Positions 1 to 64,000 of a stretch of DNA of 64,000 bases are shown here, piece after piece; the stretch's first letter is position 1; each line of letters starts with the position of its first letter. A model generated the notes under the pieces. The model ran no database searches. It saw only the letters and a list, made by a program, of their open reading frames with translations, and was not told where the DNA came from. A program made the position numbers and the translations under genes. Origin of the DNA: a virus; IMG/VR virus record IMGVR_UViG_3300035034_002798, positions 1 through 64,000 of that record. One strand, 5' to 3'.

Positions 1-314
1 TTTACACTGCCATGAGAGCTTAAGTCACCTTCTACGTTGTTGCAATTTACCGCAAGATCAGTAGTTAGATTACCTTTGATATCGCCTTCTATTTTTAAAC
101 ATCTTACATCGCTGTTGATATCATCTACTTTTTTACCATCAACACGCACTTTCCCATGTGAAATATCAATAGTATTACCTTCATATGATTTTCCATTTAT
201 TATAACATTGCTTTTGCTACGGCCAGTAGGGTTTATATCCCTACCAGCTACAGTATTATTATCCCCCATTATAGAAGAATCACTCTTAAAAAACTTTAAT
301 ATTTTATCAAACAT
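1..314 (-). CDS. partial hypothetical protein, C-terminus cut by window edge
   Basis: The ATG at 314 overlaps the stop of the upstream membrane-protein gene (ATGTTTGA), so the two are probably translationally coupled. About 104 residues are visible. After a short amphipathic start (MFDKILKFF) comes a Gly/Asn/Asp-rich stretch (IMGDNNTVAGRDINPTG) and then short beta-strand-like repeats such as KIEGDIKGNLTTDL and CNNVEGDLSSHGSV. That spacing suggests a beta-solenoid or shell-like fold. No enzyme motif is seen in the visible part and I do not recognise the family. The rest lies beyond the left edge. Confidence 0.75.
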   Translation of the reverse strand, partial: MFDKILKFFKSDSSIMGDNNTVAGRDINPTGRSKSNVIINGKSYEGNTIDISHGKVRVDGKKVDDINSDVRCLKIEGDIKGNLTTDLAVNCNNVEGDLSSHGSV

Positions 315-510
315 GTTCTACCACCTCCGTTGGTTCATCTGATTTTTCAGCCTGTTCTTTATAGTACTCGCTTTCTACCTTATAGTGGTAAAAATAGTAG
401 AAAAAATTAACTGCCGCCATAAAGAAAGCGGCTATCTTTAGAACTTCTATATTTGTTTCTGCAACGGGAGCAGCCATGGTCATAAAAATTACAACAGACA
501 CAAAAGCCAT
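307..510 (-). CDS. small membrane protein
   Basis: This 67-residue protein has two hydrophobic stretches, about residues 3-16 and 24-42, the second rich in Phe and Tyr. A charged tail follows, ending in Glu/Val residues. Two membrane passes, or a signal-anchor plus one pass, are likely. It sits upstream of the beta-repeat protein and overlaps it by 8 bp, so the two may act together at the membrane. The family is not recognised. A phage holin is possible from size and topology, but nothing else supports it. Confidence 0.65.
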   Translation of the reverse strand: MAFVSVVIFMTMAAPVAETNIEVLKIAAFFMAAVNFFYYFYHYKVESEYYKEQAEKSDEPTEVVEHV

Positions 511-522
511 ACACTCACCTCT

Positions 523-699
523 CTAGTTTTGATTAACATAAAAGTTAGGACCCTTAAATAAAAGCCCAGAACCACCAGTTATTACTCTATTAAAATCTTT
601 TGATCCACAATCTGGACATTCATCAACTGCATCATCCTTAATACTCTGGTGTATGCTTTTATGTTCTTCACAATTACCACATTTATATTTATATTTCAT
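523..699 (-). CDS. FmdB-type zinc ribbon protein
   Basis: This 58-residue protein starts at the ATG at 699, which overlaps the upstream stop (TAATG). It reads MKYKYKCGNCEEHKS at the N-terminus, then DECPDCGSKDF, and ends in TGGSGLLFKGPNFYVNQN. Two CxxC pairs about 25 residues apart, followed by the GGSGxxFKGxxFYV tail, are the signature of the FmdB-family zinc ribbon (CxxC_CxxC_SSSS), a putative regulatory domain of unknown target. The downstream side carries no obvious terminator. Because the gene is so short it is easily missed. Confidence 0.8.
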   Translation of the reverse strand: MKYKYKCGNCEEHKSIHQSIKDDAVDECPDCGSKDFNRVITGGSGLLFKGPNFYVNQN

Positions 700-941
700 T
701 AATCTATTTCTAACCCCCTGTTCTCAGACAACCAATCCTTGGCCGCATTCAACCCTCTTTTATCTGTTGGTTTTCCATACCATTGATAATTGTCTTCAAT
801 ATTTTCTAAATCTACAACCATAATAGTATGATGGTAATGAAATAAATATAGAATATTATCGTCTATTATGGCTCTCCATTTCTTCTTAAGTGGTCTTTTA
901 CCGTCAAAAGCTCTGGAAAGACAAACATCCATCTGCTTCAT
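699..941 (-). CDS. hypothetical protein, 80 aa
   Basis: This gene follows the tandem radical SAM pair directly (1 bp gap) and overlaps the zinc-ribbon gene below it, so it belongs to that operon. The sequence has a beta-rich centre (IIDDNILYLFHYHHTIMVVD) and a C-terminal helix (KRGLNAAKDWLSENRG). No family is recognised. Its place next to two SPASM-like enzymes makes it a possible partner or accessory protein, but it lacks the leader-plus-repetitive-core look of a peptide substrate. Confidence 0.6.
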   Translation of the reverse strand: MKQMDVCLSRAFDGKRPLKKKWRAIIDDNILYLFHYHHTIMVVDLENIEDNYQWYGKPTDKRGLNAAKDWLSENRGLEID

Positions 942-942
942 G

Positions 943-2052
943 TTAGCCTCCTCTAATATCTAAATGCTCAGTTCCTGGTATTGCTCCTGTTCCATAAAAC
1001 CTACATCTGTCATTGCAGTTCTCACAAGCTTCAATTTGCTTTTTGTTTATCATATCAAGTTGGTAACCAAGACATCCACCCTGGCAGGTACTACTTAATC
1101 TACCTGAACATTCTTTACATCCATCCTGGTACACATTGAAAGTGTGCCTATTTATAGTATGCTTAAAAAAATCAGCTATATCTTTTATATCCTTGAAATC
1201 TCTTAGATTAACATTAGAAAGAGAGCTGGTGGCATAACATCTTATAACTGTTAAATCATATAAGACATCCATTGCGGTACCACATGTTTGATCTTTTAAT
1301 GACTCTGGTGCTATTTTAAATACTTTTCTCATATCCTCATCAACAAAAGTACATGGGATAAATGGTACACAATCACCTGTAAGTTTTTTTATTCCGTAAT
1401 CAGAACATCTTTTTAAGAATTCTGCAGCTACGGAATTCATCTCACTGTGATGCTTTAAGCCTTCAGACCAATCGGCCGGGTTTATCTGATTACATGATGT
1501 CTTCTCAGAGGAACTATTAGGGCTTGTAATTGCCCATCTTACATGTTTAATTCTTCCTTCGGGCATTTTATCCAATAGATTAAAATAATCCGACATATCC
1601 TGTTCTGGGCTGTATAAATTCATTCCAGGAGTTATTTTTATCTTGGTTTCCCTTGCAATTTTTAAAGTATTATTTTCTATTAGTTCATAATAGTCTCCAG
1701 TAATACTTTCTTCATTGTAGTTTACTGTAAATGATATCTTTTTCTGAAGTTTTTCGGGCAATTCTAAAAACATATTTAAAACACTTTCGTCAAAAGCTCC
1801 ATTTGTGAAAAGAGTAATTCTCTCAAAGAAAGGATCGTGTGCTATTTTTTTAAACCATTCTTTAAACTTTGGATGTATGGTAGGTTCTCCTCCAATAATT
1901 CTAAAACTTCTATTATTAGATCTTTTATGGAAGTTAATCACAAAGTTGAAATCTTTTTCACTCATTCTAAGCTTGGGGCTCTTGTCTTCACCATTAGGCG
2001 CAAAACAATAAGGGCAGTCTAAATTACAGTTCTGATTTATAGCAACATTCAT
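943..2052 (-). CDS. radical SAM protein with C-terminal Cys cluster (copy 2)
   Basis: This 369-residue enzyme opens directly with the radical SAM cluster motif CNLDCPYC (CX3CX2C) at about residues 9-16 and has the SAM-contacting GGEP motif near residue 54. The C-terminal third carries at least eight Cys residues (CKEC, CQGGC, CENCNDRC), as in SPASM or twitch domains that hold extra Fe-S clusters. It is a close paralogue of the gene just upstream and starts at the base after that gene's stop. SPASM enzymes usually modify peptides or proteins; the substrate here is unknown. An intact cysteine set suggests it is active. Confidence 0.85.
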   Translation of the reverse strand: MNVAINQNCNLDCPYCFAPNGEDKSPKLRMSEKDFNFVINFHKRSNNRSFRIIGGEPTIHPKFKEWFKKIAHDPFFERITLFTNGAFDESVLNMFLELPEKLQKKISFTVNYNEESITGDYYELIENNTLKIARETKIKITPGMNLYSPEQDMSDYFNLLDKMPEGRIKHVRWAITSPNSSSEKTSCNQINPADWSEGLKHHSEMNSVAAEFLKRCSDYGIKKLTGDCVPFIPCTFVDEDMRKVFKIAPESLKDQTCGTAMDVLYDLTVIRCYATSSLSNVNLRDFKDIKDIADFFKHTINRHTFNVYQDGCKECSGRLSSTCQGGCLGYQLDMINKKQIEACENCNDRCRFYGTGAIPGTEHLDIRGG

Positions 2053-3210
2053 CTAAAAACACCTATATCCTTGGCCAAGGTCTTCTTCTTTTGGCGGACG
2101 AGTATTTTGATAATTACCTAGATGTTCTGTACCCGGGATAGCACCCGTTCCGTAAAATCTACATTTATTCTTACAGTTTTCGCAGGCTGTTATCTGTCTT
2201 TGGTTCAACATATCTAACTGATATCCCATACATCCACCCTGACATGTGCTGCTTAACCTTGCTGTGCACTCTTTGCAATCATCCTTATGAACAGCAAACC
2301 TGTGTCTATCAACTGTATGTTGAAAAAAGTCAACAGCATCCCCTAATGTGGTAAAGTCTCTTACGTTAACATTTGTAAGTGCTGCGGTAGAATAACATCT
2401 AGTGATTGTTAAATCATACTCTACATCTAAAGCCACCTTGCATTTTTGTCTCTCAAGTACTTCTGGTGCTACTTTAACTATCTTTCTTAAGTCATCATCT
2501 TCCATAACACATGGTAAAAAGGGAGTACAGTCTGTCACAAATTCTTTTATACCAGCCTTTTTACACTCAAGAATGAAATCTGCGGCCACAGGTAGCATGG
2601 TTTCATGATGATTCAATCCGGTCTCCCAATCAGAAGGTACTATATCCTGATCCAGTTTATTTTCATCAGGATCACCTGGACTAGTAATAGCCCATCTTGC
2701 CTTGTATATTCTACCTTTTGGAACTTTTTCTATCATATCAAAGAAATGAGAAGTATCCTGTTCTGGATCATATAAGTTGAGGCCTAGCACAACTCTTGCC
2801 TTAGTCTTTTCTGTTAGTGCGAGGATGTTTCTGTCTATAGTTTCAGCATAATTTTCAGTAACATCTTCGTTATTATAATTTATAGTAAAGATCATCTTTT
2901 TTTGAAGTTCTTCTGGCACTGAAAGGAAAACATCTAATATACCTTCATTGAATGCAGCATTAGTAAATAATACTACCTTATCAAAAAACGGATCATATAC
3001 TACCTTTTCGTAGAACTCTTTAAACTTTGGATGGATTGTTGGCTCTCCTCCAAATATTTTAAATACTCTATGGTTTGAACGTTTGAAGAATTTAATTGCA
3101 AAATCATAATCTTCTTCACTCATTCTTAATTCTGGGTCCTTAGACTCTCCGTTTGGAGCAAAACAGTACGGACAGTCTAAGTTACAGTTTTGAGTTATTG
3201 CTAAATTCAA
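2053..3210 (-). CDS. radical SAM protein with C-terminal Cys cluster (copy 1)
   Basis: This 385-residue enzyme has CNLDCPYC at about residues 9-16, GGEP near residue 54 and the same C-terminal Cys array as its downstream neighbour (CKEC, CQGGC, CENCKNKC). The pair align over their whole length, including the FYGTGAIPGTEHL segment. This copy has about 16 extra residues at its C-terminus (ending GQGYRCF). A tandem duplication is the simplest origin. A small helical gene lies upstream and the beta clamp gene beyond it. The substrate is unknown; peptide or protein modification is the family-based guess. Confidence 0.85.
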   Translation of the reverse strand: MNLAITQNCNLDCPYCFAPNGESKDPELRMSEEDYDFAIKFFKRSNHRVFKIFGGEPTIHPKFKEFYEKVVYDPFFDKVVLFTNAAFNEGILDVFLSVPEELQKKMIFTINYNNEDVTENYAETIDRNILALTEKTKARVVLGLNLYDPEQDTSHFFDMIEKVPKGRIYKARWAITSPGDPDENKLDQDIVPSDWETGLNHHETMLPVAADFILECKKAGIKEFVTDCTPFLPCVMEDDDLRKIVKVAPEVLERQKCKVALDVEYDLTITRCYSTAALTNVNVRDFTTLGDAVDFFQHTVDRHRFAVHKDDCKECTARLSSTCQGGCMGYQLDMLNQRQITACENCKNKCRFYGTGAIPGTEHLGNYQNTRPPKEEDLGQGYRCF

Positions 3211-3216
3211 ATAGAA

Positions 3217-3438
3217 TCACCTTTCTTGTTTTAGGGACAATCCCTCTCTTATTTTAGGTCCTAGTTTATTTAATTTAGTTAATTTTTCTTCATTCCCTAC
3301 TTTATCTAATGTATTGAGTATTAATCTTATGTCATATAAAATCGTAACTTCCTTATCAATATTATTAGGATTATCCTCAAGAGCGGCATCATACAACCGC
3401 TCTACTGTGCTTTTAAGTTCTTGTATTCTATTAGTCAT
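3217..3438 (-). CDS. small helical protein
   Basis: This 73-residue, mostly helical and charged protein lies between dnaN and the radical SAM pair, 6 bp from the latter. Helices are suggested at about 2-20, 27-45 and 52-72. There is no Cys and no membrane segment. It could be a leader-binding or adaptor protein for the radical SAM enzymes, but only its position suggests this. The family is not recognised. Confidence 0.6.
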   Translation of the reverse strand: MTNRIQELKSTVERLYDAALEDNPNNIDKEVTILYDIRLILNTLDKVGNEEKLTKLNKLGPKIREGLSLKQER

Positions 3439-3450
3439 TTATTACTCCTC

Positions 3451-4680
3451 CTAGGCAGCAGTTTCTTTTTTAACTTCCTCATCCTCTTGAGTTTCCTCAG
3501 AGTCATCATAAACTTCTTCTGCGGCTTCAATATCAGCTCTAATAGGCATGAAGATATAATCATACTCTTCATTATCATTCATTTTAATAACTGCCTGGCT
3601 TTCTGAGCTTGTAAACTTCATTAATACTTTATCAGTATTCAACTTTTTAAGGCTGTCAGAGATAGTAGTGCCTTCACAGGAGATATGCACTTCTTCTCCT
3701 TCTATGTCTTCTACCGGCAGACTAACAAAGCCACCACCAGTTTCGGTACCTTTTGCTGTAATAAATAGTTTTTCCTTAGAAGAATTGACGTCCAATCTCA
3801 CTTCAAAGTTAGAAGCTAAAGGCTTGATTATTTTGAGATTATCTATTAGATCTTTTCTGTTTACAGTAAATTCAAAGTTTGTTGTATCTGGAATAATCTG
3901 AGATATTGACGGGAATACTCCGTGCAGTTTTGAACTGTGGAGTTTAACATCAAGATCGCCACCTATATTAAAATACATTTTATCTTCTTCAAAACAGATA
4001 TGAACAACATCTTCGTTACTATCAGAAAGTTCTTTGCCGAGTATCTTCAGCAGCTCATAAGGGATTACATCATCAACTTCTTCTATATCTGCTGTTCCTT
4101 CCATTAATATTTCCTTAGATAATCTAAAACTATCAGTTGATGCCAGGGATATCTGCTCACCGTTTGATTCAAATAACACGCCTTTTAGTATCTCATTGCC
4201 GTCATTACCTTTTTCTACGGTAACTCCAACTCTTTTTAAAACTTCTTTGAAAGATTTTTGTTCTATCTCAAACTGCCAGTTATCCTCGCGATCTGGAAAT
4301 ACTGGATAGTTAGCTGCTGAATCACACTGCATATTAAAATGATTATCACTGCAATAAATATCCATAGTCTTAGTTTCGTGGTCATATTCTAAATTTATCT
4401 CACTACCTCTTAAATTTGATACTAGCTTAATAAAATCTCTGGGTATTACAAATCTTGAGTCTGGAGTGTTTAAAATATCGTCCTCATCATCAATAGTTGC
4501 CGGTACGCTGCACTCTATACCAATAGCTCTGTCAGTTGCTTTGATTTCTACTGTCTCTCCATCTGTTACATTGAACATACTGCCTCTCAATAGGTCTATA
4601 TCTGTCTTTTTATTTATTGCAGACTTCACTGTTTTCAAGGCTTTTTTCAAATCAGATAAAGAAAATGTCATTTTTAACAT
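3451..4680 (-). CDS. dnaN: DNA polymerase III beta subunit (sliding clamp)
   Basis: The encoded ring-shaped clamp would tether the DnaE polymerase of the same element to DNA. From the ATG at 4680 (AAGGGGG ribosome site) it is 409 residues, with the three-domain length of DnaN. It opens MLKMTFSLSDLKKALKTV and ends near the usual EYDYIFMPIR motif, which contributes to the peptide-binding pocket. An extra acidic tail (DDSEETQEDEEVKKE) follows. The reading frame extends 46 codons further upstream, but that part overlaps a terminator and the neighbouring gene and is not credible. Proteins elsewhere in the window carry clamp-binding tails. Confidence 0.93.
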   Translation of the reverse strand: MLKMTFSLSDLKKALKTVKSAINKKTDIDLLRGSMFNVTDGETVEIKATDRAIGIECSVPATIDDEDDILNTPDSRFVIPRDFIKLVSNLRGSEINLEYDHETKTMDIYCSDNHFNMQCDSAANYPVFPDREDNWQFEIEQKSFKEVLKRVGVTVEKGNDGNEILKGVLFESNGEQISLASTDSFRLSKEILMEGTADIEEVDDVIPYELLKILGKELSDSNEDVVHICFEEDKMYFNIGGDLDVKLHSSKLHGVFPSISQIIPDTTNFEFTVNRKDLIDNLKIIKPLASNFEVRLDVNSSKEKLFITAKGTETGGGFVSLPVEDIEGEEVHISCEGTTISDSLKKLNTDKVLMKFTSSESQAVIKMNDNEEYDYIFMPIRADIEAAEEVYDDSEETQEDEEVKKETAA

Positions 4681-4709
4681 ATATATGCCCCCTTCTTTAA
4701 AAAAATAAT

Positions 4710-4727
4710 GCGGGGCGGAAACCCCGC
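4710..4727 (-). terminator. intrinsic terminator upstream of dnaN
   Basis: On the minus strand GCGGGG-tttccg-CCCCGC is followed by ATTATTTTTTT. It lies after the stop of the DUF2997-like gene and before the dnaN ribosome site. It should end or reduce transcription of the upstream operon. Confidence 0.8.
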
Positions 4728-4735
4728 TATTTGAT

Positions 4736-4933
4736 TTAGTAATTGCTTCTCCAGTTCTTACGAGGACCATCACCTTTATAATAGTCTCCAGTCTTCTTCT
4801 GCTCTTTTGTATCTCCAATTAGCTGTTCAACCTGCTCAGTTGCATCCATACAGGCCTTACCTTTAACTCCATCATATTCTAACTGTACCTCTCCGTCTGT
4901 ACCGATTAAGATTTCCATTTTTTCCATTGCCAT
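4736..4933 (-). CDS. DUF2997-like small protein
   Basis: This 65-residue protein has the pattern MEILIGTDGEVQLEYDGVKG followed by KACMDATEQVEQLIG, which resembles DUF2997: a short beta hairpin, then the GVKGxxC turn and a helix. Such proteins occur next to Ycf35/DUF1257 and Ycf46-like ATPase genes in cyanobacteria and phages, and both lie just upstream here. The molecular role is unknown. The start is the ATG at 4933, after AAGGGGG. Confidence 0.6.
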   Translation of the reverse strand: MAMEKMEILIGTDGEVQLEYDGVKGKACMDATEQVEQLIGDTKEQKKTGDYYKGDGPRKNWRSNY

Positions 4934-4948
4934 TTTAGTTTCCCCCTT

Positions 4949-5230
4949 TTAGTTTTCATCGCCAAGTTTTGCGATGATGTATCTTGCATCTATTAATAAA
5001 TATTGCTTGTCGTCTATTTCAATTTCTTTACCTGCATAAGGCTTAACCACTACTCTTTCCTTAACGTTCAATTCATCTGATACTCCATTTCCAAGTCCTA
5101 AAATAGTAGCTGTAGTTGATGGTTTCTTAGATTCATCGGTTAAGATGATACCACCTGGGCTTTTATCACTTTTTTCATCCAAACTCAATAAGGCATATCC
5201 TCTAGTTGGCTTCAGTCTGTGCATCTCCAT
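4949..5230 (-). CDS. groES: GroES-like co-chaperonin
   Basis: This is a 93-residue Cpn10 protein. It has the N-terminal strand MHRLKPTRGYALLSLDE, the mobile-loop region SDKSPGGIILTDESKKPS and the C-terminal YLLIDARYIIAKLGDEN. GroES caps GroEL during protein folding. No GroEL gene is seen here, so it would work with a host or distant chaperonin, as phage gp31-type co-chaperonins do. The start at 5230 is set by GAGGAGG six bases upstream; an earlier TTG overlaps that site. The gene overlaps its upstream neighbour by 29 bp. Confidence 0.85.
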   Translation of the reverse strand: MEMHRLKPTRGYALLSLDEKSDKSPGGIILTDESKKPSTTATILGLGNGVSDELNVKERVVVKPYAGKEIEIDDKQYLLIDARYIIAKLGDEN

Positions 5231-5468
5231 CGTCGGCCTCCTCAATAATACCTAGTTCTTTTTCGTTTTTGATAACATCTCTTCTGTATCTAGTCAGAGA
5301 TTCGGGAATAGCGCCCCTGTCTACGATTTCTTTTGCTATATCTTCTGGTATATCTATACCGTTAAATATCTTCCAATACATAACAGTTAGTAGTTGATCG
5401 TCTTTTCGGGTGGCAGGTACTTTTTCTAATAAGTACCTGACCCCCTCATATTGATTATTTTTAGGCAT
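5202..5468 (-). CDS. hypothetical protein, 88 aa
   Basis: This is a helical, acidic protein with the segment TVMYWKIFNGIDIPEDIAKE and then ESLTRYRRDVIKNEKELGI, reminiscent of a short helix-turn-helix arrangement. It starts at the base after which the DUF1257 gene ends and overlaps groES. The family is not recognised with confidence. The position between DUF1257 and GroES suggests co-expression only. Confidence 0.6.
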   Translation of the reverse strand: MPKNNQYEGVRYLLEKVPATRKDDQLLTVMYWKIFNGIDIPEDIAKEIVDRGAIPESLTRYRRDVIKNEKELGIIEEADDGDAQTEAN

Positions 5469-5842
5469 TAGGAACTCCAGCGACTAACTTCTAACTTGAT
5501 GGTTCCATCTTCTTTTGTTGTTTCTTTCTTAACCTTCCAACTATCTTTTTTCAGACTATCGAGTGTCTTATACTTTGAGTGCAGCTGAGTAACTTCCTGG
5601 GCAAAGTTGTCTCCGTTAATACCAGTACCGTACCAATCTGCCTCCATTTCAAGTTCACCTTCATCATTCATGATAAATCCTACAGGTAAGTCCTTAACCT
5701 CTAGTTCTACTTCTCTTGACTGGCCATAATCATTTCTCATAGTGTGTGTACCAGTAATGGCCTCATAACCCATCTGTTCTAGTGCCTCTTCTAACGCCTC
5801 TAAACTATCAATTTTAACCTCAATTTTTGTAAAGTGACTCAT
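5468..5842 (-). CDS. DUF1257 / Ycf35-like protein
   Basis: This 124-residue protein opens MSHFTKIEVKIDSLEALEEA, contains LEQMGYEAITG, and has a central AEADWYGTG-type segment (MEADWYGTGINGD). This matches the DUF1257 (Ycf35) family, found in plastids, cyanobacteria, other bacteria and phages, often beside a Ycf46-like AAA ATPase. Both that ATPase and a DUF2997-like gene are within 3 kb here. The function is unknown. The ribosome site GGGAGCG sits 8 bases before the ATG. Confidence 0.7.
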   Translation of the reverse strand: MSHFTKIEVKIDSLEALEEALEQMGYEAITGTHTMRNDYGQSREVELEVKDLPVGFIMNDEGELEMEADWYGTGINGDNFAQEVTQLHSKYKTLDSLKKDSWKVKKETTKEDGTIKLEVSRWSS

Positions 5843-5877
5843 AATATAATCGCTCCCTTTTGTTTTATTTTTTTATA

Positions 5878-6279
5878 TTAAAATGGTGCATCGTTCTCAT
5901 AGTATTTATAAACATCTGCCAAAATCTGTGCTCTCAGTTCCTGAAGCTTCTGTATGACCTTTTCCTTACTTTCATCTTTCAACAGGTCTTTGGGGATAGA
6001 GCCTTCGTATTCCCCAGATATCACTAATTCTATAAAAGACCCTTTTGAACCAAGGGCTCCAAGGTGCTTTTCAAAGTAATCTGTTATCTTAAGATGTCCA
6101 ATCTTATCTTGAAATTCCATAAATGCTCCGTGAAACTCTTCAATATCTTCCTGTGCATGATCAAGAGCGATATCAAATTCCTCAGAATCTACATCTTTCT
6201 CTTTTTTAGTTTCTTTGGCTTCTTGCTCATACTTTTCAAAAATATCATCGACTATGCTTTTATTATCCTTTTCTTCCAC
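5878..6279 (-). CDS. acidic hypothetical protein with SSB-like tip
   Basis: This 133-residue, strongly acidic, mainly helical protein lies between the AAA ATPase and DUF1257. Its C-terminus ends ENDAPF, resembling the acidic-Pro-Phe tip of SSB proteins that recruits partner enzymes. No enzyme motif is visible. It may be a helper of the ATPase cluster, but this rests on position alone. Confidence 0.6.
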   Translation of the reverse strand: MEEKDNKSIVDDIFEKYEQEAKETKKEKDVDSEEFDIALDHAQEDIEEFHGAFMEFQDKIGHLKITDYFEKHLGALGSKGSFIELVISGEYEGSIPKDLLKDESKEKVIQKLQELRAQILADVYKYYENDAPF

Positions 6280-6295
6280 ATTAACATCCCCTCAA

Positions 6296-7876
6296 TTAAC
6301 TTAATAATGACATCCTATTTCTCTTACCACTTTTCTTAGATCTATCTGATACACCGTTTGCGGAACTTCCTTTCGTCTTCTCTTCTGAAGACTTAGAGGC
6401 AAATATAGCATTGTTTTTAGCCCACTGGCGTAATCTATCAAGCTCTCTACCTTTTGTTGTAGATAGTGGAATAGTGTTATCAACTGCCTGAACCAAGTCC
6501 TGAGTCTTAATATCTCCATCTGGTCTTTCTGTAAATACATCATACATGGCAGATACAATTGACTGTTCTAATTCGGCACCTGAGTAACCCTGACTTTGTT
6601 TTACAACATCTTCTAATTCAAAGTTCTCTGGATCTCTACCTCTTTTTTCTAAGTGGATCTTAAGAATTTCTTCTCTTTCTTCTTCGCCAGGTAAATCAAC
6701 GAAAAATCTTTCATCAAAACGACCTGGGCGCAGTAATTCGGGTGGTAATTTAGAGATGTCGTTAGCTGTAGCAATTACAAAAACAGGTGCATCTTTATCC
6801 TGCAACCAGCTAAGTAGATAACCAAACACACGAGAGCTAGTACCACCATCAGTCTTACCAGATGATTGATTACCTGACAAACCTTTTTCAATCTCGTCCA
6901 AGAATAAAACTACGGGCGCAACTGCCTCGGCGACCCTTAAAGCTTTTCTGATATTTTCCTCTGAAGAACCTACAAGACCAGAAAAGATACGACCCATATC
7001 GAGCTTAAGTAAGGGCATATTCCACAATCCAGCAACTGCTTTGGATATAAGTGATTTACCACATCCAGGAATACCTGTGAGTAAAACCCCTTTTGGCTGT
7101 GGGAGACCGAACTCTTTAGCTTCATCACTGAAGGCGTTACCTCTTTTTTCTAACCAGTGTTTTAGCTGCTCCATTCCACCTACATTACTAAACTCTTCTA
7201 AGTCATTGAAGTATTCAAGTATCTGACTCTTTTTGATGGTCTGTTTCTTTTCCTCAAGCACCACTGATACATCTAATTTCTGATGCTCAGTCCAACTTTT
7301 TGCTAATATATTTTCAATTTCCTGTTCAGTCAGGCCAGAGGAGGCTTTAATGAGCTCGTCTCTCTGTTTTTCTGAAGGTAAGTTCTCTTTATCGGTAAAG
7401 TGACTTAGCTGCTCAATAGCTCCGTCAATCAACTCAGCTATCTCTTCTTTGTTAGGAAGTGTAAGCTCAAGAACAGTTACCTTCTTTTCAAGCTCGATTG
7501 GAAGTACCAGCTTCGGGGCGATAATAACAATAGGAGTATAAATATCATCAGTCGATTTAATATTCTTTAAGGCCCTTTTAATCTGGTCATCTTCCATGAA
7601 AGCATGATAATCCTTTAACATGAACAAGGAATTATTTTCTCTTTCATTTACATACTGTAAAACTCCCAAAGGATCTAATTCCTCACTAACATTAACTTCA
7701 TCTTTACCCTGCCATAAACCACCAGGAAAACTCCAACTATAAAAATCAAGTGACAATTCATCTGATATATCCTGCAGTAATCTTTCAGCTCTATCTTCCT
7801 CATGTGTCTCAATGTAGAGAATTGGATACTGAGCCTTCAAGAGATTTACGATATCTTTAGTAGTGTTATCTAACAT
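6296..7876 (-). CDS. AAA+ ATPase, Ycf46/FtsH-like
   Basis: The 526-residue protein has an N-terminal alpha/beta domain (1 to about 225) and one AAA module. Within the module are Walker A GIPGCGKS at about 270, Walker B VLFLDEIEKG at about 325, a sensor-type region FVIATANDISKLPPELLRPG, and the arginine finger region GRFDERF at about 380. This layout matches Ycf46-type ATPases, which couple ATP hydrolysis to protein remodelling. The DUF1257/Ycf35 and DUF2997 neighbours strengthen the call. The basic tail is unlike a protease domain, and no HExxH motif is present, so it is not FtsH itself. Confidence 0.85.
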   Translation of the reverse strand: MLDNTTKDIVNLLKAQYPILYIETHEEDRAERLLQDISDELSLDFYSWSFPGGLWQGKDEVNVSEELDPLGVLQYVNERENNSLFMLKDYHAFMEDDQIKRALKNIKSTDDIYTPIVIIAPKLVLPIELEKKVTVLELTLPNKEEIAELIDGAIEQLSHFTDKENLPSEKQRDELIKASSGLTEQEIENILAKSWTEHQKLDVSVVLEEKKQTIKKSQILEYFNDLEEFSNVGGMEQLKHWLEKRGNAFSDEAKEFGLPQPKGVLLTGIPGCGKSLISKAVAGLWNMPLLKLDMGRIFSGLVGSSEENIRKALRVAEAVAPVVLFLDEIEKGLSGNQSSGKTDGGTSSRVFGYLLSWLQDKDAPVFVIATANDISKLPPELLRPGRFDERFFVDLPGEEEREEILKIHLEKRGRDPENFELEDVVKQSQGYSGAELEQSIVSAMYDVFTERPDGDIKTQDLVQAVDNTIPLSTTKGRELDRLRQWAKNNAIFASKSSEEKTKGSSANGVSDRSKKSGKRNRMSLLS

Positions 7877-7896
7877 AAATAATTTCCCCCTCTTAA

Positions 7897-8847
7897 TTAA
7901 TTTCCTAAAATCTTATTAAATCTGTTCTTGACGCCTTCATTCTTTCGTTTTTCTTTCTTCTCTTTTTTGACATTTTTATTAACTTCTTCATTTATCTTAA
8001 TCGACATTATTCTATTTGCGGTAACTGTATCAGAAGATCGTTTTGCCTGTAACTTCTTTATCTGCATCTCTCTTAAATCACCTGAAGTAAGGCTCTTTAA
8101 GATGGGGTGCTCATTAGTATTAAAAGTTACATAAGACTCTTCCCGGCCATAATCATCTATTCTGGCCCCTACAATGTCTATCTTTGTCTTATCATTGTAA
8201 TCAATGAATGACAATTTACAGTCACTGATTAACGGTTCATCTTCAAGACCGCTAGAGAATACAGCATCTTTTAACTTCCCTTTTGTCACAACAGTAGGAG
8301 AAGATATACCATCTTCCAGGCTGCCCTCGAAAACAAGTTCATCGAACCTAAGAACAACCGTGTCTTCATTACCTGTTTCTACAAGAACACCCTCTCCTTC
8401 AAAAGAGAATTCCTTATCAATATTATATTCTCGATACTTATCTTTAACATTTATCTTGCCGCTATTAAAATTAGCATCAAAAAGCCTGTTAGATGTATTG
8501 GTTAAATCTTCTCTTACCTCATCTATCAGTTTTTCAAAGTTTTCCTGCTCATGAAGTAGTATTCTTTCCTCTATACAATCGATAATCATTTCTTCAAACG
8601 CACTCTTATCTATGGTTATTGAAACCATGTCTTGAGTGTATCCTCCACCATTGGGGCTATCAAGAGTTCCTTTACATTTAAGAATAAGCTCTTCTCCCAT
8701 ATTCTGAGATAAGGTATAACTAAATTTAATCAACATATTCTTATCTTTATCTTCTTCATGGGTAAAAAGACTAGAGTCGTTTGGAATTTGCAAAACATCA
8801 AGCATATTATAATCTACATAATCAGTATTTTTATTTACTGCCTTCAT
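7897..8847 (-). CDS. hypothetical protein, 316 aa
   Basis: This beta-rich acidic protein has a basic C-terminus (VKKEKKEKRKNEGVKNRF). There is no recognisable enzyme motif. The start is the ATG at 8847 after GAGAGGTGAAAGG; the longer frame starts at a GTG inside that ribosome site. It lies between the AAA ATPase and nrdG, all closely spaced. The family is not recognised; the domain pattern (strand-rich with a charged tail) would fit a structural or nucleic-acid-associated protein. Confidence 0.65.
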   Translation of the reverse strand: MKAVNKNTDYVDYNMLDVLQIPNDSSLFTHEEDKDKNMLIKFSYTLSQNMGEELILKCKGTLDSPNGGGYTQDMVSITIDKSAFEEMIIDCIEERILLHEQENFEKLIDEVREDLTNTSNRLFDANFNSGKINVKDKYREYNIDKEFSFEGEGVLVETGNEDTVVLRFDELVFEGSLEDGISSPTVVTKGKLKDAVFSSGLEDEPLISDCKLSFIDYNDKTKIDIVGARIDDYGREESYVTFNTNEHPILKSLTSGDLREMQIKKLQAKRSSDTVTANRIMSIKINEEVNKNVKKEKKEKRKNEGVKNRFNKILGN

Positions 8848-8861
8848 ACCTTTCACCTCTC

Positions 8862-9422
8862 TTAATAATCGTATTCTACTATCTCACCCTGTTCTAGGCT
8901 TTTATTAATGTCTATAACTCTTTGATTTGAGCTACCTACAAACTTAAAGTTTCCAATCTCGAGTTTATTTTCTTTCTGAAATTCTCCATCTACCAAAATA
9001 TCTACAGATTCAATTAACTTCCTAGCCTCTTCAAAATAATCTGCCAGGTTATCACCCATTAAATCTTCATATTTATAGCCGGTATAACTTAATACTGTAA
9101 AATCATGTTCGTGCAGTATGTCAGCTATCTTAGCCAGCTGTCCTGCCCACAACATCGGTTCACCACCGCAAAAAGATACTTTTTTGTTGGGAGTATTTTC
9201 TATAAGATCAGCTGCAAGTTCTTCAACAGTGAGTTCTTTCCCACCACTAAGTTCCTGCAAGGATTCATTGAAGCAGTTTTCGCAAGACTTATAACATCCC
9301 TGAACATATATTGTAGTTGTTGGCCATGGTCCGCCAATCTTGTTTTTGTACTTTACACCGCCTAATCTTATTCTGTCTTTATACTTGACACCTTCTAATC
9401 CTGTTTTATTAGATTCCAACAT
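8862..9422 (-). CDS. nrdG: anaerobic ribonucleotide reductase activating protein
   Basis: This is a radical SAM enzyme that makes the glycyl radical on the class III ribonucleotide reductase NrdD, so that dNTPs can be made without oxygen. It shows the cluster motif CYKSCENC, the SAM motif CGGEPM, then VLSYTGYKYEDL, VDILVDGEF and the C-terminal SSNQRVIDI, all typical of NrdG. The N-terminus has a short in-frame duplication (GVKYKDRIRLGGVKYKNKI). No nrdD lies in this window, so the partner is elsewhere on the element or in the host. It supports an anaerobic lifestyle. Confidence 0.85.
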   Translation of the reverse strand: MLESNKTGLEGVKYKDRIRLGGVKYKNKIGGPWPTTTIYVQGCYKSCENCFNESLQELSGGKELTVEELAADLIENTPNKKVSFCGGEPMLWAGQLAKIADILHEHDFTVLSYTGYKYEDLMGDNLADYFEEARKLIESVDILVDGEFQKENKLEIGNFKFVGSSNQRVIDINKSLEQGEIVEYDY

Positions 9423-9603
9423 CAAGCTCCTTTCCGCATTCTACGCATATTATTTTGTGTCTAACATCTTTTACAGGTACTTCTTCGTAGTGCTTTAACT
9501 TCTTGTGATCCGTTGATATTTTGATCTCTTCTTCTTTCCTAAAATACTTAGAATCACAATCTTCACCTTCGCACCGATAAATACCAGTTTCATGAGTAAG
9601 CAT
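9409..9603 (-). CDS. zinc ribbon protein, 64 aa
   Basis: Two Cys pairs are visible, CEGEDC near residue 11 and CVEC near 54, fitting one zinc site that joins N- and C-terminal strands. The ATG overlaps the stop of the nuclease gene upstream (TAATG) and the end overlaps nrdG. It is probably a small metal-binding accessory protein; the target is unknown. Confidence 0.65.
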   Translation of the reverse strand: MLTHETGIYRCEGEDCDSKYFRKEEEIKISTDHKKLKHYEEVPVKDVRHKIICVECGKELDVGI

Positions 9604-10454
9604 TAGTTTAACACCTTCTTCTGTAAGAGATTATTTTCCTTATAGGCAAATCTAAGCTGTGAAATTAATTCCATAATGTTTTCGTATGTTAAAACCATAT
9701 ACATAGCTTCTTCTTTCATTCTAAATACAAGTGCAGGTATCTGATTACTGCTTGCTTCGTTCTCGATCTTATTTAAAACCTGTTTTTTGATTGCATATTT
9801 AGCTTCACCCTTTGAATTTGTAGTGTTTCTCTGCTTTGCCTCGACAAGCATTATTTCGTCATTTACGTCACCTGGCATTGTCCATATAGCACCAGAACGT
9901 ATCTGCCTTCTCGACTCGCTTAACAAAGGGAATATGCTCTCCTCGTAGTCATCGCTGGCTATCTGGTCTTTAAATCTTATGTTTTCATCTATTAAAAACT
10001 TAAGGTGAACTACAAGGTCTGATATATAGCCATATTCAGTCATGATATAAGCTGTATCATCATTTTTGAACTTAAAACTTGTGGCAAAAGATTTTCCGTT
10101 AATGTCCGAGTATAAGTCCTTTTGATAGACTGTGTAACTACCTTCTCCTCTGACCTCACTAGCCTTACCATCTATTATTTCAAGATAGTTAGTATGATAT
10201 TCTTTCATGCCAAAAACTCTCTTTTTACTCAGTGATTTATATGCTGATTTAGCAATAGGAATTGCATTCAAACTGTCAGCAACCTGTTGTTCTAGGCCTT
10301 CCCAGCCGGACTGAGCTTTGTTGGAACGTTTTCTGTGTTTTTGGTTCCACTTATCTTTAGGAAGCTTAAGTAGTCTTAAATCATCACATAAATAACACTT
10401 ACTGCTGTTTTTACATCTGTCAAAATATTGACAATCGAATAGATTTTCTGACAT
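9603..10454 (-). CDS. predicted Holliday junction resolvase-like nuclease
   Basis: This 283-residue protein has an N-terminal Cys cluster (CQYFDRCKNSSKCYLC) that may bind metal. Its C-terminal half contains the pattern SGAIWTMPGDVND then MLVEAKQR, followed by AKYAIKKQVLNKIENEA. The D...ExK order, with the conserved following helix, is that of PD-(D/E)xK resolvases of phages. The likely role is cutting branched recombination intermediates, fitting the RecA, SSB and RadC genes nearby. The exact family is uncertain; it could also be another ExK-type nuclease. Confidence 0.6.
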   Translation of the reverse strand: MSENLFDCQYFDRCKNSSKCYLCDDLRLLKLPKDKWNQKHRKRSNKAQSGWEGLEQQVADSLNAIPIAKSAYKSLSKKRVFGMKEYHTNYLEIIDGKASEVRGEGSYTVYQKDLYSDINGKSFATSFKFKNDDTAYIMTEYGYISDLVVHLKFLIDENIRFKDQIASDDYEESIFPLLSESRRQIRSGAIWTMPGDVNDEIMLVEAKQRNTTNSKGEAKYAIKKQVLNKIENEASSNQIPALVFRMKEEAMYMVLTYENIMELISQLRFAYKENNLLQKKVLN

Positions 10455-10502
10455 ATTATCGCTCCATTTTTAAATATTTTATTAAATTACACCAAAAATA
10501 AA

Positions 10503-10561
10503 CTACATGGAGAGGGGTGAGGTCAAATCTATGATTTGACGGAATTCCCCTAGAAATGTAG
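10503..10561 (-). repeat. intercistronic hairpin element, divergent member
   Basis: Outer stem CTACAT/ATGTAG, middle stem AGGGG/CCCCT and inner stem GTCAAAT/ATTTGAC enclose a 5-base loop. It lies about 20 bp after one stop codon and about 50 bp before the next start. It shares the layered architecture and the GTCAA...TTGAC core of the family, but not the 9-base loop. Confidence 0.7.
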
Positions 10562-10579
10562 TAGGTTTAGAATTAGATG

Positions 10580-11026
10580 TTAAATACTTGCCTCTATTTT
10601 TAGGATGCTGCTGTCAGTTATAAGCATATCTCTTTTAGCATCAAGAGATTTAACAATATCATCCATAAACATCTTTCTTCTCCTTAATTCTTTTTTGGCT
10701 TCGATCATTGTCTGATCCGTTTCCTCATAACTTACTCTACTGAGCGCCTCATTGACAAGTGCATCTCTTTCATCATTGTTTCTGCCTTCTTCAAATAGTT
10801 CGTTGAACAGGCCGCTTTTTACCATTGAAAGAGCTGTCTTTATGTTCTCAAAAGCACTTCTTATTCTAGAGTGAGTAACTCTTACCTCTGTGTAAACAGC
10901 GTCAATTTGAGAAATTAGATTCTTAATATCGGTTGTCGTTGGATCTGGAGGTATAACTATATCTTTAACTCTCCGCTCATAATCAAATTCAAGCTCGTTC
11001 CACTCTTCTGGAGTCAATAAGGTCAC
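10580..11026 (-). CDS. coiled-coil hypothetical protein, 148 aa
   Basis: This is an almost entirely helical protein with heptad-like segments (SQIDAVYTEVRVTHSRIRSA and MIEAKKELRRRKMFMDDI). It directly abuts the dNMP kinase gene upstream (1 bp) and is followed by the layered hairpin. No enzyme motif is visible. It may be a structural or adaptor protein; the family is not recognised. Confidence 0.65.
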   Translation of the reverse strand: MTLLTPEEWNELEFDYERRVKDIVIPPDPTTTDIKNLISQIDAVYTEVRVTHSRIRSAFENIKTALSMVKSGLFNELFEEGRNNDERDALVNEALSRVSYEETDQTMIEAKKELRRRKMFMDDIVKSLDAKRDMLITDSSILKIEASI

Positions 11027-11683
11027 CTACCTCTCAATGGACTTAATCTTACCAACTTTATCTACTAATTTTTCAAAAGTTTCTTCTACTGTTAAGTCGG
11101 TATTATCTATTTTTATATCAAATCTGGCATCATCAAGTGCTGTTTCTGTATTATGAGTTAACCATTCCTCTTTGATGATACCGTATTTTTCTTTCAGTCT
11201 TTCTTTCCTGACCTCTTCATCTGTTTCTAATCTTACTGTGTAGAAATCTTCCTGCCTTAACAAATCCATTTCTATTGGAAATCTCATATCATCAACTACA
11301 ACTCTATCGTGTTTCGGTAATTCGTCATTTATTAAATAATCTATCCAAACATCTGATTTAATATCTACTAATGTTTGGCCAAGATCCTGCAGTAGAGGTC
11401 TATTTTTACCTTCTACTGGATCATAAGAGTAAAATATATTGCCAACTGCCAATAAGGCCTTATTAAAATCGTTTATAGGTATCTGCCCAAATAAATCTAA
11501 AAGATGTTGTGTTAACTTTGGAGAAAGTTTGCCGGTATTGTCTAATAGTTCTGGCGTGTGGAGTTCTGCGATTTCTTTTATCTTGTCTGCTATGGATAAT
11601 TCTTCATTGTCAAGTTCATCTGCTATCTTATTTGCTAGCGTACTCTTACCTGTTGCCATTTTTCCAGAAATTGCTAGATTCAT
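11027..11683 (-). CDS. deoxynucleoside monophosphate kinase-like P-loop protein
   Basis: This 218-residue protein has a P-loop, SGKMATGKST, at residues 6-15 and an RxxxE-type lid region (RLKEKYGIIKEEWLTHNTET). The overall layout matches phage dNMP kinases (T4 gp1-like) and the AAA_18/Zeta-like kinases. It would phosphorylate dNMPs for DNA synthesis, consistent with the dCMP deaminase and dUTPase nearby. Substrate choice cannot be read from the sequence. Confidence 0.7.
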   Translation of the reverse strand: MNLAISGKMATGKSTLANKIADELDNEELSIADKIKEIAELHTPELLDNTGKLSPKLTQHLLDLFGQIPINDFNKALLAVGNIFYSYDPVEGKNRPLLQDLGQTLVDIKSDVWIDYLINDELPKHDRVVVDDMRFPIEMDLLRQEDFYTVRLETDEEVRKERLKEKYGIIKEEWLTHNTETALDDARFDIKIDNTDLTVEETFEKLVDKVGKIKSIER

Positions 11684-11731
11684 TGTTAGAAATATCCTCC
11701 CGTTATCTATTTATTGATATTAAATAAAAAA

Positions 11732-11758
11732 AGAGCCCCTATTTTTTCTAGGGACTCT
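11732..11758 (-). terminator. intrinsic terminator after the wHTH regulator gene
   Basis: On the minus strand AGAGTCCCTA-gaaaaaa-TAGGGGCTCT is followed by seven T residues. It lies between the regulator stop and the dNMP kinase start. It makes the regulator a separate transcript. Confidence 0.85.
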
Positions 11759-11775
11759 TACTTAACAGAGAGAGG

Positions 11776-12333
11776 TCAATCTTTTTTAGCGTCAGACATA
11801 ATATCATTTAGGTTACTTTTTAATACTTGTCCTAATGCAATAGCTACTTCATCATCCTTGTTATCCTCGGAATCCTTTTGGCGACGAACTATTATTTCAT
11901 AATTATCGCCAAAGTCAATAGCTTTTATGACGCGTTCTTTCTGTTCCCTATACATATCTAATTCTTTGTGTAAATCCCTTATTAATTTACGGTTTTTCCT
12001 GAATATATCTAGTATATCCTTAGACATTTTTACTAACTCTTCGCCTTCTGTTATCCAATGGTCGAAGACTTCTAGGTCATTTTCTGAAGTGTCTAACGGA
12101 ATAATTTTATTCGGTTTACTTCTATCAGGTGTTTCCTCTATTTCTATTATGCCGTTATCTTCGAGTGTGTGCAGTGCTCTAAAGACTGTTGCGGTAGAAT
12201 GATTGGTTGCTGACGCGATGTCTGAAATAGATTCTTGCATAACCCCTTCATCCAATGATCTTCTTGTAATATAGTTTAATATATTATCTTCAGCTTTGGT
12301 CAATGATATTACCTCCTCTCCTTTTAATATCAA
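11776..12333 (-). CDS. winged helix-turn-helix transcriptional regulator
   Basis: The 185-residue protein has an N-terminal winged HTH (residues 10-75) with ESISDIASATNHSTATVFR as the recognition part and DNGIIEIEETPDR as the wing. A helical C-terminal half, probably for dimerisation, follows. The MarR-like or RepA/Rrf2-like fold is not certain. It is the only clear DNA-binding regulator on the left half and is insulated: two promoters upstream and a terminator downstream. The promoter contains GTATTAC-type sites in both orientations, which also appear at three other promoters, so it may control itself and those. Confidence 0.75.
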   Translation of the reverse strand: MILKGEEVISLTKAEDNILNYITRRSLDEGVMQESISDIASATNHSTATVFRALHTLEDNGIIEIEETPDRSKPNKIIPLDTSENDLEVFDHWITEGEELVKMSKDILDIFRKNRKLIRDLHKELDMYREQKERVIKAIDFGDNYEIIVRRQKDSEDNKDDEVAIALGQVLKSNLNDIMSDAKKD

Positions 12334-12351
12334 TTATTTTACTGTATTTTT

Positions 12352-12380
12352 AGTATATCACTTATGTATTACGAAGTCAA
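12352..12380 (-). promoter_or_regulatory. extended -10 promoter with GTAATAC site, regulator gene
   Basis: TTGACT, a 17-bp spacer, then TATACT preceded by TGA. The spacer holds CGTAATACA. A second copy, GTAATAC, sits at about 12397-12403. Flanking ATCACTTAT/ATAAGTGAT arms form a 9-bp inverted repeat around the -35 side. This is the best-defined member of a set of four promoters with the same -10. Confidence 0.75.
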
Positions 12381-12508
12381 TATATAAGTGATAATTTCTG
12401 TAATACACTTACTAAATACCTATTAAATAAGGGAATAATAGGGAATTAGATATAATAATGTATAGGGTGTAGGAGTTAATGTCGTATAACTCACTACTTT
12501 ACGAAATC

Positions 12509-12537
12509 ATTATACCACACTGTGTTGAATATAGTAA
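12509..12537 (-). promoter_or_regulatory. second promoter upstream of regulator
   Basis: TTACTA, 17 bp, then a perfect TATAAT preceded by TGTGG. It lies about 175 bp upstream of the regulator start and just after the dCMP deaminase stop. GTAATAC at about 12542 is adjacent. The 220-bp gap contains no ORF. Confidence 0.6.
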
Positions 12538-12555
12538 GGGGTGTAATACAAAAAT

Positions 12556-12999
12556 TTACTTTAATTGAATAACTTCCATTTTAATTTCCTCTATTAGGTC
12601 CTCAGTAAGGTTATCATTATACCCATTTTTGTAATATACCGTGTTAACCCCTGCATTTATCAATATTTTAGTACAGATACTACAAGGCTTATCTGTACAG
12701 TACACCGTAGAGTCTTCTGTCTTTACTCCATGAAGAGCGGCCTGAGTGATTAGATTCTGTTCTGCATGCACACCTCTACATATTTCGTGTCGTTCACCAC
12801 TTGGTACATTTAATTCTTCTCTTAAACACCCTGTTACTTTACAGTGAGCAACATTCTTTGGGGCACCATTATACCCTGTGGCCAATATCTTTTTGTCTTT
12901 GACTAAAACTGCACCAACATTTCTTCTAAGGCAGGTTGACCTTTTAGAGGCCAACTCTGCCATTTCCATGAAGTATTGGTCCCAACTAGGCCGGGACAT
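12556..12999 (-). CDS. dCMP deaminase
   Basis: This zinc enzyme converts dCMP to dUMP for dTMP synthesis. It has 147 residues, with the cytidine-deaminase zinc motif HAEQN at about 75-79 (His and catalytic Glu) and PCSICTKIL (PCxxC) near 105. The N-terminal [20 protein letters not shown] and RRNVGAVLV segments are typical of ComEB/T4 Cd-type enzymes. It overlaps the upstream gene by 14 bp. Together with dUTPase and dNMP kinase it forms the nucleotide-supply set. Confidence 0.9.
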
Positions 13000-13333
13000 T
13001 TTCTTTCTCCACTTCTACATCTTCAACCTCAATTGCGTCAAACTCTCCGATTCTGACAGGGGTTTCTGAAATGAGATAGCCTATTCTATTTACCTTCCAG
13101 TAACCATCGAGTATGAAATCCTCTCCGTTATTTTCTAAAAGAGTATAGATGTGATACCCTTTTCTCTTGACAAGATCATACATTCTTTCTTTCATAGCCT
13201 CTCTCTCGTACTCATCCCATAAGTAGTACCAGATGTTATACTTAATTGCCTCGTCTTTATCCATTTTAGGTGGAATAAGATCAGTCTCATCCATGAATTC
13301 CTTATAGGTCTTTACTAGTTTCGGCTTTGCCAT
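12986..13333 (-). CDS. hypothetical protein, 115 aa
   Basis: The start [14 protein letters not shown] follows GGAGGAGACAGAAG. The protein has an aromatic helix ([19 protein letters not shown]) and an acidic end ([14 protein letters not shown]). It overlaps its neighbours on both sides. The family is not recognised; no catalytic motif is evident. Confidence 0.6.
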
Positions 13334-13493
13334 CTTCTGTCTCCTCCTCATCTTTTTCTTCAACACTTCTGTGTTTATTGTACCTTAACTTTTTACTACA
13401 GGCACTACATTTATAATCCAATGATTTGGCAGTTTCTTCTTTATATACCTTCTTACAGTTGATACATAGACAATACCTGGCGACTATTATCAC
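13302..13493 (-). CDS. small zinc-finger protein, 63 aa
   Basis: Four cysteines in the pattern CLCINC...CSAC near residues 8-32 are followed by a charged, acidic tail. The GTG start lies inside a GAGGTGAT ribosome-site-like sequence, so the true start is uncertain. It probably binds one zinc ion; the function is unknown. Confidence 0.5.
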   Translation of the reverse strand: MIIVARYCLCINCKKVYKEETAKSLDYKCSACSKKLRYNKHRSVEEKDEEETEDGKAETSKDL

Positions 13494-13496
13494 CTC

Positions 13497-13814
13497 TTAT
13501 TTCTCTGTCGTAAGTGTAATATCTTCTTCTTTTACTAACTCTTCTATATTTTCAAGTTCTACACTGTTTACATTATCCATTATCCAATCTACATCTTTAA
13601 TAGCATCTTGATATTCTGTAACACTATCGAATACAAGAAAACTCCACTGAGGATAATTGCCTGGGATTTGTTCATAACTTAATACCTTATTGTTGCCATC
13701 AGTATCTGGAATGATCACTGACCTATGCATATTATCCTCAACTGTTTGCCAAACATCTACTAAAGACTCTTTTGATTCATAAAGACCAAACTCTCTAATT
13801 TTAAGTTCTGTCAT
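13497..13814 (-). CDS. hypothetical protein, paralogue of the 16.5 kb gene
   Basis: This 105-residue protein contains FLVFDSVTEYQDAIKDVDWI followed by MDN. The protein at 16443-16718 has ILFYNSVDEYMKDHNGIGWI followed by MDK at the same place, so the two are paralogues with a shared C-terminal helix-strand unit. It lies just upstream of the zinc-finger gene and downstream of the primase. No function is known. Confidence 0.65.
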   Translation of the reverse strand: MTELKIREFGLYESKESLVDVWQTVEDNMHRSVIIPDTDGNNKVLSYEQIPGNYPQWSFLVFDSVTEYQDAIKDVDWIMDNVNSVELENIEELVKEEDITLTTEK

Positions 13815-13820
13815 AATAAT

Positions 13821-15053
13821 TTATGCCCCCTTCTTATATGATATTAATTCTTCTTTATCCATTTCCAATTCTTTTATCAAATTATCTCTTTCAATGCCCA
13901 GCGCATTAGACGCTTGATTGATATATAAATCTTTCTCGGCGGGAGTAAAGGCTATCTCAAACAGTTCCTTAAGCTCCTCAATTGCCTCTATTTGAGACTC
14001 TGTAACTACCTTCCTGTATTTGTTTATAGACTTATCCAGGAAGAACTGAGAGGCAAATACGGCCTTGTTGTCGATAAATAAAGATATCTTATCTTTCATC
14101 GCATTACAGGCCTCTGCAGGATCTCCTACCTCACTCGATACTATCTTAGTAGTTATTCCTTCTTCTTTGAGTCTTTTTACCTGTCTATAGGCAAAATTAT
14201 GGCCAGCATTATCGTCATCAACAAAGATAATTACTTCATCTGCTAGCTTTTTGAGCATGTTTATGTGATGGTCAGATAAGGCAACACCCATAGTAGCAAC
14301 TGAATTGATTACATTATATTTATGAAGTAGCATTACATCTGTATAACCTTCAACAACTATGGCAGTATTGGTGTTTCTTATTTCCTTTTTAGCTTTATCA
14401 TAACCAAGTAGCAGGTTGGACTTTTTAAATATGTCCGATTCTTTCGAATTGATGTATTTTGGTCCATTTTCATCTAAAAACCTTCTGTATCCAAAACCCA
14501 CTGTTCTTCCTGCAGCATTCTGGATAGCAAAAGCTATTCGGTTCCTAATTGCTTTATAAGGATAATCGGAAGGAACTAAACCTATTCTCCATTCATCTAT
14601 ATCTTTAGTATCTAAACCCCTTTTTGACAGATACTCAAGGCCTTTCTTGTTGCTCTGAAGATTACCCCAAAACATTCTGTTTAGTTCTTCGGTTTCCTCA
14701 ACCTTTTGGATCATCCTCTTTTGTTTTGGTGATAAATCTTCTTCTGGTTTATCTATTCCAGCTCTGTCTGCAAGATGCAGAACAGCCTCCTGCCAGGTTA
14801 AATCTTCGATCTTTTCTATAAAAGATATTACATCTGATCCATTACTGTTTCTTCTTGTGCCAACTCCGCACCCATAACAATAAAACGATTGTGTTGACGG
14901 ATAAACTTTAAAACTGGCTGTATCTTCATCATGAAAAGGACAAAGGGACTGATAAATAGCCCCTTTTCTTTTTAAGTCAACATATTCTCCTATAACTTCT
15001 ATTATGTCATTTGTCTCTTTAACTTCTTCTATAAACTCATCTTCAAGATGCAT
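13821..15053 (-). CDS. dnaG: DNA primase
   Basis: This enzyme lays RNA primers at the fork. From MHLEDEF it has 410 residues: an N-terminal CHC2 zinc domain (CPFHDEDTASF then CYGCG), the RNA polymerase domain and a TOPRIM domain with VVEGYTDVMLL and the metal-binding IIFVDDDNAGH. The helicase-binding C-terminal domain is short, as in phage primases. The frame runs 12 codons further upstream, but the ATG at 15053 is a better start. No DnaB-type helicase was found in the window, so its partner is elsewhere. Confidence 0.9.
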   Translation of the reverse strand: MHLEDEFIEEVKETNDIIEVIGEYVDLKRKGAIYQSLCPFHDEDTASFKVYPSTQSFYCYGCGVGTRRNSNGSDVISFIEKIEDLTWQEAVLHLADRAGIDKPEEDLSPKQKRMIQKVEETEELNRMFWGNLQSNKKGLEYLSKRGLDTKDIDEWRIGLVPSDYPYKAIRNRIAFAIQNAAGRTVGFGYRRFLDENGPKYINSKESDIFKKSNLLLGYDKAKKEIRNTNTAIVVEGYTDVMLLHKYNVINSVATMGVALSDHHINMLKKLADEVIIFVDDDNAGHNFAYRQVKRLKEEGITTKIVSSEVGDPAEACNAMKDKISLFIDNKAVFASQFFLDKSINKYRKVVTESQIEAIEELKELFEIAFTPAEKDLYINQASNALGIERDNLIKELEMDKEELISYKKGA

Positions 15054-15693
15054 CCACTTCACATCCTTCTTTTTTATTATAAAAATCATCGTAACTTAAA
15101 TAATCTACTACTTTTCTTCCATTTACTACTAAAACGAAGTCACTAACATCATAAAATTCTTTCCCATCTTCTATGAGCTTTAAAGATGCGTTATTATTTA
15201 AGATATTAGCTATTTTTTCTTCTATTTTTTCAAATGGAGACATCTTATCATAAAATTCCCGGTAAAATTTTATTATCTTTTCTTCGGCAATCCATTCTCT
15301 ATCCATATTCTTGTAGTAGATATCGTCAGGTAGACTTCCTTTAATTTTATAATCTATTCTTTTATCGTCTACAGGATCGGGAGATTTATCGTAGCATTCT
15401 TTACATGCTGCCTTTAAGTTTTTTGGCCAATCAGAACCACCATCTGTCCTTCTCTTGATTCTTATGGCTTCTGTTGCCTCAGCTCCGCATTCCTGGCATA
15501 TATGATCATCACGCCAGATAACATAGTTTCTGAGTGCATTTCTTTCTTCTTTTGTTATTAATAACTTAATAGCTCTTCCCTGTACCTGTATGGCATGGCC
15601 TCTCTCAATTAATTCATTAGCTTCAGCAAGGCTGACAGGGTCTATCTCAATACCCTGCCTATTTACCACCTTAACTGGGTCTGTGTCCTCCAT
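15043..15693 (-). CDS. PLMP-like plus degenerate HNH protein
   Basis: This 216-residue protein begins with VKVVNRQGIEIDPVSLAEAN, similar in layout to the PLMP (RRXRR) domain of IscB-family proteins. An HNH-like zinc module follows (HICQECG, then GGSDWPKNLKAACKECY). The usual catalytic His before the GG (as in TIDHVVPKSKGG at 30.5 kb) is replaced by IRIKRRTDGG, so nuclease activity is doubtful. The C-terminal part (about 110 to 216) is a helical extension. It overlaps dnaG by 11 bp. It may now act as a DNA-binding protein. Confidence 0.65.
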   Translation of the reverse strand: MEDTDPVKVVNRQGIEIDPVSLAEANELIERGHAIQVQGRAIKLLITKEERNALRNYVIWRDDHICQECGAEATEAIRIKRRTDGGSDWPKNLKAACKECYDKSPDPVDDKRIDYKIKGSLPDDIYYKNMDREWIAEEKIIKFYREFYDKMSPFEKIEEKIANILNNNASLKLIEDGKEFYDVSDFVLVVNGRKVVDYLSYDDFYNKKEGCEVDAS

Positions 15694-15707
15694 AAACCGT
15701 CCTCCAA

Positions 15708-15902
15708 TCAGTAAATTATTATTAGATGTGTTAGTGTATAAATTAGTAGAGTGTCTCCAGCAAGCTGGATATAAAAGTTATATCTTTTTGGAGCGTTGAT
15801 GAACTGATTGTAATTCTTTATGATTACTCTGCCTATCATTCCAATATCATAAAGAGCAAATAGCAATAATAAAACACAAAATACTGTTAAATGTAATGGC
15901 AT
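15708..15902 (-). CDS. small membrane protein, 64 aa
   Basis: Two hydrophobic segments, about residues 4-24 and 42-63, flank a short polar loop (IKNYNQFINAPKRYN). The likely topology is a membrane hairpin. It lies between the PLMP-HNH gene and the Gam/Gp157-like gene. The family is not recognised; holin-like function cannot be excluded from topology alone. Confidence 0.6.
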   Translation of the reverse strand: MPLHLTVFCVLLLLFALYDIGMIGRVIIKNYNQFINAPKRYNFYIQLAGDTLLIYTLTHLIIIY

Positions 15903-15916
15903 ATATGTGCCTCCTT

Positions 15917-16441
15917 TTACTTAGGTGACCTATAAACAAAAGTCTTAGATTCTTTTTCTGCTGTGCCTGGTAGTAATTTACCTGTATTTTTCTTTTGTTC
16001 CTCTACGTACTTCTTAAAATTTCTTTTTCTAATAGACTTTTTAGTTCTGATATACTCATCTGTCTGATCTTCTAACATAGATTCGATATAGGACATTGCC
16101 TCATCTTCATCTTCGATATCTATCTTAGTCTTTTGAGTAACATAAGCAGAGCCAACATCTGGATAGGAGAGAGTTTCTCCATCGTTTTGTTCAACGATAA
16201 ATGCCTCTAATCCATCTCTTATGATCTGAGCTTCAGACTCAAGACTATTAATCTTTTCTTTCAATACTTTTACTTTCTGCCTCTTGTAATCATTTAAGTC
16301 TTCAATCCTTGCCTGTAGGCTGTCGAGTTTGGCCATCATTTTAACGGCAGTATTTTTGTCTGTTATATCCAGGTCGTCTGTTCCTAATTCCTCATTAATG
16401 TCTTCATACTCAAAGTAATTTGTTAATGCTGGTGATCCCAT
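15917..16441 (-). CDS. Gp157/Gam-like coiled-coil phage protein
   Basis: This 174-residue protein has a long coiled coil (about 30-90, including KMMAKLDSLQARIEDLNDYK). A globular end follows, with SYPDVGSAYVTQKTKIDIED and DEDEAMSYIESMLEDQTDEYI. This layout recalls siphovirus Gp157 and Mu Gam-type host-nuclease inhibitors that shield DNA ends. The start at 16441 is set by GGGAGG nine bases upstream; the frame also has a TTG three codons earlier. Family assignment is tentative. Confidence 0.55.
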   Translation of the reverse strand: MGSPALTNYFEYEDINEELGTDDLDITDKNTAVKMMAKLDSLQARIEDLNDYKRQKVKVLKEKINSLESEAQIIRDGLEAFIVEQNDGETLSYPDVGSAYVTQKTKIDIEDEDEAMSYIESMLEDQTDEYIRTKKSIRKRNFKKYVEEQKKNTGKLLPGTAEKESKTFVYRSPK

Positions 16442-16442
16442 A

Positions 16443-16718
16443 TTATACAACCTCCCATGTTTTTTTGAAATGCTTTTTGGCTTTGTCCATTATCCATCCA
16501 ATACCATTGTGGTCTTTCATATATTCATCTACAGAGTTATAAAAAAGTATAGTTGAACCATGTCCTTCAACATTATCCCAGGCCACAACTTTTCTATCAT
16601 CAGTTAACCATACTAAATGCTTATCCTGACTATCAGGTATTGATGCCGCAAACAGGGCGTCGTTTTCCTGAAGTGTTATTCCGCTAGTCCCTGTTACTTC
16701 AAATCTCAGTTTTTTCAT
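16443..16718 (-). CDS. hypothetical protein, paralogue of the 13.5 kb gene
   Basis: This 91-residue protein, mainly beta strands, ends in a helix, with ILFYNSVDEYMKDHNGIGWI matching the 13497-13814 product. A clear GAGGAGG site precedes the ATG. It overlaps its upstream neighbour by 20 bp. The family is not recognised. Confidence 0.65.
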   Translation of the reverse strand: MKKLRFEVTGTSGITLQENDALFAASIPDSQDKHLVWLTDDRKVVAWDNVEGHGSTILFYNSVDEYMKDHNGIGWIMDKAKKHFKKTWEVV

Positions 16719-16953
16719 ACTTTTTATCCTCCTCTGTCAAGTCGTCTACATTTAGTAGATTCTTTGTTGGGACAGACTTCCAATTCTTCCCTCTGCCTGC
16801 AAATGGTTCTGCACCATCAGTAAAGACAGTTATCTCTGAGTATTTTTTATCTTCTGTCATACTTTTTACTCTAAATAGAGGGTTATTATTAAAGGGCCAT
16901 CTTTCTAATATTACTCGATGATACACAATATTACTAGTTTTTATCTCTGCCAT
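16699..16953 (-). CDS. hypothetical protein, 84 aa
   Basis: This small beta-rich basic protein has the segments HRVILERWPFNNNPLFRVKS and VFTDGAEPFAGRGKNWKSVP. It sits tightly between two other small genes (1 bp and 20 bp overlap). No motif is recognised. Confidence 0.55.
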   Translation of the reverse strand: MAEIKTSNIVYHRVILERWPFNNNPLFRVKSMTEDKKYSEITVFTDGAEPFAGRGKNWKSVPTKNLLNVDDLTEEDKKYEKTEI

Positions 16954-16954
16954 C

Positions 16955-17278
16955 CTATCCCTCCTCTATATCTTTTAATTCTTTTAAAACAGCGTTTTTA
17001 ATTCTTCTAATATTACCGTGAAGATTATCAAACTTTTCGTTGATTATTTCCTCTGTCTTTTCTTCAACTACATGATCAAAGACACTTTCCATTCTTTTAG
17101 CAACTTCCATAAAAGAAACTTCGTGGCCATTAACGGTGAATTCTACTTCCATAGTCTCAGAATCAAATTCCTCTTCATAAATCATACTTGAATTTTCTTT
17201 TGTGATTGCAACCAGTATCATCCAGGCTGCAAAATCGCCATTATCATTAGCCTCTATCCAATTAATAGTTTCACTCAT
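16955..17278 (-). CDS. acidic hypothetical protein, 107 aa
   Basis: This acidic protein has an N-terminal segment NWIEANDNGDFAAWMILVAI and C-terminal helices. It is the first gene after the hairpin element at 17323-17379. The family is not recognised. Confidence 0.55.
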   Translation of the reverse strand: MSETINWIEANDNGDFAAWMILVAITKENSSMIYEEEFDSETMEVEFTVNGHEVSFMEVAKRMESVFDHVVEEKTEEIINEKFDNLHGNIRRIKNAVLKELKDIEEG

Positions 17279-17322
17279 CTGACCACTCCTTTAAAAATAG
17301 TTAATCAATTCAATTGTTATAA

Positions 17323-17379
17323 ACCATTTAAGGCAAGGGGAGTCAAACGGTTTTATTGACGCCCCGAAGCCGTAATGGT
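17323..17379 (-). repeat. intercistronic hairpin element
   Basis: Outer stem ACCATT/AATGGT, then GGC/GCC, then GGG/CCC with GTCAA/TTGAC, closing a 9-base loop (ACGGTTTTA on the plus strand). It lies about 10 bp after one stop and 45 bp before the next start. It is a full member of the family, with a unique outer stem. Confidence 0.85.
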
Positions 17380-17389
17380 AAAAGTAAGT

Positions 17390-17881
17390 CTAAGGCCTAT
17401 ACTTGGGATCGATTTCGTTTACGAATTGTTCGAATTTAGTCTTATAGACATCTTCGATAGGAGCTTTATACTCTCCCTCGTGCGGGCCATAAGTAAACTT
17501 ATATCTTTTATATGAGTTAGATGAAATATTTTTATCGAAAGGAAAGATTTTTTCAATCTTTTTCTTGATCAGCATTTTTTCTGGTCTATCTACAAGATAA
17601 ACAGAATCGCTTTCTATATACATTCCTGTTTCATCAATAACCTTTTCTGCTGTGGCTGTCTCTTTTCCGTAGAATAAGGGACTATCATTCCCAAATCTAG
17701 TACCGTCAAGAACATCATGCTTATGACCAATATTCATTGAAACTCTAAACTCAACATAATATTTAGAATCGTTGAAATTATAAAGTTTAATATCAACTCC
17801 TCTAAACCTTTCTAAGAATGCTTTTAAGTCTTTTTTCTCGAGCAAAAATCCATCATAAGTAATGCTTTTTTCCATCTTCAT
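17390..17881 (-). CDS. hypothetical protein, 163 aa
   Basis: This mixed alpha/beta protein has the segments KAFLERFRGVDIKLYNFNDS and SYKRYKFTYGPHEGEYK. The frame starts at a TTG at 17887, but the ATG two codons on is preferred. The downstream hairpin lies right after its stop. No family or catalytic motif is recognised. Confidence 0.6.
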   Translation of the reverse strand: MKMEKSITYDGFLLEKKDLKAFLERFRGVDIKLYNFNDSKYYVEFRVSMNIGHKHDVLDGTRFGNDSPLFYGKETATAEKVIDETGMYIESDSVYLVDRPEKMLIKKKIEKIFPFDKNISSNSYKRYKFTYGPHEGEYKAPIEDVYKTKFEQFVNEIDPKYRP

Positions 17882-17909
17882 ATACAAATACCCCCAGATA
17901 TTTTATTGA

Positions 17910-18584
17910 TTAAAAGTTTAAACTAACCGCGGCAAAAGGTTTGGCATCTGACCCGTCTGAACCCGGGTCGTAAACCACACCTCCAGAAACACTAACATTA
18001 TTTGATGTTGACAGTTCTATAATTATTTCGTTCTGTTTTTTGATAGTATCGTATAAATCATCTATAGTAATTTCTAAGCTATCAACTGAGTCTTCAGCAT
18101 TATCATATTGTTTCCCCATAACTTCGTATTCTTTTTTATATTCTTCTGAGAGCCTGACTGCTTCATCTCTTTGGTTTTTAACCTTTACCAGTTCGTCTAA
18201 TGTGTCAAAATAAAGATCTTTCATTCCACTATAGGTATCGGGAAGACTTTCTTGTTCCTGAGCTCTACCGACACCTGTAAAAGAGATAACTATAATTATC
18301 ATAAAAATTAACATCTTAGGTCCGTTTTTCTTGATGTCATTCTTTAGACTTTCCAAAGAGTCATCTAATTTTTCTTTATTTGTCCTTGATTCATCCACCT
18401 TAGACTGCCTATCTTCCTGTTTCATCTTCTCTTCTGACTTGGTAGTATGATAATCCTCAGAGGCATCTTCCTTAAGCTTTCTTGCCTTCTGAAGTAGTTT
18501 ATTGTCTTTATACTTACCAAAAGTAATAACTGCCAGCGCGACACCACCAATAACTAAAAGTATAACCTTAATCTTGTTCCACAT
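17910..18584 (-). CDS. membrane protein with coiled-coil region
   Basis: This 224-residue protein has a hydrophobic segment at about 5-22 and another at about 90-105 (KMLIFMIIIVISFTGVG). A long charged helix runs between them and a second coiled coil follows (DELVKVKNQRDEAVRLSEEY). The C-terminus is a Gly/Ser-rich strand region ending AVSLNF. It may span the envelope; a spanin-like or structural role is possible but unproven. The dUTPase gene is upstream. Confidence 0.6.
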   Translation of the reverse strand: MWNKIKVILLVIGGVALAVITFGKYKDNKLLQKARKLKEDASEDYHTTKSEEKMKQEDRQSKVDESRTNKEKLDDSLESLKNDIKKNGPKMLIFMIIIVISFTGVGRAQEQESLPDTYSGMKDLYFDTLDELVKVKNQRDEAVRLSEEYKKEYEVMGKQYDNAEDSVDSLEITIDDLYDTIKKQNEIIIELSTSNNVSVSGGVVYDPGSDGSDAKPFAAVSLNF

Positions 18585-18600
18585 TTATTAACACCTCGTT

Positions 18601-19056
18601 TTAGAATTTACCTGTATGGCCAAAGCCGCCTTCTCCTCTTTCTGTCTCCTCTAACTGTTCGCAAATAACGGGATCCATATATGTTATCTTGGAGAAGATA
18701 CCCTGTGCTATTCGCTGTTGTTCATGTATTTTTCTTGGCCACAACTTGGTATTTTGAATAATGACACCAATATTACCGATATAACCACTGTCTATAGTTC
18801 CCGTATGGACAAGCCATCCACCTCTCGACATTCCACTTCTGCCTGTTATTTTAAACTGATATCCAGGTGGAATCTGAAGTCTTAAGTTGGTTTTTATCAA
18901 CACTGTCTGAAAAGGCAAGATCAACTTATTTTCGATAGAATATAAATCATAACCTGCATCATACTCATGTGCATGTTTGAAAGCCGGTACTTCATCATAT
19001 TCTTTAACATATTTTACTTTTCTATAGTCAACATCATTAACTTTAATTATTATCAC
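18601..19056 (-). CDS. dut: dUTP diphosphatase
   Basis: This enzyme hydrolyses dUTP to dUMP and pyrophosphate, keeping uracil out of DNA and feeding dTMP synthesis. It has 151 residues, the usual trimeric dUTPase length. Motifs visible: AGYDLYS (I), GRSGMSRGG (II), GTIDSGYIGNIGVI (III) and RGEGGFGHTG (V, the P-loop-like tail). It overlaps the upstream small gene by 14 bp. Confidence 0.92.
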   Translation of the reverse strand: MIIIKVNDVDYRKVKYVKEYDEVPAFKHAHEYDAGYDLYSIENKLILPFQTVLIKTNLRLQIPPGYQFKITGRSGMSRGGWLVHTGTIDSGYIGNIGVIIQNTKLWPRKIHEQQRIAQGIFSKITYMDPVICEQLEETERGEGGFGHTGKF

Positions 19057-19234
19057 CCTTTTTGTACTTTGTTATATCTATTCCTTTATCTTTGAGAAAG
19101 GCCAGACAATCTTCGTATTCTCCAGCCATTTCTCTATGAAAATATTTATTTAATACTGTATATATTGTTATGTTGTCATCAATAACATGTAACTTAGCGA
19201 GCTTGTATTCGGGCTCCTTATAAGTTGTTAGCAT
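19043..19234 (-). CDS. hypothetical protein, 63 aa
   Basis: A short gene that overlaps both the 3D-domain gene (17 bp) and dut (14 bp). It has a beta-rich first half (KLHVIDDNITIYTVL) and a helical second half (MAGEYEDCLAFLKDKGIDI). The family is not recognised. Confidence 0.5.
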   Translation of the reverse strand: MLTTYKEPEYKLAKLHVIDDNITIYTVLNKYFHREMAGEYEDCLAFLKDKGIDITKYKKGDNN

Positions 19235-19967
19235 TAATGTAATTTTCTCCTTCTGCTCTTGCTATAAGCTCATCTATTACTATTATCTTTAAGTCGCGGC
19301 GACCAAACTTTCTGGCCCAGTCTAAATCTGGATGATAAATATCTATTCTTTTACCCTGTATGTGCTTATAGGTACCATTGGATATTCTAGAGTTATCTCT
19401 TTTTCCTGTATCTTCAACAATAAAGAATCCGTTATTAGGTTTATCTGAAAACTCAGGAATATAAACTCTGGTTCCAATCGGTAAGACATTCGGATCAGCA
19501 GCTATGGTGTGCCATCTCTTAACCTCTTTCCCACTTTTAGTAATTCCATAAGCTGGGTGGCCAGGAGTTTTACCTGTTGATTCTGCCCCAGCTGTATAGG
19601 CAGTAGCCGTAAAGCTGTGAGTGGCAAGTGGTACTTGTTTTAGTATTGTTTCTATATTATAATTTAATATGGATTGTGTTTCTTTCAATCGAGAACTGGT
19701 TACTGCTAGGTCTGAACTAGCAGCGGCCAGTTCTTCTTTTAATGTACTGTTTTCTCTAATTGAGGCCTGATATTCTTCCTTCAATGTGTCATATCTGAAA
19801 GTAATATCAGCAACCTTATCCAAGAAAAAGCCGGTTATAGGTAATGAAACACCGAATATCACAAAAACCAGTAAAAGAAATAGAAAATTACTTATATTTA
19901 TACTGTAAGTATCATCATTCCTATTCAGAAGTCTACCAAATAGGGTATTCTCATATATATACTCCAT
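19218..19967 (-). CDS. 3D-domain cell-wall protein
   Basis: This 249-residue protein has a short cytoplasmic start, a membrane anchor at about 27-48, a coiled coil at about 60-100 and a C-terminal 3D domain. The 3D signature shows as ATAYTAGAEST, PIGTRVYIPEF, FIVEDTG and KRIDIYHPD (three conserved Asp). 3D domains share the fold of MltA-type lytic transglycosylases and act on peptidoglycan outside the membrane. A role in wall remodelling or lysis is likely; the exact bond is unknown. Confidence 0.8.
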   Translation of the reverse strand: MEYIYENTLFGRLLNRNDDTYSINISNFLFLLLVFVIFGVSLPITGFFLDKVADITFRYDTLKEEYQASIRENSTLKEELAAASSDLAVTSSRLKETQSILNYNIETILKQVPLATHSFTATAYTAGAESTGKTPGHPAYGITKSGKEVKRWHTIAADPNVLPIGTRVYIPEFSDKPNNGFFIVEDTGKRDNSRISNGTYKHIQGKRIDIYHPDLDWARKFGRRDLKIIVIDELIARAEGENYINANNL

Positions 19968-19969
19968 TT

Positions 19970-21886
19970 CTAGGCCCCCTTAGATACTGAACTCTCGAAA
20001 TACTGTTCTTCCTTAAAGACACCAGGGTCTATTTCTTTTAAAAACTGTGATGGAGCTCTAAATACATGATTACCATATAAAAGTCGGCGGCGAGTGTAAG
20101 TCAAATGAAGTTCTTTTTCTGCTCTTGTAAGAGCAACGTAAGCTAGACGCCTCTCTTCATCTAAATCGCCTTCTTCCATACTCCTATCATGAGGGAAGAT
20201 TCCCTGCTCCATTCCAATTACAAATACTACTGGAAATTCTAAACCCTTTGCCGTATGAATGGTCATCATCTTTACACTGTTTTCATCATCTTCTATATTA
20301 TCTATATCACTTACTAAACTCATATTCTGTAGAAAACCTAAAACACTTGGGTCCTGTTCGTTCTGATCGTAGTCTTCAGCAACTTCTATTAGCTGATCTA
20401 CTCTGCCTACAGCTTTTGAGTCTAACTTTTCTTTATAATCAGTTACCTCAACTATTTTTTCTACAGTATCTTTTACTGTGCTCTCTTCTGAGACTGTTTT
20501 TAATACATCTACAAAAGATTTAACAGCATTTTTTGCCCTTGTACTGAGTGATCCAACTAAATTATAGGAAAATACCGCGCCCATCAGCCCAACTTCTTCA
20601 TGAATACCGTATTCTTCAAGCTTTTCTAAAGTTTTATCGCCTATACCTCTGGTCGGAGTATTGATAATACGTCTTAGGCTGATATTATCTTTAGGATTTG
20701 CTATAACCTTAAGATATGCAACCAGATCTTTAATCTCTTTACGGTCGAAAAAGTCAAAACCTTTAACAATTTCATAAGGGATTTGGTTTTTGATAAACTC
20801 TTTTTCTATTTTCTCAGTTAGGGCATTCAACCTGTATAAGATAGCAATATCTTCGAATTTATAATCGGTTGATCTAACTAAGTGTTTTATTTCTTCTGTA
20901 ATGTGCCATGCCTCGTGCTTTGGATCATCGCATTCTACTAGAGAGATAGGTTCTCCTGGATCTGATTCAGTCCATAACCTTTTGGGCTGTCTTTCTGGGT
21001 TCTGCTCAATTAAAGTATTGGCTGCATGGAGAATCGTATCTGTTGAACGATAGTTTTGTTCAAGCTTATACACCTGAGAATTATTATAGTCTTTTGCAAA
21101 TGATAAAATATTACTGACATCTGCTCCGCGAAACCCATAGATACTCTGGTCTGAATCTCCAACTACAAATACTTTAGCATTAGAACCTGTTATCTCTCTT
21201 AAAAACTCGTATTGAGCCTGGTTTGTGTCCTGATATTCGTCAACAAGTATATGCTGGAACCTTTTGTGAAGGCCCTGCTTTAAATCGGGATTTCTCTGAA
21301 TCATTGTAGCAGTATTTTTTATTAAATCACCGAAGTCCATCTTGTTTTCGAAGTGCAGCTCTTCCTGGTATTCATAAAATACTCTTACTGGAGGGTAATC
21401 TGAGCTATCTGTTTCTTCTTCCAGCTCTCTTGGCCCCTTCATCGAGCTTTTTAGAAAACTAAAGTATGAAGCCATCTCAGAAGCATCAAGTCTATCTTTA
21501 TAACCTAAATCTTTAATGATATTTCTAATCATCTTGACCTGGTCGTTTCTATCACATATCGTAAAATTATCTTCATAACCTAAAAGCTCTGCATTAGGCC
21601 TAAGTAACTGAATACATACACTATGGAATGTACCTGCCATTATATTCTTACCAACATCGCCCACAAGTTCAGTAACTCTTTCTTTCATTTCATTTGCCGC
21701 CTTGTTGGTAAATGTAAGTAGCATTATGTTATCTGGGTGCACTCCTGTATCTAATAAGTGGGCAACACGATAAGTCAGTACTCTTGTTTTACCACTACCC
21801 GCGCCGGCAATTACAAGTGAATGACCACCATCGTGATAGACAGCATCCATCTGTTGCTGATTCAGCCCGTTAAGCATATTTGGCAT
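19970..21886 (-). CDS. UvrD/PcrA-type superfamily 1 helicase
   Basis: This 638-residue 3'-5' DNA helicase shows all expected SF1A motifs: Q-motif GLNQQQMDAVYHD, Walker A VIAGAGSGKTRVL at about 28, motif II LVDEYQDTNQAQYEFL, motif III FVVGDSDQSIYGFRGAD, motif IV ENYRSTDTIL-type (QNYRSTD), motif V VKMMTIHTAKGLEFPVVFV and motif VI RRLAYVALTRAEKELHL. It is about 90-100 residues shorter at the C-terminus than cellular PcrA, so the RNA polymerase-binding tail is absent. It probably supports replication restart or displacement synthesis. Confidence 0.92.
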   Translation of the reverse strand: MPNMLNGLNQQQMDAVYHDGGHSLVIAGAGSGKTRVLTYRVAHLLDTGVHPDNIMLLTFTNKAANEMKERVTELVGDVGKNIMAGTFHSVCIQLLRPNAELLGYEDNFTICDRNDQVKMIRNIIKDLGYKDRLDASEMASYFSFLKSSMKGPRELEEETDSSDYPPVRVFYEYQEELHFENKMDFGDLIKNTATMIQRNPDLKQGLHKRFQHILVDEYQDTNQAQYEFLREITGSNAKVFVVGDSDQSIYGFRGADVSNILSFAKDYNNSQVYKLEQNYRSTDTILHAANTLIEQNPERQPKRLWTESDPGEPISLVECDDPKHEAWHITEEIKHLVRSTDYKFEDIAILYRLNALTEKIEKEFIKNQIPYEIVKGFDFFDRKEIKDLVAYLKVIANPKDNISLRRIINTPTRGIGDKTLEKLEEYGIHEEVGLMGAVFSYNLVGSLSTRAKNAVKSFVDVLKTVSEESTVKDTVEKIVEVTDYKEKLDSKAVGRVDQLIEVAEDYDQNEQDPSVLGFLQNMSLVSDIDNIEDDENSVKMMTIHTAKGLEFPVVFVIGMEQGIFPHDRSMEEGDLDEERRLAYVALTRAEKELHLTYTRRRLLYGNHVFRAPSQFLKEIDPGVFKEEQYFESSVSKGA

Positions 21887-22124
21887 CTAAATCATCTCCT
21901 ATATCTATTTTTAAATAGCACTGCATAAAACATTTACTTACTGGCCTTATGCCCTGCTTAAAACATTCTTTAATATCAGTAGATGAAACATAAGTCTCAT
22001 CCTCTAAAATTATTTCTCCTGTTAGTACCGAGTCTTTCCTATTTGTTATGTTGAACTCCCAACTGCTATCTACTCTATCTAGATTGGATATTGCTTTTTG
22101 AGATTCTATATCTGTGTTCCTCAT
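21870..22124 (-). CDS. hypothetical protein, 84 aa
   Basis: This 84-residue protein overlaps the helicase gene by 17 bp. It has a beta-rich middle (KDSVLTGEIILEDETYVSS) and a Cys-containing helix (IKECFKQGIRPVSKCFMQCY). The family is not recognised. Confidence 0.5.
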   Translation of the reverse strand: MRNTDIESQKAISNLDRVDSSWEFNITNRKDSVLTGEIILEDETYVSSTDIKECFKQGIRPVSKCFMQCYLKIDIGDDLDAKYA

Positions 22125-22134
22125 ATAAGCACTC

Positions 22135-22386
22135 CTATTTATTATATTGATAATTACAATAGTGTCTTTTTCTCCTCTTTGAGTTCATCACAACCATGTG
22201 ATCGCAATCTTTACAACTATCTACATCACTTAATTCTCTGCCAAATATTGATTTTCTTCCAGTAAACATCGGTATCTTTGAACTGGCAAACATCAAATTT
22301 CCGCCCATAGGGACTAGAGATTCATCATAATCTGGATATTTCACTTCTAAAAGATACTTACAAATTAAAGGCTCAGGAGAAGGCAT
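22135..22386 (-). CDS. small Cys/His zinc-binding protein, 83 aa
   Basis: The start at 22386 is chosen because AAAGGAGG sits 9 bp upstream; the open frame runs 24 codons further but overlaps the previous gene. The C-terminal DSCKDCDHMVVMNSKRRKRHY followed by CNYQYNK gives a CxxC...H..C-type zinc site. The MPSPEPLICKYLLEVKYPDY start is conserved-looking. Function unknown. Confidence 0.65.
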   Translation of the reverse strand: MPSPEPLICKYLLEVKYPDYDESLVPMGGNLMFASSKIPMFTGRKSIFGRELSDVDSCKDCDHMVVMNSKRRKRHYCNYQYNK

Positions 22387-22387
22387 A

Positions 22388-23005
22388 TTAAGAGGCCTCC
22401 TTTGAACCTTTAAGAAAGTCTTCAAGAGTTTTACTAGAATCTCTGTATCTTTCTGCAAGATTGACTATTTCTCCCCACGACATACCCTCAAATCTTCTAT
22501 AAAATGTGCTTACGGAAGGAAAGCCCTGGCATTTTGTCTTCCATTCTTCAGAACTTGGAATAAAATCGAAAACATCTCTTGCATAAATTATATAATCCAG
22601 TAACTCTTCTTTAGAATAAGAACAATAACTTGGTCTTGGGTCTATTCCTGCTGCCTTGTATGTCTCCTCCATGCTTCCAAATTGTTTTCTAAATGTGGAA
22701 GGAGAGGGGGTGTAGGAATCATATCTGATATCTTTATTAGAAGGTGACCTACCCAATCTATCGGCTAAATCACGTATATATACAATTAATTCTTCTTTAT
22801 TATATTTAACTCTTGCAGTATTAACCTGTGGAATATCAGCCTGTTCAAGAGCATTAGACCAGGTACCAAAATGATTAAGAAAAGTCTGAGCTGAAGGATA
22901 GTCTGGATTTCTACTGATTGCGGTGGTTGTGGGTGTTTCCTTGTATAGCTCATAGTATTGCTGTAACATCTCTATTAAATCTATCTTTTTATATCCTTTA
23001 CCCAT
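22388..23005 (-). CDS. three-repeat DNA-binding protein (HNH_repeat-like)
   Basis: This 205-residue protein has three repeats of about 55-60 residues, each ending in an aromatic pattern: FLNHFGTWSNALEQADI, FRKQFGSMEETYKAAGI and FYRRFEGMSWGEIVNLA. The layout fits the homing-endonuclease-associated repeat (PF18780-like) found in phages and archaea, which binds DNA. No nuclease domain is attached. Its position directly before recA in the operon suggests a role in recombination or regulation; this is inference. Confidence 0.7.
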   Translation of the reverse strand: MGKGYKKIDLIEMLQQYYELYKETPTTTAISRNPDYPSAQTFLNHFGTWSNALEQADIPQVNTARVKYNKEELIVYIRDLADRLGRSPSNKDIRYDSYTPSPSTFRKQFGSMEETYKAAGIDPRPSYCSYSKEELLDYIIYARDVFDFIPSSEEWKTKCQGFPSVSTFYRRFEGMSWGEIVNLAERYRDSSKTLEDFLKGSKEAS

Positions 23006-23020
23006 TTAATCCACCTCCGT

Positions 23021-24040
23021 TTAACCTGCTTTTTCCAGTTCCTCTTCATCATCATTGTCATCGTCTGTTCCATTATTTATTTTATCTTTAATTTCTTCAA
23101 ATACTTCCTCGTTAAGTCTTAGGTATTCAGAAAAGTTATCTCTACCCTGTTGTTTATGCTCTAAGCCCTCGTCATCTTCATAAGAGTACCAGGCACCATT
23201 TAATTGGATAATTTCCTTTTCTGTACCAACATCTATCAATTCTGCCACATTATCGATAGCTCTTTCATCATAAAATAGGTTGAATTCAGCTATTCTATAT
23301 GGAGCTGCAACCTTATTTTTAGTAACCTTACATTTAACCGGGTGGCCAACTTCAACCTTATCGAATTTAATTGGCTTTAATCCTCTAACTTTAATTCTAA
23401 TTGTTGAATAAAACTTAAGCGCACGTCCCCCGGGAGTAGTTTCTGGATTGCCAAACATTACACCAACCTTTTCTCTGATCTGATTTATCCAGATTACAAG
23501 GCAGTTATTTTTGGCCATAGCACCAGTAAGTTTTCTCATCGCTTTAGACATTAGTCTTGCCTGTAAAGCCATCTGCTGATCTTCCATTTCCCCTTCTAAT
23601 TCTGCCGCTGGAGCCATAGAAGCAACCGAGTCAACAACTAATACACTAACCTCACCAGAACGGATGAAAGCTTCTATTATATTAAGAGAGATTTCTCCAC
23701 CTTCAACTTGTACTAAATCTAATTCTTCATTATTTACGCCTAATTGAGCTGCTCTTTCCTTGTCATAAACTCTTTCATTATCTGCATAAACACAATGTAA
23801 CCCCATTTTCTGTGCCTGTGCCACAATCGACATTGCAACTGTTGACTTTCCTCCACCCTGGTTACCATATAATTCAACCGATCTTCCGAGTGGTAATCCA
23901 CCTACACCAGTTGCCTGATCTAATAAAAGACTTCCTGTTGGGATAATTATATTGTCTTCTATTTCATCTGCTGTTTTAATGGCGCCATCATATTTTTTAT
24001 TAATACTTTTTCTTAGTTTATCTAGTTTAGATTTAGACAT
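23021..24040 (-). CDS. recA: RecA recombinase
   Basis: This strand-exchange ATPase has 339 residues, slightly shorter than cellular RecA. It has Walker A GNQGGGKST near residue 60 (usual GPESSGKTT), SVLVVDSVASMAPAAE (Walker B), the L2-region NNCLVIWINQIREK, and TPGGRALKFYSTIRIKVRG. The acidic tail (DDDNDDEEELEKAG) is typical. With the SSB, resolvase-like and DnaE genes it completes a recombination-replication set. It overlaps the next gene upstream by 1 bp. Confidence 0.93.
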   Translation of the reverse strand: MSKSKLDKLRKSINKKYDGAIKTADEIEDNIIIPTGSLLLDQATGVGGLPLGRSVELYGNQGGGKSTVAMSIVAQAQKMGLHCVYADNERVYDKERAAQLGVNNEELDLVQVEGGEISLNIIEAFIRSGEVSVLVVDSVASMAPAAELEGEMEDQQMALQARLMSKAMRKLTGAMAKNNCLVIWINQIREKVGVMFGNPETTPGGRALKFYSTIRIKVRGLKPIKFDKVEVGHPVKCKVTKNKVAAPYRIAEFNLFYDERAIDNVAELIDVGTEKEIIQLNGAWYSYEDDEGLEHKQQGRDNFSEYLRLNEEVFEEIKDKINNGTDDDNDDEEELEKAG

Positions 24041-24306
24041 TACAGCACCTCCTTTAAGGATAACTTTAAATCTAAAAGTCTTCTTCTTACTAAGGAACTT
24101 TCTTCTTTCTGTAATTCTAAAATAGCTTCTAATTCATCATAAACATCTCTAACATCAGTTATATTTTGCTTAAGAGAATAATCAGAACCGTGTCTTATTT
24201 CATCTACCTCGTCTTTTAAGAAATCTACACAATCTTTTTTAGAACTTTTGTCGCATAATGCGATCACAAAATTATGGATAGCATTTTCTAATTTTTCTTG
24301 TTCCAC
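24040..24306 (-). CDS. helical hypothetical protein, 88 aa
   Basis: This helical acidic protein is directly upstream of recA (1-bp overlap). The GTG start is preceded by AAGGAGG six bases away. It has the segments HNFVIALCDKSSKKDCVDFL and VYDELEAILELQKEESS. The family is not recognised. It is the first gene after the large structured non-coding stretch. Confidence 0.6.
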   Translation of the reverse strand: MEQEKLENAIHNFVIALCDKSSKKDCVDFLKDEVDEIRHGSDYSLKQNITDVRDVYDELEAILELQKEESSLVRRRLLDLKLSLKEVL

Positions 24307-24317
24307 ATAAATCCTCC

Positions 24318-24621
24318 TTAGAATTATAGGTCGAGCAGGATTTTAACCTGCCTACCGGTTACCCTCGTCTTATTAATTACGGTGGGGCGGCGTTTCCCAC
24401 ATCTCTTTTTATAACCTTAATCTAATTGCTATCATAAAAGTTAATGTTGATTTATTTCAGTGCTTACCAAAAGAATAAGGTAGTGATAGTTGCCCGTTCT
24501 ATCCTCGTAGTTAATTAGACTTCGGATTTTGTATTTACATTCCGACCATTAGTAAAAATGAGAGGGAGGTTTCCTATTGCAGTTAAGAAAGAGCCGGCTA
24601 AAGCTCGACTACCTCCCCCGA
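24318..24621 (-). ncRNA. candidate structured RNA / leader upstream of recA operon
   Basis: About 300 bp without an ORF. Read on the minus strand, GGGAGG near 24617 pairs with CCTCCC near 24570. Within that loop GAGC/GCTC forms a hairpin, and farther on TCGGA/TCCGA, GATAG/CTATC, TACC/GGTA and GTGGG/CCCAC stems follow. Near the 3' end GCAGG-TTAAAAT-CCTGC looks like a tRNA T-arm, but its loop has A where C56 is expected. TCGAGC near the 5' end can pair with GCTCGA at the 3' end, closing the whole element. No match to RNase P, tmRNA or a group I intron could be made by eye. Confidence 0.55.
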
Positions 24622-24641
24622 AAATCTATTTAAATAATGTA

Positions 24642-24664
24642 CAGGGAGCCCTCAAAGCTCCCTG
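24642..24664 (-). terminator. hairpin terminator after ssb
   Basis: CAGGGAGC-cctcaaa-GCTCCCTG lies 16 bp after the ssb stop. The T-run that follows on the minus strand is weak (TACATTATTT), so read-through into the structured RNA and recA is possible. Confidence 0.7.
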
Positions 24665-24679
24665 GTTAATTATTCGTGA

Positions 24680-25135
24680 TTAAAATGGAACATCTACATT
24701 ATTTTGGTTGGGATTAGAGTTCTGGTTGTAGTTTCCTTGATTATTGTTCTGCTGATTGTTGCGCTGGTTGTTATTGCGTTGATTGTTCTGCTGATTATTG
24801 TTCTTCCCACTATTTTTAGCAGAATCTAAAAACTCAACGTTATTTGCTCTTACTTCAATCCAGGTCTTTTTATCTCCACTTCTGTCGTTATAGGAGTCTA
24901 CTCTGATTGCACCATTTACTGCCACTTTACGTCCTTTATTCAGATACTGATTTACTGTGCCTGCAAGTTTCCCCCAGCATACAATAGGTACAAAATCTGT
25001 ACCCTGTTCTCCATTAGAGTCAGTGTACGGTCTATCTGCCGCCAGTCTGAAATTGGCCTTTGGAGTGTTGTTATTTCCAACCTCCTGATATTCTGGGTCT
25101 GCTGTCAACCTACCGATTAAATTAATGTTATTCAT
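24680..25135 (-). CDS. ssb: single-stranded DNA-binding protein (copy 1)
   Basis: This 151-residue SSB has the OB-fold (1 to about 105, with NLIGRLTADPEYQEVG and FVPIVCWGKLA), a Gln/Asn-rich linker and the acidic tip DVPF that recruits replication and repair enzymes. A second, diverged ssb is at 42248-42712. SSB protects the template during replication and binds RecA- and DnaE-linked factors. Downstream is a terminator, then the structured RNA. Confidence 0.93.
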   Translation of the reverse strand: MNNINLIGRLTADPEYQEVGNNNTPKANFRLAADRPYTDSNGEQGTDFVPIVCWGKLAGTVNQYLNKGRKVAVNGAIRVDSYNDRSGDKKTWIEVRANNVEFLDSAKNSGKNNNQQNNQRNNNQRNNQQNNNQGNYNQNSNPNQNNVDVPF

Positions 25136-25190
25136 AAATACTCATCCTTTCCTAATTTTTAATATTATTTTTGTTACAAATTTAACGCGA

Positions 25191-25249
25191 CCGCTCAGAA
25201 GGGGGATAAATCAAGTTGTTTTTTACTTGAATTATCACCCGATGAGTGG
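25191..25249 (-). repeat. intercistronic hairpin element, divergent member
   Basis: Outer stem CCGCTCA/TGAGTGG (one G-T pair), a GGG/CCC layer and an inner stem TCAAG/CTTGA with a T-rich loop. It lies directly after the 25252 gene stop and 55 bp before ssb. Same architecture as the family; the core sequence is changed. Confidence 0.65.
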
Positions 25250-25251
25250 CA

Positions 25252-25506
25252 TTAATTGATTTTACTCACAAGTTTAAGTAATTCACTTTTAGAATCGATA
25301 TTCTCATAAAGACTATCAAACTGTTCTTGGTCTAATTTAATAGTCACATAATTGTAATTGAATATCATCGTAAATTCTAACTGACTTGCTTCTGGGTTGT
25401 AGAGTTCTAAGTCTATTGAGTTGTCTGTTTTTTCTGCTATATAGAATAATCCTTCTTCTATAGATCTTTCTATGTCGTTGTATGCTGCAAATAAGTAGTG
25501 TTCCAA
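25252..25506 (-). CDS. hypothetical protein, 84 aa
   Basis: This alpha/beta protein has the segments HYLFAAYNDIERSIEEGLFY and FTMIFNYNYVTIKLDQEQFD. It lies upstream of ssb, separated by the hairpin element. The family is not recognised. Confidence 0.55.
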   Translation of the reverse strand: MEHYLFAAYNDIERSIEEGLFYIAEKTDNSIDLELYNPEASQLEFTMIFNYNYVTIKLDQEQFDSLYENIDSKSELLKLVSKIN

Positions 25507-25512
25507 AAAAGA

Positions 25513-25686
25513 TCAATCCTTCCTATTGTTGTGGTTTTTAATCATATAGTATATTTTCTTGAACAACCCCCTTAAAAAATAATCTACTTCTTCGATAACA
25601 AACATCACAAGGTGAATGATTATGCCAAACCAGAGTAGATAAAGCCAAACCGCTAAAAGAAAAAAGGCTGGTAAGATCATATACAT
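25513..25686 (-). CDS. small membrane protein, 57 aa
   Basis: GGGAGG lies 8 bases before the ATG. The product opens MYMILPAFFLLAVWLYLLW and goes on FGIIIHLVMFVIEE, one long or two short membrane segments covering about residues 3-32. A basic tail follows, ending KNHNNRKD. It is too short for routine gene calling, but the start signal and the hydrophobic-then-basic layout support it. Its function is unknown. Confidence 0.65.
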   Translation of the reverse strand: MYMILPAFFLLAVWLYLLWFGIIIHLVMFVIEEVDYFLRGLFKKIYYMIKNHNNRKD

Positions 25687-25689
25687 ATT

Positions 25690-25845
25690 AAATTCCTCCC
25701 AATAGTAGGCGCCAAAAGTGTTTTATTTATAAAGACGACATAAATCCCCCTAAAAATCTCGTCTCTTTACATATAAGTACCTATCGGCGCCATTTGGGAA
25801 TTAATGGCGGGAATAACCCCACCACTTAAGTACTTATAATTAAGA
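25690..25845 (-). other. structured non-coding stretch with nested stems
   Basis: On the minus strand ATAAGTAC near 25835 pairs with GTACTTAT near 25766, enclosing GGTGGG/CCCGCC. Nearer the small membrane gene are GACGA/TCGTC arms and two GGCGCC palindromes. No ORF is seen. It may be a leader of the small membrane gene or a further relative of the layered hairpins. Confidence 0.5.
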
Positions 25846-26367
25846 TTACTCTATTTCTGACTCCAGCTGCTGCTTAACCGCTTCTCCAAACTCGATATCT
25901 TGAGTAAATCCATTTTCGATACCGTTTTCTTTGGAGATCTGAGCCTTATAAAGGTCTTTCTTTACGGCCATTAAAGTATCTTCAAGAAAATCTTGATACT
26001 TATATTCTGGAGTTAAGTCTTTGCTGTGCATTAATTCAAGTGCTTTATTATAGATTTTCTCTACATCTCTACCCATAATATCTGCAATTGTTTTATCTTC
26101 AGCATCTCCAGCGGCCTTTTTCATTAACTTACCTGTCCAGTAAGAGTTGGCTGCATTCTTAAATAGACTTTGATACGAGTCTTCAATGTCTTTAAGCTTA
26201 ACACCAGCTTTTTCTGCAACTTCTTCGAATATCTCCATTACTTCTTTTTTCTCTAAGAATAAACCCTTAACTTCATTACCCATTAACATATCTAATTCAG
26301 TCCAGGGCATTGATTCTACTAACTCACTATGTCCTTCTTTAAGTGCTTCAATCTTGTAATCTTCCAA
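25846..26367 (-). CDS. helical hypothetical protein, 173 aa
   Basis: This is an almost all-helical acidic protein immediately downstream of dnaE. Segments include EKKEVMEIFEEVAEKAGVKL and DVEKIYNKALELMHSKDL. It could be a polymerase accessory protein by position. The family is not recognised. Confidence 0.6.
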   Translation of the reverse strand: MEDYKIEALKEGHSELVESMPWTELDMLMGNEVKGLFLEKKEVMEIFEEVAEKAGVKLKDIEDSYQSLFKNAANSYWTGKLMKKAAGDAEDKTIADIMGRDVEKIYNKALELMHSKDLTPEYKYQDFLEDTLMAVKKDLYKAQISKENGIENGFTQDIEFGEAVKQQLESEIE

Positions 26368-26388
26368 ATTATAGCCTCCTATTTTAGT

Positions 26389-29300
26389 TTAAAATAATGC
26401 TTTTTTGTATTCTTTAATCTCTTTTCTTGGGGTATCTTTTGTATATAATAAGATGTCATCAGCTAATATAGCCTTATCATCTTTTTTGATATCTTTTTTA
26501 CCTCGGACTATGATCAGATTATCTTTTTTACATCTATCTTTACGTTTTTCCCATAATCTAGGGAATACTACTACATCACTAAAATAAGTCTGAGTTTCTA
26601 TAGTCAAAAAGGCCATCTTATTGTTTCTTTTAGTAGTTATCTCTTTTACCTTATTGATTACACAACCTACATCGAATTGTTCTTCTCCGACTATCTCGTC
26701 CCATGGTATATGAGGCATTGAATCAAGCGGATGTCCTGTTACATAAAAACCAAGATACTCTTTTTCATAAGCAAGTCTTGTCTGCTTGTTCCACTCTGGG
26801 AATTCCATCGGTGGATCCTCGCCTCTTAGGTCATAATAGTCTCTTAATACTTCTATTCGATTAGTTTTATAGTTTCCAAACATACCAGCTCTTATCATAG
26901 CGTCGTAGACGCCCTTGTGGAGCTTTCTGTTGTCTCCTTTTTCATAGGCGTCCGCTAGGTCATCAAAAGGACGAGCGTCCTTAATAGCCTTTATAGCGGA
27001 TGCGCCGACCTGTTTAACAGATACTAAACCAAATCTTATTTTGCCGTTTTCAACTGTAAAACCAGCTGGTGATTTATTAATATCTGGTGGGAGCATTTCT
27101 ATATCCATCCTCTTAGCCTCTCCTAGATATTCGGTTACTTTATCAGTATTACCACTGTAACTTGAAAGTAAGCTGGCCATAAACTCTGCCGGGTAATGTA
27201 CTTTAAGATAACCAGTTATATAGGATAATAATGTATAGGCTGCAGAATGACTGCGGTTAAAACCATAAGAAGCAAACTCAACTATATTTTCCCAAAGGTT
27301 TTCAAGAAACTTCTTATCATAACCATTGTCTAGTCCACCATCTATGAACTTTTCTTTCTGTTCATTCATTACTTTTTCTTTCTTTTTACCTACAGCTCGA
27401 CGGAGAAGATCACTCTCACCCAGTGTGTAACCAGCAATTGTCTGTACTATTTCGAGTATTTGTTCCTGATAGAGTAAGACACCATAAGTATCTTCATAGA
27501 TAGGTTTTAAATCTTCATGCTGGTAATCTATCTTTTCATATTTCCTGTTTGCTATGGCCCTATTTTCTTTATAAGTCTTATCAAAACCATTATTTAGTGG
27601 GCCAGGTCTATTCATAGCGTTAATATCAACTAACTCATTGAATATCTTAGGATTGATAGTTTTGAGTAAACCCTTAGCTGAATTGGATGAAAACTGGAAT
27701 ACGCCAGTAGTCTCACCATTCTGGAATAACTTAAAAGTTTCTTCATCATCTAAAGGTAGATCGTAAGGTTCAATATCATCATCTATATTTTCAATAGTAT
27801 TTGCTATTACCGATAACGTCTTCAATCCCAAAAGGTCTATCTTAAGCAATCCAATCTCTTCACATATCGGATATTCAAACTGAGTTAACATCATCTCACC
27901 GTTTGGGTTTCTTTTAAGCGGTATATGATTGGTTATAGTATCTGGTGCAACTATAACTCCGGCCGCGTGGACACCGGTTTGTCTTGGTACATTCTCTACA
28001 GCTGTTGCTATATCGAATAAATCTTGATAGTCACTGTAGTATTCCTGCAGTCTGGTGTTTTCTTCATCTTCGAGTTCCTCCTGCAGTAGCTCACCAGTAC
28101 CCATTTCCTCCGTTACCTTATTTGATTCATCAAATCCCTTATCGAAAACCCTAAATACATCTTTTACAGCTGTTTTACCTAATATATAACCAAAAGTTAT
28201 TATCTGGGCAACTCTATCTTCACCGTATTTGTCTTTGATGTATTCAATTACCTCTTGTCTTCTATCATCGGGTACGTCCTGGTCGATATCTGGAGGGCTT
28301 GGCCGAGCGGGATTTAAAAACCTTTCAAATAGTAGCTTGTGTTCTATCGGGTCTATCTTAGTAATACCTAAAAGGTAACTGACAAGACTTCCTGCAGCAC
28401 TACCACGACCCGGTCCCATTAATATCCCTTTTTCTTCTTCTCCCCACTTAATAAAGTCTCTAACAATGAGGAAATAGCCGGGATAACCTTTTTCATTGAT
28501 AATATCTAACTCATATTCTAATCTTTTATAATATTTATCTGTATCTGGTATCTTATCTTGCATGTGAAAGTTCAAAAAAGCTTTATCTAAGAGCTTCCTT
28601 AACCAGCTTTTTTCTGTTTCTCCTTCTGGAACAGGTGATTCGGGGTACTTATTACCCTCAAGTTCCAGTTCTAAATTACATTGATCGGCTATCTTCTTGG
28701 TATTTTTTATAGCTTCATCTGGTATATCATATTCTTTAATTTCATCTATAGACTTTATCCAGAAGTTTTCTTCTTCCAGTCTGTATCTATCTTCATCATT
28801 CATACTCTTATGCATATTTATAGCCATCAATACTTCCTGGTTATATGCGTCTTCTTTAGTTACATAATGTGCATCAGAAGTAACAACAAGAGGAATACCA
28901 GTATCTTCACTAAGTCTTTTTATCTCTGAGTTTAAAAATTCCTGACCAGTAATTGTGTGAGGCTGCATTTCAAGATAGAATGAATCGAACATATCTCTAT
29001 ATTCTAAAGCAAGTTTCCTAGCTTCTTCATATTCATTATCTAATAGTTTTTGAGGTATTCTTCCCTGCATACAGGCACTTAAGGCTATTATTCCATCGGA
29101 GTGGTCTTCAAGAAAATCATCATCAGTTCTAGGCTTTCTAAAAAACCCATTGGCATTTGCGTCTGTGACTATCTTAAGTAAATTCTTATAGCCAGTATCG
29201 TTTTTAGCAAGTAACACTAGATGATAATTTTGGTTATTAAGCTGATCCATCCCTTTTTGAGTCTGTATATTCCTATTTTCGGTAGCATACACCTCACACC

Positions 29301-29499
29301 CTATGATAGGCTTAATCCCCGCGGCTTTACATTTCTTATAAAAAGGGACAACACCATAAAGAGCACCGTGGTCTGTTATAGCAACTGCTTCCTGTCCGAG
29401 TTCTTTTACTCTATCTATTAGATCATCTATCTTACACAAACCATCAAGCAAACTCGAAGGAGTGTGTACATGCAGGTGAACTAAATCTGACTCATTCAA
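26389..29499 (-). CDS. dnaE: DNA polymerase III alpha subunit
   Basis: This is the replicative C-family polymerase. It has an N-terminal PHP domain (HLHVHTPSSLLDGL, DHGALYGVVPFY), the palm with catalytic Asp residues in SPPDIDQDVPDDRRQEVI, the fingers (YGFNRSHSAAYTLLSY, KVHYPAEFMASLLS), and a C-terminal OB-fold (about 945-1036). At about 1036 residues it is a compact DnaE. I use the TTG at 29499 behind GGTGAT; an in-frame TTG at 29511 is the alternative. An extra OB-fold protein is encoded just upstream. The beta clamp is 22 kb away. Confidence 0.93.
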   Translation of the reverse strand: MNESDLVHLHVHTPSSLLDGLCKIDDLIDRVKELGQEAVAITDHGALYGVVPFYKKCKAAGIKPIIGCEVYATENRNIQTQKGMDQLNNQNYHLVLLAKNDTGYKNLLKIVTDANANGFFRKPRTDDDFLEDHSDGIIALSACMQGRIPQKLLDNEYEEARKLALEYRDMFDSFYLEMQPHTITGQEFLNSEIKRLSEDTGIPLVVTSDAHYVTKEDAYNQEVLMAINMHKSMNDEDRYRLEEENFWIKSIDEIKEYDIPDEAIKNTKKIADQCNLELELEGNKYPESPVPEGETEKSWLRKLLDKAFLNFHMQDKIPDTDKYYKRLEYELDIINEKGYPGYFLIVRDFIKWGEEEKGILMGPGRGSAAGSLVSYLLGITKIDPIEHKLLFERFLNPARPSPPDIDQDVPDDRRQEVIEYIKDKYGEDRVAQIITFGYILGKTAVKDVFRVFDKGFDESNKVTEEMGTGELLQEELEDEENTRLQEYYSDYQDLFDIATAVENVPRQTGVHAAGVIVAPDTITNHIPLKRNPNGEMMLTQFEYPICEEIGLLKIDLLGLKTLSVIANTIENIDDDIEPYDLPLDDEETFKLFQNGETTGVFQFSSNSAKGLLKTINPKIFNELVDINAMNRPGPLNNGFDKTYKENRAIANRKYEKIDYQHEDLKPIYEDTYGVLLYQEQILEIVQTIAGYTLGESDLLRRAVGKKKEKVMNEQKEKFIDGGLDNGYDKKFLENLWENIVEFASYGFNRSHSAAYTLLSYITGYLKVHYPAEFMASLLSSYSGNTDKVTEYLGEAKRMDIEMLPPDINKSPAGFTVENGKIRFGLVSVKQVGASAIKAIKDARPFDDLADAYEKGDNRKLHKGVYDAMIRAGMFGNYKTNRIEVLRDYYDLRGEDPPMEFPEWNKQTRLAYEKEYLGFYVTGHPLDSMPHIPWDEIVGEEQFDVGCVINKVKEITTKRNNKMAFLTIETQTYFSDVVVFPRLWEKRKDRCKKDNLIIVRGKKDIKKDDKAILADDILLYTKDTPRKEIKEYKKALF

Positions 29500-29511
29500 T
29501 ATAATCACCAA

Positions 29512-29859
29512 CTAAATATCTATTTTTTCAACTGAATATCCTACTACTTTGGTTTCTTTATTGTCTGCTTGGTCTTTTAACATAAATAATCTGCCCTCGA
29601 TAACTAGTATGTTGCTCAACTTTATGTTTTCTTCGTTATCTTTATATATATCATTTGGCAGCATTACTGTTATTTCTCCGACACCGTCGTCTAAAATTAA
29701 AAAACAGGCGGCATCAGCGTTGTCTTCTTTTTCCTCGAAATTAAAAACATCTATCGAAGTAATCTCACCACCAACGGTGAGTGGAGAACCGTGCTCACCT
29801 TTTTTAAGCATTGGTGAGAACACGGTAACCCATTTGTTCAACTTATCAGTTATTGGCAT
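29512..29859 (-). CDS. OB-fold nucleic-acid-binding protein
   Basis: This 115-residue protein resembles the tRNA_anti/OB fold seen at the end of DnaE and in RecJ/exonuclease subunits: KKGEHGSPLTVGGEITSI, ACFLILDDGVGEITVML and NILVIEGRLFML. It ends at the base before the dnaE frame begins, so the two are very likely co-translated. It may extend the DNA-binding surface of the polymerase or act as a small fork factor. Confidence 0.65.
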   Translation of the reverse strand: MPITDKLNKWVTVFSPMLKKGEHGSPLTVGGEITSIDVFNFEEKEDNADAACFLILDDGVGEITVMLPNDIYKDNEENIKLSNILVIEGRLFMLKDQADNKETKVVGYSVEKIDI

Positions 29860-29884
29860 ACAATCACCGCCTATTTAGTTTTTT

Positions 29885-30358
29885 TTAAAAAAAGATGTCT
29901 TTAGACTTGCTTCTAAGCTCGCTTTCAGTTACTATTCCCCTATCTAGCAGCACTTCTTGAACAGTAGCCGCAGTAATCATGCCTTCAAGTAGTTCCATGA
30001 GTACAAAAACAGGAACTTTTATTTTATCTGTGATATGAGCACCATTAACGGTTTCTAAAAGCTCTGCCAACCCAACATGTTCTAAATCGCCTAAGTCGCC
30101 CATATCACCCATGTTGATTCCTTCTTTTGCTGACTGGGCAATATTCTTTGCGAGGTCTTCTTTAAACTCTTCCTCACTCATCTGACGAATTTCAGCATTA
30201 GATAAATCGATTCCTAACTGTCGGGATAAAAAATCTTCTATCTCTTTTGGAGGTCTTTCTGGATCTCTTTCTTTTTTTCTGGATCTTTCTCTGCGGCTTT
30301 TACCTTCAAGATTCTTCATTTCTTTTTTAAACATATTAATAAAGTCCTCTCTATTCAT
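29885..30358 (-). CDS. hypothetical protein, 157 aa
   Basis: The start at 30358 overlaps the stop of the HNH gene (TAATG), with AGGAGGG upstream. A basic segment (about 15-40, KSRRERSRKKERDPERPP) is followed by an acidic helical region and a Gly/Met/Asp stretch (MGDMGDLGDLEH). The C-terminus is a helical pair. The family is not recognised; the charged head suggests nucleic acid contact. Confidence 0.6.
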   Translation of the reverse strand: MNREDFINMFKKEMKNLEGKSRRERSRKKERDPERPPKEIEDFLSRQLGIDLSNAEIRQMSEEEFKEDLAKNIAQSAKEGINMGDMGDLGDLEHVGLAELLETVNGAHITDKIKVPVFVLMELLEGMITAATVQEVLLDRGIVTESELRSKSKDIFF

Positions 30359-30726
30359 TAACAATCCCTCCTAGGATTAAAGTTTTGTGGCATTTTATCG
30401 CCTTTTTTAACATTGCAACTTTTACAAGAACAAACTAAATTAGTGGGATAATAACTACCACCCTTTGATTTAGGTACAACATGATCTATAGTAGCATTAT
30501 CTTCATTTAGTTCTTTTCCACAATACTGACAGATATAATCATCTCTTTCTAAGACCTCATGTCTTATCTCTATTTTTCTGTCAGTAGTCATAATTAAAAC
30601 TATTGAATTGTAATTATCTCCAAGCCATTCAGCATGTCTTTTATCGACTAACTTACTGGCTTTGTTTTTGGAGCACGGATATAATAAGTCACCCTTTTTA
30701 GAAATAACGTGTACCTCTTCACCCAT
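30358..30726 (-). CDS. HNH endonuclease with PLMP-like N-terminus
   Basis: This 122-residue protein has an N-terminal segment VHVISKKGDLLYPCSKNKAS plus KLVDKRHAEWL that resembles the PLMP (RRXRR) domain of IscB-family proteins. A complete HNH module follows: YICQYCGKEL, TIDHVVPKSKGG, and LVCSCKSCNVKKGD. It lacks a RuvC domain, as described for the small IshB type (PLMP plus HNH). It is first in its operon, with its own promoter about 50-80 bp upstream. It is probably an active nicking or homing-type nuclease; association with a guide RNA is not shown. Confidence 0.75.
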   Translation of the reverse strand: MGEEVHVISKKGDLLYPCSKNKASKLVDKRHAEWLGDNYNSIVLIMTTDRKIEIRHEVLERDDYICQYCGKELNEDNATIDHVVPKSKGGSYYPTNLVCSCKSCNVKKGDKMPQNFNPRRDC

Positions 30727-30776
30727 AATGACACCTCTAAGTTCAAATTTGTATTACGATTTTGAATACTAATTTA

Positions 30777-30805
30777 AGTATATCAGTTTCATTTATGAAT
30801 TTCAA
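30777..30805 (-). promoter_or_regulatory. extended -10 promoter upstream of HNH gene
   Basis: TTGAAA, 17 bp, TATACT, with TGA before the -10. The spacer contains the palindrome TTCATAAATGAA. A GTATTAC site lies downstream at about 30751. It is placed to start the 30.7 to 25 kb operon (HNH, dnaE, ssb). Confidence 0.7.
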
Positions 30806-30829
30806 GGGTGAAATACGATTAATTTTAAT

Positions 30830-31063
30830 TTAATCATGTTGTGCTACCCAAAAACCGAAAAAGATGTATACAACTATGAATAAAGCAGTAAGCGGAAGAG
30901 GTACAACCAAAAAGATTACTGCCAGTAAAGGTATAAGCCAAATAGCGTATCTTAAAAGTTCTAATATCTTATTTAATACTTTTAATTCCCATGTCTCACC
31001 CCTTTCATCTAGTTTCTTTCGTCTTTTTTCTTTCCAGTTAAGATGCTCTTTGTCTTCGCCCAT
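30830..31063 (-). CDS. small membrane protein, 77 aa
   Basis: The start at 31063 (GGGAG 8 bases upstream) gives a charged N-terminus (KEHLNWKEKRRKKLDERG) followed by two hydrophobic segments at about 32-52 and 56-73. The longer frame upstream overlaps the RNase H gene more deeply and has no site. A membrane hairpin is likely. The 26-bp overlap with the RNase H gene implies coupling. Function unknown. Confidence 0.6.
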   Translation of the reverse strand: MGEDKEHLNWKEKRRKKLDERGETWELKVLNKILELLRYAIWLIPLLAVIFLVVPLPLTALFIVVYIFFGFWVAQHD

Positions 31064-31697
31064 GATTTTTGCTCCCTTCATCAAGTGCCTTGTTGGCCAA
31101 CATATCAGCATAGGCATTACTTTCTCTTGATATATATTTAACATCTATAAAAGAAAATCGCTCTATGAGGGATCTTGCTTCATCCCTAAGAGCGACCAGT
31201 TCTGGCTTACTTGCCTTGTATATCATTTTAAGTTGATTAACAATCGGTTTATAATCAGAGAAGACGGTTACCTTCCTCTTTCTGTAACCGTCTCTTAATA
31301 GCCTTCTCAGGCTTGCAATAAGGGCCTTGTATTCTGCCACAACAGAAGTTGTTGAATCGATTCTCTTATAGTCTTCGAAAACAAGTTTATTGCTGTCATA
31401 TATAGCAAACGCAATTGAGGACTTGTTTTCCTTCTTATTATTGTGGCTGTTTCTAGATGCCCCATCGACATAAGCATAAACTTTTTCTTTTTTGTGGGAC
31501 ATCTTGGAGTTGGAAGTAATTCGACTAAACATCTTTTCTGTATCTTTACCTTCTTCTTCAAGCCTCTTTTTTATATCATTAATTTCTTTTAATATGGCTT
31601 TTGCTTTTCTAGGGTTAGTTGAACGATAAAGATAAAGCCTATCGAAAAGATATTCTACGAAATCTACTGTTGTTTCTTCATTCATGTCTATTCTCAA
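31038..31697 (-). CDS. type I ribonuclease H-like protein
   Basis: This protein has a helical N-terminal extension (about 1-60) and a C-terminal RNase H fold (RVT_3-like). The four acidic catalytic residues lie in YVDGASRN, VVAEYKALIASLRRL, TVFSDYKPIVNQL and NAYADMLANKALDEG. It would remove RNA primers or R-loops. The TTG start at 31697 overlaps the upstream stop (TTTGA), with GGAGGAT upstream; an ATG at 31685 is the alternative. Confidence 0.85.
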   Translation of the reverse strand: MRIDMNEETTVDFVEYLFDRLYLYRSTNPRKAKAILKEINDIKKRLEEEGKDTEKMFSRITSNSKMSHKKEKVYAYVDGASRNSHNNKKENKSSIAFAIYDSNKLVFEDYKRIDSTTSVVAEYKALIASLRRLLRDGYRKRKVTVFSDYKPIVNQLKMIYKASKPELVALRDEARSLIERFSFIDVKYISRESNAYADMLANKALDEGSKNHGRRQRAS

Positions 31698-32281
31698 AAA
31701 AGATCCTCCTCCTTCTCCCAAATATCATATATATCATCTATACTGTAATCTCCACTTACTCTTATACCAGAATCAACATACTTCATTTCAAATTCCATCT
31801 CTGTTCTTTCTCTCTGGTATTCGTTCTCGTGATAAGCGTCTCTTGTTGGGTCCTTCCTTACAAGTTTGGCAACAGTACCCCTTCTGGTCAGAGTAAATCT
31901 TTTATTGCTCCACTCTTCTTCAAACTTATTTTTTAAGAATCTCTTGTCGTTTCTCAAACAGGTAGGGCATACTGTTATTGCCTTACTACGCCTGCTTGCA
32001 CCGCGTCTTTTATAATCTCCATACTCATCTATTAAGGTTTGCCCACATCTAGCACATATTCTTAACTTTAAATCGGGATCTCCTTCCTCATCAGTATGTT
32101 TTTCTCGCCAATCTGGATCGATTTCATCATAATTATCTGCATTATCTATATACCATCTATCATTTTCTTTTACTATTTCTGGCATATCAACCTTCGGTAT
32201 TTGCTTAACATCTCTCATATACTTTAAAATGAGTTCATTGCTTTCAACTTCTTCTGTTTCTTCTTGAGTTTCTAATTTCAT
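31694..32281 (-). CDS. zinc-finger protein, 195 aa
   Basis: The central part holds CARCGQTL and CPTCLRNDK about 30 residues apart, enclosing a basic loop (DYKRRGASRRSKAI). The N-terminus is acidic (QEETEEVESNELILKYMRDV) and the C-terminus charged. It sits between SNF2 helicase and RNase H genes, with a 4-bp overlap to the latter. A nucleic-acid-binding role is likely; the family is not recognised. Confidence 0.65.
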   Translation of the reverse strand: MKLETQEETEEVESNELILKYMRDVKQIPKVDMPEIVKENDRWYIDNADNYDEIDPDWREKHTDEEGDPDLKLRICARCGQTLIDEYGDYKRRGASRRSKAITVCPTCLRNDKRFLKNKFEEEWSNKRFTLTRRGTVAKLVRKDPTRDAYHENEYQRERTEMEFEMKYVDSGIRVSGDYSIDDIYDIWEKEEDLF

Positions 32282-32295
32282 TTTTTACCCCTCCA

Positions 32296-34047
32296 TTACA
32301 TATTAGCTGCTTTTTTGGTCAACTCATCTAATACTCTATTTTGTTCACCGGTGTTTTCTATTATAGATTCTGAAAGTGTCCTCTTATTTTCAATAGTTTC
32401 CATCATTCTTTCATCTATCATATTCTTACAAATGATATTGAACACATTAACAGTATCGTATTTACTTCCTAAACGCTGAATACGACCTACTCTCTGATCA
32501 ATTGTGCTTGGATTCCAGGTAAGGTCATAATTTATTAATGCTTTAGAGAACTGAAGGTTCAAACCTTCCGCACCTGCGTCCGACATTACTATTACACCGC
32601 AGAAAGGGTCATTCTCAAACTGAGTTACGGCCTCATCTCTCTGCTTTGAGCTTTTAGCTCCAAATAGTGTCGCACATCTTGTCATCTCAGATAATTCTCT
32701 TTCTATTATCTTAACCATTCGCGCAAACTGACTGAAGATGATAACTTTGTAGTCCATTTCGATAAATTCTTTCACAATACGCTTAAGCTCAATTAATTTA
32801 GGCGATTTAGTATCTGTTATTTCGTAATTATTTCTAACCGCCTCGCTGTGACTCATATTAAATAATTCAGGGCCATCAGAAGCTCCAATTGCTAAAGCAT
32901 TTTTACCCTGCAGCGCTCCTTCAAGGGTGTCTATAGTTTCCTGAATTTCTGATCCTTTATTCTTTACCTTCTTAAGTTTCTTTAACCGTTCTGACAGGTC
33001 ATCTTGTTCTTCCTGTATTTGCTTATACAGCCTTTTCTGTAGTGGAGTGGGGTCAACATATACATTAGTCATAGGAGCGTCTGGAAGTTGTCCTTTAACA
33101 TCCTCAAGCTTTCTTCTAAGCATTAAAGGTGCGACTTTCTGGTTTAACTCCTCAAAGTTTATATACCCCTGTAATATCGGGTACCCTTGACTATAATCCT
33201 CTACTATATATTCCTTTTTAAATGTACTGTAGGGGCCAAAAAAGTCTTTATCTATAAACTCTATAATAGAATAAAGCTCATCTGGCTTATTTTGTACGGG
33301 TGTACCAGTTAAGGCAAATTTATACTTACTTTTTAGTTTCTTTATTTTCTTAGTTCTCTTTGATGACCTGGATTTTATATAGTGGGCCTCATCTAAAGTT
33401 ATTAAATCGGCTTTCAGCCCTTTTATTAAGTCGAAGTCATAATATAGAAGCGAATAGTTTAAGACAGTTATAAAAGAGTCTTTAGCTTTCTTATATAACT
33501 TTTTTCGCTGTGACTTAGTTCCGTCTATTACGGTTACTAAATCTTTATCTATATGCTCTTCCTCGAGGAACTTATGTGCCTCATTACCCCACTGCTTTTT
33601 GAGTGAGCTCGGGCAGACTACAAGCATTTTCTCTATCTCACCCCTGTTGTATAACTCTAAGGCGGCAAATAAGGCCTCTGGTGTCTTACCCAGCCCCATA
33701 TCATCAGCAAGTAAGGCATTCTTTTTTTCAACTAAAAATGAAATACCTACTTTTTGAAACGGATAAGGGTCAAGTTTTTTACCTTCTATATCTCCTACTA
33801 ATGTTAAGTCTTCGTGTGTTGGAAGATCAGGCTCAACTCCTTTGATTACATAAGGCGGAGTAAGCCAAGCCAAGCTCTCAGGGAACATATGCTCAAGCAA
33901 ATGAACCTGTTCGCGCGGGATAGACCAATATTTATCCTCGGGATTAAAAGATGCACCCGGGATAGACTTAATGAGGTCTATTTTCTCCCTGCTCCACTTA
34001 AAATTTAGTTTCAGTCTATTATTTGTTAGTAATTTAATTCCTATCAA
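32296..34047 (-). CDS. SNF2-family DNA translocase/helicase
   Basis: This 583-residue SF2 protein has an N-terminal HARP-like region (FKWSREKIDLIKSIPGASFN), Walker A LLADDMGLGKT at about 118, motif II LITLDEAHYI, motif III FALTGTPVQNKPDEL, motif IV-V (KVIIFSQFARM, VMSDAGAEGLNLQ) and motif VI TIDQRVGRIQRLGS. The N-terminal segment suggests a SMARCAL1/RapA-type fork-remodelling or annealing helicase. The TTG start follows GAGGTGAT provided by the small gene upstream. Confidence 0.88.
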   Translation of the reverse strand: MIGIKLLTNNRLKLNFKWSREKIDLIKSIPGASFNPEDKYWSIPREQVHLLEHMFPESLAWLTPPYVIKGVEPDLPTHEDLTLVGDIEGKKLDPYPFQKVGISFLVEKKNALLADDMGLGKTPEALFAALELYNRGEIEKMLVVCPSSLKKQWGNEAHKFLEEEHIDKDLVTVIDGTKSQRKKLYKKAKDSFITVLNYSLLYYDFDLIKGLKADLITLDEAHYIKSRSSKRTKKIKKLKSKYKFALTGTPVQNKPDELYSIIEFIDKDFFGPYSTFKKEYIVEDYSQGYPILQGYINFEELNQKVAPLMLRRKLEDVKGQLPDAPMTNVYVDPTPLQKRLYKQIQEEQDDLSERLKKLKKVKNKGSEIQETIDTLEGALQGKNALAIGASDGPELFNMSHSEAVRNNYEITDTKSPKLIELKRIVKEFIEMDYKVIIFSQFARMVKIIERELSEMTRCATLFGAKSSKQRDEAVTQFENDPFCGVIVMSDAGAEGLNLQFSKALINYDLTWNPSTIDQRVGRIQRLGSKYDTVNVFNIICKNMIDERMMETIENKRTLSESIIENTGEQNRVLDELTKKAANM

Positions 34048-34048
34048 G

Positions 34049-34120
34049 TTAAGATATCACCTCTTCTTTTTTATTTCTGGAAAGACAAACTATAATATCG
34101 TCAATGTCAAACTGTCTCAT
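34049..34120 (-). CDS. tiny leader-type ORF, 23 aa
   Basis: AAGGAGG lies just before the ATG, in ideal spacing. The frame encodes MRQFDIDDIIVCLSRNKKEE followed by VIS and a stop. Its last codons supply the GAGGTGAT ribosome site for the SNF2 gene, so it may couple translation. No family is known. It could be a functional micropeptide or only a coupling device. Confidence 0.4.
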   Translation of the reverse strand: MRQFDIDDIIVCLSRNKKEEVIS

Positions 34121-34130
34121 ATACACCTCC

Positions 34131-34337
34131 TTATAAATCGGCTGGTTTTCCTATGCCTTCGTAGTTATAGTTACCCTTCATAACCTCTTCTAACTCTTTT
34201 CGGCGGGCCTTGTCATAATCTGGGTGATTCTTTTCTACTTCTTTACAGCCCATACATATAAGTTCTTTATTAAACATACTCATTGTATGAGCTGTTATTT
34301 CTTTGCCACACCTTTGACAATTTTCTACTATATCCAT
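34131..34337 (-). CDS. small zinc ribbon protein, 68 aa
   Basis: CQRCGKEI near residue 7 and CMGCKEVEK near 29 give a CxxC...CxxC zinc site. The rest is charged (DYDKARRKELEEVMKGNYN). The function is unknown; such ribbons often mediate protein or nucleic-acid contacts. Confidence 0.65.
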   Translation of the reverse strand: MDIVENCQRCGKEITAHTMSMFNKELICMGCKEVEKNHPDYDKARRKELEEVMKGNYNYEGIGKPADL

Positions 34338-34408
34338 TTACATATCCTCCTCGTACCACTCGAATTCTTCAACTTGTTATCACAATAATTTGGCATTTTA
34401 TCAGCTCC

Positions 34409-35017
34409 CTATTCTCTAAAGTGTGGTTTAATACATATATATCCTTCTGGCGGTTTTTCGGTAGTTACGTGAACACGAGATCCAGCCCAAGAACTAATGA
34501 AATACTCATCTGTTGCATTGCGAGACCTATAGTCTCCGCTACCAAGACCAATCCCTACTCCATTTAGTATTGGTAATGGATGGACTTTCCAACGTTCTCC
34601 ATTAGATTCAATTAAGTTTTTATCAATATATTCCCTGTCAGTAACATTAACTATATAACGATGTTCTTTTGAAGTTTCATCGTTGAACCAACCCTTATTA
34701 AAATCTGGATGTGTATAAAACTCAGAAGCTATCAAATAAGGTGGTTTATCCTCCATACTTTGAAATTCACTTTCAGTAAATAACGGTTCTCCCATACAAT
34801 TTTCTATGATATTTTCGTATTCTGGTGGCAACTCGTAGTAATCACCAAACCAGATAACTCTATCATTCTTCCAGGATTTCTCATACTTTCCCGATAAAAG
34901 AGACTCGACTTTATTCATAGTCCTGTTGTAGATATAGGCATGCTCCATCAACTTAACTCCATTCGGCCTCACAAATTCTTTTCTATCAATATTTACTATA
35001 AGATAATACTGTCCCAT
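34409..35017 (-). CDS. hypothetical protein, 202 aa (MGQYY-type)
   Basis: The start MGQYYLIVNIDRKEFVRPNG, with the following KLMEHAYIYNRTMNKVESLL and WFGDYYELPPEY, resembles a broadly spread but uncharacterised bacterial and phage family. The C-terminal half contains RSRNATDEYFISSWAGSRVH. No catalytic residues can be named. Function unknown. Confidence 0.6.
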   Translation of the reverse strand: MGQYYLIVNIDRKEFVRPNGVKLMEHAYIYNRTMNKVESLLSGKYEKSWKNDRVIWFGDYYELPPEYENIIENCMGEPLFTESEFQSMEDKPPYLIASEFYTHPDFNKGWFNDETSKEHRYIVNVTDREYIDKNLIESNGERWKVHPLPILNGVGIGLGSGDYRSRNATDEYFISSWAGSRVHVTTEKPPEGYICIKPHFRE

Positions 35018-35029
35018 AATCTTCCTCCT

Positions 35030-35305
35030 TTAATTTAAATAACAGGCTAAAAATTTAGCTGCATTCTTAAGACTAGCCTCATCTGCCTCATTAAAAGTTG
35101 CATATTCTAAAACATCTCCATTCTCGTGATAATATGCTATTGTCTGATGATCTTCTGGTGAATCTAAGGTAAAATCTTCTAATATTCTATATCCATAATA
35201 ATCACTGAATTCGCCATAAGATTGAGTTTCAACAAGCCATAGTTTATCTTTATTAGCTTCAAGTTCTTCTAACCTATCTATCATCTGATTATGGAGTCTA
35301 TGCAT
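35030..35305 (-). CDS. hypothetical protein, 91 aa
   Basis: The ATG at 35305 (AAGGGAG upstream) gives MHRLHNQMIDRLEELEANKD followed by a beta-rich region (KLWLVETQSYGEFSDYYGYR) and a helical end. The longer frame overlaps the clamp-motif gene and starts within its ribosome site. The family is not recognised. Confidence 0.55.
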   Translation of the reverse strand: MHRLHNQMIDRLEELEANKDKLWLVETQSYGEFSDYYGYRILEDFTLDSPEDHQTIAYYHENGDVLEYATFNEADEASLKNAAKFLACYLN

Positions 35306-35306
35306 T

Positions 35307-35525
35307 TTAAGCTCCCTTCTTGTCTTTAAAATTTCCAAAAAGACTCAACTGTACTGGATCATCTTCATAGAAGTGTTCATCTATACTCTCATCTATAATT
35401 TCGTGATAACCAAGCTCCTCAAGTCTGCCGTTAACAAGTGAAGTCAATTCGTTAATGTCATCCTTAGTAGGGATTAACCCCTTATTAAGGCACATTTCAC
35501 TAATATCAAGTTTTATCATCTTCAT
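35307..35525 (-). CDS. small protein with clamp-binding tail
   Basis: This 72-residue protein ends with DDPVQLSLFGNFKDKKGA. QLSLF is the consensus beta-clamp-binding pentapeptide, so it probably binds the DnaN encoded at 3.5 kb or the host clamp. The rest is a small helical domain. It could be a fork-recruited inhibitor, adaptor or decoy. The start ATG at 35525 follows AAGGGG. Confidence 0.6.
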   Translation of the reverse strand: MKMIKLDISEMCLNKGLIPTKDDINELTSLVNGRLEELGYHEIIDESIDEHFYEDDPVQLSLFGNFKDKKGA

Positions 35526-35551
35526 AAATAACAACCCCTTTTTAGACTTTT

Positions 35552-35755
35552 TTATCTATGGTATCCTTCCTGTTTAAGATAAGCTATCAACTCGTCTTTT
35601 TCTTCAAATATAAGCATATTAATCTCTGGTCCAACCTCAACTCCAATATATTTGTTGTCAATTTCCCAAATAATGATTGTGTGCCCTAAAGCCCTGCTTT
35701 TAAATAAGAAATTCTTATCCTTGTAAAAATCCTTATCAAAATCTATAGAAATCAA
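35552..35755 (-). CDS. hypothetical protein, 67 aa
   Basis: This small beta-rich protein has FKSRALGHTIIIWEIDNKYI and then GVEVGPEINMLIFEEKDELI. It overlaps the gene upstream by 4 bp. No family is recognised. Confidence 0.5.
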   Translation of the reverse strand: MISIDFDKDFYKDKNFLFKSRALGHTIIIWEIDNKYIGVEVGPEINMLIFEEKDELIAYLKQEGYHR

Positions 35756-36033
35756 ATAGCTTCCTCCTTTCTTTTTTCATTTCTCTCTTTCCGTATCTCC
35801 TCAACAGTCTTATCTGGATATTTATTAGATATCTTATCCAGAACATTCTCAAGGTACTCTACATCGCGCTCCATAGACTTAACTGTTTCATCTATTTCAC
35901 ACCATTCGTCAAATTCGAGTAAACCAAGGCCAGACGCAAATGATAGCCCCTCATTAAAAGAGTTAAGTTTTTCTGTAATTTCACCTAACTCTTCTTTGAA
36001 CTGTCTTGATATTTCTACTGGACCTGCAGCCAT
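35752..36033 (-). CDS. helical hypothetical protein, 93 aa
   Basis: This is an all-helical, charged protein with segments SRQFKEELGEITEKLNSFNE and VEYLENVLDKISNKYPDKTV. It is the first gene after the 36080 hairpin element. The family is not recognised. Confidence 0.5.
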   Translation of the reverse strand: MAAGPVEISRQFKEELGEITEKLNSFNEGLSFASGLGLLEFDEWCEIDETVKSMERDVEYLENVLDKISNKYPDKTVEEIRKERNEKRKEEAI

Positions 36034-36079
36034 ATTGTTACCTCCTTATAATAAAATTAATTGGAACAATTTATATAAC

Positions 36080-36134
36080 CCACACGATTAAGGGGCGTCA
36101 AGTGGTTTTCTTGACGTCCCGCGATGAAGTGTGG
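36080..36134 (-). repeat. intercistronic hairpin element
   Basis: Outer stem CCACAC/GTGTGG, then GGG/CCC around CGTCAA/TTGACG and a loop read GAAAACCAC on the minus strand. It begins 6 bp after the 36141 gene stop and ends about 45 bp before the next start. Full family member. Confidence 0.85.
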
Positions 36135-36140
36135 TAGAAC

Positions 36141-36962
36141 TTATTCTAAAAAAGGTAATGCTTGTTCACCATATAATAGAGCATTCTTAACACGCTCATT
36201 TATAATCTCTTCCGCCATATCAACAATAACGCCTCTTATGCTTGTATATTCACCTATAAGAAGCTCGTTACATCTTAAAAGAGAAGGATCTTCTAACTCG
36301 TTTTCCTTGATGACCTGATAAAGATTTTCGTGAGTTATGGCATTCTGTGCCTCATTCCAGGAGGCATCTCTAACAGCATCTTCATCTTTTGCAAGATCAC
36401 CATCTTCTAAGTCTTCTCTTATGATGTTGACAACCTTATCAACAAGCTGGTTTGTCAGATTCTTATACTTATCAATACCTGTTATAACCCATTCAAAGTC
36501 TTCTCTTATGGATATTTCAATCTTGGCATTGCCGGCATAAACTATATACATATCTTTTTCTACTGACTCTATGCTTACTGATGTTATCTCTTCAAGATCA
36601 GCTGTTAACTGCTCGTTATCTACAACATCACCATCTTTATAGTTATCAACCACATAATCAAAAATACTTTCATGAAACTTAACATCGTCTGATACTAAGA
36701 TATCATCACTCCCTTTCGTTTTCTCTATCTCTTCAATCATCGTCCCACTTCCTTCTTCAGAAGATATAAGCAGTGCAACATTAGCAAATTTCATAGAATA
36801 AGTAGTTTTAATTGCAGTACTTAATATAACGTTGGTCTCTATCTCAAGGCCTGAACGTTCAAGTTTGTTCTTAAGCTCGAAATCATTTATATAATCACCA
36901 ACACTGTATTCGGAATCAATATAGTCGTACACATCATCATAAAGTTTTTCATCTTTTTCCAT
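36141..36962 (-). CDS. acidic hypothetical protein with internal duplication
   Basis: The 273-residue protein has two related halves: LYDDVYDYIDSEYSVGDYIN and FHESIFDYVVDNYKDGDVVD, each followed by a similar helix-strand unit ending in short hydrophobic strands. The C-terminal third is helical (NQLVDKVVNIIREDLEDGDL). No catalytic motif is seen. It overlaps the next gene upstream by 1 bp. The duplication suggests a scaffold or winged-helix-like tandem, which is a guess. Confidence 0.6.
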   Translation of the reverse strand: MEKDEKLYDDVYDYIDSEYSVGDYINDFELKNKLERSGLEIETNVILSTAIKTTYSMKFANVALLISSEEGSGTMIEEIEKTKGSDDILVSDDVKFHESIFDYVVDNYKDGDVVDNEQLTADLEEITSVSIESVEKDMYIVYAGNAKIEISIREDFEWVITGIDKYKNLTNQLVDKVVNIIREDLEDGDLAKDEDAVRDASWNEAQNAITHENLYQVIKENELEDPSLLRCNELLIGEYTSIRGVIVDMAEEIINERVKNALLYGEQALPFLE

Positions 36963-37336
36963 TATTTCTCCTCCTCTGCTGGGGTCATATACCCCTCTTT
37001 AAGTAAAATCTGACCTCGTTCTACTCCTTCAACCTCTCGCCCCGAAGGTCCACTGTCCATCCAACTTAATAGAATACTTACAGTATCCTTCTTTTTGGGA
37101 TAGGCGCTACAGATATTATCTATTAATTCTTCTAATTCTTTATCATCCATCACTATTTTTCTAGGATCAACATCCACCTTACCTTCTGGATAGTCATTAT
37201 CTTCTCTATAAAACTTAAGTATCTTATTAAAAAGAGAAATTAATACTTTAGCACTAAAATCTCTTGGATCTTCTGTAATTTCTATCCCTTCGGATAATTC
37301 TTCGAAACTATAACTTTGAATAGACTTATCAACCAT
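36962..37336 (-). CDS. hypothetical protein, 124 aa
   Basis: A mostly helical acidic protein with KVLISLFNKILKFYREDNDY and ELIDNICSAYPKKKDTVSIL. It overlaps the duplicated acidic gene by 1 bp. No family is recognised. Confidence 0.5.
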   Translation of the reverse strand: MVDKSIQSYSFEELSEGIEITEDPRDFSAKVLISLFNKILKFYREDNDYPEGKVDVDPRKIVMDDKELEELIDNICSAYPKKKDTVSILLSWMDSGPSGREVEGVERGQILLKEGYMTPAEEEK

Positions 37337-37347
37337 AAGATACCTCC

Positions 37348-37539
37348 TTATATGTCCTTTAATTCTAAAAATCTAATTATAACTGCTCTCTGGTACTTAT
37401 CGATAACACCTTTACTGACTAAGGACTGGAGTTCTTCTCTACATTGATATTTACTTACTGGTTCTGCAAAGTATGAACCATAATGATAACCGACAAACAT
37501 ACAGAGAGCGCCAAAGGCAATGAAAAATAATACGATCAT
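37348..37539 (-). CDS. small membrane-anchored protein, 63 aa
   Basis: An N-terminal hydrophobic segment (MIVLFFIAFGALCMFVGYHY) is followed by a basic/acidic helical domain (CREELQSLVSKGVIDKYQRA). One membrane pass with the tail on the cytoplasmic side is likely. Function unknown. Confidence 0.55.
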   Translation of the reverse strand: MIVLFFIAFGALCMFVGYHYGSYFAEPVSKYQCREELQSLVSKGVIDKYQRAVIIRFLELKDI

Positions 37540-37550
37540 AATAACACTCC

Positions 37551-38465
37551 CTAACTTGCTTTCTTGCTGTTGATTGCCTTATAGGTTGTGTACTTAGACT
37601 TACCGATTTTGTATCCCTTTTCTCTTAAGTCGCCTTTATTACCATATTTACTGTTTCTTTTATAATATGTTTCATATTCTAGTTTATCTTCATTTAATTC
37701 CCACCAGCCTTTGATAATGTTAATAGCTTTAGGGGAATAATAAGTCATTTGACCTATGTTGTCGCCACCAAATACTATCTTTACATATTCATCTTCATAG
37801 GGTGCCGACTCATCGCTTCTAATTCCTATATGCTTGGTAACTTTACCGATAAGTGCTGAGTGCAGTCTGTCATTTGATGATGTTAAGTTTAACTTTAAAG
37901 CTATCTTAGCAGCATTCAGATAACCTTCTGGTACTTTTTTAGAGGTAATATCATCAACTTTATTATTGATATCTGCTATCTGTTTTTGCTGACGCTGTTG
38001 TTCCTTTTTTATTTCCATCTGTCTTTTTATATTATTTTCCATATTATCCAAGACATCTCTCATTAGATCTATTCTTGCCAGCCCAGAATTTCTTATGCTT
38101 ACAAAACCAGTTCTTCTCAATTCTTTGATCACATTTCTCACGAATCGCCTAAATTCCTTGGCCTTTGGTTGACTTGAATTAATAGTTACCTCAATTACTC
38201 CATCCTCAGTGAAGACCCTGGTATCTTGGGTGCCTCCACTAGGGGTAGTCAAAGCGACTACCCCTGAATATTCTTCTTTTTTTAAATAAGGATTTCTTTT
38301 TAATATCTTACTTATTGACTGAACCGGGTTTGCATATTCTAAAACCTCACCTAACTGTTTTGTTGTCATAAAAATATCATCTGAATTATCATTTTTATAG
38401 AAATCACACTCTATACCGGCAAACTTTTCTTCGCGTACCTTCTGTAAATCTATAACTTCTCCCAT
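37551..38465 (-). CDS. Bro-N domain antirepressor-like protein
   Basis: This 304-residue protein has an N-terminal Bro-N fold: FYKNDNSDDIFMTTKQLGEV, then NPVQSISKILKRN, RVFTEDGVIEVTINSSQPKA and FRRFVRNVIKELRRTGFV. A coiled coil follows (about 120-165), then a C-terminal domain (about 170-304, with YLNAAKIALKLNLTSS). Bro-N and antirepressor proteins regulate phage gene expression by DNA binding. It may counter a repressor or act as a regulator; its target is unknown. Confidence 0.75.
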   Translation of the reverse strand: MGEVIDLQKVREEKFAGIECDFYKNDNSDDIFMTTKQLGEVLEYANPVQSISKILKRNPYLKKEEYSGVVALTTPSGGTQDTRVFTEDGVIEVTINSSQPKAKEFRRFVRNVIKELRRTGFVSIRNSGLARIDLMRDVLDNMENNIKRQMEIKKEQQRQQKQIADINNKVDDITSKKVPEGYLNAAKIALKLNLTSSNDRLHSALIGKVTKHIGIRSDESAPYEDEYVKIVFGGDNIGQMTYYSPKAINIIKGWWELNEDKLEYETYYKRNSKYGNKGDLREKGYKIGKSKYTTYKAINSKKAS

Positions 38466-38618
38466 TTATAATTCCTCCTCAGTATTTTCCGACCAACAGA
38501 TACAATTGCTATTAGATTTAGTACTCATCAAACCGCTCCAGCACCATTCATCAATCTTTCTATCTAGATTGGCACCAAAGGAATCACAGTTTTTACATAT
38601 TCTCTTCGTTTTCATCAT
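38466..38618 (-). CDS. Cys-rich protein, 50 aa
   Basis: From MMKTKRICKNCDSFGANLDR it has CKNC, then WCWSG and CICWSE, four or five Cys residues in a compact chain, and ends TEEEL. It overlaps the upstream gene's end. A small zinc or Fe-S site is likely. The earlier in-frame starts lack a ribosome site. Confidence 0.5.
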   Translation of the reverse strand: MMKTKRICKNCDSFGANLDRKIDEWCWSGLMSTKSNSNCICWSENTEEEL

Positions 38619-38826
38619 CTTGATCATCCTCACTCCTGGCTTCTGCTTTGCCGAGTTCATACATCTTTTCTAAAAGTTCCATTGATTTATCATATATATC
38701 AGAATAGGCTAAATAGTCTATATCACCTACGGAATTAAGTCCGTGCAGGTAATAATCTCCCATATCTGCTTTAATCTTTTCATTTTCTGGTGCCTTACTG
38801 CTTATTCCCAGCCTCCCATAATACAC
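38593..38826 (-). CDS. hypothetical protein, 77 aa
   Basis: This acidic helical protein has the segments SSKAPENEKIKADMGDYYLH and YDKSMELLEKMYELGKAEAR. Its acidic tail supplies the ribosome site of the next gene. The family is not recognised. Confidence 0.5.
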   Translation of the reverse strand: MYYGRLGISSKAPENEKIKADMGDYYLHGLNSVGDIDYLAYSDIYDKSMELLEKMYELGKAEARSEDDQDDENEENM

Positions 38827-38831
38827 ACCTC

Positions 38832-39110
38832 CTATTTGTCGTTATCTCCAAAATATTCAAGAATATTAAGCGGCGGATAAGATGGTAAAGGATTGTCAGT
38901 TAAAACTTTATTAGTGTCAGGATCGAATTCATATATTCTACGACACTTATTATTAGTACACTGAGCATAAATCTGAATTGTCCTACCTACATACTTTCTA
39001 CGACGCGGTGTCTCCTCTGGTTCACCATTATTTTTTACATCAAATTCAAGCATCTCATCAATGTGTTCATATACTCTCAAGTCTGAACAACATACAGGAC
39101 ATTCCAACAT
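38832..39110 (-). CDS. zinc ribbon protein, 92 aa (phage Ogr/Delta-like layout)
   Basis: The N-terminal CPVCCSDLRVYEH and the central YAQCTNNKCRRIYEF give a CxxC...CxxxxC zinc ribbon, separated by a basic segment (ETPRRRKYVGRTIQIYAQC). This is the layout of Ogr/Delta-type small transcription activators of phages, but the match is general. The gene begins after GGGGGTAATAAT. Confidence 0.6.
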   Translation of the reverse strand: MLECPVCCSDLRVYEHIDEMLEFDVKNNGEPEETPRRRKYVGRTIQIYAQCTNNKCRRIYEFDPDTNKVLTDNPLPSYPPLNILEYFGDNDK

Positions 39111-39114
39111 ATTA

Positions 39115-39373
39115 TTACCCCCTTATAGACATACTGCCCGTTATTCTAACGAGTTCTTCTTCTGAAATGTGATCTACCATACTAACAAAGTCTTTCATAT
39201 TGGCCATTACTGGGTAAAACTTTTCTTCTCCAGTGCTTTCTTTTTTTTGCCTTAACGCATAATTCTCCATCAATAGACATATATAGAACTGTTCCGTTCA
39301 ACTCGACACTGTTTTTTAGCTGTCTCCTACTTAAATATTTAAAAACGATACTAGCTTTTTGAAGTTTAGTCAC
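39115..39373 (-). pseudogene. gene split at an A8 run (about 86 aa if joined)
   Basis: Frame 1 starts at 39373 (MTKLQKASIVFKYLSRRQLK) and runs into a low-complexity basic end that stops at 39182. At the A8 run (plus-strand T8 at 39241-39248) the +1 frame continues as a natural-looking sequence, ESTGEEKFYPVMANMKDFVS then MVDHISEEELVRITGSMSIRG, stopping at 39115. Seven As instead of eight would join them into one protein. Either a one-base indel, a sequencing error or slippage explains it. Function unknown. Confidence 0.55.
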
Positions 39374-39387
39374 TTCTGCCTCCTAAT

Positions 39388-39555
39388 TTAATCGTTGTAA
39401 GTAATCATTACAGTATGTTCTGTCCCCTCATAAGGGATCAGATACGATTGATACTGAATATCTAAATAGTCGTGAGTTGTTAGAAATTCTCCAACCTCTT
39501 CTTCGAATTCCTTAATTGGCCTACTTCCTCGTTCTATAATTTTTATTCTTTTCAT
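39388..39555 (-). CDS. hypothetical protein, 55 aa
   Basis: AAGGAGGGG lies before the ATG. It opens MKRIKIIERGSRPIKEFEEE and ends VMITYND, alternating helix and strand (YQSYLIPYEGTEHTV in between). It resembles a very short cytoplasmic domain; family not recognised. Confidence 0.65.
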   Translation of the reverse strand: MKRIKIIERGSRPIKEFEEEVGEFLTTHDYLDIQYQSYLIPYEGTEHTVMITYND

Positions 39556-39606
39556 CTACACCCCTCCTTAAATAAGAAAACCATCTCGATATGAGATGGC
39601 TATAAA

Positions 39607-39954
39607 TTATGCAGCTTCCTCAACTACAGTATCTTCTTCTGGTTTTTCTTCTGTCTCCTCGACCTCTTCTGTCTCCTCGACCTCTTCTAGTTCCTCAATC
39701 TCATTCACATATTCCTGCTCTCGACCAATTTCTTTTTTCCTTTTGATCATACCAAGAATGGTATCTTTAGTTACTGTCTTTTCAATCTCGATTCTTTCGA
39801 ATTCAAAGATGCTTTTTACCGAGATGGTATCTTTAATTTCATCTTCTTTAATCTTAAACTTTTCGATAAAATTATCTTTGGCCTCATCTTTATCAACTCC
39901 GTAAATTGAAGACTTATATCCTGGTTTGCTGCATTTAACGTTATATTTTGGCAT
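39607..39954 (-). CDS. acidic protein with Glu-rich repeat tail
   Basis: The 115-residue protein starts with a small alpha/beta domain (MPKYNVKCSKPGYKSSIYGV, FIEKFKIKEDEIKDTISV) and ends in a Glu/Val/Thr repeat (LEEVEETEEVEETEEKPEED), whose DNA is a short direct repeat. The tail may be a flexible acidic linker or DNA mimic. It is separate from rtcB by 10 bp. Confidence 0.55.
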   Translation of the reverse strand: MPKYNVKCSKPGYKSSIYGVDKDEAKDNFIEKFKIKEDEIKDTISVKSIFEFERIEIEKTVTKDTILGMIKRKKEIGREQEYVNEIEELEEVEETEEVEETEEKPEEDTVVEEAA

Positions 39955-39964
39955 AAACTCACTC

Positions 39965-41215
39965 CTAACCTTTAATGACTGCTCTAGTTTTCATCTTATC
40001 TATTGGTTTTATTAAATCACTTTGCTGATCTATTACATTATGGATATCTTTATAAGCTCCCTTATATTCTTCAGTGATATCCTGTTTATTTTCTTTACCC
40101 AGGACTATGTTGTTAGCCTTGAGGTCTTCAATAACCTCTTGAACAGTGAATTCTTCTCGGGCTGCTGTTCTGGTATGTGTTCTACCTGCTCCGTGACTAC
40201 AGCTTTTAAAAGAGTCTTCATTGCCTAATCCCTCACAAATATAACTATAAGTACTCATTGAACCGGGTATAGGGATTATTTCTCCTTTTCTAGCTCTTAC
40301 CGCACCTTTACGGTGCACCATATAATTCTTTCTATCTATATTTTCATACGCTGCATAATTGTGATGGACATTCACATCAGTTTCAACATCATATCCATCA
40401 AAATCAGTATATTTAGTAATAGATTTTAATAATTTCTTTTCTGCTAACTTCATTATTTCTTCTCTATTAATCTCTGCAATTTCAAGAGCGAAGTTCATCC
40501 ATTTTAAGTAATCCTGACCTTCTTCAGAGTATAAAGGTAAAAAGGGTAGATTAACATTATCTGATAAAACATCAACATACCACTTCTTATTAAGTTTTTT
40601 AGCAAGATTACTAAAGTGCTTGTTTACCTTAGCTCCCACATTGCGGCTGCCGGTGTGAAGCATTATCCCAAGTTTTCCGTCTTTATTTTCTTGCAATTCC
40701 AGAAAATGGTTGCCGCCCCCAAGAGTTCCAACAACTTCAAAAGATTCTTTAACTGCATCTTCTAGGGGTGTGTTTTCTATTGCACCCGGGCCACCATCAA
40801 AGTCGTGAATTGCATTAAGTATTCTCATATTATCTTTATTTAACTCTGGATCTTTATGTTCAAACCCTGTAGGAAGGTCACGCATAATAGAACCTACAAG
40901 TTGTTGAGCAAGACTGCCAGAACCGGTCTTAACATCTAAGACTTCTATAGGTAGATTGGTTTGCTTAAAAGCAACGCCGCAGCCTATGTCACTAGACACA
41001 GCGGCAGGTATAATCACATCTTCAGTAGCAATAACACCACCAACAGGCATCTTAAAGCCGGTAGCGTGACAATCTGCCATTAATGCTATATGAGATTTAG
41101 CAAATGGTAAATCAGCTATAGCAAATGCTTCTTCCAGAGTAGTATCTTCTATCTGCATACTTCTTTCAAGCCAGACTTTTATGTCGACTCCTCTTTCATT
41201 TCTTATATTAAACAT
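39965..41215 (-). CDS. rtcB: RtcB RNA ligase
   Basis: This GTP- and Mn-dependent ligase joins 2',3'-cyclic phosphate ends of RNA, repairing or splicing tRNA. It has 416 residues from the ATG at 41215 (AGGAGCG upstream). Key sites are ADCHATGFKMPVGG, AVSSDIGCGVAF, LGGGNHFLELQ, MLHTGSRNVG and SHGAGRTHTR, the last with the His that becomes guanylylated. Archease is not seen. Phages can use RtcB to repair tRNAs cut by host anticodon nucleases. Confidence 0.92.
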   Translation of the reverse strand: MFNIRNERGVDIKVWLERSMQIEDTTLEEAFAIADLPFAKSHIALMADCHATGFKMPVGGVIATEDVIIPAAVSSDIGCGVAFKQTNLPIEVLDVKTGSGSLAQQLVGSIMRDLPTGFEHKDPELNKDNMRILNAIHDFDGGPGAIENTPLEDAVKESFEVVGTLGGGNHFLELQENKDGKLGIMLHTGSRNVGAKVNKHFSNLAKKLNKKWYVDVLSDNVNLPFLPLYSEEGQDYLKWMNFALEIAEINREEIMKLAEKKLLKSITKYTDFDGYDVETDVNVHHNYAAYENIDRKNYMVHRKGAVRARKGEIIPIPGSMSTYSYICEGLGNEDSFKSCSHGAGRTHTRTAAREEFTVQEVIEDLKANNIVLGKENKQDITEEYKGAYKDIHNVIDQQSDLIKPIDKMKTRAVIKG

Positions 41216-41216
41216 T

Positions 41217-41705
41217 CTAGGCGCTCCTCTCTTGTGTTCCTGCAAATTCTTCGCGTGCCTGAAGATGAATTCTTAAATCCATCAGGTGCTTACCGAGATG
41301 ATTCTTACCCTCTTTATCGGTATTGGTGGCATTACCCCAATAGTCATCTCCCCAAAAATTAGTTTCTTCTAGATAAGCATCTCCAGTATCTAAAAGTCTT
41401 TGTGTGAGCTCGGGGTTTTGAGTAAATTTCTCGTAAAGCCCCTTCTTCATAACATCATGCTTTAAACCATCATCCCAGTCATCTCTTAATTTTACCTGTC
41501 TACCAATTTTTTTAGCTTCTCCAGGGCTGTCAAGATTTGAGATATACTTTCTTTTATTTAAGTCAAGAGTTTTCATTGCCTGGAAGAAATGTTCGTTTGT
41601 GGGGTAATAGATACCTCTAAACTCAAAACCGTATTCACTAAAATTGCTTAAAAAATTATATGGGCCCTCAAAACCTTCTACTTTAATATCACTAATATGA
41701 ATCAC
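41217..41705 (-). CDS. NADAR-domain protein
   Basis: The 162-residue protein has the NADAR (YbiA-like) signature: GPYNFLSNFSEYGFEFRGIY, then YPTNEHFFQAMKTLD, ISNLDSPGEAKKIGRQVKLR and KKGLYEKFTQNPEL, with the final YWG-type motif (FWGDDYWGNATN). NADAR enzymes cleave N-glycosidic bonds, including ADP-ribose on guanine, and can reverse DarT-type DNA modification. It sits one base from rtcB and 3 kb from a macro-domain gene, so an anti-ADP-ribosylation role is plausible. Confidence 0.85.
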   Translation of the reverse strand: MIHISDIKVEGFEGPYNFLSNFSEYGFEFRGIYYPTNEHFFQAMKTLDLNKRKYISNLDSPGEAKKIGRQVKLRDDWDDGLKHDVMKKGLYEKFTQNPELTQRLLDTGDAYLEETNFWGDDYWGNATNTDKEGKNHLGKHLMDLRIHLQAREEFAGTQERSA

Positions 41706-41708
41706 TCC

Positions 41709-42137
41709 TTAGAATGGTACTTTTACTTCTCTAAATAAATGGTTTTCTTTCTGCCTTTCTACAAATTTATCTATTTTTCTCATAGTTAGGTGTTCCATTT
41801 CTCGCGGGGACAATCGACTTGTGAATTTACATTCTGGATAGTTAGTACAACCCCAAAATCTCTGGTCATCTCTTTTATTGATTTTAGGTACTAGTTCACC
41901 ATCCTCACAACTTGGGCAGGTGTGATCGGTAAATACTTTTAAGTTGTAAAATGTTATAATATAGTCTTTTATTAGTTCCTGTCTTTTATCAACCATATTT
42001 ATACCAGAGTCTAGAACCACTTCTGCACCGCACTTGGGACAACGTGGTATATAATCTTCTTCTGAAGTCCCTATCCAAAACTTTTCCTCACAAGAAGGGC
42101 AATCATATTCATAAACGACCTGTTTATCTGATTTCAT
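41709..42137 (-). CDS. topoisomerase-type zinc ribbon protein
   Basis: The 142-residue protein has three zinc modules: CPSCEEKFWIG...CPKCGAEV, then CPSCEDGELVPK...FWGCTNYPECKF. The last has the layout of the C-terminal zinc finger of topoisomerase IA. No topoisomerase domain is attached. The function may be DNA binding or protein recruitment. It has its own promoter at 42176-42204. Confidence 0.7.
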   Translation of the reverse strand: MKSDKQVVYEYDCPSCEEKFWIGTSEEDYIPRCPKCGAEVVLDSGINMVDKRQELIKDYIITFYNLKVFTDHTCPSCEDGELVPKINKRDDQRFWGCTNYPECKFTSRLSPREMEHLTMRKIDKFVERQKENHLFREVKVPF

Positions 42138-42175
42138 ATAGGCCCTCCTTTTCTGTAATTCAATAATGTAATATC

Positions 42176-42204
42176 AGTATATCATTTAGTAATACAAAAA
42201 TCAA
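42176..42204 (-). promoter_or_regulatory. extended -10 promoter with GTATTAC site
   Basis: TTGATT, 17-bp spacer containing TTTGTATTACTAAATGA, then TATACT. The same TGA-TATACT core is seen at 12.35, 30.8 and (as TACACT) 51.1 kb. It starts the 42.1 to 39 kb transcript, just after a terminator. Confidence 0.75.
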
Positions 42205-42216
42205 ATGCTAAAATAA

Positions 42217-42233
42217 GGGGGCGGGAAGCCCCC
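42217..42233 (-). terminator. terminator between ssb copy 2 and the zinc-ribbon operon
   Basis: GGGGGC-ttccc-GCCCCC followed by TTATTTT on the minus strand. It sits 14 bp after the ssb stop and directly before the promoter above, isolating two transcripts. Confidence 0.85.
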
Positions 42234-42247
42234 AGTATTAGAGTTTA

Positions 42248-42712
42248 TTAAAAAGGTACATCCTTGTCATTACCATTGTTATAGTTTTGAGCCTGGCTGG
42301 CGTTCTGTCTCTGGTTAGGTGCAACCTGTTGCTGATTTCTGTATTGCTGTTGCTGGCCATTGTTCTGCTGATACTGATTGTTCTGGTTGTTACCGTTATT
42401 CTTATTAGGTGAATCTAAAAACTTCACGTTATCAGCCACAAACTCGTGACCGTATTCTTTCTCGCCATTCTTTTCAGTTACATAAGAACGATAACTACAC
42501 TCTACGGCAACTAAACGGCCTTTGCTGAGGTGTTTTGCACAAATCTCTCCAAGACCGTTCCAAGCTGAGATAGGAGGATAGTCAACAGGTCTGTCACCAT
42601 TATCGTCGCTGTAATTTCTTTCAACAGCCAAAGTCATCAAGGTCTTATTGCGTCCGTTTACAGTAAATACGTTAGGGTCCCTTACTAATCTTCCCACAAA
42701 TGTTGTACTCAT
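42248..42712 (-). CDS. ssb: single-stranded DNA-binding protein (copy 2)
   Basis: The 154-residue protein has an OB-fold (TTFVGRLVRDPNVFTVNGRN, YPPISAWNGLGEICAKHLSK), a long Gln/Asn-rich linker and the acidic tip NDKDVPF. It is clearly paralogous to, but diverged from, the ssb at 24680-25135 (for example the C-rich AEICAKHL segment). One copy may serve replication and the other recombination or a different ssDNA form. Confidence 0.9.
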   Translation of the reverse strand: MSTTFVGRLVRDPNVFTVNGRNKTLMTLAVERNYSDDNGDRPVDYPPISAWNGLGEICAKHLSKGRLVAVECSYRSYVTEKNGEKEYGHEFVADNVKFLDSPNKNNGNNQNNQYQQNNGQQQQYRNQQQVAPNQRQNASQAQNYNNGNDKDVPF

Positions 42713-42754
42713 AAAATTCCACTCTCCTTAAAGTTTTTTAGTTTAATGTTATGC

Positions 42755-43186
42755 CTATACAGCCTGTCTTTTAAGCTTAGACTCCTCATAGTAATCAATA
42801 AACATATCTTTATTAGATTCTGACATAAAAAAGCTTTCAATTTCCTCACAAATACTTATTATATTAAGGTGACTGCCTGCCACACTTGATTTAGACATTC
42901 CTGAGACAACAGGAGAGGAATCTATATCCTCTAAAATTCCCTCGTGAACCTCTTTTTCAACAGCGATAAACTTAAGTACAGTGTTTATAAAATCCCTACC
43001 AGTATCCTTAAAATTGTGATTATTATACACTTCATAATAGTTATCGAGTATCATCTTATTCTCAACTAGAAACTCATAGAAGTTCCTAAGCTGTAATAAT
43101 CTGATATCCTGTATCTTTTGACCAGAAGTCTCATCTAACATTTGATTGTAATCAGATAAAACTGAATCTATAATATCTCCAATCAT
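42755..43186 (-). CDS. helical hypothetical protein, 143 aa
   Basis: This is a fully helical protein with segments DYNQMLDETSGQKIQDIRLL, NFYEFLVENKMILDNYYEVY and ICEEIESFFMSESNKDMFID. It begins after a strong AAAGGAGGTGAAT site. It follows the 43262 hairpin. The family is not recognised. Confidence 0.55.
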   Translation of the reverse strand: MIGDIIDSVLSDYNQMLDETSGQKIQDIRLLQLRNFYEFLVENKMILDNYYEVYNNHNFKDTGRDFINTVLKFIAVEKEVHEGILEDIDSSPVVSGMSKSSVAGSHLNIISICEEIESFFMSESNKDMFIDYYEESKLKRQAV

Positions 43187-43261
43187 CTAATTCACCTCCT
43201 TTAGAGTAAATTAATTGTAAAAAAGAAAAATGTTTATTTAATCTAATTTAAACGAGCTGGA

Positions 43262-43305
43262 ATAACCAAGACTGTCAAATGGTTTTCTTGACAGTTGCCG
43301 GTTAT
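43262..43305 (-). repeat. intercistronic hairpin element
   Basis: Perfect outer stem ATAACC/GGTTAT, then ACTGTCAA/TTGACAGT with loop GAAAACCAT (minus strand). The internal loop is GGCA against CTTG. This copy shares its inner stem with the 44.9 kb member but has a different outer stem. It is about 75 bp before the 43186 start. Confidence 0.9.
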
Positions 43306-43323
43306 GGAAGCATTCTTTTGAAC

Positions 43324-43428
43324 TTATTGGAGAAAGTCAGTGAAAATACTAAAAAGCGATTTAAACTTATTTAGCTTAGTCAGTAATTTATGTTTTTTAT
43401 CATCTTTTTCTCTATACAGCGCAATCAC
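43324..43428 (-). CDS. possible small basic protein, 34 aa
   Basis: A short frame overlaps the end of radC by 17 bp, with AGGAG near the GTG. The product ends LYREKDDKKHKLLTKLNKFK plus SLFSIFTDFLQ, a basic-amphipathic peptide. The start codon (GTG or a CTG) is poorly placed, so the call is weak; alternatively this is a chance frame. Confidence 0.25.
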   Translation of the reverse strand: MIALYREKDDKKHKLLTKLNKFKSLFSIFTDFLQ

Positions 43429-43891
43429 TCCTAATATCGAATTTTATTTCTGGATAATCTCTTTTAATTGAGGTATAATTTTTGGTACTTACTACAAGAT
43501 GGTCAATAATCGGAATATTAAGCAGAATACCTGCTTCTATTAAATTCTCAGTAACTCTGATATCATCATCACTTGGCGTACTGCGGTCACTTGTGTGGTT
43601 ATGCGCTAGAACAATTGCCGTTGCATTCATCAAAATAGCGGCCTGAAAAACACTTGAGGTATCAAATATTGCTTTATTGATAGAACCTCTTGAAATTTCC
43701 ATATAACCTATGACATTATTGTTATTATTTAGTCCTACAGCAACCATTATTTCTTTTGGCCGAAGGTCTAATTCGACCTCTCTTACCAGAAAATCATAAA
43801 AACTTGTGGGATCAGTTACCTTATATTCAGCAGACATTTCTTTTTCCTTGACTGGTTTCAATCTCAAGTCATATTCTTTTATCACTCTCAT
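43412..43891 (-). CDS. radC: RadC/JAB-domain protein
   Basis: The 159-residue protein has the JAMM metalloprotease-type motif AHNHTSDRSTPSDDD (HxHx7Sx2D) preceded by QAAILMNATAIVLAHNHTSD and the glutamate-bearing VREVELDLRPKEIM region. RadC proteins of mobile elements are linked to DNA repair, but the substrate is uncertain. The N-terminal HhH domain of full RadC is absent, as in many phages and plasmids. Confidence 0.85.
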   Translation of the reverse strand: MRVIKEYDLRLKPVKEKEMSAEYKVTDPTSFYDFLVREVELDLRPKEIMVAVGLNNNNNVIGYMEISRGSINKAIFDTSSVFQAAILMNATAIVLAHNHTSDRSTPSDDDIRVTENLIEAGILLNIPIIDHLVVSTKNYTSIKRDYPEIKFDIRSDCAV

Positions 43892-43903
43892 ATTTTCTCC
43901 TTT

Positions 43904-44221
43904 CTAAAAAGGGCAGGTACTTATAGTCTCATTATCTACCTGTACCTGCCGCTCTTTTAAGTCATCATGGTCTGCACGCTGGCCCGGGCCATTGCAACTT
44001 GTCTTATAGATAGAACAATTAGAACAAGAATCAAGGCCGAGAGTAGAGGCCATCTCAACAGTTTTTTGATACGTCTCACAATCCGCCTCACAACAGGGCG
44101 TATCAATATAGCAATTATCACACTTTTTTGAACGTATTTTTCTAAAGTGGCTTGGATGTGAGTCTAGATTGTGTAAAGTTGAGGTGCGGCTAAAAGTCTT
44201 CGGTGGTTTAATCATATACAT
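43904..44221 (-). CDS. Cys-rich protein, 105 aa
   Basis: From MYMIKPPKTFSRTSTLHNLD (AAAGGAG upstream) it contains CDNCYIDTPCCEADC and CSNCSIYKTSC, about eleven Cys residues with the last in TCPF. The clusters could bind Fe-S or zinc. No family can be named. The earlier in-frame starts lie in the ribosome site. Confidence 0.6.
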   Translation of the reverse strand: MYMIKPPKTFSRTSTLHNLDSHPSHFRKIRSKKCDNCYIDTPCCEADCETYQKTVEMASTLGLDSCSNCSIYKTSCNGPGQRADHDDLKERQVQVDNETISTCPF

Positions 44222-44309
44222 CGGAGCTCCTTTACCGATAGTATCCACCTTCTTTGTAGTATGCAGTGTGTTGCCAAAATAACATATTATTACCCCCTGT
44301 ATTGTCTGT

Positions 44310-44440
44310 TTAATCTGGTTTTATTGTTTCTATTTTTTCATCACTGATATCCTGATTGCAGTACGGACAAATCCACTCCCCCCCTTTTTTCTTGAGCTGT
44401 AAGATTTATCACCACATTCGGGACATTTTTTCATATACAT
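44310..44440 (-). CDS. zinc ribbon gene with a -1 frameshift site
   Basis: GGAGGTGAGG precedes the ATG at 44440. Frame 0 reads MYMKKCPECGDKSYSSRKKG and then loses protein character, ending at 44330. At AGA-AAA-AAG the heptamer A-AAA-AAG, the classic -1 slippery site, is followed by seven G. A -1 shift gives GEWICPYCNQDISDEKIETI then KPD, stop at 44310, completing a CxxC...CxxC ribbon of 43 residues. Either programmed frameshifting, transcript slippage or a sequencing error explains it. Confidence 0.6.
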
Positions 44441-44452
44441 TTTCCTCACCTC

Positions 44453-44905
44453 CTACTTTAATGAATAAATATAAAGTTGCTTATCTGATTCAGAATATAC
44501 GTGTTTTATTATATTCTTAACTTTATTCCAGTCGCCGCCGGCAAGGCCGCAACCGATGAATTTCGGGATAGCAACAGCTCCTTCAAAGCTGTCTCTTAAC
44601 TTAATAAGACATATCTGGAGTGCTTGATAGTCCGTGTATCGTTTATCTCTGCCATATCCATACTGACTAAACATATTGACAACTGCTTTATCGTTCTCAG
44701 TTTCAATTACCTGTATCTTACCTAATAGATCGTCAACCTTATCGTGAGCCATCTTATATTGAGCAAAAACTTCTGGATAGGAGTTTTTTATCTGTTTTGC
44801 AAGTCCTGCACCCATCACACCCTTGCAATTAACCTGGTGAGCGATGGCAACTACATCATCTCTATTGAAAGCACTTAGTAAATCTCCTTTAATATTAGTG
44901 AACAA
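44453..44905 (-). CDS. macro-domain protein
   Basis: This about 150-residue protein has a macro domain with the pattern NIKGDLLSAF, HQVNCKGVMGAGLAKQI and FIGCGLAGGDWNKVKNI, typical of ADP-ribose-binding hydrolases of the Poa1p/TARG1/DarG group. Likely activity: removing or binding ADP-ribose groups on nucleic acids, proteins or phosphate. The TTG at 44905 is the preferred start, 9 bp after AAGGAG; an upstream TTG overlaps the site. The 44937 hairpin lies in its leader. A NADAR gene is 3 kb downstream. Confidence 0.82.
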   Translation of the reverse strand: MFTNIKGDLLSAFNRDDVVAIAHQVNCKGVMGAGLAKQIKNSYPEVFAQYKMAHDKVDDLLGKIQVIETENDKAVVNMFSQYGYGRDKRYTDYQALQICLIKLRDSFEGAVAIPKFIGCGLAGGDWNKVKNIIKHVYSESDKQLYIYSLK

Positions 44906-44936
44906 ATGAACCAACTCCTTAAAATATTTTATTAAT

Positions 44937-45009
44937 CTACCCTAAATAAACCGAAAACGACCAAGACTGTCAAATGGTTTTCTTGACAGTAGCCGGCCGT
45001 TGTAGGTAG
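44937..45009 (-). repeat. intercistronic hairpin element
   Basis: Outer CTACC/GGTAG, then AACGACC/GGCCGTT (one G-T pair on the minus strand) around ACTGTCAA/TTGACAGT and loop GAAAACCAT. It starts 4 bp after the PcfJ-like stop and ends about 30 bp before the macro-domain start. Full member. Confidence 0.88.
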
Positions 45010-45013
45010 GTCT

Positions 45014-47041
45014 TTACCAACTTGTATATGAAAGCTCCTTGTTTTCCGTCCATTCATTGACAAAATCTAACGCGTCTTCTGGTGGTTTATTGTTGTGCTT
45101 TGATTTGACCTGCACAACATCATCTCCTCTTACTTCAACTGTTGCGACTCTCTCGTTGTCTTTAGTTCTTAAAAAGTAAATCTTACATGAACCCCGAGCC
45201 AGCATCTTATCGTATGTGCCAACGCAATGACCCATTTCCATTCCCTCTTTGCTCAACTCTTCTAGTGATTGAGGAGTTTTAATCACATAATGGTCACCAT
45301 CAAACTCTAGTTTCTTGTTTTCTTCATATCTTTCATTATAGGCTTTGTTTAATCTTTTATTTTTGTTCTTGTTATAAAGGTCGGTTAAATTGTCATGAAT
45401 ATCTACAAGTTCAGATACAGAATAAGAAATTATGTCTAAATTCAAATCCATACCTTCTTGTATTAAGTCCTCATATATTCTATATGAATCTCTATATAGA
45501 TACATATCGTTATCAGAAAAGATTTTGTGTAATTTACTCTTAATCATTGTCATATCACCATTGTAATATCTAAGTAAATCTTTAAATAACTGTTTATTAT
45601 AAGTATCATAAGTAGATTCAAATACGTCATCATCTTCGATATCATCGTCTAATATAAATTTACGAAAAAACTTAATAAACTTTTTCATTTGTTTAGAATT
45701 AATTATATCTCTACCATTATCGAGACCAAACAATTTATAGATTTCAAGAGAAGTAAGGAAACCATCATAACTTCTAATATAGTAGTTTTTAGTTATCTCT
45801 CTCAAAAGAGGTTTAGTTATCTCTCTGTTAAAAATAGTAGATAGTACTTTTTCTGGTGCTCCTGTAAAATCACCTCTGGGGTAGTTCTCAAGCATTGAAA
45901 GTACTATAAAATCAATAAGAAGTTTGTTATCTACATTATCGTATATAAACTGCAGTAGATCCTTTAACTCTGGATTTCTATTTATTACAGCTAAATAGTG
46001 AGGTAATTTTCTTATTATAGTTTGATTGATTTTCTCCATAGACGGAATCTTTCTAAAAGGTTCAACTACCTCAGTTTTGGCTGATTTGTCAGTAAAGACA
46101 GAATCAATAGCACTTTCTATGAATTCTACTTTAAACTTTTTCCTAGCAAATGCTCTATATAATTGAATCTTTTCGGTATCACCAACATAAGTACTATGAT
46201 GTGTTTTAAGGGCACGAACTCTGAATTGCTGATATTCGTGATTTTTAAATAGATAGAAACTTCGTCCGCTTTTTAAATTTAATACTATTTTGTTGTGATA
46301 TTTTATTTCAAAGTATCTTTTACCACTCTTTATATTATAGCCAGATTCCAATCTCTTAGATGACACCTTAATTTTACTACCATCTTCGAAAAAATCTTGA
46401 TAAGCTTCAACGCTTTGTGGTGTAGGGTTCTGTACCAATTGCTTAAAGTTAGAATTCAAGCACTCTGAACAGACTGTCTTTATACGGTGTCGCTTCAAAT
46501 CGCCATCCATTAAAACTCCGTGTATTTTTACCCCCCGGGTTTTAACCTCATCTTCATGTCCACAAGAACAAAAATAGTGGGACTCCATTAATCTTTCAGA
46601 AACATTATAATGCTTATATGATATAGAGTAAGTTCTATCCTTTGTATCTGATAGCCTAACATCGAACGATAAAAGCTTTTTTATAAATAATTCATACAAA
46701 TTTTTTCTAAAGTTAATTCTTATTTCTTTTTCACTGTTATAATAGTGATTAACTTCAGCATTATCTTCTTTAAAACGGTCTAGATAAGTCATAAACCTCT
46801 TGAATACGTCAAATATTTTTCTTGGTTTTATCTTCTTTATTATTTCAATAAGTTCTACCTCTTGAGATACGAGACTTATTTTTTTATAAATGTCAGTGCT
46901 GCTGTCTAAACCGCTCAGAAGAGATAACATTGTAGCTTTTGTTACTTTTTTGATGTTATTTTTGCAATTGTCTTTATCACAATAATGCATTAGAGCCTCA
47001 CCAAAACCCTCTTCGCCAATATAAAGCGCTTGAATGTCCAT
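45014..47041 (-). CDS. PcfJ-domain protein
   Basis: The 675-residue protein has the PcfJ signature at its C-terminus: KTPQSLEELSKEGMEMGHCV, then GTYDKMLARGSCKIYFLRTK and VATVEVRGDDVVQVKSKHNN. PcfJ is common on conjugative plasmids and phages, with unknown biochemistry. The central part is helical, with a Cys cluster at about 175-220 (FCSCGHEDEVKTR, CSECLNSNFKQ). It has its own promoter and start AAAGGAG. Confidence 0.8.
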   Translation of the reverse strand: MDIQALYIGEEGFGEALMHYCDKDNCKNNIKKVTKATMLSLLSGLDSSTDIYKKISLVSQEVELIEIIKKIKPRKIFDVFKRFMTYLDRFKEDNAEVNHYYNSEKEIRINFRKNLYELFIKKLLSFDVRLSDTKDRTYSISYKHYNVSERLMESHYFCSCGHEDEVKTRGVKIHGVLMDGDLKRHRIKTVCSECLNSNFKQLVQNPTPQSVEAYQDFFEDGSKIKVSSKRLESGYNIKSGKRYFEIKYHNKIVLNLKSGRSFYLFKNHEYQQFRVRALKTHHSTYVGDTEKIQLYRAFARKKFKVEFIESAIDSVFTDKSAKTEVVEPFRKIPSMEKINQTIIRKLPHYLAVINRNPELKDLLQFIYDNVDNKLLIDFIVLSMLENYPRGDFTGAPEKVLSTIFNREITKPLLREITKNYYIRSYDGFLTSLEIYKLFGLDNGRDIINSKQMKKFIKFFRKFILDDDIEDDDVFESTYDTYNKQLFKDLLRYYNGDMTMIKSKLHKIFSDNDMYLYRDSYRIYEDLIQEGMDLNLDIISYSVSELVDIHDNLTDLYNKNKNKRLNKAYNERYEENKKLEFDGDHYVIKTPQSLEELSKEGMEMGHCVGTYDKMLARGSCKIYFLRTKDNERVATVEVRGDDVVQVKSKHNNKPPEDALDFVNEWTENKELSYTSW

Positions 47042-47158
47042 TGTTTAAGCACTCCTTTCATTTTCGTATAAGAATTCCTGTTTGATATTTTCTAATCATA
47101 CTATCCTGCTTTTATATTATTAAAGAAACATGATTGTTTAGTATTAAAATATTAAGTT

Positions 47159-47187
47159 ATTATAATAATTTAATATTTTAGTAACAA
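47159..47187 (-). promoter_or_regulatory. promoter of the PcfJ-like gene
   Basis: TTGTTA, 17 bp, TATAAT on the minus strand in an AT-rich gap just below a terminator. It directs transcription into the PcfJ-like gene. Confidence 0.7.
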
Positions 47188-47191
47188 AGTA

Positions 47192-47215
47192 AACCCCGCT
47201 AATTAAAGCGGGGTT
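47192..47215 (-). terminator. terminator after YopX-like gene
   Basis: AACCCCGCT/AGCGGGGTT stem, 11 bp after the YopX-like stop. T residues follow on both strands (stronger on plus), so it may work in both directions. Confidence 0.75.
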
Positions 47216-47225
47216 CTTTTATATA

Positions 47226-47609
47226 TTATTTAATTATTTTTACAGCATCATTAACCGTAAAACATTTTAGATATAGTTTTGTTCTATTTATTGAACTGTC
47301 AATATCATAAACTGGCTCATTAAATTTAACATCAAAACAACCATCGCTAAAAATAATCTTACCTTCTATCCAATTGCCCTTGTGATTTAAAGCAAGCGTG
47401 TTTATTTTAACTTCATCTTTATTGTATATTCTGTTATCCCTTTTATCCTTCATGCCTGTGTATTGACCCACAGTTTCGGGAATAACTTCATTTTCTTTTG
47501 TGTCTATATATACTTTGCCGTCACGACCGTGTATTAGATCACCATATACATAATGACCAAGCTCTTTGTGTTTGCCCTTGAAATGTATTTCATCTATTTC
47601 CATTTTCAT
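47226..47609 (-). CDS. YopX-family phage protein
   Basis: The 127-residue protein has the YopX pattern: a strand-rich start (FKGKHKELGHYVYGDLIHGR), PETVGQYTGMKDKRDNRIYN and DEVKINTLALNHKGNWIEG followed by KIIFSDGCFDVKF. YopX-like proteins are common in Bacillus and other Firmicute phages; the role is unknown. The gene is flanked by a terminator. The ATG at 47603 is an alternative start. Confidence 0.75.
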   Translation of the reverse strand: MKMEIDEIHFKGKHKELGHYVYGDLIHGRDGKVYIDTKENEVIPETVGQYTGMKDKRDNRIYNKDEVKINTLALNHKGNWIEGKIIFSDGCFDVKFNEPVYDIDSSINRTKLYLKCFTVNDAVKIIK

Positions 47610-47615
47610 TTATAA

Positions 47616-47778
47616 TCACCCTTTGCATTGTTTAGAAGAACTAACATTTTTTATTATTTGATTTATTCTTTCTTTATATATTTTTATTCTTTTTTCTGAA
47701 TCAGGTTTTTTTCTGATAGGTGGGTATAAACATATCAAAACCAGATAAAAAACTACTGAAGGTTATCATTAACATCAT
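47616..47778 (-). pseudogene. possible broken small membrane-protein gene
   Basis: TAGGAG precedes ATG codons at 47769-47778, which open MMLMITFSSFLSGFDMF and stop at 47701. In another frame the same stretch reads VVFYLVLICLYPPIRKKPDS and a charged helix (EKRIKIYKERINQIIKN) up to the stop at 47616, just before the YopX-like start. A joined product would be a membrane segment plus basic tail. Weak evidence; it may not be a gene. Confidence 0.25.
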
Positions 47779-47811
47779 CTCCTAATAATTTTATTTAATT
47801 CAACTATCACA

Positions 47812-47870
47812 TACCTGTGTGAGCAAGTTCGTCAAACGGTCTTCTTGACGAGCACAGCTCTAAACAGGTA
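47812..47870 (-). repeat. intercistronic hairpin element
   Basis: Outer TACCTGT/ACAGGTA, then GAGC/GCTC, then CGTCAA/TTGACG with loop GAAGACCGT. It lies directly after the 47873 stop. The gap of about 260 bp to YopX holds only the doubtful small frame. Confidence 0.88.
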
Positions 47871-47872
47871 GA

Positions 47873-48505
47873 TTAGTTTTTGACCTTTTTGCGGATACTA
47901 TTTAAGTTTAAATTCCATACAGGGATGCGATCCTGTACTTTTTCTGATAGGTACTGTGGTCCATCTCTGAAAATAGCAATAAAAACTGTGTTATTTGTTT
48001 TAACATTGATAATTGAGTTAAATTCGTGCTCTCTATGCCGAAGGCCGTCTATATAGTCAGCTCTATCTGGGTCTTCGATAGTTTCGCTGGCCCAGGCATA
48101 CTGGGCATTTGATATATTAGAGTTTCTTAAAGCCTGCTTGGCGTCCTCAACAATCTCATCTGATCTTGAAGCATGTTCAACTATAAATGCCTTATCATAA
48201 GCTTCTACCTTTTCCAGTTTATTTCTGATATACATATTTTCATCGGAAATGGTGCGCGGCAGAACAACAACAAACTTGGCATTCATATTCATTAAAGCTT
48301 CCATAAAGTGTATAGACTGACTAATAGCTGGAAGAGCAAACACATAACCCTGATTGTGCAACTGTCCCAACTTAGACATAATAGGCTTTCTAATTAATTG
48401 ATACTCCCTGTAAGAGATACGGGGCAGGTCGATTACACACCAGTTAGAATATTTTCTTGTTAAGGAACCTAGTCCATCATTTGTTGAATACTGAGTATAA
48501 GCCAT
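47873..48505 (-). CDS. hypothetical protein, 210 aa
   Basis: This mixed alpha/beta protein has FVVVLPRTISDENMYIRNKL, AFIVEHASRSDEIVEDAKQA and NNTVFIAIFRDGPQYLSEKV. The alternating strand-helix pattern suggests a nucleotide-binding or phosphoribosyl-like fold, but no motif is firm. Strong AAGGAGG site. Confidence 0.55.
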   Translation of the reverse strand: MAYTQYSTNDGLGSLTRKYSNWCVIDLPRISYREYQLIRKPIMSKLGQLHNQGYVFALPAISQSIHFMEALMNMNAKFVVVLPRTISDENMYIRNKLEKVEAYDKAFIVEHASRSDEIVEDAKQALRNSNISNAQYAWASETIEDPDRADYIDGLRHREHEFNSIINVKTNNTVFIAIFRDGPQYLSEKVQDRIPVWNLNLNSIRKKVKN

Positions 48506-48528
48506 TTTAATTCCTCCTTATAATATTT

Positions 48529-48555
48529 GCCCCCGAGTAGATAAAACCCGAGGGC
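48529..48555 (-). terminator. GC-rich hairpin after 48570 gene
   Basis: GCCCTCGGG and CTCGGGGGC pair on the minus strand over 9 positions, including two G-T pairs, with an AT-rich loop (TTTTATCTA). It lies 14 bp after a stop and about 25 bp before the next start. No clear T-run follows, so it may be a weak terminator or a processing hairpin. Confidence 0.5.
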
Positions 48556-48569
48556 GCAGACAAGGTAAA

Positions 48570-49412
48570 CTATGCAGCCATCAACTTAACTGTGTTCTCT
48601 AAATAAAACTTAAAGTCGCTCCAGTGATAACCTGGTAGAGCAAGTAACTCCCTTAAGTCTCTATCAACAACTAATCTCATATCAACCAACTGTTTAAGAT
48701 ACTTTGTTTTATCTAACTCCTCAGAATGAACTGTGTCTCCCTTATAGGTAAAGGTAAACTTTAAGACGTCTCTTAACTCATCATGCATTAAGTTAACATC
48801 AACTACGTTTTCATCTTTATTGAGAATTTCATCTTCCTGTATAAGTTCAACAATTTTACTTAGCTCTTCAACTAATGCATTTTCATCATTCATATAAGGC
48901 TCAAGCTCGGGTTCGGAGTAGAGCTGATATAATGAATCTTGACCATCAATGAAAGACTGAATTAAATCAGATAACTTAATCTCTTTTGCAGTAGCGATAG
49001 TTTTAAATGAAATCTGTTCTTCTGATTCTGAGATTACCTTTTCTAAGATGTCTTTATGATGCTGGACGGTAAATAATTCCTCGTTCTCCTCAACAAATGA
49101 ATCATCATAAACTGATTTAGATAGCTCTAAAGACTGTTCTGATACCTTTATATCGATTGTTTCATCTTCACTGAGACCAGGATTAAAGTTACTAAGACTT
49201 ACTTTATAACTATTTCCATCCTCTGTTATAAGTGTCTTACCAATCTGATTTTCATTAGTAAGCAATAAAAGCATAGGAACCATATCAAATCCGCCATAAA
49301 CACCAACAGAATCTTCAGCCATCTCTTCAGGTAAAAGACCACTCTCTTTATTTGTCTTAATTGCGTCCATCCAACCTTCAAAAAACTCTTTTACATTAAC
49401 ATTCTTTATCAT
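48570..49412 (-). CDS. acidic hypothetical protein, 280 aa
   Basis: The protein begins MIKNVNVKEFFEGWMDAIKT and is acidic throughout, with mixed helices and strands (VYGGFDMVPMLLLLTNENQI, DELRDVLKFTFTYKGDTVHS). The ATG at 49412 follows AGGAG. No family is recognised. The acidity fits salt-adapted proteins or DNA mimicry. Confidence 0.55.
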   Translation of the reverse strand: MIKNVNVKEFFEGWMDAIKTNKESGLLPEEMAEDSVGVYGGFDMVPMLLLLTNENQIGKTLITEDGNSYKVSLSNFNPGLSEDETIDIKVSEQSLELSKSVYDDSFVEENEELFTVQHHKDILEKVISESEEQISFKTIATAKEIKLSDLIQSFIDGQDSLYQLYSEPELEPYMNDENALVEELSKIVELIQEDEILNKDENVVDVNLMHDELRDVLKFTFTYKGDTVHSEELDKTKYLKQLVDMRLVVDRDLRELLALPGYHWSDFKFYLENTVKLMAA

Positions 49413-49436
49413 AATTATCATCTCCTATAAGTATTT

Positions 49437-49769
49437 TTAGTTACTAAAAGCTCTTCTCTTCTTTTCAGCTATCGCTTTTTCAGTGAGTTCATAAACAGGT
49501 GCAACAACATATCCACTCGTGATTTCATCGATTCTTTCATCTTTGATAACTTCAGCCTTTATCAACGCTTTTGCCATCCCTTCATTCTCGCTCCAATTCT
49601 TGATAGCGACCTGGTGACCGGGAAGGTTGACAAGATTGACAGTTGCCGTTGTGAAAGGCATACCTTCTTCTACGGTTGTGAGAGTTATTGCGACGTTATC
49701 GTTTTCTACATAGTGACTGAAATTGACATCACAAAGCTCTCCATGATAATCCACAACTATTTCGGACAT
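49437..49769 (-). CDS. hypothetical protein, 110 aa
   Basis: From MSEIVVDYHGELCDVNFSHY it is beta-rich (VAITLTTVEEGMPFTTATVN) with a short basic end (EKAIAEKKRRAFSN). The start is set by AAGGAG 9 bases upstream. No family is recognised. Confidence 0.5.
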   Translation of the reverse strand: MSEIVVDYHGELCDVNFSHYVENDNVAITLTTVEEGMPFTTATVNLVNLPGHQVAIKNWSENEGMAKALIKAEVIKDERIDEITSGYVVAPVYELTEKAIAEKKRRAFSN

Positions 49770-49818
49770 AATTAACAACTCCTTTATAAGATAGTTAAAT
49801 TAATCTAACTTTAACAAA

Positions 49819-49875
49819 CCCTCGCGAGCAAGCCTGTCAAATGATCTTCTTGACAGGCGCCGCGAAGTCGAAGGG
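49819..49875 (-). repeat. intercistronic hairpin element
   Basis: Outer CCCT/AGGG with CG/CG and CGCG/CGCG extensions, then CCTGTCAA/TTGACAGG and loop GAAGATCAT. It lies 11 bp after the 49887 stop and about 50 bp before the next start. Full member. Confidence 0.88.
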
Positions 49876-49886
49876 TAGAACTAGAT

Positions 49887-50591
49887 TTAGCTGGCGTTTT
49901 GAAATTCTTCGGGAGGTCTTAAGTCTGGTGGAACGGCATGTATTAGCTCTCCATTTATGATATAACCTTCGGTGCAGGATGGGTTATCAAATACTAAATA
50001 CTGTTCATCATTGTATCTAGCAAGTGTCCAGCTCCTGTGCTCAATAGAATACATGACGCGGCGGCAGTGGTCAGAATTATAATCAAACTCTAAGTGACCA
50101 AACCCTATATTAAACTCCTTTGGTGGCCACTGTTCATTCTCGTTTATCACCTTAGCCATATACTCAGCCACTTCCTTTATCTCAAAGTCTATATAGTCAA
50201 GTAAGTCCTTTTCATTAGGACCCTGAACAAAGTCTAAAAAGGCTTCACTCTTCCAGTCACCATTCTCTGTGTCGAAGACCATCAACTTCTTTGGTGTTTC
50301 CATAGTATATCTGGCAATAAGTGATGCAGTACCTGTCAAAGGACTAGAAATACTGCCTACTAGAATAACCTGTGTCGAATAATCTATTAACTGAATAATA
50401 TAATCTTTGTCACTACCATCTGGCTGGTGACTATCATTGAAATTAGCATAGATACTATCTATTACGTCTGATTGGATTTCGGGGACCACAACCTTGCGAT
50501 CACCTTTTTGTCCTAAATTGTTCAAAATACCCTTACAATAATTAATAATCTTGTCTGATTTACCCATTGGGAACACTATAACTCTTTCCAT
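49887..50591 (-). CDS. hypothetical protein, 234 aa
   Basis: The N-terminal half looks like a Rossmann-type alpha/beta fold (VIVFPMGKSDKIINYCKGIL, TQVILVGSISSPLTGTASLI, KKLMVFDTENGDWKSEAFLD). The C-terminal half is strand-rich (FDYNSDHCRRVMYSIEHRSW). A nucleotide- or sugar-binding role is possible but not shown. It is the first gene after the control region, with a minus-strand promoter more than 500 bp upstream. Confidence 0.55.
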   Translation of the reverse strand: MERVIVFPMGKSDKIINYCKGILNNLGQKGDRKVVVPEIQSDVIDSIYANFNDSHQPDGSDKDYIIQLIDYSTQVILVGSISSPLTGTASLIARYTMETPKKLMVFDTENGDWKSEAFLDFVQGPNEKDLLDYIDFEIKEVAEYMAKVINENEQWPPKEFNIGFGHLEFDYNSDHCRRVMYSIEHRSWTLARYNDEQYLVFDNPSCTEGYIINGELIHAVPPDLRPPEEFQNAS

Positions 50592-50698
50592 TTATATCCT
50601 TCCTTTCTTTATTTAGGAACTATTTAATGCCAACAAGGCCATTTTTAAGCAATTATTCGAAGTTTTTAACGTCATAACATGATTTGGTTAGTATCGAC

Positions 50699-50729
50699 TT
50701 GACAAAATGGGGGTTTTTGACGGTATTAT
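50699..50729 (+). promoter_or_regulatory. TTGACA-19-TATTAT promoter of the structured RNA
   Basis: TTGACA and TATTAT with 19-bp spacing, followed by ATATAAATAGA. The element ATTTGGTTAG lies 8-18 bp upstream. The same arrangement precedes the radical SAM operon (60.76 kb) and the 62.8 kb gene. It points right, against the neighbouring genes, into a region without ORFs. Confidence 0.75.
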
Positions 50730-50738
50730 ATAAATAGA

Positions 50739-51098
50739 GCGTCACTTTTCTGGGAAAAGGACTTTGGTCTTAATTCTTAGGCCTTTCGAGTTCTGTGATT
50801 TGAAAGTCTCCAGAAAACACAACACTGACGCTTTAACGAATTTGATATCAGAACTAAAGACGTTACTTGAACTTAGTTAATCAGTTATTGAACGATTTAT
50901 TGACAACTACCTAAAATGGGAGAGGTGTACTAAGAGGAGTGTCCTCTCAGACTCTTACATTCAGGGATAAATCCCTAAAAACCCTGGACTCATTGTTAAA
51001 AAGGGAGGGCGCGCAATAGCAGGTACACAAAAGTAACATTCAGATAGAGATCCCTTCTTAGGTGAAACCCTCTCCCCTTTCAATTGCGATTGTTTTCC
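50739..51098 (+). ncRNA. candidate structured RNA, about 360 nt
   Basis: The 5' end predicted from the promoter falls on GCGTCA, which pairs with TGACGC at 50826-50831. Inside it CTGG/CCAG and ACTTT/AAAGT continue the stem. AACTAA/TTAGTT follows in the linker. A second domain is closed by GGGAGAGG (50918-50925) and CCTCTCCC (51069-51076), with CTAAG/CTTAG, AGAGGA/TCCTCT and AGGGAT/ATCCCT inside; GTGTAC/GTACAC could add a pseudoknot. CAAT/ATTG with TTTT may end it. The stretch has no ORF. No known RNA class was recognised. Confidence 0.65.
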
Positions 51099-51120
51099 CC
51101 TGTCCCTTAACTATAATACC

Positions 51121-51149
51121 AGTGTATCATTTCTGTAATACATAATCAA
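51121..51149 (-). promoter_or_regulatory. extended -10 promoter with GTATTAC site, leftward
   Basis: TTGATT, 17-bp spacer with ATGTATTACAGAAATGA, TACACT. It points left across the structured RNA toward the 50.6 kb operon, so its transcript would be antisense to the RNA above. Confidence 0.7.
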
Positions 51150-51320
51150 TAGTCATAACATAACTTATATACCTATCTCGTAATACAACCAAAAAGCCCG
51201 GCGCGGCAGGGAACATTATAACCATACTCTTGATTCTCCTTCTAATAGTGGTACTACTAACTCTACTAAGGATACTAAGGATACTAGCCAACTAGCCACT
51301 ACTAACTCACCCCCCAATAC

Positions 51321-51415
51321 TGCTTGCACTTGCACTTGTACCAGTAACTGTACCAGCACCTACACTTACACAATTGCTTACAATGTTACCAACACTTACA
51401 CTTGCGATTACATCT
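51321..51415 (-). repeat. degenerate hexamer array (small copy)
   Basis: On the minus strand a run of hexamers such as GCAAGT, GTAAGT, GCTGGT and ACAAGT covers about 95 bp, in 6-bp register. It resembles the 400-bp array before parA. The flanking 51250-51320 also has short direct repeats (AAGGATACT twice). No ORF is present. Confidence 0.65.
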
Positions 51416-51622
51416 CCACTCACAATAATGAATACAGACCAACCTGTTCCCTATTACACATCACTAAGAATACGACTGTCTCTCCCCGTCACACCTCACT
51501 ATTATTTAAGAGATGACTGTGACACGACACTTACTCTCCTTCGTATCGACTAATGTTGTCACTACCTATTCAATCACCTCATAACTAGATGTAACCACAA
51601 CTTATATAGATGAAAAGAACAA

Positions 51623-51728
51623 TTAATATAGGAGTAACTAAACCTGTAATATATGGGTAACTAGACCTGCTCCCTTAATATAGGGGTAACAATTAATATA
51701 TGGGTAACTAGTAATATAGGGGTAACTA
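51623..51728. repeat. five iteron-like repeats
   Basis: The unit TTAATATAGGGGTAACTA occurs with small changes starting near 51623, 51646, 51675, 51693 and 51711. Copies 3-5 are 18 bp apart; the first two are spaced by 23 and 29 bp. The spacer GACCTGCTCCCT follows copies 2 and 5. Such iterons mark replication origins or operator arrays. The 51430-51620 and 51740-51850 flanks have no ORF or clear repeat. Confidence 0.75.
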
Positions 51729-51850
51729 GACCTGCTCCCTCCGGCCTCGGCGAATCTTCCCCCTAATACGGCTATACGAGATTAGCACGCTAGAGGGTCA
51801 TATGAGCGAGACCAGAGTTGAGAGGCTTCAATATATAGCTTAGATGCTAA

Positions 51851-52321
51851 CTAGTCCTTAAGCAGGCGCTCACGGACGAGAGAGAGTATATATCCCATCT
51901 TCGCTTTGTCCCTGTAGGTTTCCTGTGGGAATAGTTTCTTGCCATCATAGTCTATATTAATCGTGAAGCTAGTTTTGGTATCTCTTCTAGGGTTATAAAT
52001 CGAACCTTGTACGCGTGCCAGGCCTGAGGCAGGGTGTCTCCCTAGGGCGTCGGCAAGTTTAGACTGGTCTATATTAACACTTTCGAGCTTAATATCCTCC
52101 TGAAAGGCTCTACCTGAGCTGAAAGCTAGGTACCAGGGTTTATTTTCGGGCTTAGAGGCCACTTTGGTGCATTCATCTAAGAACACACGCATAGTATTAC
52201 CCTCACTTGTAGTAACGGGTAGTACATAGTGACCAAAGGTGCTATTATAGAACGGATTACCTTCTACTTTATATTTACCTCTCCAGCCTTCTACCTTCAC
52301 TGTATCGTTTTTAGTAATCAT
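51851..52321 (-). CDS. hypothetical protein, 156 aa
   Basis: The protein starts MITKNDTVKVEGWRGKYKVE, an SH3- or KOW-like strand pair. It then has VFLDECTKVASKPENKPWYL and a basic C-terminal part (QGSIYNPRRDTKTSFTINID). It lies next to the iterons. A DNA-binding role would fit, but no known replication initiator motif is visible. Codon use here is more GC-rich than in the 3-50 kb genes. Confidence 0.55.
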   Translation of the reverse strand: MITKNDTVKVEGWRGKYKVEGNPFYNSTFGHYVLPVTTSEGNTMRVFLDECTKVASKPENKPWYLAFSSGRAFQEDIKLESVNIDQSKLADALGRHPASGLARVQGSIYNPRRDTKTSFTINIDYDGKKLFPQETYRDKAKMGYILSLVRERLLKD

Positions 52322-52570
52322 CTATTTACTCTCCTCTCTGCTTGCCTGAGCCTGGATTACTTCATAGTCATTATATACTCCTTGTTGGCCAAGAGAACGA
52401 ACACAACTGCCATCGTCGTAGAAAGTATACGACTCAACTACCGGGCCATCATCATCTCTGGCGATATCTAAATTAAGGCTGATATCATCACACTGGATAT
52501 TCTGAATCTTTTTCTGTTCCATAACCTCTGACATAACACTAATTTGTCTGTAACTTAACTCAAAATGCAT
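52322..52570 (-). CDS. hypothetical protein, 82 aa
   Basis: From MHFELSYRQISVMSEVMEQK it has a beta-rich middle (DDISLNLDIARDDDGPVVES) and a short helical end. The ATG at 52570 follows AAGGAG 8 bp away. It directly precedes the 156-aa gene. No family is recognised. Confidence 0.55.
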   Translation of the reverse strand: MHFELSYRQISVMSEVMEQKKIQNIQCDDISLNLDIARDDDGPVVESYTFYDDGSCVRSLGQQGVYNDYEVIQAQASREESK

Positions 52571-52646
52571 ATTAACCACTCCTTATATAGTATTTACTTA
52601 AAGACTAATAAACTGAACAACTAATAAATCTTACCCAATACGTATC

Positions 52647-52699
52647 CACGACCACCGCGGCGTGTCAAATGGGTTTCTTGACACGGTAGGACGGGCGTG
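52647..52699 (-). repeat. intercistronic hairpin element
   Basis: Outer CACG/CGTG with a CC/GG layer, then GTGTCAA/TTGACAC and loop GAAACCCAT. It lies in the 280-bp gap between 52861 and 52570, where the other content is GC hairpins and no ORF. The rightmost member of the family. Confidence 0.82.
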
Positions 52700-52837
52700 A
52701 TATTGTTTTAGTACAGGACAATAAACATACTACAAAGCTAGAACTTTTAAACTTCAGGCCGAGTGTACAACCACCCGACCCGAAGGGTCTGTCTAAGTTT
52801 CAGAACTAGACTCAATACGAGAACATACCTAACAACC

Positions 52838-52853
52838 AGGGCCCGAAGGGCCT
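52838..52853 (-). terminator. GC-rich hairpin after 52861 gene
   Basis: AGG/CCT and CCC/GGG arms with a GAA/TTC loop form a short stable hairpin 7 bp after the gene stop. A second GGGT/ACCC hairpin lies about 65 bp further on. No T-run follows, so termination may be partial. Confidence 0.5.
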
Positions 52854-52860
52854 ATAAGAG

Positions 52861-54168
52861 TTACGCCTTAATATAGGCATCTCTTACTTTGTCAGTTATA
52901 AACTGAGCGGTAGCTTCTCTTTTGATGCTAGTATTCTGATCCTTATCAAAGAATCTTAGGGAGCCATTATAGAACACAGCTACAAACTGTGCTTTCTTGT
53001 CTCCTGCTTCTAGTTCAACATCCGCTATTGCGGTGCCATTAGTGATGTCTTCTAGGTCATCACGCAATTTAGAAATGCTCCAGCGATCTAGTCCATGATC
53101 GGCAGTCTTCTGCTTTCTCTTTGGATTAGTATCTACTGGGGCTTTCTTTGTTTTAGGAGCGGGTTTCTTGCTGGCCCGCTTTTTGTTTGCTGCTTCTTGA
53201 GCAAAGTACTCAGTAGCAGGGATTTCTTTGATTAGTCTGCGTCCATTAACCTTAACAACCATGCCGTTCTTAACTAGCACAGTTTCTTCTTCGTCTTGAT
53301 TCTTACGCACAGGATTCACCCCCTCGTCTTTAGTATTTTCACCAGTGTTAAAGTCTGCCTCTGCCCGCTTTTTCTTACGGGTATATACTTTTCTGATCTC
53401 ACCAATTAGGTGCTTTGTTACGTGATCAGGAACCTCATCCCCAGCTTCTTCTTTATCTAATGCATCTTCATACTTAATAAATAGGGACTCGTCATTATAG
53501 ATTGCTTCACCGCTGATATAGCTGCCATCTCCTCTAATTAGGGTAACGTCAGCTACTAAGTCACTATCAGCAAGCTCTTCCTTGTAATACACCTCATCTA
53601 CTGTTACTTCTCTGAATCCGTCTTCTACCAGTGTCTTCATCTGCTCTCCTGAAACTAATACTTCTTCAGGATCCTCGTTAACCTCGCCCAGTTCTTTCTT
53701 ATAGGCGCGGATTAAGGCCATCTTGATAGCTTCCCATTCTTTTCCTCGCAGGTCATCACCATAGGTTTCATATTCTAAGTTGCCATCTATAAGGGAAACC
53801 TCAAGTATCTGGTTGTGGCCGGATCCATAGGTTATCTTCAGGTCGGCTACATAGGTCTCAGCATCTAAATTAACCGCGGAGTCCCCAAGGTAGTAAGCAT
53901 TAACAGCAACTTTCTCAATGCTCTCAACGTTCCTTAGAATCACATCTTTTTCTTCTGTCATCTTCTTTTCCTCCTTATTAGTAGTATCTGTCTCTTCTTC
54001 TGGTAGCTCATCGATAATAGACTGAGCGCGCTTCTCACCGATCCCTTTGATGGAGGTTAATCCACCCTGGGATACCTCAACTGATTCTATCCCTTCCTCT
54101 GCCGCCACTTTATGCATTCTCTTTGTGATTAAGTCCAGGTCAAATAGTCTCTCTACTGTAATTGTCAT
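52861..54168 (-). CDS. acidic protein with HhH and internal in-frame starts
   Basis: The 435-residue frame begins with a helix-hairpin-helix (about 30-50, GGLTSIKGIGEKRAQSIIDE). Then come two related beta-rich domains (about 75-160 and 175-260, each with EVSLIDGNLEYE- or DVTLIRGDGSYI-like cores) and a basic linker (KKRASKKPAPKTKKAPVDTN). A third related domain ends the protein (ELEAGDKKAQFVAVFYNGSL). Well-formed ribosome sites lie before an internal ATG at 53961 (residue 70) and a GTG at 53310 (residue 287), so shorter products may be made. Function unknown; the HhH suggests DNA binding. Confidence 0.65.
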   Translation of the reverse strand: MTITVERLFDLDLITKRMHKVAAEEGIESVEVSQGGLTSIKGIGEKRAQSIIDELPEEETDTTNKEEKKMTEEKDVILRNVESIEKVAVNAYYLGDSAVNLDAETYVADLKITYGSGHNQILEVSLIDGNLEYETYGDDLRGKEWEAIKMALIRAYKKELGEVNEDPEEVLVSGEQMKTLVEDGFREVTVDEVYYKEELADSDLVADVTLIRGDGSYISGEAIYNDESLFIKYEDALDKEEAGDEVPDHVTKHLIGEIRKVYTRKKKRAEADFNTGENTKDEGVNPVRKNQDEEETVLVKNGMVVKVNGRRLIKEIPATEYFAQEAANKKRASKKPAPKTKKAPVDTNPKRKQKTADHGLDRWSISKLRDDLEDITNGTAIADVELEAGDKKAQFVAVFYNGSLRFFDKDQNTSIKREATAQFITDKVRDAYIKA

Positions 54169-54244
54169 AATATATACCCCCTGGCTGATTGAGGAGCCAC
54201 CCTATATATTTGATGTTAAATAAAATAATGCCAGACATTTATAG

Positions 54245-54265
54245 AGCGCCTCTGAGCCGGGCGCT
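54245..54265 (-). terminator. short GC hairpin after 54272 gene
   Basis: AGCGCC-tctgagccg-GGCGCT, 6 bp after the stop. No T-run. It may be a weak terminator or processing site. Confidence 0.45.
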
Positions 54266-54271
54266 GTGAGA

Positions 54272-55216
54272 TTACTTAAAGTTAACGATAATATTTGGTA
54301 AATAGACTCTATTTAGATCTCTTCTCCAGATAGCTCTCTCTGGTATAACTCTGTGTGGTGCATAGAAAGGGCATTTATCTGCATGGTAGGCAAAGTCAGC
54401 CTCACGCAGCTCGGACATATCAGTATGCTTTCCCCCAGTCTTTACTGAAAAGAAAGCGTTATCTGAATAAGTCCCTCCTCCTGTCACACGTTTTTCACCA
54501 TTGAGATACATGTGGCCTTTGAGACCGTGTAATAGACCATGATCTCTTGTTGCCAACCAGTTCCCTGACTCAGAAGCGCCATCATCCAGAGTTTCCCCTG
54601 TCATAGCACATCTATTACTTGGTTTAAAGGCATCTCCTGAAACTGGTCCTTCAGCCGGCTGGACATAGCACTTGTTAACACAGTTAGAGCAGGACGGGAA
54701 CTCATCATTGTAGTCATTATCATGCCAGAAGCGGTTATCGACCTCATCATGCTTCTGGGTCAATATGAGGTTAAGCTTCTTCCACATTGCAACCGATGCT
54801 GCACCTCTAAGTGCATTTGTTAAATAGAAGATCCCTGTATCAGCCTCAATTGAACCAATAGTCTGGCCGCGGATATCACCGGGATTCTCTAATAAGAACA
54901 ACTCTTCTTCTGTCTTCATGGCCCCCGGCTTCTCTAAGCCAGAACTAACGGGCACAACTGTAATCTTATTCTGCCTGATCTCATCAAGTCCCTTATAAGT
55001 CTTTAGATTAACAAGTATCTTAATAAGTGGATCTTCATTCCACTCCTCGTTAATCTCAAACCGTCCTTTAAGTTTGATCAGTACTTCACCCAGGAAGTTA
55101 GTTTTCCAGGACTTATACTGATTACCACCATTGCCGTGATTCTTTCCCATAATCCTAACTGTTTCTATACTAGCCTCTAATACATCTTGGCCAAACTTCT
55201 TTAAATAAACGCTCAT
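54272..55216 (-). CDS. hypothetical protein with Cys cluster, 314 aa
   Basis: The protein has an N-terminal helical part and a central Cys/His-rich segment (CSNCVNKCYV, RCAMTGETLDDGASESG). Then come RDHGLLHGLKGHMYLNGEK and KCPFYAPHRVIPERAIWRRD. The metal-binding look (zinc or Fe-S) recalls RAMP-like or nucleic-acid-modifying proteins, but no family is certain. Start after AAGGAGGAATTAAT. Confidence 0.55.
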   Translation of the reverse strand: MSVYLKKFGQDVLEASIETVRIMGKNHGNGGNQYKSWKTNFLGEVLIKLKGRFEINEEWNEDPLIKILVNLKTYKGLDEIRQNKITVVPVSSGLEKPGAMKTEEELFLLENPGDIRGQTIGSIEADTGIFYLTNALRGAASVAMWKKLNLILTQKHDEVDNRFWHDNDYNDEFPSCSNCVNKCYVQPAEGPVSGDAFKPSNRCAMTGETLDDGASESGNWLATRDHGLLHGLKGHMYLNGEKRVTGGGTYSDNAFFSVKTGGKHTDMSELREADFAYHADKCPFYAPHRVIPERAIWRRDLNRVYLPNIIVNFK

Positions 55217-55228
55217 ATTAATTCCTCC

Positions 55229-55411
55229 TTAAAATGGTAAATCAGTCGTCTCAGTATTGTCGGTGTCTGTATTATCTGGACAGTAAACATGGACGCGGCC
55301 ATTACCGCGCTTTTCATTTAAAGTCAGGTCAGCAAGCCTCTGATCGTCCTCAGAGTACACTTGCTCTCCTCCTTCAATCCATGTATAATCATAACTAGGC
55401 AAAGTAATCAC
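55229..55411 (-). CDS. small acidic protein with SSB-like tip
   Basis: This 60-residue protein ends DTDNTETTDLPF, copying the acidic-Pro-Phe tip of SSB. The rest is a small strand-helix unit (YDYTWIEGGEQVYSEDDQRL). It could bind SSB-interacting enzymes as a mimic or adaptor. The downstream gene begins 12 bp on. Confidence 0.5.
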   Translation of the reverse strand: MITLPSYDYTWIEGGEQVYSEDDQRLADLTLNEKRGNGRVHVYCPDNTDTDNTETTDLPF

Positions 55412-55437
55412 CTCCTTTCTTTGGAGTCTTATTTTGT

Positions 55438-55626
55438 CTACTCAAATAAAGACATCTGCACGAGATCACTAGTCTCTGCAGAAGAACGGTTACGCATGGG
55501 CCAGCCCTTAGAAGACGCTTTCTTGGCGATAGCGTATCTTTGCTTATATGGCATGTTATTCCAACGGTCCATGTTATAACCGTTAGCATCCCACCAGCCC
55601 TTTCCTTTACTTACAAGTCCAGTCAT
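55438..55626 (-). CDS. small protein with clamp-binding tail, 62 aa
   Basis: The basic, Trp-rich N-terminal part (KGKGWWDANGYNMDRWNNMP) is followed by a helix (YKQRYAIAKKASSKGWPMR). The C-terminus ends VQMSLFE, a QxSLF clamp-binding peptide. It probably contacts the beta clamp. Its role may be fork-linked DNA binding. Confidence 0.55.
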   Translation of the reverse strand: MTGLVSKGKGWWDANGYNMDRWNNMPYKQRYAIAKKASSKGWPMRNRSSAETSDLVQMSLFE

Positions 55627-56034
55627 TTACTTCACCTCCAGTCCTAATTCTTTTCTGAAGACACTCTTCCAGCCATTTTCTCTTACCTGCTGCATGATCT
55701 CATCATCATAGCCATTAGCAAACATGATATTAGTCTTAGGCCCTTGAGCTCGCCACTTAATGTCAATCTTAAAGCCGGCATCCTCCAGGGTTTCTAATAC
55801 TGAGTCCACATCAACATCTGTGGTACCCACATAGTCTAAAAGCCACCTCCTCTGGTGCTCGCTCTTAGACTCATGACGCTTTCTTCGATCTTTCTTGGAG
55901 GATAAGTCAACAAAGCGGCTCTTTTGGTGGTACTGAGCCTTACTCATCTCACCTCTCCTTGAATCGTGACCTCTCTTTTCCGCACTTACCAAACAATCAA
56001 ATACCTCTTTATCAACAAAGCAATCGAATCTCAT
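55627..56034 (-). CDS. basic hypothetical protein, 135 aa
   Basis: This protein has a basic N-terminal half (SKKDRRKRHESKSEHQRRWL) and a small alpha/beta C-terminal domain (DVDSVLETLEDAGFKIDIKW, IMFANGYDDEIMQQVRENGW). Its charge suggests nucleic-acid contact. It overlaps the LysM-like gene by 1 bp. No family is recognised. Confidence 0.55.
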   Translation of the reverse strand: MRFDCFVDKEVFDCLVSAEKRGHDSRRGEMSKAQYHQKSRFVDLSSKKDRRKRHESKSEHQRRWLLDYVGTTDVDVDSVLETLEDAGFKIDIKWRAQGPKTNIMFANGYDDEIMQQVRENGWKSVFRKELGLEVK

Positions 56035-56306
56035 TATTTAGCCTCCTTTAATACGGGTACCTTGACCCTACTGCCAATACTCAACATTAAGTCCTGTCCA
56101 TTTTCCTGTCTGAAGTAATAAACGGCCTTCCTTGTGTCAACCTCTGGTGAGTTATAGACCTGCACTATATCCCAGGCTGTATCGCCTGAGCTTACATTGT
56201 GCATAATGACATCGTAATCTTCTACTTCCCCAACCCCTGACATCCCCACAACAACAAAAGACCCCAGCACAACAACTAGGGCAATAACAGTAATTAACTT
56301 CTTCAT
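56034..56306 (-). CDS. LysM-domain membrane or secreted protein
   Basis: The 90-residue protein has an N-terminal membrane/signal segment (residues 5-22, VIALVVVLGSFVVVGMSG). A LysM-like domain follows (about 35-85, NVSSGDTAWDIVQVYNSPEV, LMLSIGSRVKVPVL). LysM domains bind peptidoglycan. The layout resembles YneA-type division inhibitors, so it may act on the host cell wall or division. It overlaps the gene downstream by 1 bp. Confidence 0.7.
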   Translation of the reverse strand: MKKLITVIALVVVLGSFVVVGMSGVGEVEDYDVIMHNVSSGDTAWDIVQVYNSPEVDTRKAVYYFRQENGQDLMLSIGSRVKVPVLKEAK

Positions 56307-56371
56307 ATATATCTCCTCCTAAAGAGAATTAGTTTGGCAGTTTAACGCCATGCCTAGGGCGCCACAAGGGA

Positions 56372-56554
56372 TTAATGAGTAATAGATTCCAGTACATCCA
56401 CTGGGTAGCCCTCTAGAGTACCGTCTTTACGTACCCTATAGAGCTCGTTACCTATTAGCTCGTAGTGTGAGAAACAACCCAGCTCAGGACAGCGCTTATT
56501 CATACGACCATACATGGCCTTAACCTCATGTGACTTGAGTACTCTTACTCTCAT
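56372..56554 (-). CDS. hypothetical protein, 60 aa
   Basis: This small protein, MRVRVLKSHEVKAMYGRMNK followed by RCPELGCFSHYEL, contains a CxxxxC pair. No family is recognised. It sits between the 390-aa and the LysM-like genes. Confidence 0.5.
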   Translation of the reverse strand: MRVRVLKSHEVKAMYGRMNKRCPELGCFSHYELIGNELYRVRKDGTLEGYPVDVLESITH

Positions 56555-56559
56555 TGTAG

Positions 56560-57732
56560 TTACGCCTCCTTATTATTGTCTTCGCCTTTGAAGCCCTCTA
56601 CAAAAGAAGACTTAAGAGATTTAAAGAAACCACCAGTATTATTCGCGGCAGAAGCAGTCTTTTCTATTACTGTACCTGCTGCCTCATCAACCTTTCTTAT
56701 ACCAGTACCAGCTAGCTTACTGGCACCCTGGACACCTTGACCAGTCTTAGTGATAGCTGTCTTAACACCAGATCCAGTCTTCTTTACCCCAGCCTCTAAG
56801 CCCATAGCTGTCTTACCTAAGCCACGACCCAGCTTGTCTGATAATCTAGCCTTCTCTTTCTTAAGCTTATCTGTCATCTTATTCACCTCCTTAGTCTTAG
56901 TCTTGCTCTCTGCCTGCTCGTCAGAGGACTCATTGATAATAACTACTCTGCCCTCATCTAGCTGTCTCTTGATCTCTGTTACTACCTGTTTGAACTTAGG
57001 CTTCCAGATACCACTCATATCATTGGAACCTGAGAACCACTCGTATGTCAGCTCATCTATATCCTCACCATGTTCAAGCATAGACTCAATAGTAGCTCTA
57101 AGCTCCTCGTTCATAGCGTCTACCATCTTGAGTATGTCCTTGTCTGCCATCTTAATCTTAGTCTTCTTAGTCATTGTTGTTGCCCCCTTATTAGTGCTAG
57201 CTGCCTCAGCTTCCAGGCCAGCCGCTTCTTCTGTTGTATCCTTCTCCTCAGCACTCACCTCCTTTTCCTTTGAGATAGCATCTAAGATATCACCTCTTAT
57301 GCCACTATCTGCTGCCATAAACGCATCAAAATCAGCAAGTGACTCAGTAGGCACGTCATCTAGTTTAGTACCTTTATCGGCAGCAGCCTCTAATACTGCC
57401 TTAGCCTCTCTCTCTCTTTCTTCTCTATTTACTTGGTAAGGAGCAGGATAACTCCCTACATCCATCAGGCCTTCCCTCTTCTCTGGATTGTACTTCTTAA
57501 TGAAGATGGTTCTTTCTTCAGGCAGTATTACATACTGTACAGGCACGCCAGAGATCCATGTCTTGGCAACAATATCTTGCTCCCTGTTGCCTATTGCGTC
57601 ATTAAGAGCACGCACAAGACTAACTGGATTATTGAATGTAACCTCACCATCACCAACAGAAAGAGTAACCTCTCTGTTGTCTGAGTCGTTAAATAATGCC
57701 TTTGCTAAGTCGATATTGTTATTGATTCTCAT
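56560..57732 (-). CDS. acidic protein with amphipathic repeats and internal starts
   Basis: The 390-residue frame has three parts: an N-terminal alpha/beta domain (1 to about 105), a charged middle, and a C-terminal Gly/Lys/Thr/Val-rich amphipathic region (KKTGSGVKTAITKTGQGVQG plus ASKLAGTGIRKVDEAAGTV) like lipid- or membrane-surface helices. Ribosome sites lie before ATGs at 57174 (residue 187; GGGGG) and 56877 (residue 286; perfect AAGGAGGTG), splitting the parts. It may be three products from one message. The frame is first in the leftward operon from the control region at 57.8 kb. Confidence 0.65.
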   Translation of the reverse strand: MRINNNIDLAKALFNDSDNREVTLSVGDGEVTFNNPVSLVRALNDAIGNREQDIVAKTWISGVPVQYVILPEERTIFIKKYNPEKREGLMDVGSYPAPYQVNREEREREAKAVLEAAADKGTKLDDVPTESLADFDAFMAADSGIRGDILDAISKEKEVSAEEKDTTEEAAGLEAEAASTNKGATTMTKKTKIKMADKDILKMVDAMNEELRATIESMLEHGEDIDELTYEWFSGSNDMSGIWKPKFKQVVTEIKRQLDEGRVVIINESSDEQAESKTKTKEVNKMTDKLKKEKARLSDKLGRGLGKTAMGLEAGVKKTGSGVKTAITKTGQGVQGASKLAGTGIRKVDEAAGTVIEKTASAANNTGGFFKSLKSSFVEGFKGEDNNKEA

Positions 57733-57850
57733 GATAAAACTCCTTCCTGTTTGACACCTATACTAACTTGGTCCTCCTCTTGCGAGTGAGGAATAGTTAT
57801 AAGTGACGCCTTCTCTAGATGGGTCGGGCGTCGAACGTCAAACATAAATG

Positions 57851-57862
57851 TATATATAATAC
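57851..57862 (-). promoter_or_regulatory. probable leftward promoter, TATTAT box
   Basis: On the minus strand GTATTATATATA matches the -10 block of the TTGRCA-19-TATTAT promoters, but the -35 box is not conserved. It is placed about 120 bp upstream of the 390-aa gene. The rest of 57733-58010 has no ORF. Confidence 0.45.
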
Positions 57863-58013
57863 GTGGTCCCCCTCTAGGTTTTTACCCCAATTTTTGATAT
57901 CTACAATGGCATTTTTCCAACTTCATACAACAACCGTAAAGGGGTGGGGTCTATATATGGCCCGGGCGGAAGATAAATAAAAGGGGTGGTCTCAAAATAT
58001 TTTCATATAATTT

Positions 58014-58043
58014 TTGATAATCCCAATAGCTTTTTGCTATAAA
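58014..58043 (+). promoter_or_regulatory. candidate promoter for the parA transcript
   Basis: TTGATA, 18 bp, TATAAA. The spacer and -10 form the inverted repeat ATAGC/GCTAT, a possible operator. It would place the whole hexamer array in the parA leader. Confidence 0.5.
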
Positions 58044-58116
58044 AAAACAGGATTCATTAAAATAAAAAGCAGGAATAAAGAGATAGACCGAGAATAATTA
58101 GAACAAGACAGGCCAA

Positions 58117-58514
58117 AAACCATGACAGCAAATTGCTGTTGCAAGTAATGTCCTGGTGCAATTGCTGGTAATGGTAATGGCAATAGTGCAAGCAAGTTAA
58201 TTACTCTTATGACGGGGATTTAATTGCTGGCAATGGTACAAGCCCATCAACAATGATGGTGCAAGTGCTGGTAATGTGATGGTGCAAGTGCTGGCAGAAT
58301 AATGGCAGAAGTGCTGTTAAAATTACTGGTGCAAGTAATGTTGAAATCAAAACCACAAGTACTGGTAATTCTACAAGCGAAAGCACAAGGGCTTTTACAA
58401 TTGAATCCAGAATTAAAAGTAATTGCACAATTGCTTATGGAAGTACAAGTGAGGTTGCAAGCACAATTGCAAGTAACACTAATGGCAAAACTAGAATTAA
58501 TGGCAAAGGAGATG
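58117..58514 (+). repeat. degenerate hexamer array before parA (centromere candidate)
   Basis: About 400 bp read in 6-bp register, built on units such as GCAAGT, CAATTG, GCTGGT, AATGGT and TACAAG. Around ten CAAGT or CAAGC copies occur. It ends at the parA ribosome site. Similar hexamers are in the linker part of the neighbouring ribbon-helix-helix gene and at 51.3 kb. Position and tandem pattern fit a centromere bound by the RHH partner. Confidence 0.7.
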
Positions 58515-58519
58515 GTAAT

Positions 58520-59284
58520 TTGAAGAAAATTGCGGTTATGAATAACAAGGGAGGGGTCGGAAAATCTACCACAGCAGTAAACTGTGCCCATGGTCTAACT
58601 AAATTAGACTATAAGGTGCTAATAGTAGATATGGATGACCAAAACAATGGCAGTTCTTTTCTAGGCTTTGATGAGGATGATTATGATAAGACTATCTATG
58701 ACATGATAAAGCGGGAAGACAATCAAATACCTGCTAAGTTCGAGGAAGTGGTGGTCAGTGCAAGAGAAAACTTAGACTTACTTCCTAACTCTAAAATGAA
58801 ATATATTGAATCCTATTTTAATAATCACAGAAGATTGGACATAGCTTTAGATGAAATCTTAGGAGATTTAGAGGAGAGAGGTTATGATTTTGTAATATTC
58901 GACTGCGGACCAAAAAGATCGATGGTAAATGATGCTGTATTATTATATGTAAGCGCAATCATAATGCCGGTCCAGACTGAAGGAGCTTCAGTAGAGTCGG
59001 TTGGTAATATGTACGACTACCTAAATGATCTAAGATTAAGCAGCGATATGATCCAGGTAGTAATACCAACTATGTTTGATATTAGAACTAATGAAGCCAA
59101 AGATAAATATAAACTATTAAAAGAGATATTCGAGGACGAACAGGAGCTCTTAACTGAGCCAGTTCACAGAAGGACAAAAATAGCCGAATCAACTTCTTTA
59201 GGTAAGACTGTATTTGAATACGACGAGGAAGCGGCAAAGCAGTACTTTACCGTGCTAGAAAAGGTGGTGGAGAGAATTGTCTAA
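58520..59284 (+). CDS. parA: ParA-type partition ATPase
   Basis: The 254-residue protein has the deviant Walker A MNNKGGVGKSTTAVN at residues 7-21, switch I MDDQNNGSSFLG and Walker B FVIFDCGP. This is the short, HTH-less ParA (type Ib) that pairs with a small RHH protein. It moves plasmid copies along the nucleoid. The TTG start follows AAAGGAG. The last 8 bp overlap the next gene. It supports plasmid-like maintenance of this element. Confidence 0.9.
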   Translation: MKKIAVMNNKGGVGKSTTAVNCAHGLTKLDYKVLIVDMDDQNNGSSFLGFDEDDYDKTIYDMIKREDNQIPAKFEEVVVSARENLDLLPNSKMKYIESYFNNHRRLDIALDEILGDLEERGYDFVIFDCGPKRSMVNDAVLLYVSAIIMPVQTEGASVESVGNMYDYLNDLRLSSDMIQVVIPTMFDIRTNEAKDKYKLLKEIFEDEQELLTEPVHRRTKIAESTSLGKTVFEYDEEAAKQYFTVLEKVVERIV

Positions 59285-59690
59285 AAAAGATGATCAAAAT
59301 GAAGAGTTCTTTAATGGTTTGAAAGAGAAGACTAAAAAAGAGGACGAAGAAAAACAGGAAGCTAATGAAAAGCTTAAAGATAAGGTTAAAGGTAAGAAGG
59401 ATAAAGCCAAATCGGAAGATGTTGATGGTGAAAGTGATGGTGCAAGTGAAAGTGATGGCACTTCTGCAAGTGCAAGTGATGTTAAAAGTGATTCTGAAAG
59501 TGAAAGGGATGATTCTTTTATACTTAAATCTAAGGGAATTAAGGAGCAGAAGACAAAAAAGACTTATTACTTCTATCCAACTCAATTGAGGAAAGTAAGA
59601 GAGTTATCTGAGCGTTCAGGCAGAGATATGTCAGATATCATCAGAACATCTATCGACTATTTCTACGAACATGTTGAAGTAAGAGACTAA
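59277..59690 (+). CDS. ribbon-helix-helix partition protein
   Basis: The 137-residue protein has a charged, Ser/Asp/Glu-rich linker (about 40-85, in which hexamer-like DNA repeats encode ESDGASESDGTSASAS). A C-terminal RHH domain follows (KTYYFYPTQLRKVRELSERS then GRDMSDIIRTSIDYFYE). It is probably the centromere-binding partner of ParA and may also regulate the operon. TTG start overlapping parA. Confidence 0.8.
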   Translation: MSKKDDQNEEFFNGLKEKTKKEDEEKQEANEKLKDKVKGKKDKAKSEDVDGESDGASESDGTSASASDVKSDSESERDDSFILKSKGIKEQKTKKTYYFYPTQLRKVRELSERSGRDMSDIIRTSIDYFYEHVEVRD

Positions 59691-59865
59691 TTAGGGGCTT
59701 ATATTAATGAATACCCAATATAGACTTAACATTCTCGAATAAGTAAGCCACAGCAGGGAACAGCGACCATTATAAGAGCTTGTAGCCGGAGGGTGCATAT
59801 TTGATCATCACTAACCCTAAATCCTTATAGTAGGTGTTTATTAAGCTTAGAAGACAAACAAAAAA

Positions 59866-59892
59866 AGTCCCAGCCAGAAAATGGCCAGGACT
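59866..59892. terminator. terminator-like hairpin after the par operon
   Basis: AGTCC/GGACT and GCCA/TGGC stems, with an internal loop. A-rich and T-rich sequence flanks it. It may act in both directions between par and the minus-strand zinc gene. Confidence 0.5.
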
Positions 59893-59943
59893 AAAATATA
59901 GTGGTGTGTAAAATAAAATTTTTGGAAAACCATAAATAAGTAA

Positions 59944-59976
59944 GACTGGCCTAAATAAATGGGCCAGTCTTTTTTA
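59944..59976. terminator. bidirectional terminator
   Basis: GACTGGCC-(10-base loop)-GGCCAGTC followed by seven T on the plus strand and a matching A-run upstream. It separates the rightward par operon from the leftward zinc gene. Confidence 0.8.
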
Positions 59977-59988
59977 TGTTAAGTCTAT

Positions 59989-60390
59989 TTATCTTAGTAG
60001 TCTATGCTTTCTCATGTTCTGAAAACATTCTTCGCAGACATATTTTTCTTTTGCTGGTATTAAATCATAACTACCAGTCCTATCCTTTTCACAGACAACA
60101 CATTCATCTTTTTCAAACTCTATTGAAACCGAACCGTCATCATTAACAAAGGTGCTATAATTTTGACCATTACTTAGTTCGAACAATTCAATTATGGTGT
60201 CTGGTATCTCTAGGGTATTACCAATGGCCTCACTGCTAAATTCCTCATTGCAGCTCACACACATAAGAGTACTACCACATTCTCTTCTTAATACTTTAAG
60301 CGATAGGTCACCTGTTATGTTTATACATCTACTACCTGTTTCCCCTTGAAGCTCTACAGTGTTGTCCAACATAACCGCCTTAAATCCCAT
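59989..60390 (-). CDS. zinc-binding protein, 133 aa
   Basis: The ATG at 60390 is chosen; the open frame upstream only translates the tandem 51-bp repeats. Cys pairs at CVSCNEEF near 43 and the CVVCEKD and CEECFQN pairs near 97 and 120 fit zinc sites, joined by an acidic middle. The protein is alone on the minus strand between par and the radical SAM operon. AAGGAG lies 12 bp upstream, within the last repeat. Function unknown; a small regulator is possible. Confidence 0.6.
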   Translation of the reverse strand: MGFKAVMLDNTVELQGETGSRCINITGDLSLKVLRRECGSTLMCVSCNEEFSSEAIGNTLEIPDTIIELFELSNGQNYSTFVNDDGSVSIEFEKDECVVCEKDRTGSYDLIPAKEKYVCEECFQNMRKHRLLR

Positions 60391-60543
60391 CTTTAAATTC
60401 AACTCCTTAATCGTTTGATATATTATTGATCTTCTCCTGTTCTTTAAATTCAACTCCTTAATCGTTTGATATATTATTGATCTTCTCCTGTTCTTTAAAT
60501 TCAACTCCTTAATCGTTTGATATATTATTGATCTTCTCCTGTT
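60391..60543. repeat. three tandem 51-bp repeats
   Basis: Identical or nearly identical units begin at 60391, 60442 and 60493. Each carries AAGGAGTTG in minus-strand sense, so each could supply a ribosome site for the zinc gene. Copy number change would alter the leader or add 17 residues per copy if read through. Confidence 0.9.
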
Positions 60544-60575
60544 CTTATAATCAAAAAATTATCAACATAATCTAT

Positions 60576-60673
60576 GTTATCATGATAACTTAGTCTTTAA
60601 AAGAACTTTTTTTATTCGACAAATTAAGACAAATAATGCTCGTATACCGTGATAACAGGTTATATATTATCAC
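60576..60673. promoter_or_regulatory. GATAAC palindromes (candidate operators)
   Basis: GTTATCATGATAAC at 60576-60589 is a perfect 14-bp palindrome, and GTGATAA...TTATCAC at 60649-60673 repeats its half-sites with wider spacing. They lie between the divergent zinc gene and radical SAM operon, so could control both. Confidence 0.55.
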
Positions 60674-60761
60674 AAGTTTTTTCATATTAAAAGGATAAAT
60701 GCACAAACATCTGTTTTTTTAACGTAAAAAACGGGATTTGGTTAGGAATCCCAGTCTCTAC

Positions 60762-60792
60762 TTGGCAAAACACCCTCTAAAATGCGTATTAT
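60762..60792 (+). promoter_or_regulatory. TTGGCA-19-TATTAT promoter of the radical SAM operon
   Basis: TTGGCA, 19 bp, TATTAT, then ATATAATAGAAG. ATTTGGTTAGGA lies about 15 bp upstream. Same arrangement at 62.8 and 50.7 kb. The start codon is about 40 bp downstream, behind GGGGGAGAA. Confidence 0.75.
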
Positions 60793-60833
60793 ATATAATA
60801 GAAGATAATTTAATTTTAACAAGGGGGAGAAGT

Positions 60834-62048
60834 ATGTTATTAGTTAAACCAGTACTAAAATGCGATTTAAACTGCGATTATTGTTACGAACACCAGGAAG
60901 GACTTTTAGAATCAGATAAGTCCAATGTAGAAACTGATATAGAACTAATGAAAGAGTCGATAGAAAAACATCATGAAAGATTTGGCAATAGAGATGGGAT
61001 CACAATCCACGGTGGTGAGCCGCTACTGCTTCCGATAGACGAGTTAGAAGAATTGATTAGATTTTCAAACGAGATTCTGGATAAAAACGATCTAGGAAAA
61101 AAAGTAGGAATCCAAACAAATGGAAATCTTATCACCGATGAGCATGTAGAATTATTTAAAAAACATGATGTTGGTGTTGGAATTTCTTTTGATGGATTCG
61201 GTGACTTGAATGATCTAAGAGGTTATCCAGATGTTGAAAGAACAAAAGAATACACTAACAGACTTGAAGATACTCTTAAAAAACTGGTAGATGCTGGTGT
61301 ACGCCCAGGTTTTATTTCCGTATTGCACCAAGGTAATGTTGGCACTGATGAAAAATTAGACAAGTTTTTAAACTTTTTAAGAAGATTAGAAGAAGAATTT
61401 GATATTACAGGTGGTAGGTTAAACCTTGCATTCATAGATGGAGATACTCCAGAAATAGAACTAAGTAGAGAGAGAGCTGCAATAGTTTATGAAAGACTAG
61501 CTGAATACGTCCTGAGTTCGCCTCGTAGAAGATATAATCCTTTTAGGGAATTTGCTGACAACTTAATGGGATACGGATTAGGCTGCTGCACTCAAACAAA
61601 GTGCGAACCTTTCAAAACACCAGCAGGCAGGGTTGTATTACCAGACGGAGACCTTTCTACGTGTGTAAAACAGGTAGATGAAGGCGGTAATCCAATTCCT
61701 TTTGATGATAATAGTTTTACTGGTAGACATGAGTTATTATTACAGAAAGACTGCCAAGGATGCCGTTTCTTCAAGGTGTGTTACGGTGGTTGTCCAGGAA
61801 GAGCAAGAGACGATGATTATATGAGAAAAGATCATTATTGTAAAGCAACTTTTAAAACTTATGCTTACATCACAGAGAGAATGCAGTCCATGTTTCCACA
61901 TATAGACCTAGTAGTAGATGAACCGATAAGAATAGAAGATGAACATAAAGATTACAGAAATAGATCCGGCAGAAACAGTAAGCACAATCCATTCAAGAGA
62001 ATGCATGCTCAAAGATCTTTATTTGACAGCAGTAAATTAAATAGATAG
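60834..62048 (+). CDS. radical SAM/SPASM peptide-modifying enzyme
   Basis: The 404-residue enzyme has the cluster motif CDLNCDYC near residue 11, then HGGEPLL (SAM site) near 63. Its C-terminal SPASM-like region has many Cys (CCTQTKC, CVKQ, CQGCRFFKVCYGGCPG, HYCKATF), enough for two auxiliary Fe-S clusters. Such enzymes (anSME and RiPP maturases) cross-link or modify peptides. Two His/Asp-rich repeat peptides follow directly. Its C-terminus has QRSLF, a possible clamp-like tail. The frame's TTG start 96 bp upstream is inside the promoter. Confidence 0.88.
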   Translation: MLLVKPVLKCDLNCDYCYEHQEGLLESDKSNVETDIELMKESIEKHHERFGNRDGITIHGGEPLLLPIDELEELIRFSNEILDKNDLGKKVGIQTNGNLITDEHVELFKKHDVGVGISFDGFGDLNDLRGYPDVERTKEYTNRLEDTLKKLVDAGVRPGFISVLHQGNVGTDEKLDKFLNFLRRLEEEFDITGGRLNLAFIDGDTPEIELSRERAAIVYERLAEYVLSSPRRRYNPFREFADNLMGYGLGCCTQTKCEPFKTPAGRVVLPDGDLSTCVKQVDEGGNPIPFDDNSFTGRHELLLQKDCQGCRFFKVCYGGCPGRARDDDYMRKDHYCKATFKTYAYITERMQSMFPHIDLVVDEPIRIEDEHKDYRNRSGRNSKHNPFKRMHAQRSLFDSSKLNR

Positions 62049-62065
62049 AGAAAGAAGGTGCTAGG

Positions 62066-62395
62066 ATGGGAGGACATACAGACTACCCCCATGATAATTG
62101 GGGGGTAGATTCTGATAGACTAAAAGGAGAAAACGTAAAAGACGCCAGGGATATCAAAAATAATGATAGTAAGTTCAGAGGGAATGTGGTAGATAACGAC
62201 GCAAAGCAAAGCAACCATATTCCAGAAAATGACGACAAGGCAAGGTGGACACATTTCGACCACAGTGATTACACAGACACTCATCGGGATTATGGTTATG
62301 ATGTTTATACAAATACCGGTCATGATGACCACACAAATAGTGGCCACGACGATCACACAAATTCTGGGCATGATACACATACTGACAGAGGTTAG
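62066..62395 (+). CDS. candidate RiPP precursor 1, His/Asp repeat peptide
   Basis: The 109-residue peptide starts 17 bp after the radical SAM stop. The first about 68 residues are a charged leader. The C-terminal part contains an octapeptide repeat: GHDDHTNS twice, then GHDTHTDR, preceded by HSDYTDTHRDYGYDVYTN. It is poor in hydrophobics, without Cys. The short motifs HTN, HTD, YTD and HSD are aromatic-X-Asn/Asp triplets as in cyclophane (triceptide) substrates. Function unknown; metal binding by His is also possible. Confidence 0.65.
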   Translation: MGGHTDYPHDNWGVDSDRLKGENVKDARDIKNNDSKFRGNVVDNDAKQSNHIPENDDKARWTHFDHSDYTDTHRDYGYDVYTNTGHDDHTNSGHDDHTNSGHDTHTDRG

Positions 62396-62426
62396 TAATA
62401 TCAAAAGAAGATAGAGGTGATTTAAT

Positions 62427-62744
62427 TTGGGATATGATTTATATGTAGATGATTACGCTAAATATGATAAAACAGGATCTTATGATGCTGGATCATACGG
62501 GGACGGTCATTCGGACGACTCTGGTAGTGGTTATAGTGATGATGGTGGTTATAGCGAGTCAAGTCATGATACTCACAGCGATCACGATACGCACAGCAAC
62601 TATGGTCATGATACGCATTCAAATTACGGCTATGATGATCATAATGACAATGGTAGTCACGATAACCACACAGACGGAACCTACAATCAGCATACAGATG
62701 CTCCCCACGACAATAGTCACAGCGATTCTCCAGATTTATGGTAG
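62427..62744 (+). CDS. candidate RiPP precursor 2, His/Asp repeat peptide
   Basis: The 105-residue peptide (TTG start after AGAGGTGATT) has a Gly/Ser/Tyr/Asp-rich head and a C-terminal array of octapeptides: HDTHSNYG twice, then YDDHNDNG, SHDNHTDG, TYNQHTDA, PHDNSHSD, ending SPDLW. It resembles precursor 1 in repeat length and composition, but differs in sequence, so the two diverged. It is in the same operon as the radical SAM gene. Confidence 0.65.
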   Translation: MGYDLYVDDYAKYDKTGSYDAGSYGDGHSDDSGSGYSDDGGYSESSHDTHSDHDTHSNYGHDTHSNYGYDDHNDNGSHDNHTDGTYNQHTDAPHDNSHSDSPDLW

Positions 62745-62798
62745 ATTATTTTCTTTTAACAAGAAAAACTGGAAATGGTTAGGAAAATCTTTTTCGAC

Positions 62799-62829
62799 TT
62801 GGCAAAACACCCCCTAAAACGGGTATTAT
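62799..62829 (+). promoter_or_regulatory. TTGGCA-19-TATTAT promoter, second right-end copy
   Basis: TTGGCA, 19 bp, TATTAT, with TGGTTAGGAAA upstream. Very similar over about 75 bp to the 60.76 kb promoter. It drives the zinc-ribbon and following genes. Confidence 0.75.
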
Positions 62830-62879
62830 ATATATAGAAGCACATTTAAATAAAGGCGTGCTTACAGGAGTGACAACGG

Positions 62880-63038
62880 ATGAAATGCAACAAATGCCAC
62901 AGCAATGTTCAGAAAATATTACTAGACAATAGGAAAAAGCCCAGCATGTATGCATATTACTGTAGTAACTGCGGCAATTTCTGGGTTAAGTTAGAAAATG
63001 ACGATGATAAGGATAGTCAGAGCAGGGAAAACTCATAA
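62880..63038 (+). CDS. small zinc ribbon protein, 52 aa
   Basis: GGAG lies 8 bases before the ATG. MKCNKCHSNV and YYCSNCGNFWVKL give CxxC...CxxC about 25 residues apart, the form of a zinc ribbon as in small late-transcription or DNA-packaging factors. An acidic tail follows. Function unknown. Confidence 0.65.
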   Translation: MKCNKCHSNVQKILLDNRKKPSMYAYYCSNCGNFWVKLENDDDKDSQSRENS

Positions 63039-63090
63039 ACCAGCCTGGAGCTCGGCTATCCTTCATATATAGATTATGGAGGTTGAAGTT

Positions 63091-63753
63091 ATGAGCGATT
63101 CTCAAGAAGTTATAGAACAAGAAGCAGAAGACAACTATCCCAGTGAATGGAATCTCTCAGAAGAGGGGAAGAGAAATATAGCCCACGCAAAGACAGAGCA
63201 ACAGGTTAAGCACGGTCTTTATGCCGGCATACCTATGATATGTCTTGATGATAAATGTCCTTACAAGGAGACGTGTGGCTATTACAAAAACGATAATGCC
63301 CCAGAAGGAGAGCGTTGTCCAAAAGAGATCGCAAAAGTATTAGACCTTTATGAGAAATACAGTAAACAAATGGGTTTAGAAAGTAAAGACATGGTTGAAT
63401 TATCACTGCTTAAAGAGGTAATAGACCTTGACATAAAAATAGACAGGGCTGACAGGAAACAGGCGGCTGATCCAGATTTAATTAATGATGTGCCGGTAGC
63501 TGTTAGTGATTCTGGTAAGGTAATCAGAAAGCCAGAGATCAATAAAGTAGCTGAGTTAAAAGATAAGCTATTAGATAGAAGACATAAGATATTAAGTTAC
63601 CTGAATGCAACACCAAAAGACCAATCAGCTGATAAACTCGAGATATCTCAGGATCCAAGTACTTATGCTGCCAAGCTTCTGAAAAAGAAGCAGGAATCAG
63701 AAAAGGAAAAGACTGTTGAGATAGAGGCAGAGTCGGAAGCTGAAGAAGAATAA
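63091..63753 (+). CDS. possible small terminase-like or packaging-associated protein
   Basis: The 220-residue protein has an acidic start, a Cys cluster (MICLDDKCPYKETCGYYKND, then ERCPKEIAKV), a long helical middle (MVELSLLKEVIDLDIKIDRA) and a basic-to-acidic end. A metal-binding head plus helix bundle in this place would fit a small terminase subunit, but this is tentative; no large terminase is visible in the window. The second ATG at 63091 is chosen because GGAGG lies 8 bp upstream. Confidence 0.4.
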   Translation: MSDSQEVIEQEAEDNYPSEWNLSEEGKRNIAHAKTEQQVKHGLYAGIPMICLDDKCPYKETCGYYKNDNAPEGERCPKEIAKVLDLYEKYSKQMGLESKDMVELSLLKEVIDLDIKIDRADRKQAADPDLINDVPVAVSDSGKVIRKPEINKVAELKDKLLDRRHKILSYLNATPKDQSADKLEISQDPSTYAAKLLKKKQESEKEKTVEIEAESEAEEE

Positions 63754-63833
63754 ATCATTCCCTAGTCTTTTCAATAAATTTTTATAGATTGATACAAACC
63801 AAATTAAATCCCTCGCAACAAATACTCCCTCCA

Positions 63834-63864
63834 ATAGGAGTGCCCTCATGAGTGGTACTCCTAT
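63834..63864. other. hairpin before the last gene
   Basis: ATAGGAGT-(15-base loop)-ACTCCTAT forms a stable stem about 28 bp before the next start. It may be an attenuator or processing site. The 63754-63833 stretch has no ORF. Confidence 0.6.
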
Positions 63865-63891
63865 AACACATCCATTCAAGGAGGCTTTCCA

Positions 63892-64000
63892 ATGAAAAGA
63901 CAATTAGACGAAAACAGATTAGTAGATGTATATGTTCACAATAGACTGGATGAGATCATTATCTCCAGAAAGAACACTCAGGAGGAGATAAATCAAAGGA
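63892..64000 (+). CDS. partial protein cut by the right edge
   Basis: GGAGG precedes the ATG at 63892. Thirty-six codons are visible (MKRQLDENRLVDVYVHNRLD then EIIISRKNTQEEINQR). The helical, charged start gives no family. The gene continues past the window. Confidence 0.7.
   Translation, partial: MKRQLDENRLVDVYVHNRLDEIIISRKNTQEEINQR

Follow-up and report, generated by a model that had tools for sequence, protein, structure and literature searches.

An RtcB RNA ligase, a NADAR ADP-ribosylhydrolase and a stand-alone macrodomain are encoded close together in the phage DNA analyzed here, and we consider it rather probable that they are three separate damage-reversal enzymes in the phage's replication/accessory region with a role in counter-defense. 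NADAR and RtcB adjoin one another in a small gene cluster, the macrodomain gene is a neighbor outside it, and linkage of the three is not conserved across viruses. The initial annotation had proposed that they form one block able to undo both tRNA cleavage and ADP-ribosylation inflicted by host defenses. All three genes were found where it placed them, on the minus strand and with the RtcB end at 39965 correct, and Pfam and PHROG matches bear out their identities.

The phage and its record

The analyzed window covers the first 64 kb of IMG/VR record IMGVR_UViG_3300035034_002798, whose 170,948 bp consist of one 85,474-bp sequence duplicated perfectly in inverted, head-to-head orientation. The mirror relation (position i corresponding to 170,949-i) held wherever it was sampled, namely in RtcB, at positions 1-2000 and 60000-64000, and at the center ± 1,500 bases. 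Because of this duplication, RtcB, NADAR and the macrodomain are each also present as a mirrored copy. A real duplication of the block was considered and rejected, since the two halves are exact mirror images about position 85,474, a point within an open reading frame; the second copy is therefore read as an assembly artifact, as the inverted duplication as a whole probably is.

The unique 85,474 bases are probably an incomplete part of a larger phage genome. They encode a large terminase, portal, capsid, DNA polymerase III alpha subunit, primase, clamp and RecA, and carry seven tRNA genes, in which no introns were reported (the phage thus encodes at least seven tRNAs). Given the terminase, portal, capsid, replication genes and tRNAs, this is a large tailed phage. 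A search for near-identical phages found none. Its named kin by terminase are Moorella phage MTATph1 (42%), Bacillus phage KLEB27-3 and Acinetobacter phage ME3, and on terminase sequence it is placed in a lineage distantly related to MTATph1 and KLEB27-3.

Gene order, active sites and predicted folds

NADAR and RtcB belong to a unit of four minus-strand genes, in the order zinc-ribbon protein, NADAR, RtcB and a 115-aa protein. The first gene (41709-42137) encodes a zinc-ribbon/Top1-type C4 zinc-finger protein (PF01396, 8.5e-15), and its ATG is preceded by aaggagg. NADAR (41217-41705) follows with an uncertain start codon, GTG 41705 abutting the ggag, and the RtcB ATG lies 1 nt past the NADAR stop. 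The last gene (39607-39954) is an ORF whose product had no family match in Pfam and PHROG profile searches. Terminator-like minus-strand hairpins stand at both boundaries of the unit: upstream, after the SSB gene, at 42217-42233 (GGGGGCttcccGCCCCC then TTATTTT), and downstream at 39579-39601, a pattern match. Terminator-like sites found by pattern matching numbered 9, as against 4.5 ± 2.1 in shuffles, so that individual sites are uncertain. The zinc-ribbon gene is preceded by a promoter-like site (42176-42204, minus strand; TTGATT-17-TATACT with an extended -10), a consensus match that does not rise above the shuffle background. This gene order suggests that NADAR and RtcB are probably co-expressed and translationally coupled in a small gene cluster.

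The macrodomain gene lies upstream of the unit. Between it and NADAR are five genes, encoding a 114-aa protein, a RadC-like JAB-domain protein (43412-43891, minus strand; PF04002, 1.6e-31), a 143-aa protein, SSB (42248-42712, minus strand; PF00436, 1.6e-18) and the zinc-ribbon protein, this last a member of the unit; the predicted terminators at 43295-43271 and 42233-42217 also intervene and likely separate the macrodomain gene from the unit. The description "one block" consequently fits the back-to-back NADAR and RtcB genes and not the trio, because the macrodomain lies outside the unit with two predicted terminators in between. The terminator-like sequence at 43295-43271 coincides with one copy of a repeated hairpin that has the core GTCAAGAAAACCATTTGAC. 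Seven copies were found, all on the minus strand; one lies shortly before the macrodomain gene (44960-44996), and the bases of the flanking stems vary from copy to copy yet remain complementary.

RtcB is encoded at 39965-41215 (minus strand; PF01139, 1.1e-93; phrog_1075, 1.6e-95). Its open reading frame, 39965-41245 (426 aa from TTG 41245), runs into the NADAR gene; the true start is most likely ATG 41215, which gives 416 aa and has a ribosome-binding-like gagaggag shortly 5′ of it. The domain is full length (PF01139 covers positions 4-426 of 426), and D48, D76, C79, N169, H170, E173, H187, H285, H341, R345 and K415, that is all mapped positions, are identical to their equivalents in P. horikoshii RtcB, which are established as metal ligands, the guanylylated His and GMP contacts. 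RtcB joins 2′,3′-cyclic phosphate to 5′-OH ends using GTP and gives no ADP-ribose by-product, and metal-independent anticodon nucleases leave 2′,3′-cyclic phosphate and 5′-OH ends. Repair of cut tRNA is therefore the natural reading of RtcB, which would seal the ends left by such nucleases (PMC7824862).

The NADAR protein (minus strand; PF08719, 1.1e-28; phrog_1017, 3.1e-41) carries E38, K45 and E114, the Glu-Lys-Glu set shown to be catalytic (PMC11543638) and invariant among 17 viral NADARs. On a point that the initial annotation had left to alignment, the catalytic residues of both RtcB and NADAR are thus intact. The AF2 model (pLDDT 93.5) matches 8bau as well as E. coli YbiA (2b3w; TM 0.81), the closest solved structure, which shares the NADAR fold and the Glu-Lys-Glu residues; the phage protein differs in being 37% identical in this structural match, phage-borne and adjacent to RtcB. 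By the last residue of a published scheme (PMC11125620), it classes as a NADAR of the YbiA subfamily. A DarT1-linked (BC4488-type) assignment was rejected, as a Leu rather than the catalytic Asp stands two residues before E114 and the scanned ORFs gave no ADP-ribosyltransferase; a gp30.3-type assignment was rejected as well, residue 114 being Glu and not His and PF08010 scoring 23.6 bits, under its 36-bit cut-off. Guanine in DNA and RNA is freed of ADP-ribose in vitro by NADARs, YbiA and one from a phage among them, but of the NADARs tested just the DarT1-linked and EPEC sigma70-linked ones rescued cells from DarT1 (PMC11125620, PMC11833690). E. coli YbiA, whose gene in K-12 belongs to a LexA-controlled operon, hydrolyzed guanine-ADPr in vitro but gave cells no rescue from DarT1 (PMC11125620).

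The third protein is a stand-alone macrodomain of the DarG/TARG1/SCO6735 class (44453-44914, minus strand; PF01661, 3.6e-6; phrog_335, 1.7e-43; macro part of the PADLOC DarG model, 2.9e-22). Its likely start is TTG 44905, preceded by aaggag; residues are numbered here from TTG 44914 (153-aa protein). The best PDB matches of its AF2 model (pLDDT 84.5) are DarG 5m3i, 5m3e and 2fg1, and the Bt_1257, TARG1 and SCO6735 structures also match. Asn29 and Gln84 are conserved and are the equivalents of SCO6735 Asn27 and Gln85, which are required in SCO6735, an enzyme that removes thymidine ADP-ribosylation; Gln84 occupies the position of the DarG catalytic Lys80 (equivalence from PMC9411070). The phage protein thus resembles the SCO6735/Bt_1257 subclass (ALC1-like) in fold and, like SCO6735, has the Asn as well as the Gln at the DarG Lys80 position, but it has Gln27 where SCO6735 has Val25, and unlike TARG1 it lacks Lys84/Asp125. 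For the extended mobile loop of this subclass the alignment gives no clear loop length in the phage protein, and model confidence is lower near residues 81-90. By analogy, this SCO6735-like Gln active site would be compatible with thymidine-ADPr removal (PMC9411070). The identity of a DarG antitoxin was rejected for this protein: Gln84 replaces Lys80, the PADLOC match covers only positions 5-144 of 329, leaving out the C-terminal DarT-binding domain of DarG, and no DarT was found. The DarT link drawn in the initial annotation is consequently weak, with a YbiA-type NADAR and a macrodomain without the DarG Lys, the compatible Gln site notwithstanding.

Occurrence of the combination in other viruses

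The conserved co-occurrence to which the initial annotation had looked did not emerge, and linkage of the trio is not conserved. NADAR lay within 6 kb of RtcB in one of 80 viral RtcB loci, a locus of a different phage type (L064) with the two genes 3 kb apart, and a macrodomain in 0/80. Starting from NADAR, RtcB was within 6 kb in none of 81 viral loci; the pairing that recurs is NADAR with a macrodomain (9/81, several of these being near-identical contigs). Whole RtcB records contained NADAR in 2/30 and a macrodomain in 3/30 cases, and whole IMG/VR NADAR records contained RtcB in 1/38 and a macrodomain in 13/38, all such co-occurrence counts being lower bounds because many records are fragments. 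Macrodomains at first looked enriched in NADAR records relative to RtcB records (13/38 vs 3/30, p = 0.023), but this is not claimed, because p was 0.21 once the comparison was restricted to records of at least 80 kb.

A single-sequence scan of viral contigs with RtcB gave no confirmed relative, and an alignment-based scan was required. RtcB subclade scans then matched one viral contig, L023 (IMG/VR 3300033747_000022, 203.6 kb), and gave no match in bacterial and archaeal genomes. L023 has a terminase related to that of the phage (42-47%), encodes a macrodomain and carries the nearest RtcB, 63% identical and with the same HATG[FY]xMPVGGV stretch. In contrast, no NADAR was detected in this record, its RtcB has other neighbors, and its macrodomain gene is 30 kb from RtcB. 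KLEB27-3 has NADAR, a short and weak macrodomain match and no RtcB, and ME3 has NADAR and a macrodomain and no RtcB. Since these kin carry different subsets, the trio appears to be drawn from a common pool and combined in its own way by each phage.

Counter-defense and competing explanations

As three separate enzymes, each of the proteins would act on its own kind of damage. RtcB would most likely reseal phage or host tRNAs cut in their anticodon loops by host RNases that leave 2′,3′-cyclic phosphate and 5′-OH ends. NADAR would most likely remove guanine ADP-ribose in nucleic acid or split a small ADP-ribose derivative, and the macrodomain would most likely de-ADP-ribosylate thymine, proteins or RNA phosphates. 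NADAR and RtcB would probably be made together yet act on different lesions, with the macrodomain as a separate neighbor. Two surveys of phage NAD+/ADP-ribose and RNA-repair genes cover the same domains in the same kind of virus; they already propose a counter-defense role for Macro, NADAR and RtcB in medium and jumbo phages and report DNA viruses in which NADAR occurs together with Macro (PMC7824862, PMC9503650). The consulted passages of these surveys do not describe a NADAR directly coupled to RtcB. For phage RtcB as an anti-defense gene, a literature search gave nothing beyond one of these surveys and a bacterial-regulation preprint. Counter-defense is hence the best reading of each gene singly and reasonable on published grounds; its extension to a dedicated set, as initially annotated, does not stand, with linkage not conserved.

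Such a dedicated module, in which NADAR, RtcB and the macrodomain evolved as one set undoing ADP-ribosylation and RNA cleavage by host defenses, is not supported and we regard it as unlikely. The NADAR-RtcB coupling speaks for it, as does the closeness of the three genes (a probability of about 0.001-0.007 for three random points, for a trio chosen after the fact), but viral linkage is nearly absent for RtcB-NADAR and absent for RtcB-macrodomain, kin phages retain different subsets, and two predicted terminators divide the macrodomain from the unit. We favor three separate enzymes over this module because only some NADARs rescue cells from DarT1 and because PMC9503650 argues that small ADP-ribose derivatives are the main targets of phage NADAR and Macro. 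Related viruses split the trio, and it therefore looks like known phage self-defense genes in an unusual order, not like a new system. A narrower proposal makes NADAR-RtcB a two-step unit, in which guanine ADP-ribose would be taken off damaged tRNA or other RNA before RtcB seals it, against a defense that both ADP-ribosylates and cleaves RNA; this seems quite improbable. Chemically, the coupling has no obvious rationale, as RtcB yields no ADP-ribose by-product.

Somewhat unlikely, in our estimate, is a housekeeping role without a specific defense target, in which RtcB would mature or seal RNAs such as the phage tRNAs, NADAR and the macrodomain would clean up small molecules, and the proximity would be accidental. 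It would suit the other genes of the region, which are replication/accessory genes (SSB, RadC-like), and the commonness of the domains, macrodomains of this class being found in at least 2,778, RtcB in 651 and NADAR in 478 of 50,697 phage records. On the other hand, the seven tRNA genes have no reported introns to splice, and the retention of repair genes by phages is usually read as conflict-driven (PMC9503650). Alternatively, the targets of the macrodomain and NADAR could be metabolites (for NADAR, in riboflavin metabolism) or ADP-ribosylation made by the phage itself, though the scanned ORFs yielded no ADP-ribosyltransferase. That absence, together with the missing C-terminal part of DarG and the missing DarT1-linked Asp of NADAR, also makes it very unlikely that the block is a phage-carried toxin-antitoxin or defense system of the DarTG kind, despite the PADLOC DarG match of the macrodomain; membership of either protein in DarTG was rejected on residues and on the absent toxin. 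A KptA-type, ADP-ribose-dependent RNA end repair, with macrodomain and NADAR clearing ADP-ribose by-products, was likewise rejected as highly improbable: RtcB by its established enzymology uses GTP and makes no such by-product, and the scanned ORFs yielded neither KptA nor a sirtuin or polynucleotide kinase, although such a pathway has been suggested in other phages (PMC9503650, section 3.7.3).

Counter-defense by three separate enzymes thus remains the favored explanation. The direct coupling of NADAR to RtcB may be a new arrangement, seen here in a single case, and the phage is one more large-phage case of an already proposed pattern. If the genes work as predicted, the phage would be able to undo host-inflicted damage of several chemically distinct kinds. 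Moreover, the NADAR-RtcB coupling would then hint that the infecting phage encounters ADP-ribosylation of RNA bases together with RNA cleavage.

Neighborhoods of the NADAR and macrodomain genes in other viruses

NADAR and macrodomain genes lie approximately 4 kb apart or less on several viral contigs (L011, L013, L014, L015, L114, and L168), and this proximity occurs twice within a single 402-kb record. The recurrent pairing in viral loci is that of NADAR with the macrodomain, not of RtcB with NADAR.

Other genes of the phage and structure of the record

Four radical-SAM proteins, which seems an unusual number for one phage stretch, are encoded at 943-2052, 2053-3210, and 8862-9425 (minus strand) and at 60738-62048 (plus strand). 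Beyond the window, in the virion-gene region, a nucleoside 2-deoxyribosyltransferase-like gene (locus L009, 9132-9539; record positions 73132-73539; PF05014, 1.3e-10) immediately precedes the portal gene; its product is a possible further nucleotide- or ADP-ribose-related enzyme. A skipping-rope RNA (24374-24513, minus strand; Rfam RF02924, 58.6 bits, E = 1.9e-11) is found close to the RecA and SSB genes, and the phage encodes two distinct SSB proteins (24680-25135 and 42248-42712). The complete record (170,948 bp) consists of 85,474 bp followed by their perfect inverted copy, with the center at 85474/85475. The turning point falls inside a patatin-like open reading frame, and the duplication is likely an assembly artifact.

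A repeated hairpin element

Seven copies of a hairpin with the core GTCAAGAAAACCATTTGAC are present in the window, all on the minus strand (52682-52664, 49854-49836, 47849-47831, 44987-44969, 43292-43274, 36115-36097, and 17360-17342). The copies that were compared with the gene table are in intergenic regions, 5′ of start codons. The flanking stem bases vary among copies while complementarity is mostly kept: 84% of cells are paired, both sides are changed in 9 cells, and none of 500 shuffles matched this pairing. No copy was found in the other loci compared, and the hairpin may be an RNA or regulatory element specific to this phage.
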